From positions 1 through 48,205 of the forward strand of contig JAFDDT010000001.1 of NCBI GenBank assembly GCA_019310725.1: a stretch of 48,205 nt of DNA, in the 5' to 3' direction. The translations under genes were made by a program, and so were the position numbers. Shown here one piece after another: positions 1 to 48,205 of the stretch; positions within the stretch are counted from its first letter, which is position 1, and each line of letters opens with the position of its first letter. The DNA is from Deltaproteobacteria bacterium (GTDB lineage Bacteria; Desulfobacterota; DSM-4660; Desulfatiglandales; B25-G16). Under the pieces are notes generated by a model. The model was given only the letters and a program-made list of their open reading frames with translations. It was not told the DNA's origin and made no database searches.

Positions 1-246
1 CCGCCGCCCCAAAAGCGGGAAGCGATTATCAGATAGCCTTGAGAGAATCTTTCCCTTTTCTATAGCCCAATTGATATCGCTATGCCTGGTCTGCTCCTGG
101 AAAGCCTTTGTAAATCCCCTCAATGTATTTAGCCGTTTACGGCAATCCGGACATTTGTTCAGGTGTGAGTGGAGATCCTCATCAATCTCTTCCAATTCAA
201 GAAGCACACTGGTTATCTCCCTGTTGCTTAAATGGGGACTATTCAT
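1..246 (-). CDS. Anti-sigma factor, zinc-finger type (partial, runs off the left edge)
   Basis: Reading the minus strand from the ATG at 246-244 gives an open frame to the window edge (about 82 codons, no stop). It begins MNSPHLSNREITSVLLELEE and contains an H-x3-C-x2-C cluster (LHSHLNKCPDC), the ligand pattern of the zinc-binding anti-sigma domain that clamps ECF sigma factors in the cytoplasm. The start overlaps the original stop of the sigma gene as ATGA (243-246), the usual translational coupling of sigma/anti-sigma pairs. The C-terminal part, including any membrane segment, lies outside the window, so whether this is membrane-anchored or soluble cannot be told. The pairing with the sigma gene makes the call fairly safe; the signal sensed is unknown. 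Confidence 0.8.
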   Translation of the reverse strand, partial: MNSPHLSNREITSVLLELEEIDEDLHSHLNKCPDCRKRLNTLRGFTKAFQEQTRHSDINWAIEKGKILSRLSDNRFPLLGRR

Positions 247-763
247 GACTCCCTCCACTCAGCCAGATGTTTTTGGGCCTTGGCAATGGCCCTGTATAGA
301 TACTCTGGCTTACGCCGATTACTGCTGAGATTTCTTTAATGGTGCACCCGTTTCCAAATCTGAGTGCAAAAACCTCACGTTCTCTTCCTTTAAGGCCTCG
401 TTGAAATGCTCGTACGCTTGTCTTAAATTGTTTTTGTTTGAGTATTTCCTGGGGCGACTGGTTGCCATCTGAAATGGTATTGAGCCGGTTGTCAGAGATA
501 GTGCCTGGTTTCATAAACAGAAGCCTTCGCAACCTTTCTTTTCGAAGATGGTCTCGAACCTTGTTTATCGTTATCCTGATTAACCATGTTTCTGGCGAGG
601 CATCAAATCTAAAATGGTTGTATGATCTGAAGGCCTTTATAAATACGTCCTGTGTAATATCAAGGGCTTCATCTTTATCACTCAGAATACTCACGGCAAC
701 CTGATAAACCCTTTTCTGATAGCGCTCAACCAGCTCACCGAAAGTGCTTTTCTCGCTATGCAT
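239..763 (-). CDS. ECF-type RNA polymerase sigma factor, frameshifted near the C-terminus
   Basis: The 174-residue product has sigma region 2 (about residues 8-80, with DEALDITQDVFIKAF and a WLIRITINKVRDHLR core-binding/-10 helix) and the start of region 4 (GREREVFALRFGNGCTIKEISAVIGVSQS). After residue 154 the frame ends in an atypical Pro/Trp-rich tail. Restoring one base near 299-301 gives STLYRAIAKAQKHLAEWRES and a TGA at 243-245, which is the expected recognition helix end and overlaps the anti-sigma ATG. So the gene carries a one-base deletion, or the assembly has an error. The start at 763 has a weak AGAGAA upstream. As written, the -35 recognition helix is damaged and promoter recognition may be lost. 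Confidence 0.85.
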   Translation of the reverse strand: MHSEKSTFGELVERYQKRVYQVAVSILSDKDEALDITQDVFIKAFRSYNHFRFDASPETWLIRITINKVRDHLRKERLRRLLFMKPGTISDNRLNTISDGNQSPQEILKQKQFKTSVRAFQRGLKGREREVFALRFGNGCTIKEISAVIGVSQSIYTGPLPRPKNIWLSGGSHE

Positions 764-1014
764 AGGTTTTCTCTTTCGGACCGCTCTTAATATATTAGAC
801 GATTGATTGGAGAAAAAGTCTACAAGGGCAATCTATCATAAAAGAAGGGAGTGTGGTGACACTTTATGGAATCTAAGTGGCTCTTTCATATCCCTCAACC
901 TGCATCCATCACGCCAAATCGGGGGAGAAGAGGATAAGTGATTAGCAATCAATGTGTTCAAATACTATATTTGAGTAATAGTTAAAAATTTTCAGCAATT
1001 GATGTGATTTAGTG
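764..1014. other. Divergent intergenic region between sigma factor and GntR gene
   Basis: No coding frame or RNA gene is recognisable. It must contain the minus-strand promoter of the sigma/anti-sigma pair, but I see no convincing -35/-10 pair for it. The plus-strand promoter of the GntR gene begins just beyond. Confidence 0.5.
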
Positions 1015-1044
1015 TTGACACAGATGGAAAGATGTGCATAACGT
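1015..1044 (+). promoter_or_regulatory. Probable sigma-70 promoter of the gntR-oxidoreductase operon
   Basis: A perfect TTGACA (-35) at 1015-1020 is followed after 18 bases by TAACGT at 1039-1044 as -10. The predicted transcription start near 1051 falls inside the operator-like repeat, so a bound repressor would block it. The start has not been mapped. Confidence 0.6.
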
Positions 1045-1062
1045 ATTCCGAATACGGTATTC
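1043..1062. promoter_or_regulatory. Operator-like triple half-site, probably bound by the adjacent GntR regulator
   Basis: Three alternating half-sites GTATTC (1043-1048), GAATAC (1050-1055) and GTATTC (1057-1062) are separated by single bases, so two perfect 6-1-6 palindromes share the middle half-site. Position over the -10/start region and just ahead of a GntR gene fits autorepression. Binding is inferred from location only. Confidence 0.65.
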
Positions 1063-1087
1063 ATAAATGGAGACGGCTGTGGAGATA

Positions 1088-1765
1088 ATGAATGGTTTCA
1101 GAATTGAGCCTCGACCCACCATTCGGGAAGAGGTGTATGACTATCTTCGCCGAATGATTTTAGTTGGGAAGATCCGGAGCGGGCAAAGGTTGATGGAGGG
1201 AAAACTTGCTGAAGAGCTACGGATCAGCCGTACACCCATCCGTGAGGCTCTCAGCAAGCTCGAGATGGAGAAGTTGATTTACCCTGTACCAAAGGGTGGT
1301 TATGAGATCAGGGAATTCACAGAAAAAGAGGTGAAGGAGATTTGCGAAATACGAATGGTTACCGAGACCTTGGCGGCCAAATGGGCTGCACCGAAGATTA
1401 CCTCAATAGAATTTGAACGTCTGGATAGAATTATCCAACTAACGGATAAATACATTGATAGGCACGAGTCACAGAAGGTGGTTGAATTGGATACAGAGTT
1501 TCATGATATCATTTGTATTGCAAGCAGAAGCAAAATAATTGAGGAGATCAATCGCAGGCTAAGGGATCATATGCTTATGTTCAGAATGAAGGGTCTGTGC
1601 GTGGCTGACATTGCCCGCAGATCAAATGAAGGTCACAGGAGAATTGCGCGGGCCTTAGGCAAGCGGGACATCAAGGAGATTGAATCTGCCTTTAAGTACC
1701 ATCTTACTAGGACAAAGCGGGATGTCATCCAGATTATTAGGGATCAAGTAAGGGGCAGGAACTAG
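1088..1765 (+). CDS. GntR-family transcriptional regulator, FCD (FadR-like) subfamily
   Basis: An N-terminal winged helix-turn-helix (about residues 38-59, KLAEELRISRTPIREALSKL) is followed by an all-helical FCD ligand domain. Its usual metal/ligand residues are visible as D135, H139, H183 and H205 (numbered from 1088). I chose the ATG at 1088 because GGAG lies at 1081-1084; an in-frame ATG at 1067 has no ribosome site and sits against the operator. FCD regulators typically respond to organic acids or acyl compounds and repress nearby catabolic genes. The gene lies 64 bp upstream of the oxidoreductase genes and is probably in the same transcript, so a 2-oxo acid or an amino acid breakdown product is a reasonable effector. 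The effector itself cannot be read from the sequence. Confidence 0.9.
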   Translation: MNGFRIEPRPTIREEVYDYLRRMILVGKIRSGQRLMEGKLAEELRISRTPIREALSKLEMEKLIYPVPKGGYEIREFTEKEVKEICEIRMVTETLAAKWAAPKITSIEFERLDRIIQLTDKYIDRHESQKVVELDTEFHDIICIASRSKIIEEINRRLRDHMLMFRMKGLCVADIARRSNEGHRRIARALGKRDIKEIESAFKYHLTRTKRDVIQIIRDQVRGRN

Positions 1766-1829
1766 TGCTGAAATCCAAGAGGGTGTTATAAAAACAGGTT
1801 CACTCCACTAAGCTAACCGAGGATCAAAT

Positions 1830-2375
1830 ATGATTGAGATAAAATTTCAAGGTAGAGGAGGGCAGGGGGTTGTAGTTGCCTCTGAGATTCTTGCCCGAGC
1901 ATGTTTTGGACAGGGCAAGTATCCTCAGTGTTATTCCCTTTTCGGTGCTGAAAGGCGAGGGGCTCCTGTCGCTGCCTTTGTCAGGGTAAGTGATGAGAAG
2001 ATCTATCTTAAGTGTGATATCGATCATCCCAATCACCTCATTCTATTTGATACAACGCTTGTGAACGAAAAACAAATCAGTCAGCAGATGGTCCCCGGAG
2101 GATTTCTTTTGCGCAATGGAGATAACTCTTATAACAGTGATGCCCTGAAGTCACATACGGTGGGTAGCGTCGATGCGCTCAAGATTGCCAGGAAAAATGG
2201 ACTGGAGGCTATTGTGAATACAGCTATCCTGGGCGCGTATGTTCGGTTAACTGAAATTGTGAGCCTCGATACGCTCCTGAAGGTTATCAGAGACACGGTT
2301 CCCGGGGCCATTGATCAAAACGTAGCTGCAGCGCAAGAGGCTTATGAAAAACTTTCACTCCATCAAAAAATGTGA
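1830..2375 (+). CDS. 2-oxoacid:acceptor oxidoreductase, gamma subunit
   Basis: The 181-residue protein opens with the family signature IEIKFQGRGGQGVVVASEIL and carries YSLFGAERRGAPVAAFVRVS, typical of the gamma (PorG/VorC) subunit of ferredoxin-dependent 2-oxoacid oxidoreductases. It has the usual length of a stand-alone gamma subunit. GAGG at 1819-1822 precedes the ATG. It is followed after 6 bp by the NAD(P)/ferredoxin subunit and then by alpha and beta, so all parts of a complete enzyme are present. The enzyme converts a 2-oxo acid plus CoA to acyl-CoA and CO2 in the cytoplasm; the neighbouring aminotransferase suggests branched-chain 2-oxo acids, but pyruvate, aryl-glyoxylate or other substrates are not excluded. 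Confidence 0.9.
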   Translation: MIEIKFQGRGGQGVVVASEILARACFGQGKYPQCYSLFGAERRGAPVAAFVRVSDEKIYLKCDIDHPNHLILFDTTLVNEKQISQQMVPGGFLLRNGDNSYNSDALKSHTVGSVDALKIARKNGLEAIVNTAILGAYVRLTEIVSLDTLLKVIRDTVPGAIDQNVAAAQEAYEKLSLHQKM

Positions 2376-2381
2376 CCTCTC

Positions 2382-4145
2382 ATGGTAATGCGGTACAGAC
2401 CAAGGTTGAGAAGAGATGATCCATTTGTAGCTATCTCTTGTGATAATTCACTCTCTTTCAAAACCGGAACTCAGAGATCGGAAAGACCAGTTTTTATCAA
2501 TAAGATTGCCCCCTGTCGTCATGCGTGCCCCATCGGCATTGACATTTCCACCGCCTTTCATCTGGCATCGCAAGGGAATATTGATGGAGCGCTGCGGACG
2601 TATCTTCAGGACAATCCCTTGCCTGGTGTCTGCGGGAGGGTCTGCTATCACCCCTGTGAAGCGGAGTGTAGCCGAGGGAATTTTGACGAATCCATTAGTA
2701 TTCGGAGCTTTGAACGCTTTATCGCTGACCATGGTCAGGTGGATATAAGAGGGGATGTGCCGATTCATTCAAGAAAAGAAAAAATTGCGGTTATCGGTTC
2801 AGGCCCTGCTGGTTTGAGCACTGCCTACCATATGGCAAGATTAGGATATCAGGTAACCATATTTGAGGGGAGATCTGAAATCGGGGGTATGTTGCGCTAT
2901 GGCATCCCTTCGTATCGTCTGCCCCAGTCCGTTCTTAATCGTGACATTCAAAGAATCCAATCACTGGGAATAGACATACGGGGTAACACGACCGTGGGAA
3001 AAGAGGTGAGCTGGAAAGAACTTTCATCCTTTGATGCAGTCTTTCTTGCAGTTGGACTGCAATCTGGGAAAATCCTGTTCGAGCCTTTTGGCGTGGACTT
3101 CCCTGTCATCAGCGGTCTTGAATTTTTAGCTGATCCCCAAAAGTGGTCTCTCAGCGATTCTACCCAGAAAACCCTTATCATCGGTGGGGGGAATGTTGCT
3201 ATTGATGTAGCTCGAACGCTGCTGCGAGTTCGCAACGGGAATGGGGGTAATATTACAGTCATCTGCCCTGAATCTCGTGATCAGATGCCTTCACTTTCGG
3301 AAGAGGTGAACGAGGCATTAGAGGAGGGAATAAGCATTGTGAATGGCTGGGCTCCTGATAAGCTTCACAGAAAAGATAGGAAGCTTGTGTCTTTAGATTT
3401 TTATCAGGCGGAGGTGAGAATTGATGAGACGTCAGGTACATTGGAAATTATGCGAGTAGGAAAGAAAATCAAGAACCTTGCGGTTGATAAGCTCATTGTT
3501 GCCATCGGGCAGAGCATGGAGTCCGATATCCTGCCTCCGGGTATTGAAGTGAAAGGGGGCAAGGTTGTTGTGGATGAATGGGGGAGAACATCGCTCCCCA
3601 AGTTTTTTGCTGGTGGAGATGCAATCGGCGAAAAGGCCTTTGTGGCAGATGCTATTGCCAGCGGCAAACGGGGGGCCTTGGCAATTTCCTGTTTCCTGCA
3701 GGGCAGAGATGCTGTGTCAGAGTTTCAAGCCTATCACCTGGGAAAGAGCCATACGTTTTCCTTTCGACATTTCATCGAAGGCCCTGAAAATGATTCGGTT
3801 GATCTCAAAAGGGTGGTCTCTTTTGATCACATCAATACGCTCTTTTTTTCCGAGAGCCCTCGCAATAACCCTGATAGATTAGATCCCGGAACCAGAAAAA
3901 GCACCTTTGAGGAAGTAACCTGTGGGCTTGAGCCTCGTCAGATGGAGGAAGAAATTGCTCGCTGTTTTCGGTGCGGTACTTGTATTGACTGCGAAAATTG
4001 TCTGGATTTCTGTCCGGACATATCGATCATCAAAGATGCAGGGGTAGGGATGTATGGTTTTGATTCTGACTATTGTAAAGGTTGTGGCATGTGTTCGGTG
4101 GCCTGTCCGAGAGGTGTGGTTGAGATGGTGGAGGAGACAATATGA
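2382..4145 (+). CDS. GltD-like FAD/NAD(P) oxidoreductase fused to an 8Fe ferredoxin (delta) domain
   Basis: The 587-residue protein has three parts. First is an N-terminal iron-sulfur domain like that of glutamate synthase small subunit (C45, C49, C84, C88, C92, C96). Next is a two-dinucleotide-binding core with a GSGPAG FAD motif (139-144), the EGRSEIGGMLRYGIPSYRLP stretch and a second GGGNVAIDVA motif for NAD(P). Last is a C-terminal domain starting at C528 with two cysteine clusters (CGTCIDCENC and CKGCGMCSVAC). The last domain replaces the separate delta ferredoxin subunit of simple 2-oxoacid oxidoreductases, and the middle part lets electrons reach NAD(P)+. The arrangement recalls the PadH subunit of NAD-linked phenylglyoxylate dehydrogenase, though there delta is separate. 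Its stop overlaps the alpha subunit start by ATGA. Confidence 0.88.
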   Translation: MVMRYRPRLRRDDPFVAISCDNSLSFKTGTQRSERPVFINKIAPCRHACPIGIDISTAFHLASQGNIDGALRTYLQDNPLPGVCGRVCYHPCEAECSRGNFDESISIRSFERFIADHGQVDIRGDVPIHSRKEKIAVIGSGPAGLSTAYHMARLGYQVTIFEGRSEIGGMLRYGIPSYRLPQSVLNRDIQRIQSLGIDIRGNTTVGKEVSWKELSSFDAVFLAVGLQSGKILFEPFGVDFPVISGLEFLADPQKWSLSDSTQKTLIIGGGNVAIDVARTLLRVRNGNGGNITVICPESRDQMPSLSEEVNEALEEGISIVNGWAPDKLHRKDRKLVSLDFYQAEVRIDETSGTLEIMRVGKKIKNLAVDKLIVAIGQSMESDILPPGIEVKGGKVVVDEWGRTSLPKFFAGGDAIGEKAFVADAIASGKRGALAISCFLQGRDAVSEFQAYHLGKSHTFSFRHFIEGPENDSVDLKRVVSFDHINTLFFSESPRNNPDRLDPGTRKSTFEEVTCGLEPRQMEEEIARCFRCGTCIDCENCLDFCPDISIIKDAGVGMYGFDSDYCKGCGMCSVACPRGVVEMVEETI

Positions 4146-5311
4146 GGATGTTTCTCACCGGAAACCATGCTGCTGCTTACGGGGCAAAACTTTCAAGGCC
4201 TCAGGTCATTGCAGCGTATCCGATTACCCCACAGAGTCCCATTTATGAAAAGATTTCCGAATGGGATGGGCAAGGGGCATTGGGCGCTAGAATGATGAGA
4301 GTAGAATCGGAACATTCTGCCATGGCTGCCTCTATCTCCGCCTCGTTGACCGGTGCACGAACGTTTACAGCCACTGCATCACAAGGTATTGCCCTCATGC
4401 ATGAACTACTACACTTTGCCTCTGGGATGAGGGTTCCCATTGTTATGGTCAACGTCAACCGTTCTCTGGCAGCGCCATGGAGTTTTTGGAGTGAGCAGAC
4501 AGACAGCCTCTCCCAGAGAGACACGGGCTGGTTGAAATTCTACGTGGCCGATAATCAGGAGACCCTGGATACAGTTATCCAGGCCTTTAAGATATCTGAA
4601 ACCGTTTTTCTTCCCACCATGGTTGTTTTAGAGGCCTTTTATATCTCTCATTTTATGGAACCAGTTGAAGTGCCCGACCAGAAATTGGTTGACGACTTCT
4701 TGCCGCCTTTTGAACCTGCTTTCAGGTTGGACACAGATAACCCGGCCGCCTTTTCTCAGACAGTTACACAGAGTCAATACGCACAGTTCCGCATACAGCG
4801 GCACCAGGCCATGGAAGATGCCCTGGAGGTGGCCGGGGAGGTTGATATGGAATACCAAAAAGCGTTTGGCAGGGGATATGGGCTTTTAGAATCTTATCGT
4901 CTTGAGGATGCCGAGACTGTTCTGGTAACTGCCGGTACGATCGGCTGTACGGCACGGGTGGCAATCGATGAACTCCGGGAAGAAGGCAAGAAGGTGGGGA
5001 TGCTCCGCATTCGACTTTTTCGGCCCTTCCCCAAGGAACAATTGATTACATCTCTCAGGCATGCCAAAAAGATTGCCGTTATTGAACGGAATCTTTCTCC
5101 TGGCCAGGAAGGGATCTTTTGTGAGGAGTTGAAATCTGCACTCTATTCAAGGGTGAACGGGATACCGGTATGTGGGTTTGTTCTGGGACTGGGAGGAACG
5201 AATGTCTCACCGTTACATATCAAGAAGGTATTTGCTATAACGGAACAGATGAACGAGGCGCCTTTGAAGCCAATTTTAAATATTGAGGATGAAGATGCTT
5301 TCGGAATATGA
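4142..5311 (+). CDS. 2-oxoacid:acceptor oxidoreductase, alpha subunit
   Basis: The 389-residue protein shows the YPITPQSP motif (26-33) and VESEHS (54-59, with the glutamate that contacts thiamine diphosphate). It continues through the ATASQGIALMHE stretch and a C-terminal transketolase-C-like domain (VTAGTIG...RPFPKEQL). Length matches the PorA family. The ATG overlaps the stop of the preceding gene (4142-4145), and the 3-prime end overlaps the beta subunit start, so the three genes are translationally coupled. Together with beta it forms the catalytic core that binds thiamine diphosphate and decarboxylates the 2-oxo acid. Substrate specificity is not readable; context points to branched-chain or aromatic 2-oxo acids. 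Confidence 0.92.
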   Translation: MRMFLTGNHAAAYGAKLSRPQVIAAYPITPQSPIYEKISEWDGQGALGARMMRVESEHSAMAASISASLTGARTFTATASQGIALMHELLHFASGMRVPIVMVNVNRSLAAPWSFWSEQTDSLSQRDTGWLKFYVADNQETLDTVIQAFKISETVFLPTMVVLEAFYISHFMEPVEVPDQKLVDDFLPPFEPAFRLDTDNPAAFSQTVTQSQYAQFRIQRHQAMEDALEVAGEVDMEYQKAFGRGYGLLESYRLEDAETVLVTAGTIGCTARVAIDELREEGKKVGMLRIRLFRPFPKEQLITSLRHAKKIAVIERNLSPGQEGIFCEELKSALYSRVNGIPVCGFVLGLGGTNVSPLHIKKVFAITEQMNEAPLKPILNIEDEDAFGI

Positions 5312-6167
5312 GTATAGAGATAATCTCTATCCCGGGCATATGGCCTGTGCGGGCTGCGGCGAGGTGTTGGGACTGAAACTCGTTTTACAGGCGGTTGGGG
5401 AAAAGGCCATGGCTGTTGTGCTTCCGTCCTGTTTGGGAATTATTCTCGGGCCCTTTCCCTATACCACGTTTAAGATCCCCGTGTTTCATGCCGCATTTGA
5501 AACCGCTGCCTCAAGCGCTGCTGGAATATCCAATGCCCTTTTGGCACAAGGTGATGAAGAGACACAGGTAGTTGCCTTAGCCGGGGACGGGGGCACAGCG
5601 GACATTGGATTTCAGGCGCTCTCCGGTGCAGCCGATAGAGATGAGAATATTATCTACTGTTGTTTTGATAACGAGGCTTATATGAATACGGGGATTCAGT
5701 CGAGCTCTTCGACCCCTCAGCTCGCCTGGACTACGACCACACCCCTTGGAAAATCTTTGAAAAAGAAAAACATGGTAGAGATTATGGGGGCGCACAAGAT
5801 ACCCTATGCTGCCTCAGCGTGTTCCTGCTTCCCCGATGATCTGAGAAGAAAGATTTCAGAGGCAAAAAAGCTCAAGGGAACCAAATACATTCATATTCTC
5901 TCACCCTGCCCTACGGGATGGCGGTTTCCTGCGAGGTTGACGCCCAATGTGGGTCGGTTGGCTGTGGAGACAAAGTATTATCCCCTCTATGAAATAAGAA
6001 ACGGACAGGAATACACTATCACTCACCATCCCAAGAACCTTCCTGTTGAGAATTACCTTCTAGCACAGGGAAGGTTCAAGCACTTGACGAAAAAGGATCT
6101 GGAGGGAATACAGAAAGAGGTTGATGCCAGGTGGGGTGAGTTAACGAGAAGAGCTAATAAAAAATAA
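5295..6167 (+). CDS. 2-oxoacid:acceptor oxidoreductase, beta subunit (thiamine diphosphate)
   Basis: Cys ligands for a [4Fe-4S] cluster are seen at C18, C21 and C46, with a fourth in the PCPTGW motif. The thiamine-diphosphate/Mg motif is GDGG (97-100) to DNEAYMNTG (125-133). I chose the ATG at 5295 because TGAGG lies six bases upstream; a TTG at 5283 and an ATG at 5289 are in frame but poorer. The gene overlaps the alpha gene by 17 bp. It supplies the cofactor half of the active site and passes electrons to the fused ferredoxin/flavin subunit. Confidence 0.92.
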   Translation: MLSEYEYRDNLYPGHMACAGCGEVLGLKLVLQAVGEKAMAVVLPSCLGIILGPFPYTTFKIPVFHAAFETAASSAAGISNALLAQGDEETQVVALAGDGGTADIGFQALSGAADRDENIIYCCFDNEAYMNTGIQSSSSTPQLAWTTTTPLGKSLKKKNMVEIMGAHKIPYAASACSCFPDDLRRKISEAKKLKGTKYIHILSPCPTGWRFPARLTPNVGRLAVETKYYPLYEIRNGQEYTITHHPKNLPVENYLLAQGRFKHLTKKDLEGIQKEVDARWGELTRRANKK

Positions 6168-6185
6168 ATGCTAGTATAGTATTTA
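6165..6185. promoter_or_regulatory. Small inverted repeat at the end of the oxidoreductase genes
   Basis: TAAATGCTA and TAGTATTTA (9 bp, one G-T pair) with a 3-base loop overlap the stop of the beta subunit gene. It is too AT-rich and lacks a T tract for a clear terminator; it might be a weak hairpin or a protein site. It lies 29 bp before the aminotransferase start. Confidence 0.3.
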
Positions 6186-6214
6186 CTCAAACTTAAAAAA
6201 GCATGAGGGGGACT

Positions 6215-7129
6215 ATGATAAAAGGAAAGAAAATTTGGTTAAACGGAAGGATGGTTGACTGGGATGAAGTTAAAGTTCACATCGTCAGTGAGACGTTTAG
6301 TTATGGATACGGAGTGTTCGAAGGTATTCGGTGTTATAAAACGAAAAATGGCAGGGCTGTCTTTCGACTCCATGAGCATATGGAACGGTTAATAAACTCT
6401 GCCAAGATTCTATTTATGAATATCCCTTACTCCAGGGATGAGTTGGTTGCGGCTGCGCATGAGGCGGTCAAAGCCAATAATTTCGAAGAGTGCTATATGC
6501 GGCCGTATGTCTACGTGAGTACCTATGGGGAAAGCACCTGGGATTTCAGAAAAGCCGCTGTTGACGTGGCAATTGCTGTCTGGGATTGGGGCAGTTACAT
6601 GAATGAAAAGGCCTTGACCGAAGGGATTCGCGTGAAGACCAGTTCTTACACCCGGCACCATGTCAACGTCAGCATGACAAAGTCAAAGGCCAACGCAAAC
6701 TACATAAACTTTGCCCTTGCTCGAGGCGAGGCTCTCCGAGCAGGATTTGACGAGGCCCTCTTGCTGGATGTCAATGGATTCGTAGCTGAGGGGCCGGTTG
6801 AAAATATCTTCATGGTTAAACGGGGGGAAATTATAACACCGCCTCTCACCTCCATTCTTGAAGGCATTACCAGGGATTCTATCCTGACGATAGCCGGTGA
6901 TCAGGGGATTCAGTGTCGGGAGGAGTTTTTCACCCGGGACCAGGTCTATACTGCGGAAGAGGTATTCTTCTGTGGGACCGCGGCTGAGGTTACACCGGTA
7001 CGGGAGATCGACTATATTGCCATCGGAAAGGGTGTCCCTGGGCCTATCACTAAGAAATTGGTGAAGCTTTTCTTCGATATTGTCCGGGGAAAAGAGGAAA
7101 AGTGCTCTGAATGGCTTTCTTTTGTCTGA
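6215..7129 (+). CDS. ilvE: Branched-chain amino acid aminotransferase (class IV, PLP)
   Basis: The product of 304 residues (from the ATG at 6215) has the class IV aminotransferase fold. It opens with IWLNGRMVDWDEVKVHIVSE, followed by FSYGYGVFEGIRCY. The PLP lysine is in KANANY (K158, close to K159 of the E. coli enzyme), and EGPVENIFMV plus GTAAEVTPV follow. A GAGGGGG ribosome site at 6205-6211 supports this start over the ATG at 6203, which overlaps that site. It interconverts leucine, isoleucine and valine with their 2-oxo acids. Directly behind a 2-oxoacid oxidoreductase it probably works in the degradative direction, feeding branched-chain 2-oxo acids to it. D-amino acid aminotransferase is a less likely alternative. 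Confidence 0.9.
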   Translation: MIKGKKIWLNGRMVDWDEVKVHIVSETFSYGYGVFEGIRCYKTKNGRAVFRLHEHMERLINSAKILFMNIPYSRDELVAAAHEAVKANNFEECYMRPYVYVSTYGESTWDFRKAAVDVAIAVWDWGSYMNEKALTEGIRVKTSSYTRHHVNVSMTKSKANANYINFALARGEALRAGFDEALLLDVNGFVAEGPVENIFMVKRGEIITPPLTSILEGITRDSILTIAGDQGIQCREEFFTRDQVYTAEEVFFCGTAAEVTPVREIDYIAIGKGVPGPITKKLVKLFFDIVRGKEEKCSEWLSFV

Positions 7130-7521
7130 TCCTCTTATGTTCATCTTTAGTGGCCTTCGAGAATGTTCAAAAAGGATTCCATGAAGGATTCAAAAAGGTT
7201 TATAGATACTACTGGGTGCGCTAGGTCGCCTCCAGACACGCAAAGTCAGAACTTCCAGCAGGGTTTTAATTGAGGGGCCAGTTAAAAATTTGTATAGTTA
7301 TGGCTCAGAATAAGTAAGAATACGAGGGAATTAGTCTTGAACTAATTGAGCAACAAAACAAAAGGGTGGGGTGAGACTAGTTTCGAGAAAATTTTTCCAA
7401 ATTGGCAATTTTCAGGAATGCCAACTTGTTCGCTCCCTTGTTGGAAGCTGCGGATTTTTATATGAAATTGGAAAAACTATATTGATTTTCTATTCAATTT
7501 CTTACTTAAGAGGGAGAAAAT
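7130..7521. other. Intergenic region before the ureohydrolase gene
   Basis: No gene is recognised. A 10-base direct repeat TTCAAAAAGG occurs at 7166-7175 and 7189-7198, and a weak inverted repeat TTGGCA (7402-7407)/TGCCAA (7419-7424) lies about 100 bp before the ureohydrolase. I looked for guanidine riboswitch signatures (ykkC, mini-ykkC ACGR loops, guanidine-III) and saw no convincing match. Confidence 0.45.
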
Positions 7522-8481
7522 ATGCAGAAGAAAAAACTCAACCTTCCGTTCACCGGTATTACGTCATTCTGCAAACTTCCGGTTTGCGAAGAATGGGATA
7601 GATTGGATACCGATGTTGCTGTTTTGGGAGTTCCTTTTGACATGAGCACTCAATGCAAACCTGGTGCCAGATACGGCCCGCGGGGGATTCGCGAAGCATC
7701 CGCTATTTATTCCTTACAAGATGTTGGCTATTATGATCACGAATTTGATGAGTATTTTTTAGAAGGAGTACATATTGTCGACTGTGGGGATGTAGACATG
7801 ATACACATGGACCCGCAACGCTGCTTGCAAAATGCCTATGACGATGCAATGGAAATAAATTCTAAGAATGTGTTATTGGTTGTAATGGGAGGAGATCATG
7901 CTGTCCCTGTACCTGTGGTCCGCAGTTTAAAGGACAAAGGACCTTTGCATATAGTTCAGTTCGACGCACACTTGGATTTTGTAGATGAGCGTTTTGGGGT
8001 TCGTGAAGGGCACGGCAACCCCATGCGCCGTATCTCCGAGATGGAACATGTGTCAGGCATCACACAGATAGGGATACGAGGTCCGGGCAGCAGCAGTCGA
8101 GAGGACTTTGACGACGCACGGGCTTATGGGTCTACAATTATTGGCCCACGAGAGTTCCGGCGGCTGGGGGCCAAAGGAGTAGCGGCCAAGCTGCCTGAAA
8201 AAGCCCAGTTTTATGTGACAATAGATTGCGACGTATTAGATCCGTCCCTGGCGCCTGGCACTGGCTCGCCTTCACCTGGAGGGCTGGATTATTATGAACT
8301 GACTGATGCACTTCGGGGTGTAGCGGCACAGGGCGAGGTAATTGGGTTTGATTTTTGTGAAGTAGCGCCTATGTACGACCCATCTGGTATAACATGCCAA
8401 GTTGCAGCTCGCGTTATATTGGATTTCATAGGAGCGATTTTCAAGGAAAAAAAGAAAAGGTTATCATTATTAGAACGTTAG
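7522..8481 (+). CDS. Ureohydrolase (agmatinase/guanidino-hydrolase family), substrate unassigned
   Basis: The 319-residue protein has every binuclear metal ligand of the ureohydrolase fold: H126 in GGDH, D148, H150 and D152 in DAHLD, and D235 and D237 in DCDVLDP. It also has E280 in FCEVAP. The numbering nearly equals that of E. coli agmatinase. The substrate loop after DAHLD reads GHGNPMRR, unlike the SHGT-type loop of agmatinase, so agmatine is doubtful. Members of this family release urea from arginine, agmatine, guanidinobutyrate, guanidinopropionate, formimidoylglutamate or guanidine. It heads a transporter cluster with a creatininase homologue, so a guanidino compound such as creatine is a testable substrate. 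AGGGAG precedes the ATG. Confidence 0.85.
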   Translation: MQKKKLNLPFTGITSFCKLPVCEEWDRLDTDVAVLGVPFDMSTQCKPGARYGPRGIREASAIYSLQDVGYYDHEFDEYFLEGVHIVDCGDVDMIHMDPQRCLQNAYDDAMEINSKNVLLVVMGGDHAVPVPVVRSLKDKGPLHIVQFDAHLDFVDERFGVREGHGNPMRRISEMEHVSGITQIGIRGPGSSSREDFDDARAYGSTIIGPREFRRLGAKGVAAKLPEKAQFYVTIDCDVLDPSLAPGTGSPSPGGLDYYELTDALRGVAAQGEVIGFDFCEVAPMYDPSGITCQVAARVILDFIGAIFKEKKKRLSLLER

Positions 8482-8548
8482 GGTTAGGGTGTTCGTCATT
8501 GTTCCAGTAATACTATTATAAACAGAAGAAAAAAGGAGGTACAAGAAA

Positions 8549-9532
8549 ATGGCTAGAAAAATCAAGATGTTGTCAATTTACTTAGTGGCATTTGCATTTG
8601 TCGTCGCTAGTGTTGGTGTCTCTCCAGCACTTGGGGCGAGACAGCTTAAGGTTGCTGCAGTTATGCCAGGTACAATCACCGATGGATCGTTCAATCAGTC
8701 TTGTTACGAAGGTTTAAAGGTTATCGAAAAAAAACTGGGAGCACAAATTGCTTTCAGTGAGAGGGTGTCACAAGCAGATCAAGTGGAGAATATAATAGAC
8801 TACGCAAGGCGCGGCTATGACCTTGTAATAGCCCATGGAGGTGAAATGGATGATGCTGCAATGAAAGTGGCTAAGAAATTTCCAAAAGTAAAATTTTTTG
8901 TAACAAACGGAAACGCCAAAGGACCTAACGTAGCAAACGGCAGCGTTAATCCGACCCATTATGGTTACGTGTGCGGCGTGGTCGGTGCAAAAATGACAAA
9001 AACGAATAAGCTAGCCTGTGTCGCAGGAAATGAATTTGCACTTGTGGTTGCTGTTTACGAATCATTCAAGAAAGGCGTCAGGGATTACAATCCAGACGCA
9101 GATGTTGGCATGATTTATACAGGTAGTTGGGATGATGTAGCTAAGGCAAAAGAAGCAGCTTTAGCTCAAATCGCCATTGGTGTTGATGTACTTTTTCCAG
9201 TTTTGGATCTGGCAACACTGGGAATCATAGAAGGGGCACGAGAAGAAGGTGTCTATGTATTTGGCTTCAGTAAGGATCAGCTTGACGCCGCCCCAAAAAA
9301 TGTCTTATGCAGTGCCATCCAAAATTATTCGGCTATTTTATTACACATTGCTAAGCTCGTCAAAGAGGGAAAGTTTGAGGGAGGCAAATCCTATGCTCTT
9401 GGCTTTGAAACGCCAGGTGTCACAGGCCTCGGCCGAATCAATAAGATCGTTCCACAGGAAGTGAGAGACCTAGTCAAGAAAGCTGAGGGAGATCTTATTA
9501 GTGGAAGGATTGAACCGTACCCCTGGCCTTGA
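8549..9532 (+). CDS. BMP-family ABC transporter substrate-binding protein
   Basis: A strong AAGGAGGT precedes the ATG. The 327-residue product has a signal peptide (about residues 1-30, hydrophobic core then SPALGA) and no lipobox cysteine, so it should be periplasmic. The mature part shows the Bmp/PnrA pattern: VMPGTITDGSFNQSCYEG, IAHGGEMDD, NGSVNPTHYGYVCGVVGA and a C-terminal LGRINKIVPQEVRDL. Family members bind nucleosides or related heterocycles for CUT2-like importers. Placement after the ureohydrolase and near a creatininase suggests a small cyclic guanidino ligand. A fragment homologous to its own last 40 codons follows directly (9525-9644). Confidence 0.9.
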   Translation: MARKIKMLSIYLVAFAFVVASVGVSPALGARQLKVAAVMPGTITDGSFNQSCYEGLKVIEKKLGAQIAFSERVSQADQVENIIDYARRGYDLVIAHGGEMDDAAMKVAKKFPKVKFFVTNGNAKGPNVANGSVNPTHYGYVCGVVGAKMTKTNKLACVAGNEFALVVAVYESFKKGVRDYNPDADVGMIYTGSWDDVAKAKEAALAQIAIGVDVLFPVLDLATLGIIEGAREEGVYVFGFSKDQLDAAPKNVLCSAIQNYSAILLHIAKLVKEGKFEGGKSYALGFETPGVTGLGRINKIVPQEVRDLVKKAEGDLISGRIEPYPWP

Positions 9533-9644
9533 GAGTCCGGGTATCATAGGACCCGGCCGAGTCAACACGATCGTTCCCCAGGAAGTCAGAGAGCTATTCA
9601 AAGAAGCTACTGAAGATCCCGTTGCCGGCAAGGTTGAGTTCTAA
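9525..9644 (+). pseudogene. Duplicated 3-prime fragment of a second BMP gene
   Basis: In the frame GGC (9525-9527) to TAA (9642-9644) the translation contains GLESPGI, GRVNTIVPQEVREL, AGKVEF and a stop. This matches, residue for residue, the tail of the intact BMP protein just upstream (GFETPGV, GRINKIVPQEVRDL, SGRIEP). It overlaps the intact gene's stop by 8 bases in another frame. It looks like the remnant of a tandem paralogue left after recombination within the shared GFETPG region; it has no start of its own. Confidence 0.85.
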
Positions 9645-9663
9645 ACATGTCTCCTCATCTCCG

Positions 9664-9702
9664 GTGCCGACTTCGTTTACTTTCCCACCACGAAGTCGGC
9701 AC
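9664..9702. terminator. Perfect 13-bp hairpin between binding-protein and ATPase genes
   Basis: GTGCCGACTTCGT (9664-9676) pairs exactly with ACGAAGTCGGCAC (9690-9702) around a 13-base loop. No T tract follows, so it is more likely an mRNA-stabilising or attenuating hairpin that raises binding-protein levels relative to the membrane genes than a classical terminator. Confidence 0.6.
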
Positions 9703-9887
9703 GGAATAATGGAGGGCATTAAAACTGTTAGACTACCTTTTCGATGCTAGTCTTCAGCGTGTCTGTTTTAATTATAGATTGGAGCACCAGGGCCAAGTAA
9801 GTATTTCGTTTAAACTGGCTTGGGCATACATGAATAAGCAGGTTTTCAAGTTGCTGGCGAATAGGGGTTCCTGAAGAGAGGGCCATC

Positions 9888-11426
9888 ATGCCATTTCTAG
9901 AGATGAAAAATATCTCCAAACGGTTTGTAGATGTGGTAGCGAATGACCGCGTTTGCTTTGACGTCGAACGGGGAGAAGTTCACACTCTGCTAGGTGAAAA
10001 TGGTGCTGGGAAAAGCACCTTGATGAACATCCTTTACGGGTTATACAGCCCCGATGAAGGGGAAATCTATATGGAGGGAAACCTGGTAAAGATATCATCA
10101 CCTTATGACGCCATCGAACTCCACATTGGAATGATACACCAACATTTCACGCTCATTCCCAATCTTTCAGTTACAGAGAATATTATACTGGGCCTACCAT
10201 CCTCAAGTGGTTTTTTGCTCGAGCTCAAAAAAGCAGAGGAAAATATCGATAATATTTCCCGGAAATATGAGCTTCGCGTTGACCCAAAGTCATTAGTCCG
10301 CCAACTACCTGTAGGGTTACAACAGCGTGTCGAAATTCTGAAAGCTCTCTACCGAAATACTGATATTTTGATTCTCGATGAACCCACTTCAGTTCTGACT
10401 CCATTAGAAGTTGAGATCTTTTTCAAAATCATTCGGAGGTTTACGGAAGATGGCCTTGCTGTCATTTTTATAAGTCATAAGCTTAATGAGGTCATGAGTA
10501 TAAGTGACAGGATAACGGTTTTGAGAGGAGGCAATGTCGTCGGCACACTAAAAAAGCTTGATACCGACGCGAATAAATTGGCGGGAATGATGGTCGGTAA
10601 AGAAATTACACTTAGTTTGGACAAACCGAGTGTAAAAAAAGGAAAAAGATTGTTAGAGGTCCGTGGTCTCAGTGTCAATAGTGAAAAGGGTGGCAAGCCA
10701 CTTGTCAACAACGTTTCCTTCGATATCCATGAAGGTGAGATCCTTGGAGTCGCCGGGGTTGATGGGAACGGGCAGGGTGAATTGGCAGATGCGATTGCAG
10801 GTTTACAGCCAGTAAGTAAAGGACAAATTTTGATTAACGGAATGGATGTCGCCCATCTTTCTCCTAGAAAACGAATTGAGAGGAAATTAGGGTATATCCC
10901 TTCTGATCGTCAACGAGTTGGCTTGATTGTGGATTTTTCGGTAGCGCAGAATCTGGTCCTAAAAAATTTCTGCGATCCGCCATTTTCCACACGGCGTCTT
11001 TTTCTTAGTCATAAAAATATCACCAGCAATGCTGACCAAATGATCAAAGAATTTGATATCAAAGTGAGCCATGGGAACGAGAAGGTTGCGTTTCTTTCAG
11101 GTGGAAACCAGCAGAAGGTTATTCTGGCGAGGGAGATCTCTGGGAAACCGGATGTGCTTATTGCGATGCAGCCTACCCGCGGACTTGACGTGGGCTCGAC
11201 AAGATACGTCCACCAGTGCATCCTCCAGCACCGAGAACAAGGGGGAGCCACCCTATTCATTTCAACGGAGCTCGATGAAGTGATTGCCATTAGTGACCGA
11301 ATTGGGGTCATGTTTGAGGGCGAGATCATGGGTATTATCCCCGGAGGTGATAGAGCCGACCTCGAGCAGATAAGCCTGATGATGGCTGGTGTGCGTGAAC
11401 AGAAGACCAAGAAGAGCGTCTCATGA
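9888..11426 (+). CDS. ABC transporter ATP-binding protein with two ABC domains (nucleoside/CUT2-like)
   Basis: Both halves of a duplicated ATPase are present in 512 residues. The first has Walker A GENGAGKST (36-44), LPVGLQQRVEIL and Walker B ILILDEPTS. The second has a reduced Walker A (GVDGNGQGEL), signature LSGGNQQKVILAREI and AMQPTRGLDVG in place of DEPT, the usual form in YufO/NupA-type proteins. It energises import by the two permeases that follow. AGAGAGGG lies upstream of the ATG, and the stop overlaps the first permease start (ATGA, 11423-11426). Confidence 0.92.
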   Translation: MPFLEMKNISKRFVDVVANDRVCFDVERGEVHTLLGENGAGKSTLMNILYGLYSPDEGEIYMEGNLVKISSPYDAIELHIGMIHQHFTLIPNLSVTENIILGLPSSSGFLLELKKAEENIDNISRKYELRVDPKSLVRQLPVGLQQRVEILKALYRNTDILILDEPTSVLTPLEVEIFFKIIRRFTEDGLAVIFISHKLNEVMSISDRITVLRGGNVVGTLKKLDTDANKLAGMMVGKEITLSLDKPSVKKGKRLLEVRGLSVNSEKGGKPLVNNVSFDIHEGEILGVAGVDGNGQGELADAIAGLQPVSKGQILINGMDVAHLSPRKRIERKLGYIPSDRQRVGLIVDFSVAQNLVLKNFCDPPFSTRRLFLSHKNITSNADQMIKEFDIKVSHGNEKVAFLSGGNQQKVILAREISGKPDVLIAMQPTRGLDVGSTRYVHQCILQHREQGGATLFISTELDEVIAISDRIGVMFEGEIMGIIPGGDRADLEQISLMMAGVREQKTKKSVS

Positions 11427-12502
11427 ATCTGAATTGGAAACGGACCGCGTTATCCCTGAGCCCGATCTGGGCTACACTTGTTGCGCTGGCATTGGGAGCC
11501 GGGCTCATTTTGTTAGCAGGTTTAAATCCCATTAAAGCTTACTATGCCCTCTTTATGGGTGCCTTCTCCAACATTTATGGCATAAGCTCGACTCTGACCA
11601 AAACGACTCCCCTTATCTTCGCAAGTCTGGGGGTAGCCCTGGCATTTAAGGGTGGATATTTTAATGTCGGGGCCGAGGGACAATTGTACCTGGGAGGTCT
11701 CGGCGCTACCCTGGCCGGTCTATACATACACGGGCTTTCCCCTCTCTTACACATTCCAGTCACCCTTACTGCAGGCTTTGTTGCTGGAGGCATTTGGTCG
11801 CTCATTCCAGGCTACCTGAAGGCCAGACATGAGGTCAACGAAATCATCACATGCATATTCATGTATTTTATTGGCCTTTTGTTCATTGAATATATGGCTT
11901 CCGGACCTCTATTTGAACCGGGAGCCCCTGCTGCTATGTCCCGTGAAATAGCAGCATCGGCTCAGCTTCCCATCATTATTCCAAACACAGATGTACACCT
12001 TGGTTTTCTTATGTCCCTGGCTTTGGTTTTCATTATGCACTTGGTCTTAACAAAAACTACTATCGGATATCAAATCACAGCTATGGGGCTTAATCCGGTT
12101 GCGTCTCGGTACGCTGGAGTGAACATTGTAAAGGACATGTGTGTTCTCTCCTTCGTGAGTGGGGGTCTGGCTGGATTGGCAGGGGCGTCAGAAATCATGG
12201 GTCTTAAGCACCGGCTCTTTGACGCCTTTTCGCCCGGTTATGGACTGGATGCCATTGTTATCGCGTTTTTGGCAAAAAGTAACCCCATAGGGGTAATGGT
12301 TGCTTCTCTGTTTTTTGGCGCCCTTAGGAGCGGAGCTGGCATGATGCAACGGGCAGCCGGTGTGCCGACCACCGCAGTTCTTGCAATTCAAGGACTCGTG
12401 ATCCTGTTTGTTGCCATAAGCCTCGTGCTTCCCCAGTGGCGGCCCCGATGGTTTCGAGCAGATATGGATAAGGAAACCCCTCGTAAAAAAGAGAATGAGT
12501 AA
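11423..12502 (+). CDS. ABC transporter permease (YufP/NupP-like, BPD_transp_2)
   Basis: This 359-residue integral membrane protein has about nine hydrophobic segments. The conserved GGYFNVGAEGQLYLGGLGA stretch is typical of nucleoside/BMP-linked permeases, as is the late segment GLDAIVIAFLAKSNPIGVM. It starts inside the stop of the ATPase gene and ends in a one-base overlap (TAATG) with the second permease. The pair forms the inner-membrane channel for the BMP-bound ligand. Confidence 0.92.
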   Translation: MNLNWKRTALSLSPIWATLVALALGAGLILLAGLNPIKAYYALFMGAFSNIYGISSTLTKTTPLIFASLGVALAFKGGYFNVGAEGQLYLGGLGATLAGLYIHGLSPLLHIPVTLTAGFVAGGIWSLIPGYLKARHEVNEIITCIFMYFIGLLFIEYMASGPLFEPGAPAAMSREIAASAQLPIIIPNTDVHLGFLMSLALVFIMHLVLTKTTIGYQITAMGLNPVASRYAGVNIVKDMCVLSFVSGGLAGLAGASEIMGLKHRLFDAFSPGYGLDAIVIAFLAKSNPIGVMVASLFFGALRSGAGMMQRAAGVPTTAVLAIQGLVILFVAISLVLPQWRPRWFRADMDKETPRKKENE

Positions 12503-13440
12503 TGTGGTCAATCGTTTTCAACGCATCATTTATAACAGATTTTATGGCGGCAGCGATCCGTATGACTACGCCATTGACATTCGCCGGACTCTCCTGCACC
12601 ATCTCCGAGCGTTCAGGGGTTTTTAACATAGGTGCCGAAGGCATGATGCTTTCAGGCGCATTTGTTGCGGCGGTCGGCGCTCTATTCACAGGCAGCGCGT
12701 GGATTGGAACCGGATTTGCGTGCATTATAGGGGCCTTGTTGGGATTATTGCTTGCCGTTCTTTCGATTACCTTAGGGGCTAATCAAATTATATCAGGAGT
12801 CATGATTAATATCCTGTCGCTAGGCTTGACCAGTTTTTTATCCAGAATCATTATGGGTTCGGCTATCACCCAAAAACTCCCCACTTTTGAAACATGGGGC
12901 ATTCCATTTCTTTTAAAAATTCCAGTCTTCGGTGAAATTTTCTTTAGGCAAAGCCCACTTTCTTACATCTCTTACGCTATTGCAATCATATTAACGTTTA
13001 TTTTCTTTAAAACAACGTGGGGATTGTCTATCCGAGCTGCTGGGGAAAACCCCCGGGCCGTTGATACAGCAGGAATCAATGTTTGTTTGGTTAGGTACAT
13101 ATGTGTTATGTTCAGCGGGATTTTTGCTTCTCTGGGTGGTGCTTTCTTATCGGTGGGGGTAGTTCGATATTTTACAGAAAATATGAGTGCAGGGCGTGGG
13201 TTCATTGGACTGTGTATCGTGATATTGGGAAAATGGCACCCCTTGGGTGCGGTATTGGCTGCACTCATCTTTGGCGCAGTGGATGCCCTTCAATTAAGGC
13301 TTCAGGCTTTTCAAGTGGGGATACCTTATCAATTTCTAGTCATGCTTCCTTATATCTTCGGCTTTATTGCTATCAGTGGGGTTGTCGGACGCGCACAATC
13401 TCCAGAGGCGGTTGGCAAACCTTACCTAAAGGAAAGTTAG
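12502..13440 (+). CDS. ABC transporter permease (YufQ/NupQ-like, BPD_transp_2)
   Basis: The 312-residue membrane protein carries SGVFNIGAEGMMLSGAFVAA near the start, matching the motif in its partner permease, and GRGFIGLCIVILGKWHPLG near the end. The ATG shares one base with the previous TAA. As the shorter partner of the heterodimeric channel it completes the BMP/ATPase/permease importer. No other function is likely. The next gene begins about 250 bp downstream. Confidence 0.92.
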   Translation: MWSIVFNASFITDFMAAAIRMTTPLTFAGLSCTISERSGVFNIGAEGMMLSGAFVAAVGALFTGSAWIGTGFACIIGALLGLLLAVLSITLGANQIISGVMINILSLGLTSFLSRIIMGSAITQKLPTFETWGIPFLLKIPVFGEIFFRQSPLSYISYAIAIILTFIFFKTTWGLSIRAAGENPRAVDTAGINVCLVRYICVMFSGIFASLGGAFLSVGVVRYFTENMSAGRGFIGLCIVILGKWHPLGAVLAALIFGAVDALQLRLQAFQVGIPYQFLVMLPYIFGFIAISGVVGRAQSPEAVGKPYLKES

Positions 13441-13689
13441 ATTATCTATTCAAGGCGAGTCATTACTGAAAGAATAGGATTTTCGGTTTTGACCTCTATG
13501 TTGTCTCCTAATGCATGATTTTCGTGGAATACTCAAAAAATAGACTGCAAAGATTATCTTTGTTTTTTAATATCCACATTGATCAGGCAAAAAAAGATTC
13601 ATAACCCCCCTTTTTTTGATAAATGGATCTTGTGCGGCTTTTCGGTAATGAGTAAAAAATTAAAAAAATTTGGAAAAAGGAGGATACAG
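13441..13689. other. Spacer between permease and creatininase genes
   Basis: No gene is seen in about 250 bp. The frame of the creatininase gene stays open upstream into this spacer, but without a ribosome site; an AAAAGGAGG lies only at the 3-prime end. Whether a separate promoter is present is not clear. Confidence 0.4.
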
Positions 13690-14451
13690 ATGTGTGGAAA
13701 ATACGTTTTGATGGAAGAATTAACGTGGTACGAGTATGCTGAAAGGGTCAAGAAGGATGTTATTCTCTTGCCGGTAGGATCGACGGAACAGCACGGCCCG
13801 CATCTACCGCTCGGGACAGATGCCATACAAATCATGCACTTTTCGAAACTGGCGGCAGAAAGGATTGGTGGAATTGTTGCTCCGGTTTTAAGTTATGGTT
13901 ATAAATCTCAGCCTAAAAGCGGAGGGGGCCCCAACTTTCCCGGGACAACCTGTCTCGGTGCGGAGGCATTGATTTTTGCTGTTCGAGATATCCTCAAGGA
14001 ACTCATTCGCCATGGGGCTAATAAAATATGGATTATGGATGGTCATTATGAAAATGCTATGTTCCTGTCTGAGGCTATCGATATGGCTTTAGATGAAACA
14101 CGCGCCAAGGATGTAAAGATTCTCAAAAACTGTTTTATAGAATTTCTAAATGAAGATGATATAAGTACAGTATTTCCCAAAGGGTTTCCCGGATGGGATC
14201 TAGAGCATGCTGCAATCCTGGAAACCTCTCTCATGCTCTACTTCAGGCCTGACCTCGTTAGGTTGGATCGGGTTGTCGCGGACAAAGCGGAGAATTTACC
14301 ACCTTACGACATTTATCCTGCCCCCAAAGACATCATACCGTCTTCTGGGATCTTGGCAGATCCTACAGACGCCTCTGCAGAAAAAGGAGAATACATTGTC
14401 AGGCGGTGTCTTGAGGAATTCGAAAAATACATCAGAAAAGAATTTGATTAG
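13690..14451 (+). CDS. Creatininase (creatinine amidohydrolase) family, close to true creatininases
   Basis: From the ATG at 13690, preceded by AAAAAGGAGG, the product is 253 residues, the usual family length. Binuclear metal ligands fall at E33, H35, D44, H119 and E121, one position off those of Pseudomonas creatininase (E34, H36, D45, H120, E122). From memory, several longer stretches also resemble the true enzyme: ELTW-x-EY at the start, YGYKSQ-x-KSGGG, GHYEN, GWD-x-EH with ETSLML, and PPYD near the end. W174 of creatininase corresponds to W169 here, while the W154 position appears to be I150. The reaction would be creatinine plus water to creatine. Other family members act on other cyclic amides, so the substrate needs testing. 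Confidence 0.82.
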   Translation: MCGKYVLMEELTWYEYAERVKKDVILLPVGSTEQHGPHLPLGTDAIQIMHFSKLAAERIGGIVAPVLSYGYKSQPKSGGGPNFPGTTCLGAEALIFAVRDILKELIRHGANKIWIMDGHYENAMFLSEAIDMALDETRAKDVKILKNCFIEFLNEDDISTVFPKGFPGWDLEHAAILETSLMLYFRPDLVRLDRVVADKAENLPPYDIYPAPKDIIPSSGILADPTDASAEKGEYIVRRCLEEFEKYIRKEFD

Positions 14452-14559
14452 TCTACTAAAATTCATTCAAGCCCATCGTACATAGTGTCTCGTACCATAA
14501 ATTCTCACTTAAAGACAATGTATCGGGGAATGACTGAGCGTGCTCTTTTATAAGGCTCC

Positions 14560-14599
14560 AGTGGAATCTTTTTTGAGATATCGCCTTTCAGGAACAGCC
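14560..14599 (+). repeat. Short repeat family C, copy 1
   Basis: A 40-base stretch beginning AGTGGAATC and containing GATATCGCCTTTCA then GAACAGCC recurs with few differences at 35981-36019. It lies in the spacer between the creatininase and LarA genes. No transposase or clear ends are seen. Confidence 0.7.
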
Positions 14600-14684
14600 C
14601 ATACCTCTGTCCAGAATAGGTGTGTAAATATATGGCACAAGACACTAGGTAAGAGAAAGTTTTCTAGCAAACAGGAGAAAGCAC

Positions 14685-15968
14685 ATGGAATATTATATTA
14701 ACTATGAAGGTGAGAAGATCTATTTTTCGCTTCCGGGGAAATGGAACTCGATCTGCGATCAAGACAAACCCCCTATTTCCGGGGTTAGCGACCCGCTCCA
14801 AGAAATCAGGCGTGCCTTAGAAGAGCCCATTGGATCACCAGGGATCGAAGAACTCGCCCGGCCTGGGATGGAGGTTGTCATTTTGTTCGACGATCTTCAG
14901 CGGCCGACACCGGCCCACCTTGCTTTGCCACAGATTATGGATCTGTTGAACCACGCCGGCATACCTGACGAACGGATTACCGGGATCTGTGCTGTAGGAA
15001 CCCACCCGAGACCCTCTCTGGAGCAACTAGAAGTAAAGGTGGGGAAAGAGGCCTTTTCTCGTTTGCAGGATCGTATTTTCTCTCACGATCCACATGCCCC
15101 TGATAATGTTATTATCGGCAGAAGCCACTGGGGGACCCTCGTAGAAGTCAACAGGCGGGTTGCATTTGCCGATTTGATCATTGGCATCGGAGAATGTATG
15201 CCCCATCCTATTGCTGGATTTGGAGGGGGATGTAAGATCATCATACCCGGGGTATGCTCCTATCGTTCTGTAGCCGACCATCATTTTACCTGGATGCGTC
15301 ACCCAAATAGTAAGGTCAATCTTTTGGACGGTAACTACTTTTACGAAGACATTGTAGATGCTGGGCGCCTCGCGAGATTTACATTTAAGCTTGATCTCAT
15401 CATTAATGAAAAAAAGGAGGTCATCCGTGCCTTTGCAGGAGATCCTGTGGCAGAGCACAGAGAGGCCTCTCAATACGCGGCTTCACTTTACTTGATTCAT
15501 CTTCCGAAGCTCGCAGATGTTACCATTATCTCCGCCTTTCCTTTAGAAGTGGGGGTTCAGGCATCCAAGGCTCTGGACATGGCGGCCTTTTGCACACGAT
15601 CAGGGGGGGCGATTATCTGGGTTGCCCCACAAAAAGAAGCAGGCCCTATAATGCCTCTGATTCGAGAGATGGGAAGCCCTGAAAGTGCCGGTGATTTTCA
15701 TCGCCGGCTGATTGAAGGGGATGTCCCTGATCACTTGAAAGCGTTTGGGATTTCTTACATCATGCAGGTTGTTTACTACAAGGCAAAGGCCGAAAGATTT
15801 ACCGTTTTCCATGTATGCGATGGCCTTTCACCGGAGCAGGTGAGGATGATGAATTTCACCTATGCGCCAAGCATTCAAGAGGCAATTCATCAGGTGTCTG
15901 AAACGATGCCCCAGGCAGATGTTGCAGTTTTTCCATCAGGTGGTACCATTATTCCGGAGGTGCAGTGA
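14685..15968 (+). CDS. larA: LarA-type nickel-pincer enzyme (lactate racemase homologue)
   Basis: The 427-residue protein has DDLQRPTP (69-76), GTHPRPS with H107, H174 in CMPHPIAGFGGG, K184 in GGCKIIIPG and H200 in DHH. These coincide almost exactly with H108, H174, K184 and H200 of Lactiplantibacillus LarA. Those residues hold the nickel-pincer nucleotide and do the hydride-transfer chemistry, so the protein should be active. LarA homologues racemise or epimerise various 2-hydroxy acids; the substrate here is not clear. The cofactor genes larB, larC and larE are not in the window. GGAG precedes the ATG. It follows the creatininase gene by 233 bp, so it may or may not belong to the same pathway. 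Confidence 0.85.
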   Translation: MEYYINYEGEKIYFSLPGKWNSICDQDKPPISGVSDPLQEIRRALEEPIGSPGIEELARPGMEVVILFDDLQRPTPAHLALPQIMDLLNHAGIPDERITGICAVGTHPRPSLEQLEVKVGKEAFSRLQDRIFSHDPHAPDNVIIGRSHWGTLVEVNRRVAFADLIIGIGECMPHPIAGFGGGCKIIIPGVCSYRSVADHHFTWMRHPNSKVNLLDGNYFYEDIVDAGRLARFTFKLDLIINEKKEVIRAFAGDPVAEHREASQYAASLYLIHLPKLADVTIISAFPLEVGVQASKALDMAAFCTRSGGAIIWVAPQKEAGPIMPLIREMGSPESAGDFHRRLIEGDVPDHLKAFGISYIMQVVYYKAKAERFTVFHVCDGLSPEQVRMMNFTYAPSIQEAIHQVSETMPQADVAVFPSGGTIIPEVQ

Positions 15969-16078
15969 CCAGGGGGGTTTCTTTATCAAGTTCTGTTGGG
16001 ACCACCTCTAACTATTGCTCTTAGGATTTGGCCTACGCCCTGAGAAGGGCTCCGATGAGTTCATGTGTAGATACTACA
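15969..16078. other. Spacer after larA
   Basis: No gene or clear terminator is seen between the larA stop and the first copy of palindromic repeat A. The whole 592-bp gap to the next gene holds repeat A copy 1, a possible promoter near 16327 and otherwise nothing I recognise. Confidence 0.4.
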
Positions 16079-16279
16079 CAGGCTGTTGCCGAAATCCCTT
16101 TTCTCTTGGTCTAAAACGTTTTTCATCCGGCAAAAAATCGGCGGGACTTCAGGCGATGTCGAAACTCGCCCTTAGGGCTCAAAAGGCTGACATCGCCTAT
16201 CTTCCACTTCGCCTAGGGTTTTTTGGCAAAAAACGTTTTAATGACCGCTCAAAGGGGTTTGTGTTTGGGCAACTGCCTG
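16079..16279 (+). repeat. Palindromic repeat A, copy 1 (about 201 bp, MITE-like)
   Basis: The ends are inverted repeats (CAGGCTGTTGCC at 16079-16090, GGGCAACTGCCTG at the right end). Inside are two AAAACGTTTT palindromes and a perfect inner pair AGGCGATGTC (16150-16159)/GACATCGCCT (16189-16198). The whole unit can fold into one long imperfect hairpin. Related copies lie at 18187-18380, 35761-35953 and, truncated, 39061-39141, all in the same orientation. An open frame crossing the element (SKLALRAQKADIAYLPLR) recurs in copy 3 and is a by-product of the repeat, not a gene. Confidence 0.85.
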
Positions 16280-16326
16280 CACAGATACGACTATTGGCTA
16301 GAAAACATAAATATCAGAAATGTCTG

Positions 16327-16353
16327 TTGACATTGCGGATGGTATTAGGTCAA
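16327..16353 (+). promoter_or_regulatory. Possible promoter of the dipeptide transporter operon
   Basis: TTGACA at 16327-16332 is a perfect -35 box. The matching -10 is weak (CAATAT about 18 bases downstream). It lies about 200 bp ahead of the binding-protein gene. Confidence 0.35.
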
Positions 16354-16560
16354 TATACCTAAATAATAGTAGTTTGCCTTTCGAAATAGACATACTGAGG
16401 CCTCTTTTACGGTTGGATTTGGTAATTGGCCGAATCAAATGGCTTTTACAGAAAGGAGGTGGTGAGGCTTTTTGCTTGGTCAGTGGTGGTGCTGGGAGTT
16501 TGCAGACTCTCAACATGAGTTATTTCCTAACACTTTTTGTAAGCAGGAGGTGGGTAAGAT

Positions 16561-18120
16561 ATGAAAACTGTAAAATTTTTACTGTTTTGTATGATTGCAA
16601 TTTCTTTGGCTGTTTTTCCCGCTAAGGGTTTTGCAAAAGGGGCGGCCTTGGTATACGGGACCACAGAGAAGGTTATTGATATGGACCCTGCCAATGCCTA
16701 TGATTTCCACACCTGGGAGATCTTTTACAATATTTACCAGGGCCTTCTCAGGTATCCTCCCGGGAAGACAAACCTCGTTCCAGGATTGGCTAAATCTTAC
16801 GACATCAGTGCCGACGGCAAGGAATACACCTTCAGGCTCAGAGAAGGTCTCAAGTTCACTGACGGCACCCCTTTTGATGCATCAGCGGTCAAGTGGTCTA
16901 TCGATAGGGTAATTGCCCTTAAGGGAGATCCTTCTTGGCTGGTTACGGATTTTGTCGATCACGTTGATGTAGTGGGTAAATATGCTGTGAAATTTGTTCT
17001 CAAAAACCCTGTAGCCTATTTCCCTTCTCTTGTCGCCTCTGTGCCCTATTATCCAGTGAATCCTAACGTCTACCCAAAAGATAAGATCGTCCGCGATCCC
17101 TCTGAGCTCAAAGGGGGCAAGTTGGTTGGTTTGGGGCCTTACCGGGTAGTCTCTTTCAAGAGAGATCAGGAAATTGTTATGGATAGGAATCCGAAGTACT
17201 ATGGGGAAAAACCAAAGAATGATCGGGTTGTAATTCGATACTTTGCAGATGCCACCACCATGCGTCTTGCCCTGGAAAAAAGGGAGGTCGACTTTGCCTT
17301 TAAGACGTTAAATCCCTCTGATATCCGCGATCTTGAAAAATCCCCCAAGATCCAGACCATAAAGGCCCAGGGACCATACATCCGTTATATATGCTTTCTC
17401 TGCGACACCCCTCCTTTTAGTGACAAGGTCCTGCGGCAAGCAGTAGCCGCTGCCATCAACAGGCCACCCCTTCTGAACAAGGTTTTTCTAGGACAGAATG
17501 CACCCCTGTACTCCATGGTGCCTATGGGAATGTGGTCTCATATTGATGCCTTTAAGACGGTGTTTGGCGATGGAAACATTGCCAGATCAAGGAAGTTGTT
17601 GGCCTCCCGGGGGTATAGTGAGAGTAAAAAATTCACATTTGATTTTTGGTATACCCCGAGCCATTATGGTGACACTGAGGTTGATATGGCTGCTGTGCTC
17701 AAAGATCAGTTTGAGGCCACAGGGATGATGAAGGTGAATGTCAAGTCCGCTGAATGGGCCACTTACAGGGACAACTGGAAGAATAAGGTGATGCCGGCTT
17801 ACCTCCTTGGCTGGTATCCGGACTACATCGATCCAGATAACTACACGGCGGCCTTTGCCGGGACGGCTGGCTCCAAAGGCCTGGGTATCCATTTTTCTAA
17901 ACCTGAGTGGGACAAAATGTTTGTTGAAGGCCAGACGGTGACAGATCCGAGAAAGAGAACTGCCCTCTACGCAAAGATCCAGCAGATGTGGACCGATGAA
18001 GTACCGACGGTTACCATCTTTCAGGGCACGCTCTATCTGTTTGCACAAAAGGACATCCGTGGCATCCTTCTGTCACCAACTTTGCAATTCAATTACGGCC
18101 CCATACATCGGGTCAAGTAG
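16561..18120 (+). CDS. Dipeptide/oligopeptide ABC transporter substrate-binding protein (SBP_bac_5)
   Basis: The 519-residue protein has a signal peptide (residues 1 to about 25, ending near KGFA) and the family-5 binding-protein pattern: DMDPANAYD, YNIYQGLLRY, the SADGKEYTFRLREGLKFTDG block, and AAAINRPPLLNKVFLGQ. There is no lipobox cysteine, so it should be soluble in the periplasm. AGGAGG lies about 12 bases ahead of the ATG. It delivers peptides, or nickel or other small ligands in some relatives, to the permease/ATPase genes downstream. A 282-bp gap holding repeat A copy 2 separates it from the permeases, which may uncouple expression. Confidence 0.92.
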   Translation: MKTVKFLLFCMIAISLAVFPAKGFAKGAALVYGTTEKVIDMDPANAYDFHTWEIFYNIYQGLLRYPPGKTNLVPGLAKSYDISADGKEYTFRLREGLKFTDGTPFDASAVKWSIDRVIALKGDPSWLVTDFVDHVDVVGKYAVKFVLKNPVAYFPSLVASVPYYPVNPNVYPKDKIVRDPSELKGGKLVGLGPYRVVSFKRDQEIVMDRNPKYYGEKPKNDRVVIRYFADATTMRLALEKREVDFAFKTLNPSDIRDLEKSPKIQTIKAQGPYIRYICFLCDTPPFSDKVLRQAVAAAINRPPLLNKVFLGQNAPLYSMVPMGMWSHIDAFKTVFGDGNIARSRKLLASRGYSESKKFTFDFWYTPSHYGDTEVDMAAVLKDQFEATGMMKVNVKSAEWATYRDNWKNKVMPAYLLGWYPDYIDPDNYTAAFAGTAGSKGLGIHFSKPEWDKMFVEGQTVTDPRKRTALYAKIQQMWTDEVPTVTIFQGTLYLFAQKDIRGILLSPTLQFNYGPIHRVK

Positions 18121-18186
18121 GTGAATTTTTCGGGGAGAGCCGGGCAGGAGACTCGGCTCTTACCGACTAAAGGGTCAGGTCTCCAC

Positions 18187-18380
18187 AATCTGTTGCTGAA
18201 ATCGCTTTTCTCTTGGTCTAAGACGTTTTTTGAAAAATCTAAGCCTCCCTCCAGGCGATGTCAAAACTCGCCTTTAAGGCTCAAACACTTAACATCGCTT
18301 ATCTTCCACTTCGCCAGGATTTCTTAGCAAAAAACGTTTAAATGACCGCTCATGGGGATTTTCTTTTGGGCAACAGCCTG
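18187..18380 (+). repeat. Palindromic repeat A, copy 2 (inside the transporter operon)
   Basis: It shares with copy 1 the internal block CAGGCGATGTC, the CTTATCTTCCACTTCGCC stretch, the GCAAAAAACGTTT end and the right terminus GGGCAACAGCCTG. The left end (CTGTTGCTGAAA) is more diverged. It fills most of the space between the binding-protein stop and the first permease gene, so it should be transcribed as an intercistronic hairpin. Confidence 0.85.
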
Positions 18381-18402
18381 GTGAGACCCCTCAAGGAGAT
18401 CT

Positions 18403-19419
18403 ATGAAAAGCCTCACCCGATACATCATTGCTCGGTTGCTTCTGACCATCCCGATGGTCTTTATTCTCCTGAGCATTGTATTTGTGGTGCTTCGGATCAT
18501 GCCTGGCGATCCGGTATCCTCCATGCTGGGTGGTCATGCACCGGAGAAGGTGATCGAGCAGAAAAAGGTTGAACTCGGTCTCAACCGCCCTATGGCGATT
18601 CAATATCTGAATTACCTCTGGCAGGTCTGTCGTCTGGACCTGGGAGAGTCTATGGTCTTCAAACAGCGGGTAACCAAGGCCATTGCAGAAAAACTGCCAG
18701 CAACCATCGAATTGAGCATATTTGGCATCATTATTACCCTCTTTTTGGGGGTTTTCTTGGGCGCCTATGCCGCGGACAAGAGGCGTATGGCCCGAGACTA
18801 CATCATTCGGCTGTATGGTATTGTGGTTTACTGTATCCCAGTGTACTGGATGGGGCTCATGTTGCAACTTATCTTTGGTATCTGGCTTGATTTTTTACCT
18901 ATTGCTGGTAGAACGGGACCCAGGGTTTTTGCTTCCACTTTCGAAAAGACGGGGTTTTATATCTTGGATACTATACTGGTCAAAGATTTCTCTGCCCTGG
19001 GGGATGTCCTGGTCCACTTGACTCTCCCTGCCTTTACCCTGGGGCTGGTCCTTTCGGGTATCTTTTTGCGGCTGACCCGGGCCAACATGTTGGATGTGCT
19101 CAAGGCTGATTACATCGTTGCGGCTGAGGCGCGAGGCATTAAGCATCGGAGAATTGTGTATAAACACGCCTTAAAAAACGCCTTCATCCCCATACTGACC
19201 ATGATGGGCCTCCAGGTTGCACTGCTTATGGCCGGGGCCGTCCTGACGGAAACGACCTTTTCCTGGCCTGGTATGGGACGGCTTCTTTTGGAAAGGATTT
19301 ACCTTAGGGATTATCCGACCATTCAGGGGGTGATTATTGTTATTGCACTTGTTGTAGCAACCGCTTCACTTATCGTGGATATCATCTATGCCATAGTGGA
19401 TCCAAGGGTTAGATATTAG
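18403..19419 (+). CDS. dppB: Dipeptide ABC transporter permease, DppB-like
   Basis: The 338-residue protein begins with the typical first helix (YIIARLLLTIPMVFILLSIV) and RIMPGDPVSSMLGG. It has six or so membrane segments and the EAA loop EARGIKHRRIVYKHALKNAFIPI that contacts the ATPases. AAGGAG precedes the ATG. It is followed 8 bp later by the second permease, forming a DppBC-type heterodimer in the inner membrane. The call is by family; peptide versus nickel specificity is not decided by the sequence. Confidence 0.93.
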   Translation: MKSLTRYIIARLLLTIPMVFILLSIVFVVLRIMPGDPVSSMLGGHAPEKVIEQKKVELGLNRPMAIQYLNYLWQVCRLDLGESMVFKQRVTKAIAEKLPATIELSIFGIIITLFLGVFLGAYAADKRRMARDYIIRLYGIVVYCIPVYWMGLMLQLIFGIWLDFLPIAGRTGPRVFASTFEKTGFYILDTILVKDFSALGDVLVHLTLPAFTLGLVLSGIFLRLTRANMLDVLKADYIVAAEARGIKHRRIVYKHALKNAFIPILTMMGLQVALLMAGAVLTETTFSWPGMGRLLLERIYLRDYPTIQGVIIVIALVVATASLIVDIIYAIVDPRVRY

Positions 19420-19427
19420 GAGGCAAG

Positions 19428-20312
19428 ATGCTGTATTCACCAGCGAAAGCCATGGCAAAGGCACTTTCCCGTTTCGCGGGCATGGGGAAGAAATACGGTG
19501 TAGAGTGGTGGATTCTTGTGATCGGAGCCCTGATTATCCTCGCCATTGTCTATATGGCCTTATTTCCAGGGGTCATTGCCCCGTTCAATCCCCATAATCA
19601 GAATGCTGGCCCACAGCTTTTACATCCAGGGGGGGAACATATTATGGGGACAGATAACCTCCAACGGGATGTGTGGTCCCGGATCGTCTACGGTTCCCAG
19701 ACAATTCTCCGCGTGGCGATTCTGGCTGCGATTATCTCCTCGGTTTTCGGCATTACCCTTGGATTGGTCTCCGGTTTTTCAGGTGGCTTTTTTGACAGGA
19801 TTGTCTCCCTTATCATGGATTCTCTCTACTCATTTCCGGGCCTCATTTTGGCTATCGCCTTTGCGGCCATGCTCGGGCCTGGTGTCATCAACATTACGCT
19901 GGCTGTAGCTGTGATATATATCCCAACCTATTTTCGATTGGTCCGAGGCCAAACCCTAGCTATCAAGGAAGAGCTCTACGTGGAGGCGGCCAGGTCTATT
20001 GGCGCCTCTGGTTTTACCATTTTATGGAGATACATTTTTCCCAATGTTATCGCTACAACCGTTGTTGTCTTCACATTGAATGTTGCAGATGCCATCATGA
20101 TTGAGGCTGCTTTGACGTACCTCGGCCTTGGGCTGCCTCCTTCCATTGTGGACTGGGGAATGGATCTGGCCATGGGGAAAAAGTTTCTGCCTTCTGGCCA
20201 GTGGTGGTTAATTACGTTTCCTGGAGCCATGATTTCTATTCTGGCCCTGGGTTTTACCATGCTGGGTGAAGGTCTGGCCGAGATCTTGAATCCCCGGCTT
20301 CTGGAGCGATAG
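19428..20312 (+). CDS. dppC: Dipeptide ABC transporter permease, DppC-like
   Basis: The 294-residue protein has an N-terminal membrane segment, the HIMGTDNLQRDVWSRIVYGSQ motif diagnostic of DppC/OppC permeases, and an EAA loop (EAARSIGASGFTILWRYIFPN). GGAGG at the spacer supports the ATG. It pairs with the preceding permease. The next gene starts 4 bp after its stop. Confidence 0.93.
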   Translation: MLYSPAKAMAKALSRFAGMGKKYGVEWWILVIGALIILAIVYMALFPGVIAPFNPHNQNAGPQLLHPGGEHIMGTDNLQRDVWSRIVYGSQTILRVAILAAIISSVFGITLGLVSGFSGGFFDRIVSLIMDSLYSFPGLILAIAFAAMLGPGVINITLAVAVIYIPTYFRLVRGQTLAIKEELYVEAARSIGASGFTILWRYIFPNVIATTVVVFTLNVADAIMIEAALTYLGLGLPPSIVDWGMDLAMGKKFLPSGQWWLITFPGAMISILALGFTMLGEGLAEILNPRLLER

Positions 20313-20316
20313 AGAA

Positions 20317-21273
20317 TTGGCAAGGATTTTGGAAATTGAAGATCTCTCGGTTCACTTTCCCATCAATATTGGGACAGTCCGTGCCGTGGAGGGTGTAGAT
20401 CTGCAACTTGAGCAGGGGGAGGTGATGGGTCTCGTGGGAGAGTCGGGGTGCGGTAAATCGACCCTTGGCTTTTCGATTTTAAGGCTTCTCAGGCCTCCTG
20501 GGGAAATCGTAGGGGGACGTATTCTCTATCATGGCCAGGATATTGTTAGGATGGGTGAGAAGGAGATCCTTTCCCTTCGGGGGAACAGGATTGCCATGAT
20601 TTTTCAGGACCCTCTGACCTCCCTAAATCCTCTCTTTCGTATTGACAAGCAGTTCATCGAGACCCTTCTGACTCATGAAAAGGGGCTTGCCAAAGGAGAG
20701 GCGTTCAACCGGGCAGAAAAAATGCTTGAAGATCTGGGAATTTCTCCGGAAAGACTCCTTGAATACCCCCATCAAATGTCAGGGGGAATGCGCCAGCGAA
20801 TCATGATAGGGTTAGGACTCATCCTAAACCCTGATCTGTTGATTGCCGATGAACCCACGACTTCTCTGGATGTGATAGTGGAGGCCCAGTTTCTGGATCT
20901 CTTGAATGGTCTGCGCAGGCAGTACGATTTAACCATTCTGCTGATTACCCACAATCTTGGGAATGTTGCGCAGCTGGCTGATCGGATCACGGTGATGTAC
21001 GGGGGCAGTATCGCCGAGGTAGGACCGGCAGAAGCAATCTTCGAGAACCCTCTTCACCCTTATACTCAGGGCCTTCTTTCGTCTATACCCAACATCAAGC
21101 TCGATCAGCCGAAACTGGTGACCATGCCGGGGAGTCCCCCTGACTTGGTCAATCCACCGCAGGGGTGCGTGTTTCATCCCCGATGTTCCCACACCATGGA
21201 CATCTGCAGACATGAAAAACCTTATGTTTCCAAGGAAGATGGCCACCTTGTCAGATGTTGGATGTACAGGTGA
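20317..21273 (+). CDS. dppD: Dipeptide ABC transporter ATPase, DppD-like (TTG start)
   Basis: The 318-residue ATPase has Walker A GESGCGKST, the Q-loop FQDPLTSLNPLF, signature MSGGMRQRIMIGLGL and Walker B LLIADEPTTSLD. A C-terminal oligopeptide/dipeptide domain shows CVFHPRCSHTMDIC, the cysteine pattern typical of iron-sulfur-binding DppD/OppD tails. The only start that keeps the full N-terminus is TTG at 20317, 4 bp after dppC, with GGAG in the end of dppC. It is one of two nucleotide-binding subunits driving peptide import. Confidence 0.92.
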   Translation: MARILEIEDLSVHFPINIGTVRAVEGVDLQLEQGEVMGLVGESGCGKSTLGFSILRLLRPPGEIVGGRILYHGQDIVRMGEKEILSLRGNRIAMIFQDPLTSLNPLFRIDKQFIETLLTHEKGLAKGEAFNRAEKMLEDLGISPERLLEYPHQMSGGMRQRIMIGLGLILNPDLLIADEPTTSLDVIVEAQFLDLLNGLRRQYDLTILLITHNLGNVAQLADRITVMYGGSIAEVGPAEAIFENPLHPYTQGLLSSIPNIKLDQPKLVTMPGSPPDLVNPPQGCVFHPRCSHTMDICRHEKPYVSKEDGHLVRCWMYR

Positions 21274-21281
21274 TAGAGAAC

Positions 21282-22259
21282 ATGGAAGAGCTGCTCACAG
21301 TTAACAACCTGAAGAAACATTTCCCGCTCCAGAAGGGGTTTATTGACAATTTGCTCGCAAAGGAAAAGGGCTTTGTTAGGGCGGTAGATGGTGTATCTTT
21401 TTCCATCAAAAAGGGTGAAGTCCTGGGACTGGTTGGTGAAAGTGGGTGTGGCAAGACAACAACAGGCAGGCTTATCTTACGACTTCTGGAACCGACCTCA
21501 GGGGATGTTTTTTATAACGGAAAGTCCATCTTTTCTTATTCGAAAAAAGAGATGGAAGGGATGCGAGAAAAATTACAGATCATTTTCCAGGACCCTTATG
21601 CATCGCTGAGCCCCCGGATGGCTATTGGCAAGGCTATTGGACACCCCCTGGCCATCCATAACCATAAGCCGAAGGCTGAGGTAGAGCAAATCAGCCTTGA
21701 GATAATGGAAAAGGTTGGTTTGACGCCCGCCTCGTTCCTTTTTAAGAAGTATCCTCATCAGCTATCCGGAGGCCAGAGGCAACGGGTCGTGATTGCCAGG
21801 GCCCTGGTGACCAATCCTGAATTCGTGGTGGCTGATGAACCCATTGCCATGGCTGATGTTTCTGTTAGGGCAATGATATTGGAGTTGATGGTGCAACTGA
21901 AGGAGGAATTCGACCTGACCTACCTTTTTATCACCCATGACCTTGCCACATCCAAGTATATCTGTGACCGGGTGGCCATCATGTACTTGGGCAAGATCGT
22001 TGAAATGGGGCCCTTGGAAGAGGTTTTCAAAAACCCGATTCATCCCTATACAGGCACTCTCTTGGCTGCTGTTCCAGTGCCGGATCCCAAGTACAGAAGA
22101 ACCTATCCTATTCCAAAGGGAGAAATCCCAAGCCCTATCAATCCTCCACCAGGGTGTCGGTTTCACCCAAGATGCGCCTCTGCAAAATCTATGTGCAGTA
22201 TTCACGAACCTGAGCTCGTAGAAGTGCACTCTGGTCATTGGGTAGCCTGCTTTGAGTAG
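21282..22259 (+). CDS. dppF: Dipeptide ABC transporter ATPase, DppF-like
   Basis: From the ATG at 21282 (AGGTGA about nine bases upstream) the product is 325 residues, opening MEELLTVNNLKKHFPLQKG as DppF proteins do. An in-frame ATG at 21255 would overlap dppD by 19 bp and is also possible. Walker A is GESGCGKTT, the signature LSGGQRQRVVIARAL, and Walker B reads VVADEPIAMADVS. The D-loop is unusual, AMADVS instead of SALDVS. The C-terminal domain contains PGCRFHPRCASAKSMC. It is the last gene of the operon; a hairpin follows. Confidence 0.92.
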   Translation: MEELLTVNNLKKHFPLQKGFIDNLLAKEKGFVRAVDGVSFSIKKGEVLGLVGESGCGKTTTGRLILRLLEPTSGDVFYNGKSIFSYSKKEMEGMREKLQIIFQDPYASLSPRMAIGKAIGHPLAIHNHKPKAEVEQISLEIMEKVGLTPASFLFKKYPHQLSGGQRQRVVIARALVTNPEFVVADEPIAMADVSVRAMILELMVQLKEEFDLTYLFITHDLATSKYICDRVAIMYLGKIVEMGPLEEVFKNPIHPYTGTLLAAVPVPDPKYRRTYPIPKGEIPSPINPPPGCRFHPRCASAKSMCSIHEPELVEVHSGHWVACFE

Positions 22260-22314
22260 GGGAAAATCTTTGAGTAACAGGGCTGCCGCACAACAGTAGC
22301 ATTGGGTTTGCTGG

Positions 22315-22336
22315 CAGTGTCGCCAAAAAGACACTG
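22315..22336. terminator. Hairpin after the dipeptide transporter operon
   Basis: CAGTGTC (22315-22321) pairs with GACACTG (22330-22336) over an 8-base loop, 56 bp after dppF. No T tract follows, so termination is uncertain. Confidence 0.35.
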
Positions 22337-22505
22337 GTTTGATGCCAATCGTTTCGGTGAAGTACGGCTTGAGGGAAAGGTGGTACCGCTTTCATGTTGA
22401 TTTTGATATTACTTTTCGATATAAACAAAGTTGGTTTTTAATCAGTTGGCCACTGAAACAGTCTTGTTATAACGTAATTCATGTTAGGTAAAGGAGTTTT
22501 TTGTC

Positions 22506-23360
22506 ATGGAGATTAAGGCATTAGGTGTAATCGGTGCGGGTCAAATGGGATCCGGCATTGCTCAGGTGGCTGCTGGCTCTGGGCTTATCGTGACTATGAA
22601 TGATATAGATAAGGGATTTGTGGATAGAGGTTTTGCCACTATAGAAAAAAATCTCTCGAGGATGGTGAAAAAGGAAAAACTATCTGCTGAGGAAAAGAGC
22701 ACCATAATTTCCCGAATAAAGGGGTCAACGGATATTTCTGATATGGGTGAGGTCGATTTTGTAGTTGAGGCTGCCACCGAGAATGAGGAACTAAAGTTAC
22801 ATTTGTTTCAACAGCTTGATGGGGTTTGCAAACAGGGTGTTATCCTTTCTTCAAATACCTCTTCAATTTCTATAACAAGGATTGCTGGAGCAACAAAAAG
22901 GCCTGAGAAGGTAATTGGTATGCATTTTATGAATCCGGTTCCTGTAATGAAATTGGTGGAGATCATAAAGGGCCTGGCGACATCTGACGAGACCAACAAG
23001 GTAACTCATGGTTTGGCCGTCAAACTGAATAAGGTGCCAGTGGAAGCCAATGATTTTCCTGGCTTTATTAGCAACAGGGTTCTTATGCCGATGATAAATG
23101 AGGCCATTTATGCCCTGTTTGAGGGCGTGGGTACCGTAAAGGCCATTGACGATGTCATGACCTTAGGAATGAATCATCCAATGGGGCCCTTGGCCCTCGC
23201 TGACCTTATTGGGTTAGATACGTGTCTGGCAATACTGGAGGTTCTTTACAAAGGTCTTGGTGATTCGAAATATCGGCCATGCCCCCTCCTTAAAAAGTAT
23301 GTAGATGCTGGTTGGTTAGGGAGGAAAGCAGGTAAAGGATTCTATGATTATAGCGGTTGA
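22506..23360 (+). CDS. hbd: 3-hydroxybutyryl-CoA dehydrogenase
   Basis: The 284-residue protein has the NAD-binding motif [13 protein letters not shown] (7-19) and the SSNTSS loop. The catalytic pair is H140 in [16 protein letters not shown] with E152, and a C-terminal helical domain ends in [11 protein letters not shown]. Length matches single-domain Hbd/PaaH enzymes. It oxidises 3-hydroxyacyl-CoA with NAD(P), or the reverse in butyrate-type metabolism. AAAGGAG precedes the ATG. No other beta-oxidation gene is adjacent. Confidence 0.92.
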
Positions 23361-23436
23361 AAACCAGATGTGGAGAGGCAGTGGGTAAACTAATTTCTTT
23401 AAGAATTGAATTCTAATAAGCAGAAGAGGCTAAAAG

Positions 23437-24657
23437 ATGTTTGAGGCGGAGGTCAATCCCGAAGATATTACGAGTGCGGAATTTGTTGTAGCAATTCCAT
23501 CTTATAATGAGGCCGATTCAATTGCTTTCCCTGTGCAACAGGCAGACAGAGGGATAGAGTCATTTTTTGGAAACAGGAAATCGGTCATTATTAACTGTGA
23601 TAATAACTCTGATGACGGCACCAAGGAAATTTTTCTGGGGATTAAAACGAAAACACCAAAAATATACATATCAACAGAACCCGGTGTGAAAGGGAAGGGG
23701 AGAAATTTTAGGAACCTCTTTCAAAAGATTGTTAATCTTGAGGCCAAGGCTGTGGTTGTAGTGGATGCTGATTTAAAGAGTATAACGCCGAAATGGATAA
23801 AACATTTGGGAGAACCTCTGTTTCAGGATTTTGGTTATGTTGCGCCCCTGTATGTAAGGCATAAATATGATGGCACCATAACAAACTCCATTGCTTACCC
23901 TTTGACCCGCTCCCTTTATGGCAGAAGGGTCAGACAGCCTATTGGTGGAGATTTTGGCTTCCACGGCCAATTGGCCCAGGTCTATCTTAAGAGTGATACC
24001 TGGTCGGAGGCTGTAGCTAATTTCGGTATTGACATCTGGATGACTACCCTTGCCATGAATGAAAATGTGCCCATTTGCCAGGCCTTTATGGGCAGGCCCA
24101 AGATTCACCGCGCCAAGGATCCGGGCTCTGACCTCGGACCTATGTTTAGGCAGGTGGTAGGTACAATCTTTGAGATGATGATAAAGTTTTGTCCCTTCTG
24201 GAGTCAGGTAAGGTGGAGCAAGCCAACTTCAATCTTTGGCTTTGGCCTTGGCGAAACCGAGATGCCACCGCCCGTTAAGGTTAATAAAGAAACCTTATTT
24301 CAGAAATTCCAGCAAGGGTTTAAAACCTGCGGTCATGTGTGGGAAAATGTGCTTCAGAAGGAGACACTCAATAAATTACGAGAAGTGAAGAAGATGAATA
24401 CAGACCGATTTGACTTTCCTACGAATCTTTGGATCAATGTGTTAATTGATTTTGCCATTGGTTACCGGGATAAGGTGTGGAAAGAGGATGAACTTCTGGA
24501 TTCCCTTATCCCTATTTACCTCGGCAAGACCCTTTCATACGTTAAAAAGACGGAGAGAATGTCTATACGGGAGTCAGAGGAATTCATCGAGGAAGAGTGT
24601 GTCCAGTTTGAGGCCTCCAAGAGTCTTCTCGTGCAAGTCTGGAATAAAGGAGCCTAG
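23437..24657 (+). CDS. GT-A fold glycosyltransferase (family 2-like), acceptor unknown
   Basis: The 406-residue protein begins with the GT-A pattern IPSYNEAD (20-27) and DNNSDDGT (55-62). The DXD-type metal site is VVDADL (D110-D112), preceded by a basic KGKGRN loop (85-90). GGDFGFHG and a helical C-terminal half of about 170 residues follow. This resembles soluble enzymes that transfer a hexose to glycerate or phosphoglycerate for osmolyte synthesis, but I cannot separate that from other GT2/GT81-type activities. There is no membrane segment. GAGG lies upstream of the ATG, and a response regulator follows 47 bp later, perhaps in the same transcript. Confidence 0.75.
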   Translation: MFEAEVNPEDITSAEFVVAIPSYNEADSIAFPVQQADRGIESFFGNRKSVIINCDNNSDDGTKEIFLGIKTKTPKIYISTEPGVKGKGRNFRNLFQKIVNLEAKAVVVVDADLKSITPKWIKHLGEPLFQDFGYVAPLYVRHKYDGTITNSIAYPLTRSLYGRRVRQPIGGDFGFHGQLAQVYLKSDTWSEAVANFGIDIWMTTLAMNENVPICQAFMGRPKIHRAKDPGSDLGPMFRQVVGTIFEMMIKFCPFWSQVRWSKPTSIFGFGLGETEMPPPVKVNKETLFQKFQQGFKTCGHVWENVLQKETLNKLREVKKMNTDRFDFPTNLWINVLIDFAIGYRDKVWKEDELLDSLIPIYLGKTLSYVKKTERMSIRESEEFIEEECVQFEASKSLLVQVWNKGA

Positions 24658-24704
24658 CGCAGGAATTTATTATTTGGTCAATATTCATTGTAAGGAGGTT
24701 ACCT

Positions 24705-25073
24705 ATGGCCAAGATTTTAGTTGTTGATGATGAAGAGCATATCAGGTTACTGTACTCTGAGGAGTTGAGCGAGGCTGGCTATGAGGTTATTACAGCTGCA
24801 GATGGACATAAGTTGATCGAAAGGATAGAAACAGAAAAACCCGATCTGGTTGTCTTGGACATCAAGATGGTCGACTATAATGGTTTGGATCTATTACAGG
24901 AGATCAGGAATAAGTTTTACAACATGCCGGTAATACTTTGCACTGCCTATGACACTTTCAAGGAAGATATTAAATCCATAGCTGCTGATTTCTATGTTAT
25001 TAAATCTTTTGATCTAACCGAGCTCAAAAAGAAGATAGCAACAGCCTTAGAGACCCATATCCCTTCATCCTGA
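24705..25073 (+). CDS. Single-domain response regulator (receiver only)
   Basis: The 122-residue protein is a complete CheY-like receiver: acidic pair D8/D9, phosphoacceptor D52 in VVLDIKM, T80 and K100. There is no output domain, so it must act through a partner, as in a phosphorelay or by protein contact. AAGGAGG precedes the ATG. No histidine kinase is encoded nearby. It ends 9 bp from the convergent lptG gene. Confidence 0.92.
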   Translation: MAKILVVDDEEHIRLLYSEELSEAGYEVITAADGHKLIERIETEKPDLVVLDIKMVDYNGLDLLQEIRNKFYNMPVILCTAYDTFKEDIKSIAADFYVIKSFDLTELKKKIATALETHIPSS

Positions 25074-25082
25074 AGTCCTTCC

Positions 25083-26159
25083 TCAACTCTGCTCAGCCAG
25101 CATGAGGTAAACCCCGAGGAATAAAAAGAGAAGGTTCGCCATCCACGCACCCAAGATCGGGGGCAAGACCCCGGATATGGCCAAAGAGCGTGACAGTCCA
25201 AACGTCAACAGATAAAGGAAACTGACACCGATACCAATAGTAATATTTAAAGGAATCCCCCCCTTCTTCTTTCTCAAGGCAAGAGGAATTCCCACCAAGG
25301 TAAGCACCAGAGATATGAAGGGAAAGGCTATTTTGATGTTCAGGTCCACCTCACCTCTGGTTGAATCATAACCCTCCTTTCTTATTTTTCTCGTATAATT
25401 TTTCAGTTCCCAAAAACTCATCTCTTCAGGCGCCTTCATAGTATGTTTGAAATTTTCGGGACCTTCGGGAAGGCGTATTGAGCGATGCTTAAACCTCACC
25501 GATTTCCAAGATCCATCGGCCTCAATTGTTTGGATGAGACCATCAGAAAGGTCCCACTGGCCCTTATTCCATGTTGCCTTACCTGCATCGATTCTTTTGA
25601 TTAACGCAAAGTCTCTGTCAAAGAAAAATATTGTCAAACCTTCTATTATGTTCTTCCCGCTGTCAAATGTGCGGATCTGGTAAACGGAATCATCGCCCCG
25701 GTACCAGATGTGAGACAATTTATAGGCTCCTTTGCTGGCCCTTTTTTGAACCTGGATATCCCATATTCTATTGGCCCTCGGACTGGTAATGGGCACAATG
25801 GATTCAGAAATAAAAAACGAGCCAACCCCAATGAGAATGGAAAGTCCTATGAGGGAATACGATAGGCTGAATAAGTTCAATCCAGAACCCCTTAAGGCCA
25901 AAATTTCATTGTGTTTATTCATGAGTCCAAACATGAGCATAATGGAGACAAGAACTGATATGGGTATGATCTGCTGGACGACAAGAGGTATCTGATAGAA
26001 AAAATAGGAAAGGGCTACACCTAAAGGCACGTTTGCCTCAAAGAAGTTGTCTATTTTTCCAAAGAAGTCTATCACTAAATAGAGTACCAACAAGGCAACC
26101 AGGGATATAAAAAAGTAGGCAAAGAATTCCCTGTAAAGATATCTGGTAATTATTTTCAT
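25083..26159 (-). CDS. lptG: LPS export permease, LptF/LptG family
   Basis: The 358-residue protein starts with the family pattern ITRYLYREFFAYF. It has three N-terminal helices, a periplasmic beta-jellyroll region (about 130-270), and three C-terminal helices with PLALRKKKGG between them. In the Lpt complex it sits in the inner membrane and passes lipopolysaccharide from LptB2FG to LptC. Usually lptF and lptG are adjacent; only one is present here, so the partner must be elsewhere. It lies 75 bp downstream of thrC on the same strand and may share its transcript. LptF and LptG are hard to tell apart by eye; LptG is the better guess. Confidence 0.85.
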   Translation of the reverse strand: MKIITRYLYREFFAYFFISLVALLVLYLVIDFFGKIDNFFEANVPLGVALSYFFYQIPLVVQQIIPISVLVSIMLMFGLMNKHNEILALRGSGLNLFSLSYSLIGLSILIGVGSFFISESIVPITSPRANRIWDIQVQKRASKGAYKLSHIWYRGDDSVYQIRTFDSGKNIIEGLTIFFFDRDFALIKRIDAGKATWNKGQWDLSDGLIQTIEADGSWKSVRFKHRSIRLPEGPENFKHTMKAPEEMSFWELKNYTRKIRKEGYDSTRGEVDLNIKIAFPFISLVLTLVGIPLALRKKKGGIPLNITIGIGVSFLYLLTFGLSRSLAISGVLPPILGAWMANLLFLFLGVYLMLAEQS

Positions 26160-26234
26160 CTTCGATGTATCTTTCGGTACTGTCCGTGGTTAGTTGTATT
26201 TTTATTTTTGTGATAAAGACTGACCAACAGCCGC

Positions 26235-27737
26235 CTATCGTTTCTTTAGATCCAAGATGCTGGCTATTTTAGCTGCACTTGCCTCAATGAAGCGATCGAG
26301 GTCCTTTCCGTGGAGGGGCTTTCCAGGCTTTGGTAGTTTATCGAGACCTGCTGGTTCAATATTGAGAGGGATGTTCCCGAATTTTCTGTTTGGCTTGACC
26401 TCGAATTCGGGCGGGAATCCATTCGAGAAATACATCTCCTGGAAGGAGGAAAACTTAAGGACATGAGCTGTTGCACTAAGTACACCTTGTTCTGATTTGG
26501 AAACGAGGCCCTGGTTTACCGCCTTCATAAACCCGGCCATAGACTCTCCTCCCTGGGTGCAGGCAATATGCCCATTTCTGTTTGCTATTATCATGGCATC
26601 CATTATTTCCTGTTCGGTTACCGATACAAAAAATACCTTTTTTTGACCGGCTGCCCTGTTATATTCGCTCACCAAATCAATGACCCGTGGCATTGACACA
26701 GGATTGCCGATCATGGCTGCCTGGGCAACACTCGGTTTTACTGTAACTGGCTTAAAGTGCCGTTTATAAGGGTCACCCTCCAGGTAATACCGATATACCG
26801 GGTCGGCATGGGTTGACTGGACGCCAATAATTTTTGGTGCTTGAGGAATGACATCTGCCTTTAAGAATTTTAGAAAACCGCTCATAATAGCAGTTATGTT
26901 GCCGGCATTGCCGATGGGAACGACAACAACCTTGTCACCTACCTGATAATCAAAATCTTGCGCTATTTCAAAGGAATATGACTCCTGGCCCAGAATTCTC
27001 CAACTGTTCTTGGAGTTCAGCAGGGCAACGTCATATTTCTGACTTAACTCCTCAACCACCTTCATGCAATCATCAAATACACCTGGCAGTTCCAATACGG
27101 TTGCCCCACTTCCCAGGGGTTGTGAGAGCTGCTGAAGGGTGATTTTTCCTTTGGGGAGAAGCACGACTGATTTCACAAAATTGGTCAGATATGCACAATA
27201 CAGTGCGCCTGAGGCTGAGGTATCACCAGTAGATGCACAGATAGTCAATAGATCTTTTATATTCTTTTTTTTGGCTAGGTAATTCAGAAAGCTCAAAGCG
27301 CAGGCCATTCCCCTATCTTTGAAAGACAAAGTTGGATTCAGTCCTTCGTTTTTGAAATAGAAGGGAAGGCCTGCCAAATCTTCGAGATTTTTGTTGGCCA
27401 TAACGAGCGGGGTATGAGCTTCACCAAGATATATAATGGACTCCAAAGGGATAACAGGGGCAATGAACTCATAGTAGCGGAAGATACCCTTGAGAGGGCT
27501 GATATTTAGCATCCGTCTATAGTCAAAGATTTTTCTCCACACCGAACCCTCTATACCTCTGGTTTCTCCTGTTGGTTTATAAGTGAGCATCAATATTCCG
27601 CCACACGACGGGCATGTGTACAGCAGGCTGTCACTATCGAATATACCCCTGCACCCAAGACATCGGTAAAACATGGTACCTGAAGGCCCAGGTACCAGAT
27701 ACTCTCTGATATCCCCTGGAAATTCATTCAACTTCAT
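26235..27737 (-). CDS. thrC: Threonine synthase
   Basis: The 500-residue PLP enzyme has an N-terminal zinc-ribbon-like segment (C26, C29, C42, C45), the PLP lysine K140 in LSFKDRGM, and the glycine-rich phosphate loop VVVPIGNAGNI. It converts O-phosphohomoserine to threonine and inorganic phosphate. GGAG lies eight bases before the ATG on the minus strand. The pcm gene ends only 9 bp upstream, so pcm-thrC are probably one transcript. Confidence 0.92.
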   Translation of the reverse strand: MKLNEFPGDIREYLVPGPSGTMFYRCLGCRGIFDSDSLLYTCPSCGGILMLTYKPTGETRGIEGSVWRKIFDYRRMLNISPLKGIFRYYEFIAPVIPLESIIYLGEAHTPLVMANKNLEDLAGLPFYFKNEGLNPTLSFKDRGMACALSFLNYLAKKKNIKDLLTICASTGDTSASGALYCAYLTNFVKSVVLLPKGKITLQQLSQPLGSGATVLELPGVFDDCMKVVEELSQKYDVALLNSKNSWRILGQESYSFEIAQDFDYQVGDKVVVVPIGNAGNITAIMSGFLKFLKADVIPQAPKIIGVQSTHADPVYRYYLEGDPYKRHFKPVTVKPSVAQAAMIGNPVSMPRVIDLVSEYNRAAGQKKVFFVSVTEQEIMDAMIIANRNGHIACTQGGESMAGFMKAVNQGLVSKSEQGVLSATAHVLKFSSFQEMYFSNGFPPEFEVKPNRKFGNIPLNIEPAGLDKLPKPGKPLHGKDLDRFIEASAAKIASILDLKKR

Positions 27738-27746
27738 GCAAATCTC

Positions 27747-28394
27747 CTAATCTTTCCACCCGTGAATGCCAATAAGATTGACAAAGCGACACCCCCCAAA
27801 GCTCTCTTGCTCCAAATCTTCTCCCTTCTTCGTAACCTTTATCAGTTCCTGTGTATATCTGTCACCAACAGGGATAACCATTCGGCCATTATCTGCCAGC
27901 TGATCTATAAGCGGCTCTGGCAGACTTGGTGCCCCAGCCGTTACCATAATAGCGTCAAACGGAGCGTATTCCCTCCAGCCCAAGGTTCCATCAAAGGCCT
28001 TAAAGAGGACATTACTATATCCCAATTGGGCCAATAGTTTTCTGGCATCTACCAGGAGCGATTTTATCCGCTCTATGGTATAAACCCTGCTCGACAATTC
28101 AGCCAAGATTGCTGTTTGATAACCGGAACCAGTACCTATCTCAAGGGTATTTTCCTTTCCCTTGAGCTCTAATGCCTCTGTCATGAGGGCTACAATGTAT
28201 GGCTGGGATATGGTCTGTTTTTCACCTATGGGGACAGGATGATCGTTATATGCTTCACCGGCCAGGGCCTCTGAAATGAAAAGGTGCCGTGGGATTTTAC
28301 CCATGGCTTGCAAGACTCCTTCGTCTGCTATGCCCCTGGAGGCTAACTGATTCTTAACCATCCTTTCTCTTGCAAGCTTGAAATCATGCGCCAT
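27747..28394 (-). CDS. pcm: Protein-L-isoaspartate O-methyltransferase
   Basis: The 215-residue protein has the signature TISQPYIVA (61-69), SAM-binding motif LEIGTGSGYQTA (84-95) and the C-terminal RYTQELIKVTK region of PCMT. It repairs isoaspartyl residues in aged proteins using S-adenosylmethionine. Length is typical. The reading frame is preceded by a 587-bp gene-free, repeat-bearing stretch that must hold the promoter. Confidence 0.93.
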   Translation of the reverse strand: MAHDFKLARERMVKNQLASRGIADEGVLQAMGKIPRHLFISEALAGEAYNDHPVPIGEKQTISQPYIVALMTEALELKGKENTLEIGTGSGYQTAILAELSSRVYTIERIKSLLVDARKLLAQLGYSNVLFKAFDGTLGWREYAPFDAIMVTAGAPSLPEPLIDQLADNGRMVIPVGDRYTQELIKVTKKGEDLEQESFGGCRFVNLIGIHGWKD

Positions 28395-28981
28395 GGAGGA
28401 GCCCCAACACCCTTATATCTTCTCTAGCCGTGTATATGGAGCAAGATCTTAACATTTGTATCAAGTTTTTGTAATATGACTAAGGTGCAAAGGATAATTG
28501 GAATCGTAGAACGGTTGCGGTTGCCTGCCCGCCATTGCTTCGCTCAGGCGTTAGCAGGCGGGCGCAGCTCGAAACGGTTAACGGTTAACGTCATACGAAA
28601 CCAGCAGCGCAACCGTATAACTTTAGACGGAACCAACATCGCTTTGCCAGTTGGTTGCTCATAATACCTGTTCTGCCGATAATTTCCATACTTATTTGTT
28701 CAGTGCTCGAGTCGATGAGCGTAGTAGAGTTTAGTTCCCGCAGACCGTGGATTGGGATTATTTCTTCAAATAGAAACCTCCTTCAATGTTTCCCTGCAAA
28801 GGATAAATTCGTTTTTGTGGAGGTTCTCATATATAGTTGGTTGTGGGATTGCACTGGGAGAGCAGCTTTTTTCCATTCATAAGGCGCACTGCTACGAGAT
28901 CTGCGACAAATAACATCCCCGTTTCTTGCAACCCTGTTGTTTAGAGGAAAGGCGAATAGCCAGCTCGGGTCTCAAAAGAAC
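28395..28981. other. Gene-free region with GC-rich hairpin (repeat E)
   Basis: No credible coding frame is seen in 587 bp. A GC-rich hairpin GCCCGCC (28527-28533)/GGCGGGC (28557-28563) with a 23-base loop resembles the one at 48099-48127. A tandem GGTTAAC repeat follows near 28575. The rest shows nothing I recognise. Confidence 0.5.
28527..28563. repeat. GC-rich hairpin repeat E, copy 1
   Basis: The arms GCCCGCC and GGCGGGC flank a loop containing ATTGCTTCGC. A related hairpin with the same arms lies at 48099-48127. This kind of intergenic palindrome is often present in many copies in a genome. Confidence 0.55.
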
Positions 28982-29785
28982 TCATTGATCAAATCGATAG
29001 CCTTTGGGTTGAGGCTTTCCATCAACGTATGTGACGTTGTTTTCGTCCAAAGCAAAACGACCTTGAGCGATCATTTCTATGGTTAGGGGAAAGATTTTCC
29101 AGTCACCTATCTCTTTGAGGCGTCTCTGGTGTTCATCGACTACTTTTTTGAAGGCGGGTTGATCGTTGAGCAGATCTGGTAATGGGAGAGGTAATTCAAC
29201 TTTAAGAGGACTTGACACTATCAAAAGGGGCCCGGTATCTACCCCAGCATCGGTCCAGATGGTTGAGGCGCGCAAAAAGGTCTCCCCACTGGCTATTGCA
29301 TCAGTCACTGCATGACCACCAACATACTTCCTTTTTCCATCAGAGGTGAGTATGGATAGATCGCCTGGGTGGACATTGACACATCTGCTTAATGTCAGGT
29401 AGCTCATATATCCTGCCAAGGCAATTACATCTATCTGAAACGAATTTATCAAAAGAGAGGCCACAGAGTCAAATTCTTTTCTCGCTGCCATACCTTCAGG
29501 AGTTCTGATGGTCTTTCGCAATTCCTTACGCCGGTAAAACTGCCTTATGTCGTAACTGAAGTAAGGAATCCCCGCATTCAGTGCGATTTTTTCACCTGCT
29601 GAATGCCCGTCGGAGCAGTCACTAAAAATGAAGATAATTTTGAAGGGAGACCCGCCAGGCTCATTCTCCAGCTCTTTTTGTCTTTCGAGGAGCCGAATAA
29701 CATTGGTTCCAGAGCCTGACATAAAGGCAGCGACTCTCATGGCTCTGCCTTGTGCTTGCGGATCAAAGATGGGTGCAGGTTTCAT
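28982..29785 (-). CDS. PurN-like formyltransferase of unknown substrate
   Basis: From the ATG at 29785 (AAGGAAGA nine bases upstream on the minus strand) the product is 267 residues. The formyltransferase fold is indicated by SGSGTN (23-28), LAGYMSYL, NVHPGDLS with catalytic H139, and DAGVDTGP with D183, all in PurN order. It is diverged: the SNxxxA segment reads FSDCSDGHSAG, the HPSLLP motif is HPGDLS, and a C-terminal extension of about 60 residues is added. A longer frame starting at a TTG (29929) has no supporting ribosome site. It may act on a substrate other than glycinamide ribonucleotide. No other purine gene is near. Confidence 0.75.
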   Translation of the reverse strand: MKPAPIFDPQAQGRAMRVAAFMSGSGTNVIRLLERQKELENEPGGSPFKIIFIFSDCSDGHSAGEKIALNAGIPYFSYDIRQFYRRKELRKTIRTPEGMAARKEFDSVASLLINSFQIDVIALAGYMSYLTLSRCVNVHPGDLSILTSDGKRKYVGGHAVTDAIASGETFLRASTIWTDAGVDTGPLLIVSSPLKVELPLPLPDLLNDQPAFKKVVDEHQRRLKEIGDWKIFPLTIEMIAQGRFALDENNVTYVDGKPQPKGYRFDQ

Positions 29786-29929
29786 AAGGGTTTGTCTTCC
29801 TTGCTTGATTCTGCTACAGGCAACTCTTGTGAGTACTACTCTATCGTTTATGCGTGCTTCACGGATGACCTTGAAAGCTGAGGTCTTTCTTACCTGAGAC
29901 AGTGAGTAACCCGTTTGTCTCTCTACCAA

Positions 29930-30237
29930 TACCCGTTTAGCATTTTTCTTGAATGATAATCAAGACCGAAAGTTTTTGATGTGTTAGCGGGAGTTCTCGG
30001 AGGAAAGAGTTACCCTGGACTTTGACCTTATCCTGATCGAGGTAAAATTTTGCATGACAAAAGGCAAGGATCCACAGTATATATCGTACCAGATTTGTCG
30101 AGGTGAGGGTAATTTCTAAGACACAAATCCTGAGTAGTCTTTGTTTTAAACAATGTGTTGACGGTTGCCAGCACATCGGTGAGAATTGAAAAAGTCACTC
30201 GATAGGCTCACGGTTTAACCCTTTTTTGCGATTGGAA
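29930..30237. other. Divergent intergenic region with a fragment of repeat B
   Basis: The stretch near 30013-30032 reads CCCTGGACTTTGACCTTATC, matching the extension that follows repeat B at 34267 and 39036. No gene or clear promoter is recognised. Confidence 0.4.
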
Positions 30238-31374
30238 ATGAAAATACGAACAATAACCGCAGGTTTTAATCTCGAGCTCCCATTTGAGGAGGAGCAGATC
30301 AGATTCATCGCTCGTTTTACGCGTAATGCAAGGAGGGTCTTTGAGGACAAGGGATATACAGTTCAAACGGTAAGGATAGCCACCCAACCATGGGAGGGGT
30401 ATTTCGAATCGCAGAAGCAGATTGTAGAATTGGCAAAACAGTTAGAAGGGCTTGCTCGGAAATATAGTATCGACTACTCTAATGTGGGTACCACAACTAA
30501 TACAGAGCTCATCCCGGTAATCTACGACATAATAAAAAATACCTCTCATATGTTTTGTACCGTTCTGGTTTGTGACAATAAACAGGTAAAGCACGAATCA
30601 GCCAGACGGACGGCCAAACTAATGAAAAGACTGTCGACAATCAGCAAAGACGGATTCGCCAATCTGAGATTTGCTGCTATTTTTAATACAAGGCCGGGGA
30701 GTCCCTTTTATCCGGCGGCCTATCATGAAGGACCAACATCCTTTGCAATTGGAACAGAGAATAGTGATTTAGTGAACAAGGCGTTTTCTAAAGCCAAGAA
30801 CATTGAAGAGGCAGGGTTGTGTCTTAGGCAAATCTTAAGTGAGGGATACAAAAAGATAGAGGAAATAGCCGAACAAATCAGTGAAAAAGAGAAGATGCAA
30901 TATGGTGGGATTGACGTTTCAATCGCAACTTCTATAAAGCCAGATGAAAGTATTGCATTTGCTTTTGAGAAGTTAGGATTAGGCAAATTCGGAGATGTTG
31001 GGACACTTGCTATTGCAAAGGTGGTAACTGATACAATTAAGAGTATCGATATCAAGAAATGCGGTTACTGTGGTTTGATGTTGCCAGTGCTCGAGGACTA
31101 TGGATTAGCAAATAGAAATGATGAAGGAATGTATAACCTGGGTAATCTATTGCTTTATTCATCAGTGTGTGGAACTGGGTTAGATACTATCCCATTGCCG
31201 GGAGATATATCCGAGAAAAAACTCTATGCCCTCCTGCTTGATATAGCGTCTCTTTCTATTGCGCTGAATAAACCGCTTTCAGCACGGTTGATGCCCATAC
31301 CTGATAGAAAAATCGGTGAGATGACTAATTATCGCTTTGAATATTTTGTTAACAGCAAGATTATGAAAATATAA
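30238..31374 (+). CDS. DUF711 (UPF0210) family protein
   Basis: The product (378 residues from the ATG at 30238) has the family landmarks: TITAGFNLEL at the N-terminus, GGIDVSIATSIKP mid-way, CGYCGLMLPVLEDYGLA, VCGTGLDTIPLPGD, and KPLSARLMPIPDRKIGEMT at the end. The fold is related to pyruvate-formate-lyase-like proteins by structure in the family, but no reaction is established. A TTG four codons upstream is an alternative start. It stands alone between divergent and convergent neighbours. Confidence 0.85.
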   Translation: MKIRTITAGFNLELPFEEEQIRFIARFTRNARRVFEDKGYTVQTVRIATQPWEGYFESQKQIVELAKQLEGLARKYSIDYSNVGTTTNTELIPVIYDIIKNTSHMFCTVLVCDNKQVKHESARRTAKLMKRLSTISKDGFANLRFAAIFNTRPGSPFYPAAYHEGPTSFAIGTENSDLVNKAFSKAKNIEEAGLCLRQILSEGYKKIEEIAEQISEKEKMQYGGIDVSIATSIKPDESIAFAFEKLGLGKFGDVGTLAIAKVVTDTIKSIDIKKCGYCGLMLPVLEDYGLANRNDEGMYNLGNLLLYSSVCGTGLDTIPLPGDISEKKLYALLLDIASLSIALNKPLSARLMPIPDRKIGEMTNYRFEYFVNSKIMKI

Positions 31375-31453
31375 ATCCGCAATCCTTTCACTCCATGTCA
31401 AATTCCTTTGAAAATTTTTTGGGGTAGGCTCGCGAAGGTAATTACATGTTATC

Positions 31454-34045
31454 CTACGCCCTGTACTGGGATAATTCATATACTCTCTGGCGGAGTTGGG
31501 AAAGCCTTTCAAGGGTGCGGGAACGATCCTCTTCTGAAATGCCCCGAGCGTTCAAGATATCTTCATCAGCAAAGCTCATAGCGTTTTTGAAGGTTAGCTG
31601 GGACAGGGCACCAATATGATCAATAACGCCCAACTTGTGAAATCGCTTTCCGAGGTAATTCATATTCTTTAAGAGATCTCCTCTCTTATCGCCTTTGTTT
31701 TGCTGTTGACTTATTGCATTCAGAGCTATCCAGTATGATTCAAGGAAGGTTTTGGCAAGGGCAGCCCAGATAGGTAGTTTATCAAAACCGAGTCTGGTGA
31801 TTTTGTATCCCCCATTTTCCTCTGGTTGGAACAAAAAGGCAGAATCATGAAAATATTCAATTGCTGAGATAACTTTTTCCTGAATACGTTCACTGTCATC
31901 AAAAATAAACTCATTTTTGAAGAGATTCTTCAAGAAGGCATAGTCGGCAATTACTGATTCGGTACTTTTCGTCTCCTCACTGCCCGATAAGAGTGATATG
32001 GCCACAAAGCAGTGAGGAATAAAAAAATGGATGATACTGTTTTTATAATATTCGAGCTCGAGTTTTTTCTCTTCATCCACATAGTAGAAGATCTCTCCCT
32101 CTCCCTCCACATCCTCAAGAAAATCGATAACCTTCCAGCTAATAAGGAGCGACAAGGTTTCCTTAACTGCTTTTGATAGATCACTCAGTGTGCCTGCCAG
32201 AGGAATCTCATACCTCTTTAAGAAATGCAAAAGAATCTCCATGGTTTCAGTGAGTTCCGAAAGATGGAATCCTCTGCGGTGATTGGCTAGAATGGCCGTA
32301 GCAATGAGTGAAAGGGGTGTTACGAGAGAGATGGCGTTTATGGACTGGCCCAAATAAGAGGCCAGGTTGCGGTGAACGCCTTTTACTGGCAGATTTTTTT
32401 GAGATAGGTATTCATTCAGCGAAAAAGGATCGTGGAACCGTACATAGATTTTTCCATATCTTTTTTTTAGAAACCGCCTGGCCCTTATAATCTGCCTGAA
32501 ATTTTCTTGCTCCTTGGGATCGCCACCAAGCTCCTTGAGGTATGATTTTTCCTCCATGATGCGATCATAGATTATGGAGGCAGGGACAAATATGAGATCC
32601 TTACAAAATCCTTCCCGATGGGCAGTAAGCAAGATAGAGAGAAGGCCCGTCTTTGGAAGTGTCAATTTACCATTTCGACTTCTGCCTCCCTCAATAAAGA
32701 ATTGGATAGGGTGCCCTTCTTCAAGGAGTGCTTTGATGTATCTTACAAGCACCGCTGAGTAGAGTTTTTCTCCCTTAAAAGATCGGCGGATGAAAAAGGC
32801 ACCGCATTGTCTGAAGATGTGGCCCATGGGCCAAAACGCCAAATTGGTTCCCGCAGCAACCCTAGGAACATGCAGATGATTACTGAGAAGCACATGGTTG
32901 AGGATCAGGTAATCGATATGGCTCTTGTGGGAAGGGATATAAATCAGTGTTCCTTTTCGAGCCCATTCCCTCACTTTTGCCAGACCTGCCATATCCACAT
33001 CCACGCCCTCAAAGATCTTTTTCCAGAACCAATTCAATGCCATTAAGAAAGACTGGATGTAAGTCATGTTGTAATCAGCAGCGATCTCATCAAAGTATCG
33101 CCCAGCCTTTTTCTTCAGTTGCCTGAGCCTTTTTTTATTTCCATTGGCCGCTTGTTCAATCTCCTTGGTGACCCTTTTGTCCATGAGGACTACTTGCCTG
33201 ATCTGGTGTTTGGATTTCATGATGGGGCCCAGAATAACCCTTTTCTGCATGTCAATGCTTTCTATGAGTGTCTGCCTGATCTCCGCAGCCATTTCAGGCA
33301 ATGGTCTTGAAGAAGACTGACTTCTTAAATAGGCCTCCAGATCCAGGGGCTGACCAAAATCGATAAAAGCCCGGCGATTGTGCCTAAAAAAAAGGACGAT
33401 TTTCCTGATAGTGCCTGGATTGTCTTTGAACCCAAATAATAGGCTGCCCAGGTTTGAGTAGTCTTTTTCGGGAGTCATTTTGTAGAGGATAAGCTGGGGA
33501 ACAACAAAAATGGGGCGGTCCATTTCCTTCTGTGTTTCAAGGAGGAATTCTAGGTGGTCCTTTTCAGAACGAACGAATTGCTTGGCAAAACCCTTAGGAT
33601 CGATCAGAAAGAGGAGAGAGGTGGTTCCCTGTTGGATGGCATTTTTATAAAACCCAGTTTGATAAGGACTCGGCAAGCGGCCATTCCTCAGCAAGAATGA
33701 GAGATGGGATGTGAGGACGTTTACAATGTGTGTAAGCGGCACGACTGGGGTCATGTTGAGGTCAAAGGCTATTTTGGGATAGGGCAGGCGTGCCCTGCGG
33801 AAATTGAAATGATAAAGCAGGTAATCCAGGTACCCTCTGTACTTGGCTGCATAGACCACTGTCCCTTGGTGGTACATCTGCTTGAGCTTTTCTTTCATAT
33901 TTTCGTCAAGGTGTACCCGTTTGAAGAGCCTATACAGAAGCCAGCTCAAAAAAAATCCTGGTTTGTGGTCTATCACATAAGGATAATAAATCTTTCCGCG
34001 AAGAGTATGCATCCCTCTTAACCCCAAATAGACATTAAGGATCAT
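31454..34045 (-). CDS. plsB: PlsB-type glycerol-3-phosphate acyltransferase with a degenerate N-terminal acyltransferase half
   Basis: The 863-residue protein has all acyltransferase blocks in its middle part: HKSHID (H373-D378), GAFFIRRSF (415-423), FIEGGRSRNGK (450-460) and VPASIIYDR (487-495). The N-terminal 270 residues look like a second, decayed acyltransferase domain. AAKYRGYLDYL (66-76) aligns with SHKSHIDYL but has Tyr69 in place of the catalytic His, while D74 is kept. E. coli PlsB is slightly shorter (about 806). The C-terminal 300 residues are helical. It acylates glycerol-3-phosphate at the membrane, or a related acceptor; the exact acceptor is inferred from the family. Confidence 0.85.
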   Translation of the reverse strand: MILNVYLGLRGMHTLRGKIYYPYVIDHKPGFFLSWLLYRLFKRVHLDENMKEKLKQMYHQGTVVYAAKYRGYLDYLLYHFNFRRARLPYPKIAFDLNMTPVVPLTHIVNVLTSHLSFLLRNGRLPSPYQTGFYKNAIQQGTTSLLFLIDPKGFAKQFVRSEKDHLEFLLETQKEMDRPIFVVPQLILYKMTPEKDYSNLGSLLFGFKDNPGTIRKIVLFFRHNRRAFIDFGQPLDLEAYLRSQSSSRPLPEMAAEIRQTLIESIDMQKRVILGPIMKSKHQIRQVVLMDKRVTKEIEQAANGNKKRLRQLKKKAGRYFDEIAADYNMTYIQSFLMALNWFWKKIFEGVDVDMAGLAKVREWARKGTLIYIPSHKSHIDYLILNHVLLSNHLHVPRVAAGTNLAFWPMGHIFRQCGAFFIRRSFKGEKLYSAVLVRYIKALLEEGHPIQFFIEGGRSRNGKLTLPKTGLLSILLTAHREGFCKDLIFVPASIIYDRIMEEKSYLKELGGDPKEQENFRQIIRARRFLKKRYGKIYVRFHDPFSLNEYLSQKNLPVKGVHRNLASYLGQSINAISLVTPLSLIATAILANHRRGFHLSELTETMEILLHFLKRYEIPLAGTLSDLSKAVKETLSLLISWKVIDFLEDVEGEGEIFYYVDEEKKLELEYYKNSIIHFFIPHCFVAISLLSGSEETKSTESVIADYAFLKNLFKNEFIFDDSERIQEKVISAIEYFHDSAFLFQPEENGGYKITRLGFDKLPIWAALAKTFLESYWIALNAISQQQNKGDKRGDLLKNMNYLGKRFHKLGVIDHIGALSQLTFKNAMSFADEDILNARGISEEDRSRTLERLSQLRQRVYELSQYRA

Positions 34046-34239
34046 AGATTAACACTGCCATGAATTAAATCAAGCTTTTTTGCTCATGGTTTGCCCGGTT
34101 GGTTGCTTTGCCTGTGCACATATAGGCAGACTGCTGGATTTACAGAGAAACGCTTTTTTTGAGTTTTTGTTACAGGGCAGACTTCTCATTGGGTGCCTTC
34201 TGCGGTGATGAGAAGCTCCTGGTGCAGGGCCATGTTACA

Positions 34240-34290
34240 GGGCATAACCAAAAAAAAGATACCCGTACCCTGGACTTTGACCTTACCCTG
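34240..34290 (-). repeat. Repeat B, copy 1
   Basis: The core GGGCATAACC, an A tract, then GATACCC and TACCCTG is the reverse complement of the block at 42942-42978. It continues with GGACTTTGACCTTACCCTG, an extension shared with the copy at 38993. Confidence 0.75.
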
Positions 34291-34484
34291 GCTTCTGATG
34301 GCCTATCTCTTGAATTTTTCGTTTTCCTGACCTATACTTGCATCAGTAAGAATCCATTCTTTTCAAAATGGGATTCAATCGAGGATGCTATAGGTTGAAT
34401 ACAAATGCCTCATTTCACTGTGAGAAACGAGGTCCCGTAGGTGTGGTCATGTTTTTGTGGCTATGCCGGGAAGGGCTGTCCCAA

Positions 34485-34672
34485 ACGGTGAAATCCGAAA
34501 TCCTAATGTCGAAATCCGAAACAAATTCAAATCTCGAATGTTCAAATGATAGAAACAAATCCTCTACAGTGGAATCTGGAAAACGAGTGCTGCGCGATGG
34601 GGTTTCGGTCATTTGGATTTTTGTCATTTGATATCGTTTCGAGATTCGGATTTCGTGCTTCGGATTTATACG
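34485..34672. repeat. Long imperfect inverted repeat rich in AAATCCGAA (repeat D)
   Basis: The left arm (about 34485-34555) contains AAATCCGAAATCC, CGAAATCCGAAAC and CAAATCTCGAA. The right arm (about 34613-34672) contains CGAGATTCGGATTTCG and TTCGGATTT, the reverse complements of these units. A hairpin or a dispersed intergenic repeat is likely. No coding function is apparent. Confidence 0.6.
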
Positions 34673-34812
34673 TTCCACGGAGAGACGGTGCATGCACCCC
34701 TGAGGGATGCTTCCTCAAAGCCCGGTCCTTTGGGCGGGGATTGTTTACTTCAAGTGGTGGGATTTGTGGTCTCATGGACTGGGAAGAAGAGACGGTGGGA
34801 GATTTTGTGACA

Positions 34813-35094
34813 ATGGAGAAAGCAGTATGCGGTAGCGGCGATGGACAGAACACTATTGCGGATAGCGAGAAAATGATCGATTGCCACAAATGCGAACATT
34901 ACTATGTAACCTGGGATAAGCACTTCCCCCATGGTTGCAAGGCCATGGAATTCAAAAGCAAAGAGCTCCCTTGCCACGTGGTGCTGGCAAGTTCCCAGAT
35001 GGACTGTCTGTTGTTCAAGGAGAAGGTGCTCCCTAAGGGTAAGCGAGGCAACCGGGGCATGGGCAAAAGCAAGAAGGTTTTAATTGGGCCTTAG
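34813..35094 (+). CDS. Small Cys-rich protein, uncharacterised
   Basis: Starting at the ATG at 34813 (GGGAG eleven bases upstream) the product is 93 residues. Five cysteines are spaced C24-x2-C27, C42, C54, C65. The first pair is followed by HYYVTWDKHFPHGC, and the end is basic (GKRGNRGMGKSKK). The core strongly suggests a conserved metal-binding microprotein; I recall similar proteins in deltaproteobacteria but cannot name a function. An ATG at 34873 would give 73 residues and keep all cysteines, while the frame upstream of 34774 runs through the repeat and is unlikely to be translated. Confidence 0.65.
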   Translation: MEKAVCGSGDGQNTIADSEKMIDCHKCEHYYVTWDKHFPHGCKAMEFKSKELPCHVVLASSQMDCLLFKEKVLPKGKRGNRGMGKSKKVLIGP

Positions 35095-35211
35095 AGCCTT
35101 TCAGAGTCAACTGCATCCTGGATCGGTGTAAGGCTCTTACGAAGGCTGGCCTTGTCAGGCAAGGGCATCTGATATGATTGTGGATTATAAGCACCATACA
35201 ACATTTTGCCA

Positions 35212-35412
35212 ATGGATATAACACCGCTTTTTTCGCTCAACAGTTACACCTTCAATCCCCTGGCGCTGGCCAACTTTCTGTTTACCGGCGTATTGCTCCA
35301 GCTCGGCTTGGCCACTGTGCTTGAGCCTAAGAACGAGATTGAAATAGGGCAGGTGAGCATCTGGCAGTTTCTCTTTGCGTTGCTCTATCTAAGTCGTGGC
35401 GCCGTAAGGTGA
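35212..35412 (+). pseudogene. Fragment resembling the N-terminal membrane region of a sensor protein
   Basis: The 66-residue translation from the ATG at 35212 opens with DITPLFSLNSYTFNPLALAN and a hydrophobic helix. This resembles the N-terminus of multi-span sensor kinases of this phylum, but it soon loses the pattern and stops. No continuation was found downstream. It is best read as a decayed remnant; a genuine small membrane protein is possible. Confidence 0.35.
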
Positions 35413-35760
35413 AGGCTGTGATCTCCTCAGGACCAAAATCTTTCCCGAGCGATTCGGCTTTCGCATCCATGTTGAGAGCACGCCCTGCTCCCATCTTGGA
35501 GCACCTGTTATCCTTACAGAATTTTTAGGAAAGATCTCACAAAAATCGGAATTTGATCCGATACAATAGGTTAGTTATTATAGTTCAAAAGTGCTTACTT
35601 AATGGTATATTAGTTACAGAACGTGTACACAATTACGCCTATGAGGTCATGCCAATTTTCTCAAGGCGCTATCTATAGGCCCCAAGGGAGGTGGTCAAAT
35701 AGGTGGGGTTTAGATCAACTAAACGGAGACTCCCAGGGCTTCTGTGGGATAAACCCCACA

Positions 35761-35953
35761 CAGGCTATTACCGAAATGCCTTTTCATTTGGCCTAAAACG
35801 TTTTTTGACAAATCCAAGGCTCCCTCCAGGCGATGTCAAAACTCGCCTTTAGGGCTCAGACAGTTGACATCGCTTATCTTCCACTTCGCCTAGGGTTTTT
35901 TGGCAAAAAACGTTTTAATGACCGCTCAAAGGATTTCGGTTCGGCCAACAGCT
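35761..35953 (+). repeat. Palindromic repeat A, copy 3
   Basis: The left end CAGGCTATTACCGAAA, the TAAAACGTTTT block, the inner AGGCGATGTC/GACATCGCTT pair, and GGCAAAAAACGTTTTAATG match copy 1. The right end (GGCCAACAGCTT) is diverged. The same orientation as the other copies is kept. Confidence 0.85.
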
Positions 35954-35980
35954 TACACATATTCGACCACTGCGGGATCA

Positions 35981-36019
35981 AGTGGAATTCTTTTAAGATA
36001 TCGCCTTTCAAGAACAGCC
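35981..36019 (+). repeat. Short repeat family C, copy 2
   Basis: The 39-base stretch starts AGTGGAATTC and contains AAGATATCGCCTTTCA then GAACAGCC, matching 14560-14599. It lies 27 bp after repeat A copy 3. Confidence 0.7.
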
Positions 36020-36359
36020 ATGACCTCCTTTAGAATGTGAACGACTATTCACTATGGTTTGTGCCAACGCTTTTGAGCGATACCAAATGCTTTTTTGATT
36101 CTAGAAACTGAGGCCGGTGGTTTCTTCTGACTATCTTCCTGATGCGCTGACAGATGTCTGTTGAGACAGACTAATCAAAGGGAGATAAAAGTGAATTTTT
36201 TCGGCGCGGTTAAAGATTTCGAAAGATAAGGCCGATAAAAGAGGTGATCGCCATTGGCCTGGACGTAGAGAATCATTCTGTTGCTTCGGTATTAACTGGC
36301 TTGACCTTTTTTGGCTTGCTTCGGCGGATCAAAGGGAAATTCTGGGAGGCCTGATCAAT

Positions 36360-36530
36360 ATGAGTGCGTTTGAATGCAAAGAAAAAGATGGAAGGCGTTC
36401 TGGCAAAGACCGCAGAAGGTTTCATGACCCTCATTATAGTGGGGAGGAAAAACGGAGGGGATTGGAGCGGAGGAGCGGCATGGATCGAAGGCGGGGGGGT
36501 TACCGGAATGGTGCACGGAGGAAGTCATGA
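36360..36530 (+). CDS. Arg-rich microprotein with RRSGxDRRR motif (56 residues)
   Basis: A frame from ATG 36360 to TGA 36528-36530 encodes 56 residues rich in Arg and Lys. It has GGAGG ten bases upstream, and its stop overlaps the ATG of the zinc-ribbon gene as ATGA (36527-36530). Its motif RRSGKDRRRFHDPHY and the later RRSGMDRRRGG recur in the second microprotein at 40848 (RRSGADRRRVHNLDY). Coupling plus a homologue make it a real gene. The composition suggests binding to nucleic acid, acidic protein or phospholipid; no function is known to me. Confidence 0.7.
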   Translation: MSAFECKEKDGRRSGKDRRRFHDPHYSGEEKRRGLERRSGMDRRRGGYRNGARRKS

Positions 36531-36805
36531 AGGTTGTGTGTCCACAGTGCAACTCCAGCTATACTGTTGCCAAGAGGAACATGCCCAAAAAGAGGGCTGT
36601 GGCAATGTGCAAGAAATGTGGCAGCAAAATTCTGATAGAACCGGCAATGCCAGGCGCTGTTCGACACCTCGTGGCCTCCGAGATGGCCTCTGACAATGCG
36701 CCACATCCTACAACTGCACCCGATCCCAGTGGATCTGCGGGAAAGGGCATATTTGTGGATTATCTAGAGCTTCAGGGTCTCTCCTCAGAGAGATTCGATT
36801 TATAA
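36527..36805 (+). CDS. Small zinc-ribbon protein
   Basis: The 92-residue protein has one N-terminal treble-clef/zinc-ribbon with C5-x2-C8 and C28-x2-C31 (VVCPQCN...AMCKKCGSK), as in the MJ0042-type finger. A low-complexity Pro/Ala linker and a short C-terminus follow. GGAGG lies five bases upstream. It is translationally coupled to the Arg-rich microprotein. The finger type often sits at the N-terminus of larger deltaproteobacterial proteins; here it is alone. Function unknown, possibly protein or nucleic acid binding. Confidence 0.8.
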   Translation: MKVVCPQCNSSYTVAKRNMPKKRAVAMCKKCGSKILIEPAMPGAVRHLVASEMASDNAPHPTTAPDPSGSAGKGIFVDYLELQGLSSERFDL

Positions 36806-37116
36806 TGGTCATGACGGAATCCTTACTTATCATATGGCGAAAAAGGGCTACATGTTAACGAGGGACTGACCCATCACCGAGGTGGGAGAAGATGGAGCGT
36901 TTATAATATGCCAAAGGAAAAAAACCAGTTAGGCCCTCAATTTTGGCTTGCATTGGGATCCCAAGGAAGGCTATAACCCGATGGAAACCACCCGGCAATT
37001 GTTTTGCTGGCCTCATTTTCTAGATTTACACGATTTTGCGCTTTAACACTGGAGTTGTTCGATCCCTTGCAGCGCACAAGGCTTAGTATGTAGATAATTG
37101 ATGTGAGTGCTGAAAA
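36806..37116. other. Spacer before mltD, with a 12-bp palindrome
   Basis: No gene is seen. TATAAT at 36902-36907 would serve as a -10 box but lacks a good -35. A perfect palindrome TTGGGATCCCAA is at 36953-36964. Regulation of mltD by a factor at this site is possible but unsupported. Confidence 0.35.
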
Positions 37117-38937
37117 ATGGGAATTACGCATAGGTTGCCAAAGGTAAGAATCCTGTTCATCATGCTGCTCTTGCCGCTTTGCACCAGCTGTTCTGGCCAT
37201 ATGTCTTTTCTCAAATCTGAGAATCAGCTATCCACAGAGGAGGTTATCTCAGAAGAGGCAGTTTCTGCGCAATCTTCGGTACCTCTGGAGGAAGAAGTTG
37301 TTGCCCTGGCCGGGATCGAGGAAGAACAAGAAACCGCTGGTCCGATCAAAAAGGAAGAGGAGCAAGAGATCGCTGCCCTTCCCCAGAGCGGAGAAGAAAA
37401 AAAGGAAGACAACCCCTTGCCTCCGTCTGAAGGCTCTGAAAACAACCCATTACCGCCTGGGCCGCAGCCCCAGAAAAAATCAGACCAAGAGATGCTTGAC
37501 TCTGCACTGGAGTTTTGCCAAACCGCCAATTATTTTTGGGAGCGGGGGGAGCTGGATAATGCGCTCAATGCCCTTGATCAATCTTATTCTCTCATATTGA
37601 AGGTCAATCCAGAAGATGACGCGGAGATCCTGCAACAAAGAGAAGATTTACGCTTCACCATATCCAAGCGGATTATAGAGGTCTACACATCTAGGTTTAT
37701 AGTTGCCAATGGGTATAAGAAGCCGATTCCTCTTGTGATGAACAGGTATGTGGAAAAGGCGCTATCTCTCTATAAAGGCAGGGATCGGCAATTTTTTATT
37801 GATGCCTATGTTCGCTCAGGGAGGTATCGTCCCGCTATTGTGAGTGCACTCAAACATGAAGGCCTACCCGAAGAACTTTCATGGTTGCCCCTTATTGAAA
37901 GTGGGTTCAAGATAAGGGCCCTTTCACGGGCCAGAGCCCTCGGGTTGTGGCAGTTTATTGCGTCAACCGGATACAAATTCGGTTTAACGAGAGATCAATG
38001 GGTGGACGAAAGGATGGACCCCGAAAAATCCACCAAAGCGGCTATTGGCTACTTGAAAGAATTGCACCAAATCTTTGGGGACTGGGCAACCGTTCTTGCT
38101 GCTTACAATTGCGGAGAGGGAAGGGTATTGCGATGTATCCGGACGCAAAAGATCAATTATCTTGACAATTTTTGGGACCTTTACCCAAGACTTCCTGTGG
38201 AAACAGCGTTTTACGTCCCGAAGTTTATTGCTGTGCTCCATATTCTGAGCGATCCCGAGGCCCATGGCTTTGACCTTCCTCCTGTGCAAGAGGAAATTGA
38301 AACTGAACAGGTTATTTTTGACAGACAGGTTCATCTGAAAGCCGTTTCAAAACATCTTCAAGTGCCTTACGTGGTTTTGCATGATCTGAATCCCGCATTG
38401 CGGCGGGATTGTACCCCCAGCAGGCCATATGCCCTTAAGGTGCCAAAAGGCAAAGGAGCGGTGCTCCTTTCCAAACTGGACGATATACCCGTCTATCGTC
38501 CCCCCGTACCTGCCTATGTAGTGCACAGGGTTAGAAAGGGGGAGTGTTTGTCCCTTATTGCGCGGAGATATAGGACGAGTGTCAGAGCGATTATGGCGCT
38601 GAATGGGCTTCATAGCAGGAGCTATATAAAAGAGGGTTGGAGACTCAAGATCCCCACCAGAAGAACATACGCGTCTCTCAGGAAGACATATTTCCCCACT
38701 CCTGGTAGGCCACAGGTAAAAGGTAAGACGATAGAGTATGTGGTCCGGAAAGGGGATTCTCTCTGGAAGATTGCCAATCGATTTGCAACCACAACCAAGG
38801 CCATTCAGTCTTTGAACAACCTCAATACCACACGCCTGCACATCGGCCAGGTTCTTTTGATTCCTCAAGAGGCGACAGATTTCACAGGCATAAAAACCGG
38901 GCCTGATGCTGTGTGCCCTTCTGTATCCACTGCGTAA
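37117..38937 (+). CDS. mltD: Membrane-bound lytic murein transglycosylase D with two LysM domains
   Basis: The 606-residue protein has a hydrophobic leader followed by a lipobox-like LCTSC (C25), suggesting a lipoprotein. An acidic, Pro-rich linker (35-120) and a helical region (125-235) follow. The SLT domain has catalytic E261 in LPLIESGFK and the GLWQFI and AAYNCGEGRV motifs. Two LysM domains lie at about 467-513 and 539-583. It cleaves glycan strands with 1,6-anhydro product formation, anchored in the outer membrane and bound to peptidoglycan through LysM. The start has only a weak ribosome site. Confidence 0.9.
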   Translation: MGITHRLPKVRILFIMLLLPLCTSCSGHMSFLKSENQLSTEEVISEEAVSAQSSVPLEEEVVALAGIEEEQETAGPIKKEEEQEIAALPQSGEEKKEDNPLPPSEGSENNPLPPGPQPQKKSDQEMLDSALEFCQTANYFWERGELDNALNALDQSYSLILKVNPEDDAEILQQREDLRFTISKRIIEVYTSRFIVANGYKKPIPLVMNRYVEKALSLYKGRDRQFFIDAYVRSGRYRPAIVSALKHEGLPEELSWLPLIESGFKIRALSRARALGLWQFIASTGYKFGLTRDQWVDERMDPEKSTKAAIGYLKELHQIFGDWATVLAAYNCGEGRVLRCIRTQKINYLDNFWDLYPRLPVETAFYVPKFIAVLHILSDPEAHGFDLPPVQEEIETEQVIFDRQVHLKAVSKHLQVPYVVLHDLNPALRRDCTPSRPYALKVPKGKGAVLLSKLDDIPVYRPPVPAYVVHRVRKGECLSLIARRYRTSVRAIMALNGLHSRSYIKEGWRLKIPTRRTYASLRKTYFPTPGRPQVKGKTIEYVVRKGDSLWKIANRFATTTKAIQSLNNLNTTRLHIGQVLLIPQEATDFTGIKTGPDAVCPSVSTA

Positions 38938-38992
38938 TATCATTCGAAACAGAGTAAGTTGGCTTTTGTGCCAGCACAATTCCCGGCACCTA

Positions 38993-39060
38993 ATCTAAAC
39001 TATGTGGGGCATAATCCAAAAAAAAGACACCTATACCCTGGGACTTTGACGTTACCCTGT
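38993..39060 (-). repeat. Repeat B, copy 2
   Basis: The stretch TCTAAACTATGTGGGGCATA, with an A tract and CACCTATACCCTG, is the reverse complement of 48042-48087. It extends into GGACTTTGACGTTACCCTG as at 34270. A truncated repeat A follows immediately. Confidence 0.75.
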
Positions 39061-39141
39061 GCTTAGGGCTCAAAAGGCTGACATCGCTTATCTTCTACTT
39101 CGCCAAGGGTTTTTTGGGATTTCCATTTGGGCAACAGCCTG
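39061..39141 (+). repeat. Palindromic repeat A, copy 4 (truncated)
   Basis: Only the right half is left: CTTAGGGCTCAAAAGGCTGA, ACATCGCTTATCTTCTACTT, then a deletion of about 30 bp removing the AAAACGTTTT box, and the end GGGCAACAGCCTG. It abuts repeat B copy 2. Confidence 0.75.
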
Positions 39142-39181
39142 AACAGGTGTAACATCCTACGCGCAACTGAGGCATCATAAA

Positions 39182-40465
39182 GTGTTCTATAACACTGCCA
39201 TGGCATTACGAATTTCTTTTCCAAAAAATATATGGATTGTTTTCTGTATCATTTTTTCTATTTTCTGCTACCCAGATTGTGCTACGAGTGCACAGAAATA
39301 TTACTATTATCTGCATGTCAGCTCATTTCGTTTGAAAAAAAACGCCGACCAGGACGCTGCAAGACTCCAAGATAAGGGCTATGATGCGGCCATAAGACGT
39401 GAAAGGGTTGGTGACCTGGGTTATTGGTATCGTGTTTATGTAGGTCCCTTCTCCTCGCTGAAGGGGGCGAATTTAAAGAAAAGGGAGCTAAAGAGAAGGA
39501 GGCTTGTTGAGTACGCAGCAGTGCAAAAAAAGGAGGAACTGATCGGAAGGGAATTGCCCAAAAAGCCAGAGCCACCGGCACCACCCCCAGTTCTCAAAAA
39601 GCCTGCTGAATTGCCAATAATGCCTGAAGAAATAGTGGAAGCGTGGGAGCCACCTGTTTCAATTCCATCCGTGGAAGAGCGTGAGGTAGTCAAGAAGCCC
39701 CCTGCCGAGATTGCGGTAAAACCTCCTCGAGAAAAAATAGAATTTCCATGGAAGGGAGCTGGCAGAAACATGCCACGAGGTCACATTTCTTTAGGCTTGC
39801 GTCACACCTATCAGGAGACCGAAACCGAACTTACCAGACGCACACAAATTACCTCTGACGGCACCACAACTACCAGTCAGGACGTTCCTCTTTCAGAGTC
39901 GGAAAAACAAGGGTTCTACACAAAAATGCATATGGATTCCTTCCGCGTTAGATTTGGTTTGACCAAGTATATGGAGGTTTTTACCGAGATTGCCGGAACG
40001 TACCGAGAACTCTCTGATTTCGGTTTGGACTATGGCGGGGGCTTGCGTCTAAACCTCTTTGAGGTTAAACAAGGTGGGCTCAGAGGATTTTACGGGGCGC
40101 TACAGGGAGAATACTCGGTTGGTAGGGTAAGGTATGACTACACCTCAGCAGATGGTAACAAGTGGGAAAAAGAAGCCGACTGGCAGGAATTTTCTGCCAA
40201 AGGGGAAATCGGGTTTACCCGCTCTTGGTTTGCCGGTTATGCCGGCGCAGCCTATTTTCATTATGATGAAGACACCGAACGGCAATTACTTGATAACCTC
40301 CCACCATCTCTCACTTTATTCGTGTTTCAAGATGAGCTGGAACAGGAGAGCGTTGGTGTGTATGGTGGTGTGGTCATTGATTTCACCCCTGCCTTTCTCG
40401 TGAATATTGAGGGTCAAGCTGGAAGCCGGCAAGGTGTTTACGGGGCACTCGAATACCATTTCTGA
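39182..40465 (+). CDS. SPOR-domain protein with a C-terminal outer-membrane beta-barrel-like region
   Basis: The 427-residue protein (GTG start, GAGG nine bases upstream; ATG at 39200 is an alternative) has a signal peptide ending near residue 37. A SPOR domain follows (about 40-115, YYLHVSSFRLKKNADQDAAR and YWYRVYVGPFSS), then a Pro/Glu-rich linker (125-190). A region of alternating amphipathic strands (200-427) ends in Phe (LEYHF), the usual C-terminal signal for insertion by the BAM machinery. SPOR domains bind denuded glycan at division sites, so it could tether the outer membrane to septal wall. This combination is uncommon. The barrel call rests on pattern only. Confidence 0.7.
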   Translation: MFYNTAMALRISFPKNIWIVFCIIFSIFCYPDCATSAQKYYYYLHVSSFRLKKNADQDAARLQDKGYDAAIRRERVGDLGYWYRVYVGPFSSLKGANLKKRELKRRRLVEYAAVQKKEELIGRELPKKPEPPAPPPVLKKPAELPIMPEEIVEAWEPPVSIPSVEEREVVKKPPAEIAVKPPREKIEFPWKGAGRNMPRGHISLGLRHTYQETETELTRRTQITSDGTTTTSQDVPLSESEKQGFYTKMHMDSFRVRFGLTKYMEVFTEIAGTYRELSDFGLDYGGGLRLNLFEVKQGGLRGFYGALQGEYSVGRVRYDYTSADGNKWEKEADWQEFSAKGEIGFTRSWFAGYAGAAYFHYDEDTERQLLDNLPPSLTLFVFQDELEQESVGVYGGVVIDFTPAFLVNIEGQAGSRQGVYGALEYHF

Positions 40466-40847
40466 AGACGAACTGGAATAAAGCCGAACAGCACACCTGG
40501 TGGATTTGGTTTTAGCGCCTCAGGAGATATCTTTCCCCCTGTCTATCTTTGACTATGTCCGCCAGGTTTAGTGTGTAAGATCTTGAAAAAAAGTAGAAAA
40601 AATTTTCTCATAGTTATGTAACTTTTTACCAAGATGTCATTGAGAATGTCCACTATTCTGAGCTAACTATCCAAAATCTCGTAAGATTTCCAAATTGAGT
40701 AATTTTGCATGTTTTTTGCATACTAAAATTCTTTACACTTAATTGCCCCGGATAAACGTACAAAAACCTGAGCGGGTCAATGATGTCTGCCTTTAGTTAC
40801 ACAAAGGCCTACACATTTTTCAATAAGTTGGTTGAATTGTTTTGGAC
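40466..40847. other. Gene-free spacer before the second Arg-rich microprotein
   Basis: AT-rich sequence without a recognised gene, terminator or repeat. The promoter of the microprotein gene must lie here, but no clear pair of boxes is seen. Confidence 0.4.
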
Positions 40848-41042
40848 ATGTTAAAGAAAAGGCGCTTTGATATAGACCGGCGTTCTGGAGCAGATAGACG
40901 CAGGGTGCATAATCTTGATTACTTTTCGGGTGGAGGAATCGAGCGCAGAAGCTGGAAAGAGCGGAGGTCGAAGGGCGAGCGGAGAGCCGAGTGGATGAGA
41001 GTGGGTGAGTGGAACAGCGTATTCGTGGGAGAATCAAAGTGA
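40848..41042 (+). CDS. Arg-rich microprotein with RRSGxDRRR motif (64 residues)
   Basis: From the ATG at 40848 (a TTG two codons earlier is also in frame) the protein is 64 residues. It contains RRSGADRRRVHNLDY and then ERRSWKERRSKGERR, aligning with the microprotein at 36360. The C-terminal 16 residues (MRVGEWNSVFVGESK) are not shared. The ribosome site is weak. Both family members sit near cell-wall genes in this window. Function unknown. Confidence 0.6.
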   Translation: MLKKRRFDIDRRSGADRRRVHNLDYFSGGGIERRSWKERRSKGERRAEWMRVGEWNSVFVGESK

Positions 41043-41341
41043 GATACCTGACCACATGCGGTTTTAGGTTAAGCAACCCTGTATAATAATTACATAATTG
41101 ACTTCAAGAGGTAGGGTCTTTAAGGACTCTGCCTTTTTTACTCAAATAGCCCTTATTGGCGCAAAGGGCACAGTGTTTTATCCTTTTCAGCTATTTTTTC
41201 TGGATTTCGCCCATATTATTGTTTTGCATGTGGGTTCTATGCTAACCTCCCTCTATATATCCGAATTGGTCGTCCCACTAATTCGTACTTTGATGTTAGC
41301 CTGTACCACGGGGACATAACCAAGAAAGCAGTCCACAAAAT
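41043..41341. other. Spacer before mltF
   Basis: No gene, strong promoter or repeat is recognised in these 299 bases. Confidence 0.35.
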
Positions 41342-42718
41342 ATGATGCCGGGGAACGTCTCCATAAAGCCTTTCCTGCTCTATTTCTCAGTAGTAGCCCT
41401 TTTGATTGTTCTTGCCTACCGAAGCATAGATCGTTCTCTGGATAAGATTGAAAAACGTGGGTACATGACACTCATAACGACCAATGGCCCCACAACCTAC
41501 TATCTGTACCGAGAAGAGGAAATGGGGTTTGAGTATGACTTGGCTAAAGCATTCGCTGACTACCAGGGGGTAGAGCTAAAGGTGTTGGTGGCAGAATGGG
41601 ACGAAATGATCCTTTTACTCAGACAGGGTAAAGGTGATTTTGTCGGGGCTGGCCTGGGCATTACAGATGAAAGAAATAAGGTAATTGACTTCTCAAGACC
41701 CCACTTTACGATCAAACACAGTGTTATCATCCACAAGAATGACCGAGAAATAACTGACCTGAAGGATCTGGATGGCGAAGTAATCCACATACGGCGTAGA
41801 AGTTCTTGCGAGGAAAGCCTGAAAGAGCTTGTTAAGCAGGGTTATGATATAGAGATCAAGCCGCATGACAGTGTACCAACCGAGGAATTGATCAGCCTGA
41901 TTGCAAGCAAAAAAATTAGGGTAACTGTTGCAGATTCAAACATTGCCCTGCTGAGCAGAAGGTATTATCCTGACATTAGAATACCTTTTACCCTCGACAA
42001 GAAAAAGTATCTTGGATGGGCAGTCCGAAAAGGAAGCAAAAAGCTCCTGGGTGCTATTAATAGATTCTTAGATGAGATAGAAAAAAATGGAGTATATGCA
42101 AAGATATATGAAAAATATTATTCAGACATCGAGATATTTGACTACGTCGATATCAAAAAATTCCACCGAAGAATCCAGACGAGGCTTCCAAGATTTCAAG
42201 CAATAATAGAGAAGGCTGCGGAAGAGCACGACTTTGACTGGCGTTTGATAGCAGCAATAGTATACCAGGAGTCGCACTTTAGGCCCAGGGCCCGAAGCTA
42301 CACCGGAGTAAAAGGACTTATGCAGCTTACTCTTAAGACGGCCCGTGACATGGGCATCAAAAACAGACTGGACCCCAAGCAGAGCATGCACGGAGGGGTA
42401 AAGTACCTCAAGCGTATATATAGCCGGTATGATGATATCAAAGGATGGGATAGGATGTTGATGACGCTTGCGAGCTACAATGTTGGGCCAGGACATATTT
42501 CAGATGCACGCCAACTGGCTCGTGAAAAAGGGCTTGATCCCAACAAATGGTCATCATTAACAGAGGTGCTGCCACTTCTTTCATACAAGAAATACTACAA
42601 GAAGACTAAATGTGGGTACTGCCGTGGCAGTGAGCCTGTGGAGTATGTCAAAAGGATTGTGTTGTACTATGATATCTTGAAGATGCAGGCAGTAAACCAA
42701 GAATCTGAAGGTGTTTGA
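41342..42718 (+). CDS. mltF: MltF-like lytic transglycosylase with an amino-acid-binding domain
   Basis: The 458-residue protein starts with one membrane-anchor helix (9-27). A periplasmic SBP-3 type domain follows (about 35-260, with FEYDLAKAFADYQG, GDFVGAGLGITDER and DFSRPHF). The SLT domain (about 285-400) has catalytic E310 in YQESHFRP, GLMQL and ASYNVGPGH. MltF is a peptidoglycan lytic enzyme whose N-terminal domain binds muropeptides or amino acids to gate activity. The leader looks like an uncleaved anchor, with no lipobox. It stands alone. Confidence 0.92.
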   Translation: MMPGNVSIKPFLLYFSVVALLIVLAYRSIDRSLDKIEKRGYMTLITTNGPTTYYLYREEEMGFEYDLAKAFADYQGVELKVLVAEWDEMILLLRQGKGDFVGAGLGITDERNKVIDFSRPHFTIKHSVIIHKNDREITDLKDLDGEVIHIRRRSSCEESLKELVKQGYDIEIKPHDSVPTEELISLIASKKIRVTVADSNIALLSRRYYPDIRIPFTLDKKKYLGWAVRKGSKKLLGAINRFLDEIEKNGVYAKIYEKYYSDIEIFDYVDIKKFHRRIQTRLPRFQAIIEKAAEEHDFDWRLIAAIVYQESHFRPRARSYTGVKGLMQLTLKTARDMGIKNRLDPKQSMHGGVKYLKRIYSRYDDIKGWDRMLMTLASYNVGPGHISDARQLAREKGLDPNKWSSLTEVLPLLSYKKYYKKTKCGYCRGSEPVEYVKRIVLYYDILKMQAVNQESEGV

Positions 42719-43062
42719 GCCTCAAGTGGCCCTTTTCCAGCCCTTTGAACAATAATGCCTACCAATCCCTTGAGCACTGAATGTGAACGAGCGGCGCTTT
42801 TTCACGATTTTCCATCTTGACACCAGGAAACCATTTCTTTATACCTTCTTGTCCGGAGATATGTTTGTTGTTGAACCTTGTTTGATTCATTCGGCACGGC
42901 CATGTCATAGTAAAAGCAAAGGCTATTGATTCTTAAGCTTCTTGCAGGGTATGGGTATCTTTTTTTTGGTTATGCCCCTGGCCCAGAGATGATCTTCAAT
43001 GCCTGAGTTCCACAAACCGGGGTTCCGCAAAGATGTCAATCTGAAACGGAGAGAATGAAGGT
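42719..43062. other. Spacer before the Gld-like ABC cluster, contains repeat B
   Basis: The 344-bp spacer holds repeat B copy 3 (42898-42978). No other gene, terminator or promoter is clearly seen. Confidence 0.4.
42898..42978 (+). repeat. Repeat B, copy 3 (left flank of the ABC cluster)
   Basis: The 81-bp stretch from GGCCATGTCATAGT through AAGGCTATTGATTC, AAGCTTCTTGCAGGGTATGG and a T tract to TTATGCCCC recurs in direct orientation at 47994-48075 with about six differences. The two copies bracket the four-gene ABC cluster. Inverted, shorter copies are at 34240 and 38993. Confidence 0.8.
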
Positions 43063-43998
43063 ATGATCCATGTGGAAAACCTCACGAAGTATTTCAATGA
43101 TCTGTGTGCGGTGGATCAGATCACGTTCGATATCCAAAAGGGCGAAATACTGGGGTTGCTCGGGCCCAATGGGGCTGGCAAAACCACCTTTTTACGGATG
43201 CTCACCGGGTATCTCGCTCCCACTTTGGGTACCATTCGGGTTAAAGATTACATCATTGATGAGCATTTGCTCGAGATAAAAAAGCTCCTGGGCTATTTGC
43301 CTGAGTCGGCCCCGCTGTATCACGATATGCTTGCATATGATTATCTGAACTACATTGCCGACGTTAGGGAACTTCGCTCAGAGCAAAAGCTCTCCAGGAT
43401 TCGCCGCCTGGCTGATCTTTGCGGTCTCAACGAGGTCATGCATCAGCCTATTGGTGAACTCTCTAAAGGGTATAAGCAACGGGTAGGTCTGGCGCATGCA
43501 ATGATGAGTGATCCTGAGATCTTGGTGTTGGATGAGCCCACATCGGGCTTGGATCCCAATCAAATCGTAGAGATTCGGGAGATCATTAAAAAAATAGGGA
43601 AGAAGAAGACGATAATCATTTCCACCCACATTCTGAGCGAAGCGGAGGCGGCGTGCGATCGCATTATCATCATCAATCGAGGCAGAATTGTTGCCGATGG
43701 CAGCACCGAAGCCATCAAACAAACAGCGAGCGGCGAGTATTTGGTTAACATTTCTCTTCAGAGCGCAGACTCCAAATCTGTGGAAAGGGAATTGAGTTCC
43801 ATTGAGGGGGTAGTGGACATTGGGTTTAGTAATGGCGAGGAGAATATTTTGGGGGTTAGGCTTACCTGTAAGTCCTCTGCTGATATCCGCGGTGAAATCT
43901 ACCGGAGAATTAAACAGACTGACTGGATTCTTCTGGAATTCCACCAGGAGAGACGATCTCTAGAAAATATATTCCGACGACTCACCCAGGAGAACTAA
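43063..43998 (+). CDS. ABC transporter ATPase, GldA/NatA-like
   Basis: The 311-residue protein has Walker A GPNGAGKTT (34-42), the signature LSKGYKQRVGLAHAM, Walker B ILVLDEPTSGLDP and the ISTHILSEAEAACDRIIII switch region. A C-terminal regulatory segment of about 90 residues follows, as in GldA of gliding bacteroidetes. It ends one base before the permease gene. It should energise the ABC-2 type permease; the exported substrate is unknown. Confidence 0.9.
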   Translation: MIHVENLTKYFNDLCAVDQITFDIQKGEILGLLGPNGAGKTTFLRMLTGYLAPTLGTIRVKDYIIDEHLLEIKKLLGYLPESAPLYHDMLAYDYLNYIADVRELRSEQKLSRIRRLADLCGLNEVMHQPIGELSKGYKQRVGLAHAMMSDPEILVLDEPTSGLDPNQIVEIREIIKKIGKKKTIIISTHILSEAEAACDRIIIINRGRIVADGSTEAIKQTASGEYLVNISLQSADSKSVERELSSIEGVVDIGFSNGEENILGVRLTCKSSADIRGEIYRRIKQTDWILLEFHQERRSLENIFRRLTQEN

Positions 43999-43999
43999 T

Positions 44000-44704
44000 A
44001 TGCGAAAGGCTAGTCATATCTTCAAGAAGGAATTCAAGTCCTATTTCGTATCCCCCATCGCCTATATCGTTATTTCTATTTTCCTCCTGGTAACTGGGTG
44101 GTTCTTCTTCACGCCCTTTTTTCTCTTCAACCAGGCGAATCTCAGGAACTTTTTCGCCCTGCTTCCTGTTGTCTTTTCATTCGTGGTTCCGGCCGTCACC
44201 ATGAGGCTGTTCTCGGAGGAGTTGAGTGTCGGGTCCTATGAGGTCCTTTTGACCATGCCGGTCACTATTTTTGACATAGTCATGGGAAAATTCCTGGCCA
44301 GCGTGGTCTTCATGGTAGCAATGTTGATGCCTACCCTAGCATATCCCATCACGGTTTCCCTTCTGGGTCAACTTGATTGGGGGCCGGTCGTTGGTGGGTA
44401 TATGGGCGCTGTTTTGCTGGGCGGTGCCTTTTCTGCCATCGGGCTGTTCGTATCATCGCTCACCCGCAACCAGATCATAGCCTTTATTGCCGGTATGGCC
44501 ATCTGCTTTGGTCTGACCCTGATTGACAAGATGCTTTTTTTCCTACCTCAGTCACTCTTGGGAATTCTGGGATACCTGGGAGCGGACTACCACTTTCAAA
44601 ACATCTCAAAGGGTATCGTTGATTCCCGAGATATCCTTTACTTTTTGAGTGTCTGTTTTGTCGGACTCTATGGGACACACCTAGCCATGCAGGAAAAACG
44701 TTAG
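44000..44704 (+). CDS. ABC-2 type permease, GldF-like
   Basis: The 234-residue integral membrane protein starts with SHIFKKEFKSYFVSPIAYIV, typical of GldF/ABC-2 permeases. It has six hydrophobic segments with the conserved MRLFSEELSVGSYEVLLTMPV loop. GGAGAA precedes the ATG. It forms the membrane half of the ATPase-permease pair and lies 11 bp before the GldG-like gene. Confidence 0.9.
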   Translation: MRKASHIFKKEFKSYFVSPIAYIVISIFLLVTGWFFFTPFFLFNQANLRNFFALLPVVFSFVVPAVTMRLFSEELSVGSYEVLLTMPVTIFDIVMGKFLASVVFMVAMLMPTLAYPITVSLLGQLDWGPVVGGYMGAVLLGGAFSAIGLFVSSLTRNQIIAFIAGMAICFGLTLIDKMLFFLPQSLLGILGYLGADYHFQNISKGIVDSRDILYFLSVCFVGLYGTHLAMQEKR

Positions 44705-44715
44705 GGAGAATAAAA

Positions 44716-46905
44716 ATGGGGATGAAGGGCAGATCAGGAAAATACGTTAGATTCCTAGCATATCTTGTTGTTACTGTCCTTGTAAATGTGGCCGGGATTA
44801 CCCTGTTTTTCAGACTGGACCTGACAGCAAACAGGATATACTCGATCTCTGGGGCGAGCAAGGAGGTGGTATCTACCCTGTCCGAGCCCCTTACCATCAA
44901 TGTCTTTTTCACCAAGAACCTCCCCGCACCCTATAACAACACCGAAAGGTATCTGCGGGATCTATTGGAAGAATATGCTATTTACGCCAATCAGTATTTC
45001 AACTATCGTTTCTATGATGTGAGCCCAGAGCAAGGGGGTATGAGTCGCGAAACGAGACAGAATCAGGAACTGGCAAGGAGCTATGGTATCTACCCCGTGC
45101 AGATCCGGGTGATCCAGAAGGATGAGGTTAAGTTCCAGAAGGCTTATATGGGACTTGTGATGATACATGGTGACCTCCTTGAGCGGATTACGACCATTAC
45201 CTCCACTGAGGGCCTCGAGTACAAGCTGACAACGACAATAGAGAAGCTTAACAACAAGATCAGTGCTCTTTTGGGCCTGCCCGAGAAGATCCGCGTCAAA
45301 CTCTTTTTGTCCTCCTCCCTTGAAGGCGTTGCTCCATATCTAGACGTGGGCGATCTGGCAAAACTGCCTGGCAGGTTGGAAGGAATCGTTGAGAAGTTGA
45401 ATGACAAAAACTATGGAAAGCTGGAATTCATATACCTCGACCCTACAAAGGATGAGGCTCTTGAGGGCGAATTACAAAAGTATCATATCCTGAGCCTCAA
45501 GTGGCCGGCCCTTTCCGGTGGCAAAATACAGCCGGGCAAGGGATCCATTGGTATGGTGATGGAATACGGTGACAGGGTGGTGGATGTTCCATTGATTCGC
45601 GTTTTGCGGGTGCCCCTCATTGGTACTCGGTATGAGTTGACTGACCTGAGCAAGATGGAGGACATTATCAACGAAAATGTGGAATCGATTATAGACATCA
45701 ATCAGGATATTGGTTATCTTGCTGATCACGGCACCCTGGAACTCACTGGTAGTTCCATGGCAAATCGCAACGAAAGGCGGAGGCAGGAGACCCTCTCGAC
45801 GTTCCGAAGCCTCATATCACAGACATATACGATAAAGAGCGTTAACCTCAAAGATGGGTTCATACCTGAAGGCATCAACTGTCTCATAATAGGGGGGCCT
45901 ACAGAAACCTTTACCGATTACGATCTCTTTCAGATCGACCAATTCCTGATGCGAGGAAAAAACCTGGCGGTTTTTCTGGATAGATTCAAAGAGATTATGC
46001 CCTCCAATCAACAGGGCAAATCCTTTGGGGCTCCGCTTTATGTTCCCATTGAAACTGGCCTTGAGAAACTCTTGGAGCACTATGGCATCAGCATCAAGAA
46101 ATCCTATGTTATGGACGAGAATTGCTACAGGCAGACTCTGCAGGCTGGGCTCGGAGGCGGTGAGCGACCCATATACTTTGTACCCATCATAAAGAACCGA
46201 TTTATCAGTCAAGATCTGGATTTCATGAAGAATATCAAAGGCCTGATTACCATGAAGGTCTCCCCCCTTGAGTTGGATACCGAACGTATTGGTAAAAACG
46301 GGTTGAAGGCCTATAAATTATTTGCCTCATCGGAAAGGTCGTGGGAGATGAGCGGTCGGATCAACCTCAACCCCATGTTGATCAGGCCTCCCCATTCGAG
46401 CGAGGGAGAGCGAAGCCTGCCGTTGGCTTATGTCCTTGAAGGGGAGTTCCCCAGTTATTTTGCCGGAAAACCAATACCCGAGAAGAAATTGACAGAGGGC
46501 GGATCGGGAAAGCCAGGAAACAAAGGTGCTCAGGAAGGTGAGGTTGACCTGTCAAAAATCAAGGGAAAGGGCAGGGTTATTTCAAAGGGTAAATCTGCCA
46601 AGATACTGCTCGTGGGCTCCTCAGAGATGCTTAAGGATAATCTGTTGGACGTGAAAGGCAGAAGCCCTAATTCCACCTTTATCATGAATGTGTTAGATTT
46701 CTTGAACAACCGCGAGGGGATCGCCGCCATTCGAAGCAAAGAGCAGCGGTTTAACCCCCTCTATGATGCCAAAGCCGGTACGAAGACCTTTGTCAAATTC
46801 TTCAATATCGCAGGTCTTCCGATATTGGTAATCCTTTTCGGGTTTTTCGTCTGGGTGCGCAGGCATGCCCGAAAGAGACACATCCAGATGATGTTTGAGA
46901 AATAG
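44716..46905 (+). CDS. GldG-like ABC auxiliary protein with large extracytoplasmic domain
   Basis: The 729-residue protein has an N-terminal membrane helix (about 10-33), then LDLTANRIYSISGASKEVVS, the hallmark of the GldG/DUF4350-type family. A large periplasmic domain and a C-terminal membrane helix (about 690-712, NIAGLPILVILFGFFVWV) follow. GGGAG precedes the ATG. In gliding bacteria GldG works with GldA and GldF, and similar clusters occur in many non-gliding bacteria with unknown role. It may bind the substrate or couple the ABC pair to the envelope. Confidence 0.85.
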   Translation: MGMKGRSGKYVRFLAYLVVTVLVNVAGITLFFRLDLTANRIYSISGASKEVVSTLSEPLTINVFFTKNLPAPYNNTERYLRDLLEEYAIYANQYFNYRFYDVSPEQGGMSRETRQNQELARSYGIYPVQIRVIQKDEVKFQKAYMGLVMIHGDLLERITTITSTEGLEYKLTTTIEKLNNKISALLGLPEKIRVKLFLSSSLEGVAPYLDVGDLAKLPGRLEGIVEKLNDKNYGKLEFIYLDPTKDEALEGELQKYHILSLKWPALSGGKIQPGKGSIGMVMEYGDRVVDVPLIRVLRVPLIGTRYELTDLSKMEDIINENVESIIDINQDIGYLADHGTLELTGSSMANRNERRRQETLSTFRSLISQTYTIKSVNLKDGFIPEGINCLIIGGPTETFTDYDLFQIDQFLMRGKNLAVFLDRFKEIMPSNQQGKSFGAPLYVPIETGLEKLLEHYGISIKKSYVMDENCYRQTLQAGLGGGERPIYFVPIIKNRFISQDLDFMKNIKGLITMKVSPLELDTERIGKNGLKAYKLFASSERSWEMSGRINLNPMLIRPPHSSEGERSLPLAYVLEGEFPSYFAGKPIPEKKLTEGGSGKPGNKGAQEGEVDLSKIKGKGRVISKGKSAKILLVGSSEMLKDNLLDVKGRSPNSTFIMNVLDFLNNREGIAAIRSKEQRFNPLYDAKAGTKTFVKFFNIAGLPILVILFGFFVWVRRHARKRHIQMMFEK

Positions 46906-46917
46906 GGAAGTGAGCCT

Positions 46918-47913
46918 ATGAAGATAAAAAAAGAGTATATCATGCTTGTCGCCTTGATCCTTGCGCTCTCTTTGTACCTATTTCTGCGCAAGCAAGACAG
47001 GATCCATTACAGGCTGCCAAAACTGCCCAGGGTTGCGAGGGCGGATATCTCCAAGATCGAGATTTCCAAAAAAGGCACTGCTATCATCCTGAGCAAAAAG
47101 GATAATATATGGCGCATTGCCCCGCAGGGGTATCCGGCTGATGCAGGTAAGGCGGAAAACATGCTGAATGCAATCGAGAAACTGACCCTCACGGCCCTGG
47201 TATCGAAATCAAAAAACTATTGCCGCTATGACTTGGATGGTGGTAAAAAGCTCACGGTCAAGGCCTGGGCTGGAGATGTGCTGGAGAGAGAATTTGCCAT
47301 AGGTAAAATTGCTCCGTCGTACCGGCACACCTTTGTTCAGGTTGGTGGAGATCACCGTGTTTATCACGCCAGCGGTAACTTCAGGGGTGTCTTTGATCTG
47401 ACGTTAGATAATCTCCGGGATAAGACGGCCCTGAGATTCGAGAAGTCCGACATTGAGCAGATTAAAATTAGCAAAGGCCGGGAATCGGTGGTTTTTGGCC
47501 GGAAGGTGGTGCCCGTGGAAATAAAGGTGGACAAAGAGGTTGAGCCCTTGAACCCTTCCGCTTCAAAAACGGAAACCTTGTGGGAAACTGCTAAGGGGCA
47601 AAAGGCGGATGAGGCGAAACTGGACCGACTTCTCACCACCCTGTCGAACCTGCGCTGCAGCAACTACGTAAAGCATAGGAAAAAGGAGGATTTTGCTGAA
47701 GCCCTTTACACCGTTCAGCTCAGAGGGGTACAGGAGTACAGCCTTTCAATTTTTGAAAGACTGGGCAAAGACGCCAAAACCTACCCGGCCATCTCCTCGA
47801 CAAATGATTATCCATTTTTTCTCCAGGAGCGTCAGGCGAAAAAGATCATGATAGATCCCCGCGAGATGCTCACAAAACCAGAGCAAGGTGCTGGAAAGAG
47901 GGAAAAAGACTAG
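46918..47913 (+). CDS. DUF4340-domain protein of the Gld-like ABC cluster
   Basis: The 331-residue protein has one N-terminal anchor helix (about 10-24) and a periplasmic region with repeated beta units. Family-typical segments are ARADISKIEISKKGTAIILS, NIWRIAPQGYPADAG and DNLRDKTALRFEKSDIEQI. DUF4340 proteins nearly always follow GldG-like genes, as here, 12 bp downstream. The function is unknown; a partner of the ABC complex in the periplasm is the best guess. It is the last gene of the cluster. Confidence 0.85.
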   Translation: MKIKKEYIMLVALILALSLYLFLRKQDRIHYRLPKLPRVARADISKIEISKKGTAIILSKKDNIWRIAPQGYPADAGKAENMLNAIEKLTLTALVSKSKNYCRYDLDGGKKLTVKAWAGDVLEREFAIGKIAPSYRHTFVQVGGDHRVYHASGNFRGVFDLTLDNLRDKTALRFEKSDIEQIKISKGRESVVFGRKVVPVEIKVDKEVEPLNPSASKTETLWETAKGQKADEAKLDRLLTTLSNLRCSNYVKHRKKEDFAEALYTVQLRGVQEYSLSIFERLGKDAKTYPAISSTNDYPFFLQERQAKKIMIDPREMLTKPEQGAGKREKD

Positions 47914-47993
47914 AGTCGCTCGCAAATTCCCAACCAGAATTCTACTTCAACAGGACAGCTCCAGCCTTTGATCTGTCGGTGTTAAGGGGTCAA

Positions 47994-48075
47994 GGCCACG
48001 TCATAGTGAAACCTAAGGCTATTGATTTTTAAGCTTCTTGCAGGGTATGGGTATCTTTTTTTTGGATTATGCCCC
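47994..48075 (+). repeat. Repeat B, copy 4 (right flank of the ABC cluster)
   Basis: Matches 42898-42978 in direct orientation. It continues with ACATAGTTTAGA, which matches, inverted, the start of the copy at 38993. Confidence 0.8.
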
Positions 48076-48098
48076 ACATAGTTTAGATGAATGGGCCC

Positions 48099-48127
48099 GC
48101 CCGCCTCGCCTTGCTTAAATGGCGGGC
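48099..48127. repeat. GC-rich hairpin repeat E, copy 2
   Basis: GCCCGCC (48099-48105) and GGCGGGC (48121-48127) enclose a 15-base loop. It is related to the hairpin at 28527-28563. Confidence 0.55.
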
Positions 48128-48133
48128 AGGCGT

Positions 48134-48199
48134 TTCAAAATGGTTTATATAGATGGAGCCTATGATTCTAAGGCTTATGGCTCAATAAACCATTTTGAA
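48134..48199. repeat. Perfect 15-bp inverted repeat at the right edge
   Basis: TTCAAAATGGTTTAT (48134-48148) and ATAAACCATTTTGAA (48185-48199) are exact reverse complements. An inner GAGCC/GGCTC pair extends the stem. It could be a small palindromic element or the end of one that continues beyond the window. Confidence 0.6.
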
Positions 48200-48205
48200 T
48201 CGACC

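Follow-up and report, generated by a model that had tools for sequence, protein, structure and literature searches.

What becomes of a cyclic guanidino compound in a bacterium that encodes a creatininase-like enzyme and a ureohydrolase side by side? In the aerobic creatinine pathway, creatininase (EC 3.5.2.10) is followed by an M24-family creatinase (EC 3.5.3.3), a member of the one enzyme family credited with splitting creatine into sarcosine and urea. We analyzed a window of 48,205 nucleotides, the whole stretch of DNA considered here, in which genes for a creatininase-type protein, an ABC importer, and a ureohydrolase lie together. A preliminary description had read them as a system that would import creatinine or a similar lactam, open its ring, and release urea from the product.

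Results

Layout of the Cluster

The six genes of that description are all present on the plus strand, and we moved only the start of the creatininase gene. The cluster opens with a ureohydrolase (UreoH, 7522..8481; PF00491, E 6e-74, 249.5 bits), proposed to be a creatine or short guanidino-acid amidinohydrolase. The importer genes follow in one run: a BMP/PnrA-type substrate-binding protein (8549..9532; PF02608, E 6e-59), an ABC transporter ATPase with two ABC domains (9888..11426; recognized by PF00005 in two stretches and by synteny), and two permeases of the PF02653 (BPD_transp_2) family (11423..12502 and 12502..13440). The last gene encodes the creatininase-type cyclic amidohydrolase, CrnA (13690..14451; TIGR04448, PF02633). 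From UreoH to CrnA, the intergenic gaps are 67, 355, -4, -1, and 249 bases. The longest open reading frame of CrnA begins at TTG 13579, a start given by the longest-frame rule only; the likely start is ATG 13690, which lies after AAAAAGGAGGATACAG. Good ribosome sites precede UreoH, the BMP gene, and ATG 13690, and the other members of the CrnA clade also begin at the position of this ATG.

Upstream, a class IV aminotransferase of the branched-chain type (BCAT, 6203..7129, plus strand; TIGR01122, 394 bits against a cut-off of 245.6) belongs to the same conserved block, with the same position in the related loci L039 and L040. It also ends an operon-like block (1067-7129) that comprises a GntR/FCD regulator, 2-oxoacid:ferredoxin oxidoreductase-like subunits, and a GltD-like protein. 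Downstream lies a homologue of the LarA-type nickel-pincer-dependent racemases (14685..15968, plus strand; PF09861, under all NCBIfam LarA cut-offs). It is the next gene in both the window's genome and a congener (seen in L040 and L010), and is at most a candidate member of the pathway. No Rfam family was found in the window, and thus no guanidine riboswitch was recognized; promoter and terminator scans of the window gave chance-level results.

Conservation and Linkage

We compared the window's genome (G000, 93% complete) with 84 others of its class. The order BCAT-UreoH-BMP-ABC-permease-permease-CrnA is kept in three genomes from two families: G000, its congener G013, and G078, which represents a second genus in another family. 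On the G078 contig (L039) the block is preceded by an Lrp gene; in G013 (L040) it reads por-BCAT-FeS-UreoH-BMP-ABC-perm-perm-CrnA-LarA. UreoH is 84% identical to the L039 copy and 82% identical to the L040 copy. Among the 85 class genomes, these three alone have a creatininase above the TIGR04448 cut-off, and they alone have BMP relatives at E < 1e-50; the close relatives of UreoH occur in the same three. The BMP subfamily adjoins an over-cut-off creatininase in all four of its loci. Co-occurrence in 3 of 85 genomes has a chance probability of 1e-5 if genomes are assumed to be independent, which they are not. A 395-genome sample of the phylum yielded no further over-cut-off creatininase, and UreoH relatives only at 42-46% identity. 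The linkage of UreoH, the BMP transporter, and CrnA, for which the preliminary description had suggested looking in other genomes, thus extends over two families of the class, and the cluster is carried by only two lineages. The synteny, together with dN/dS values between 0.04 and 0.39 across the cluster genes, shows that these are maintained protein-coding genes.

The congener shows a further feature of the ureohydrolase slot. Its UreoH copy (L040 4066-5025) is 75.5% identical in DNA to that of the window, while its neighbors are 88-98% identical, with strong purifying selection; a related gene therefore entered this slot, by replacement or by recombination. G013 thus retains UreoH in the same place though the copy is far more diverged than the genes around it. 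The same copy has a premature stop, TGA at codon 25, and could be a gene in decay unless this codon is an assembly error.

G013 also contains a second creatininase, 86% identical to CrnA, on contig L044 (G013:C64, 10747-17537). Downstream of it come a distinct BMP-ABC-permease set, at 37-48% identity, and an Asp/Glu/hydantoin racemase, and no UreoH is present within the contig searched. On the same contig, separated from this locus by a transposase, a relative of L-arginine:glycine amidinotransferase and SxtG (6808-7956, E 4e-52) lies beside ArgR- and CarAB-like genes; it is a possible source of guanidinoacetate-like compounds in this close relative.

CrnA as a Creatininase-Type Enzyme

The preliminary description had called CrnA a creatininase homologue with its metal ligands, and the alignment bears this out. 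CrnA (CREATININASE) scores 323 bits on the NCBIfam creatininase equivalog TIGR04448, for which the cut-off is 235, whereas the two other large creatininase-family proteins of G000 score about 124 bits. It is 48% identical to the Pseudomonas putida creatininase and 30% identical to its own-genome paralogue, and is creatininase-type rather than a generic amidohydrolase. In P. putida numbering, the metal ligands E34, H36, D45, H120, and E122 and the catalytic H178 are all present, as are S78, Y121, and W174. Y121, W154, and W174 are substrate residues in the P. putida structures, although they are not known to be essential throughout the family, and Trp154 lies on the substrate flap. This last position is Ile in CrnA, and each of the four copies in its clade has Ile or Met there, whereas it is Trp in every creatinase-linked homologue aligned. 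CrnA is thus of the creatininase type but altered at one of the substrate positions.

Two further results bear on the substrate. The tree places P. putida creatininase inside the creatinase-linked clade (99/98) and the CrnA clade outside it. TIGR04448 also accepts Salipiger and Rhizobium proteins that carry W174I in other contexts, so that the model score by itself is no proof of creatinine as the substrate. One divergent creatininase-family paralogue of G000 (L046, G000:C245, 1057-9615) has 5-oxoprolinase-like genes on one side and a branched-chain amino-acid-type ABC transporter on the other, and may serve another lactam.

UreoH and the Ureohydrolase Family

UreoH was said to have all its metal ligands, and its metal-site motifs GGDH, DAHLD, and DCDVLD are indeed intact and kept in the aligned relatives. 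NCBI models would label it an agmatinase, with 185 bits on TIGR01230 against a cut-off of 174. In the tree, UreoH falls in a clade of its own, apart from GbuA, GpuA, PAH, and the E. coli agmatinase (SpeB). The sisters of this clade are alpha- and betaproteobacterial proteins of about 50% identity (100/98), whose neighbors are mixed: amino-acid transporters or other genes, and no adjacent creatininase. The sisters therefore do not fix the substrate. In Leisingera, one sister copy has a DMGDH-like oxidoreductase and an MttB protein in its neighborhood, which is suggestive at most. Another UreoH gene stands on a short contig (L041) beside an amino-acid-type ABC ATPase, with no creatininase.

Loop A, which follows DAHLD, shapes specificity in ureohydrolases (PMC8125230). 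In UreoH this loop has R157, found in 9 of the 9 relatives compared, and R161, found in 8 of the 9. The two residues are compatible with an acidic head group in the predicted substrate; this argues only weakly, because an aligned Arg also occurs in a Deinococcus agmatinase. AlphaFold models, each resting on a three-sequence alignment, were of low quality (pLDDT 66 and 56). A scan over all species, made with a single-sequence query, returned only three close relatives of UreoH, and linkage beyond the phylum was judged from plasmids only; scans of viral contigs gave no useful relative.

Partners of Creatininase in Other Loci

If UreoH takes the place of a creatinase, creatininases elsewhere should reveal which partner normally occupies it. 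We examined 17 plasmid loci with creatininases 39-48% identical to CrnA. Twelve of them encode an M24 protein that matches its Paracoccus aminovorans counterpart at 66-100% identity, the latter being a creatinase by comparison with the solved structures 7yto, 1kp0, and 1chm (E down to 1e-261), and two of the 12 also have a sarcosine oxidase. Three loci have a cytosine or nucleoside deaminase, one of them with the hydantoinase and isochorismatase-type genes of the N-methylhydantoin route, and a Salipiger locus has neither M24 protein nor deaminase. In the remaining one, on a plasmid of Rhizobium sp. CIAT894 (L082 7989-9719), the creatininase, which carries W174I and S78T, is followed directly by a ureohydrolase of the 3-guanidinopropionase type. 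Together with the window's cluster, this pair shows creatininase joined to two different ureohydrolase subfamilies.

The lack of an M24 gene in the cluster, as first described, holds, and extends to the genome: no M24 protein found in G000 is a creatinase, the best M24 matches being 23-33% identical and the full-length one resembling Xaa-Pro dipeptidase. The congener has an M24 protein whose best solved match is the creatinase 1chm, at about 31% identity (L091 1519-2655, G013:C321); it is unlinked to the cluster and adjoins a branched-chain amino-acid-type binding protein. Searches of G000 gave no urease, urea amidolyase, or GRDB-type glycine/sarcosine/betaine reductase component B above cut-off, and MttB was not found there.

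The BMP-Type Transporter

To describe BMP importers as known mainly for nucleosides proved too restrictive, since guanine and 2-hydroxyatrazine are ligands of AtzT (PMC6834077). Because bases and 2-hydroxyatrazine are already known as ligands, a ligand beyond nucleosides would not be new for the family. Of the AtzT residues around guanine, the window's BMP protein has the two aromatic ones that sandwich the base, with Phe for Tyr45 and with Trp194, and lacks the purine-contacting Glu165 and Ser97. By inference only, these residues suggest that its ligand would be a flat ring other than guanine.

Discussion

The best reading of the locus is that a ureohydrolase fills the slot of creatinase, because the genes are linked, M24 proteins are the usual partners elsewhere, the Rhizobium plasmid offers a second creatininase-ureohydrolase pair, and G000 has no recognizable creatinase. 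The BMP-type ABC transporter would bring in creatinine or a cyclic guanidino lactam very close to it, and ring hydrolysis by CrnA would yield creatine or the corresponding linear guanidino acid. As a two-metal ureohydrolase, UreoH would then attack the guanidinium carbon and release urea and an amine, sarcosine if the acid is creatine; it would stand in for the M24 creatinase that serves this step in the known pathway and is unrelated to it. We give this reading a probability of about 0.5. The gene families, the intact catalytic motifs, the conserved linkage, and the lack of a recognizable creatinase in G000 are observed; we infer the substrates, the direction of flow, and the transporter ligand. 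The wider claim, in which CrnA and then UreoH work on some cyclic guanidino lactam, is probable, while creatinine and creatine as such are about an even bet as the substrates. Of the earlier proposal, then, the sequence of import, opening, and urea release has gained from the type of CrnA, the linkage, the M24 partners of its relatives, the missing creatinase, and the Rhizobium pair. Its choice of creatinine is weakened by the loss of W154 in 4 of 4 copies and by the tree, where the P. putida enzyme belongs to a clade that excludes CrnA, and its creatine hydrolase by the agmatinase score of UreoH (185 versus 174 bits) and by sisters that do not lie beside a creatininase. The retention of UreoH in its slot in G013, despite the divergence of that copy, and the loop A arginines speak for the creatinase-slot reading. 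Against it stand the stop codon in the same G013 copy, the UreoH gene of L041 with no creatininase, the failure of human AGMAT to hydrolyze creatine or guanidinoacetate (PMC9772407), the lack of an over-cut-off urease, urea amidolyase, or GRDB-type reductase in G000, and the restriction of the cluster to two lineages.

CrnA could instead open another 2-imino-imidazolidinone or guanidino lactam, such as glycocyamidine, and UreoH could release urea and an amino acid from the product; with glycocyamidine this would be glycine, and the neighboring aminotransferase might use the amino acid. We consider this possible, at something like one chance in four. Besides the clade-wide loss of Trp154 and the place of CrnA in the tree, it would account for the aminotransferase kept beside UreoH in two families, since sarcosine is a secondary amine and thus no aminotransferase substrate, and the Rhizobium plasmid joins a W174I creatininase to a guanidinopropionase-type enzyme. 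However, creatinine is the one substrate for which this creatininase type is well known, CrnA keeps W174, Y121, and H178, and the aminotransferase, which trails the 2-oxoacid oxidoreductase operon in the window, may belong there.

It is rather unlikely that UreoH is an agmatinase or other ordinary ureohydrolase in an incidental location, with CrnA working with the transporter alone. The TIGR01230 score just above cut-off would fit this, as would the UreoH without CrnA on the short contig L041 and the second creatininase-BMP locus of G013, where the contig searched holds no UreoH. Against it, the order is conserved in two families with UreoH 84% identical, UreoH is separate from the E. coli agmatinase in the tree, and a creatinase occupies the same slot in most other creatininase loci. 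Least probable of all, and quite improbable, is a nucleoside or base system, in which the BMP protein would import a nucleoside or damaged purine product and the hydrolases would act on ring-opened guanidino or ureido fragments. BMP ligands are mostly nucleosides or bases, such as the guanine of AtzT (PMC6834077), and the closest solved sequences to the BMP protein include such binders. But a reading of the larger open reading frames of the 48-kb window revealed no nucleosidase, phosphorylase, or purine-degrading gene, only the aromatic sandwich of AtzT is kept and not its E165 and S97, and CrnA is creatininase-type.

The creatinase-slot reading sets the cluster beside several known systems. 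It shares with the aerobic creatinine pathway a creatininase-type first enzyme, a dedicated importer in the locus, and guanidino-acid hydrolysis as the expected second step, but that second enzyme is a two-metal ureohydrolase rather than an M24 creatinase, and the importer is BMP-type whereas those of the plasmid loci are of the spermidine/putrescine type or a cytosine permease. With its PF02608 binding protein, two PF02653 permeases, and ATPase, the importer resembles those of the PnrA/BmpA/AtzT type, none of which, to our knowledge, has been described for creatinine. GbuA, GpuA, and human AGMAT/GDAH have the same PF00491 domain and metal motifs as UreoH, and their substrates are linear guanidino acids, which they split into urea and an amino acid, but UreoH forms a separate clade and shares about 34% identity with a GpuA-type relative. 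The Rhizobium pair, in which creatininase likewise adjoins a ureohydrolase, differs in the subfamily of that ureohydrolase, in the W174I and S78T changes, and in its transporter. Tissierella creatinophila, which ferments creatinine via creatine and sarcosine, is similar in having creatininase genes and no detected creatine amidinohydrolase (creatinase) gene (PMC5364220). We found no report of a ureohydrolase acting on creatine, or of a creatininase-agmatinase cluster, in the open-access papers searched, which is not proof of absence.

At slightly less than even odds, the cluster would encode a creatine amidinohydrolase from the arginase family and a creatinine importer of the BMP type, each the first of its kind, and might explain creatine cleavage in anaerobes that have no creatinase. 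If so, it would represent a known pathway with one enzyme replaced by an unrelated one. A creatine ureohydrolase would widen the substrate range of a family in which the human enzyme, AGMAT (GDAH), does not hydrolyze creatine or guanidinoacetate (PMC9772407), and it would correct genes now annotated as agmatinase. It would also be a named, testable candidate for gaps at the cleavage step, such as that of T. creatinophila (PMC5364220).
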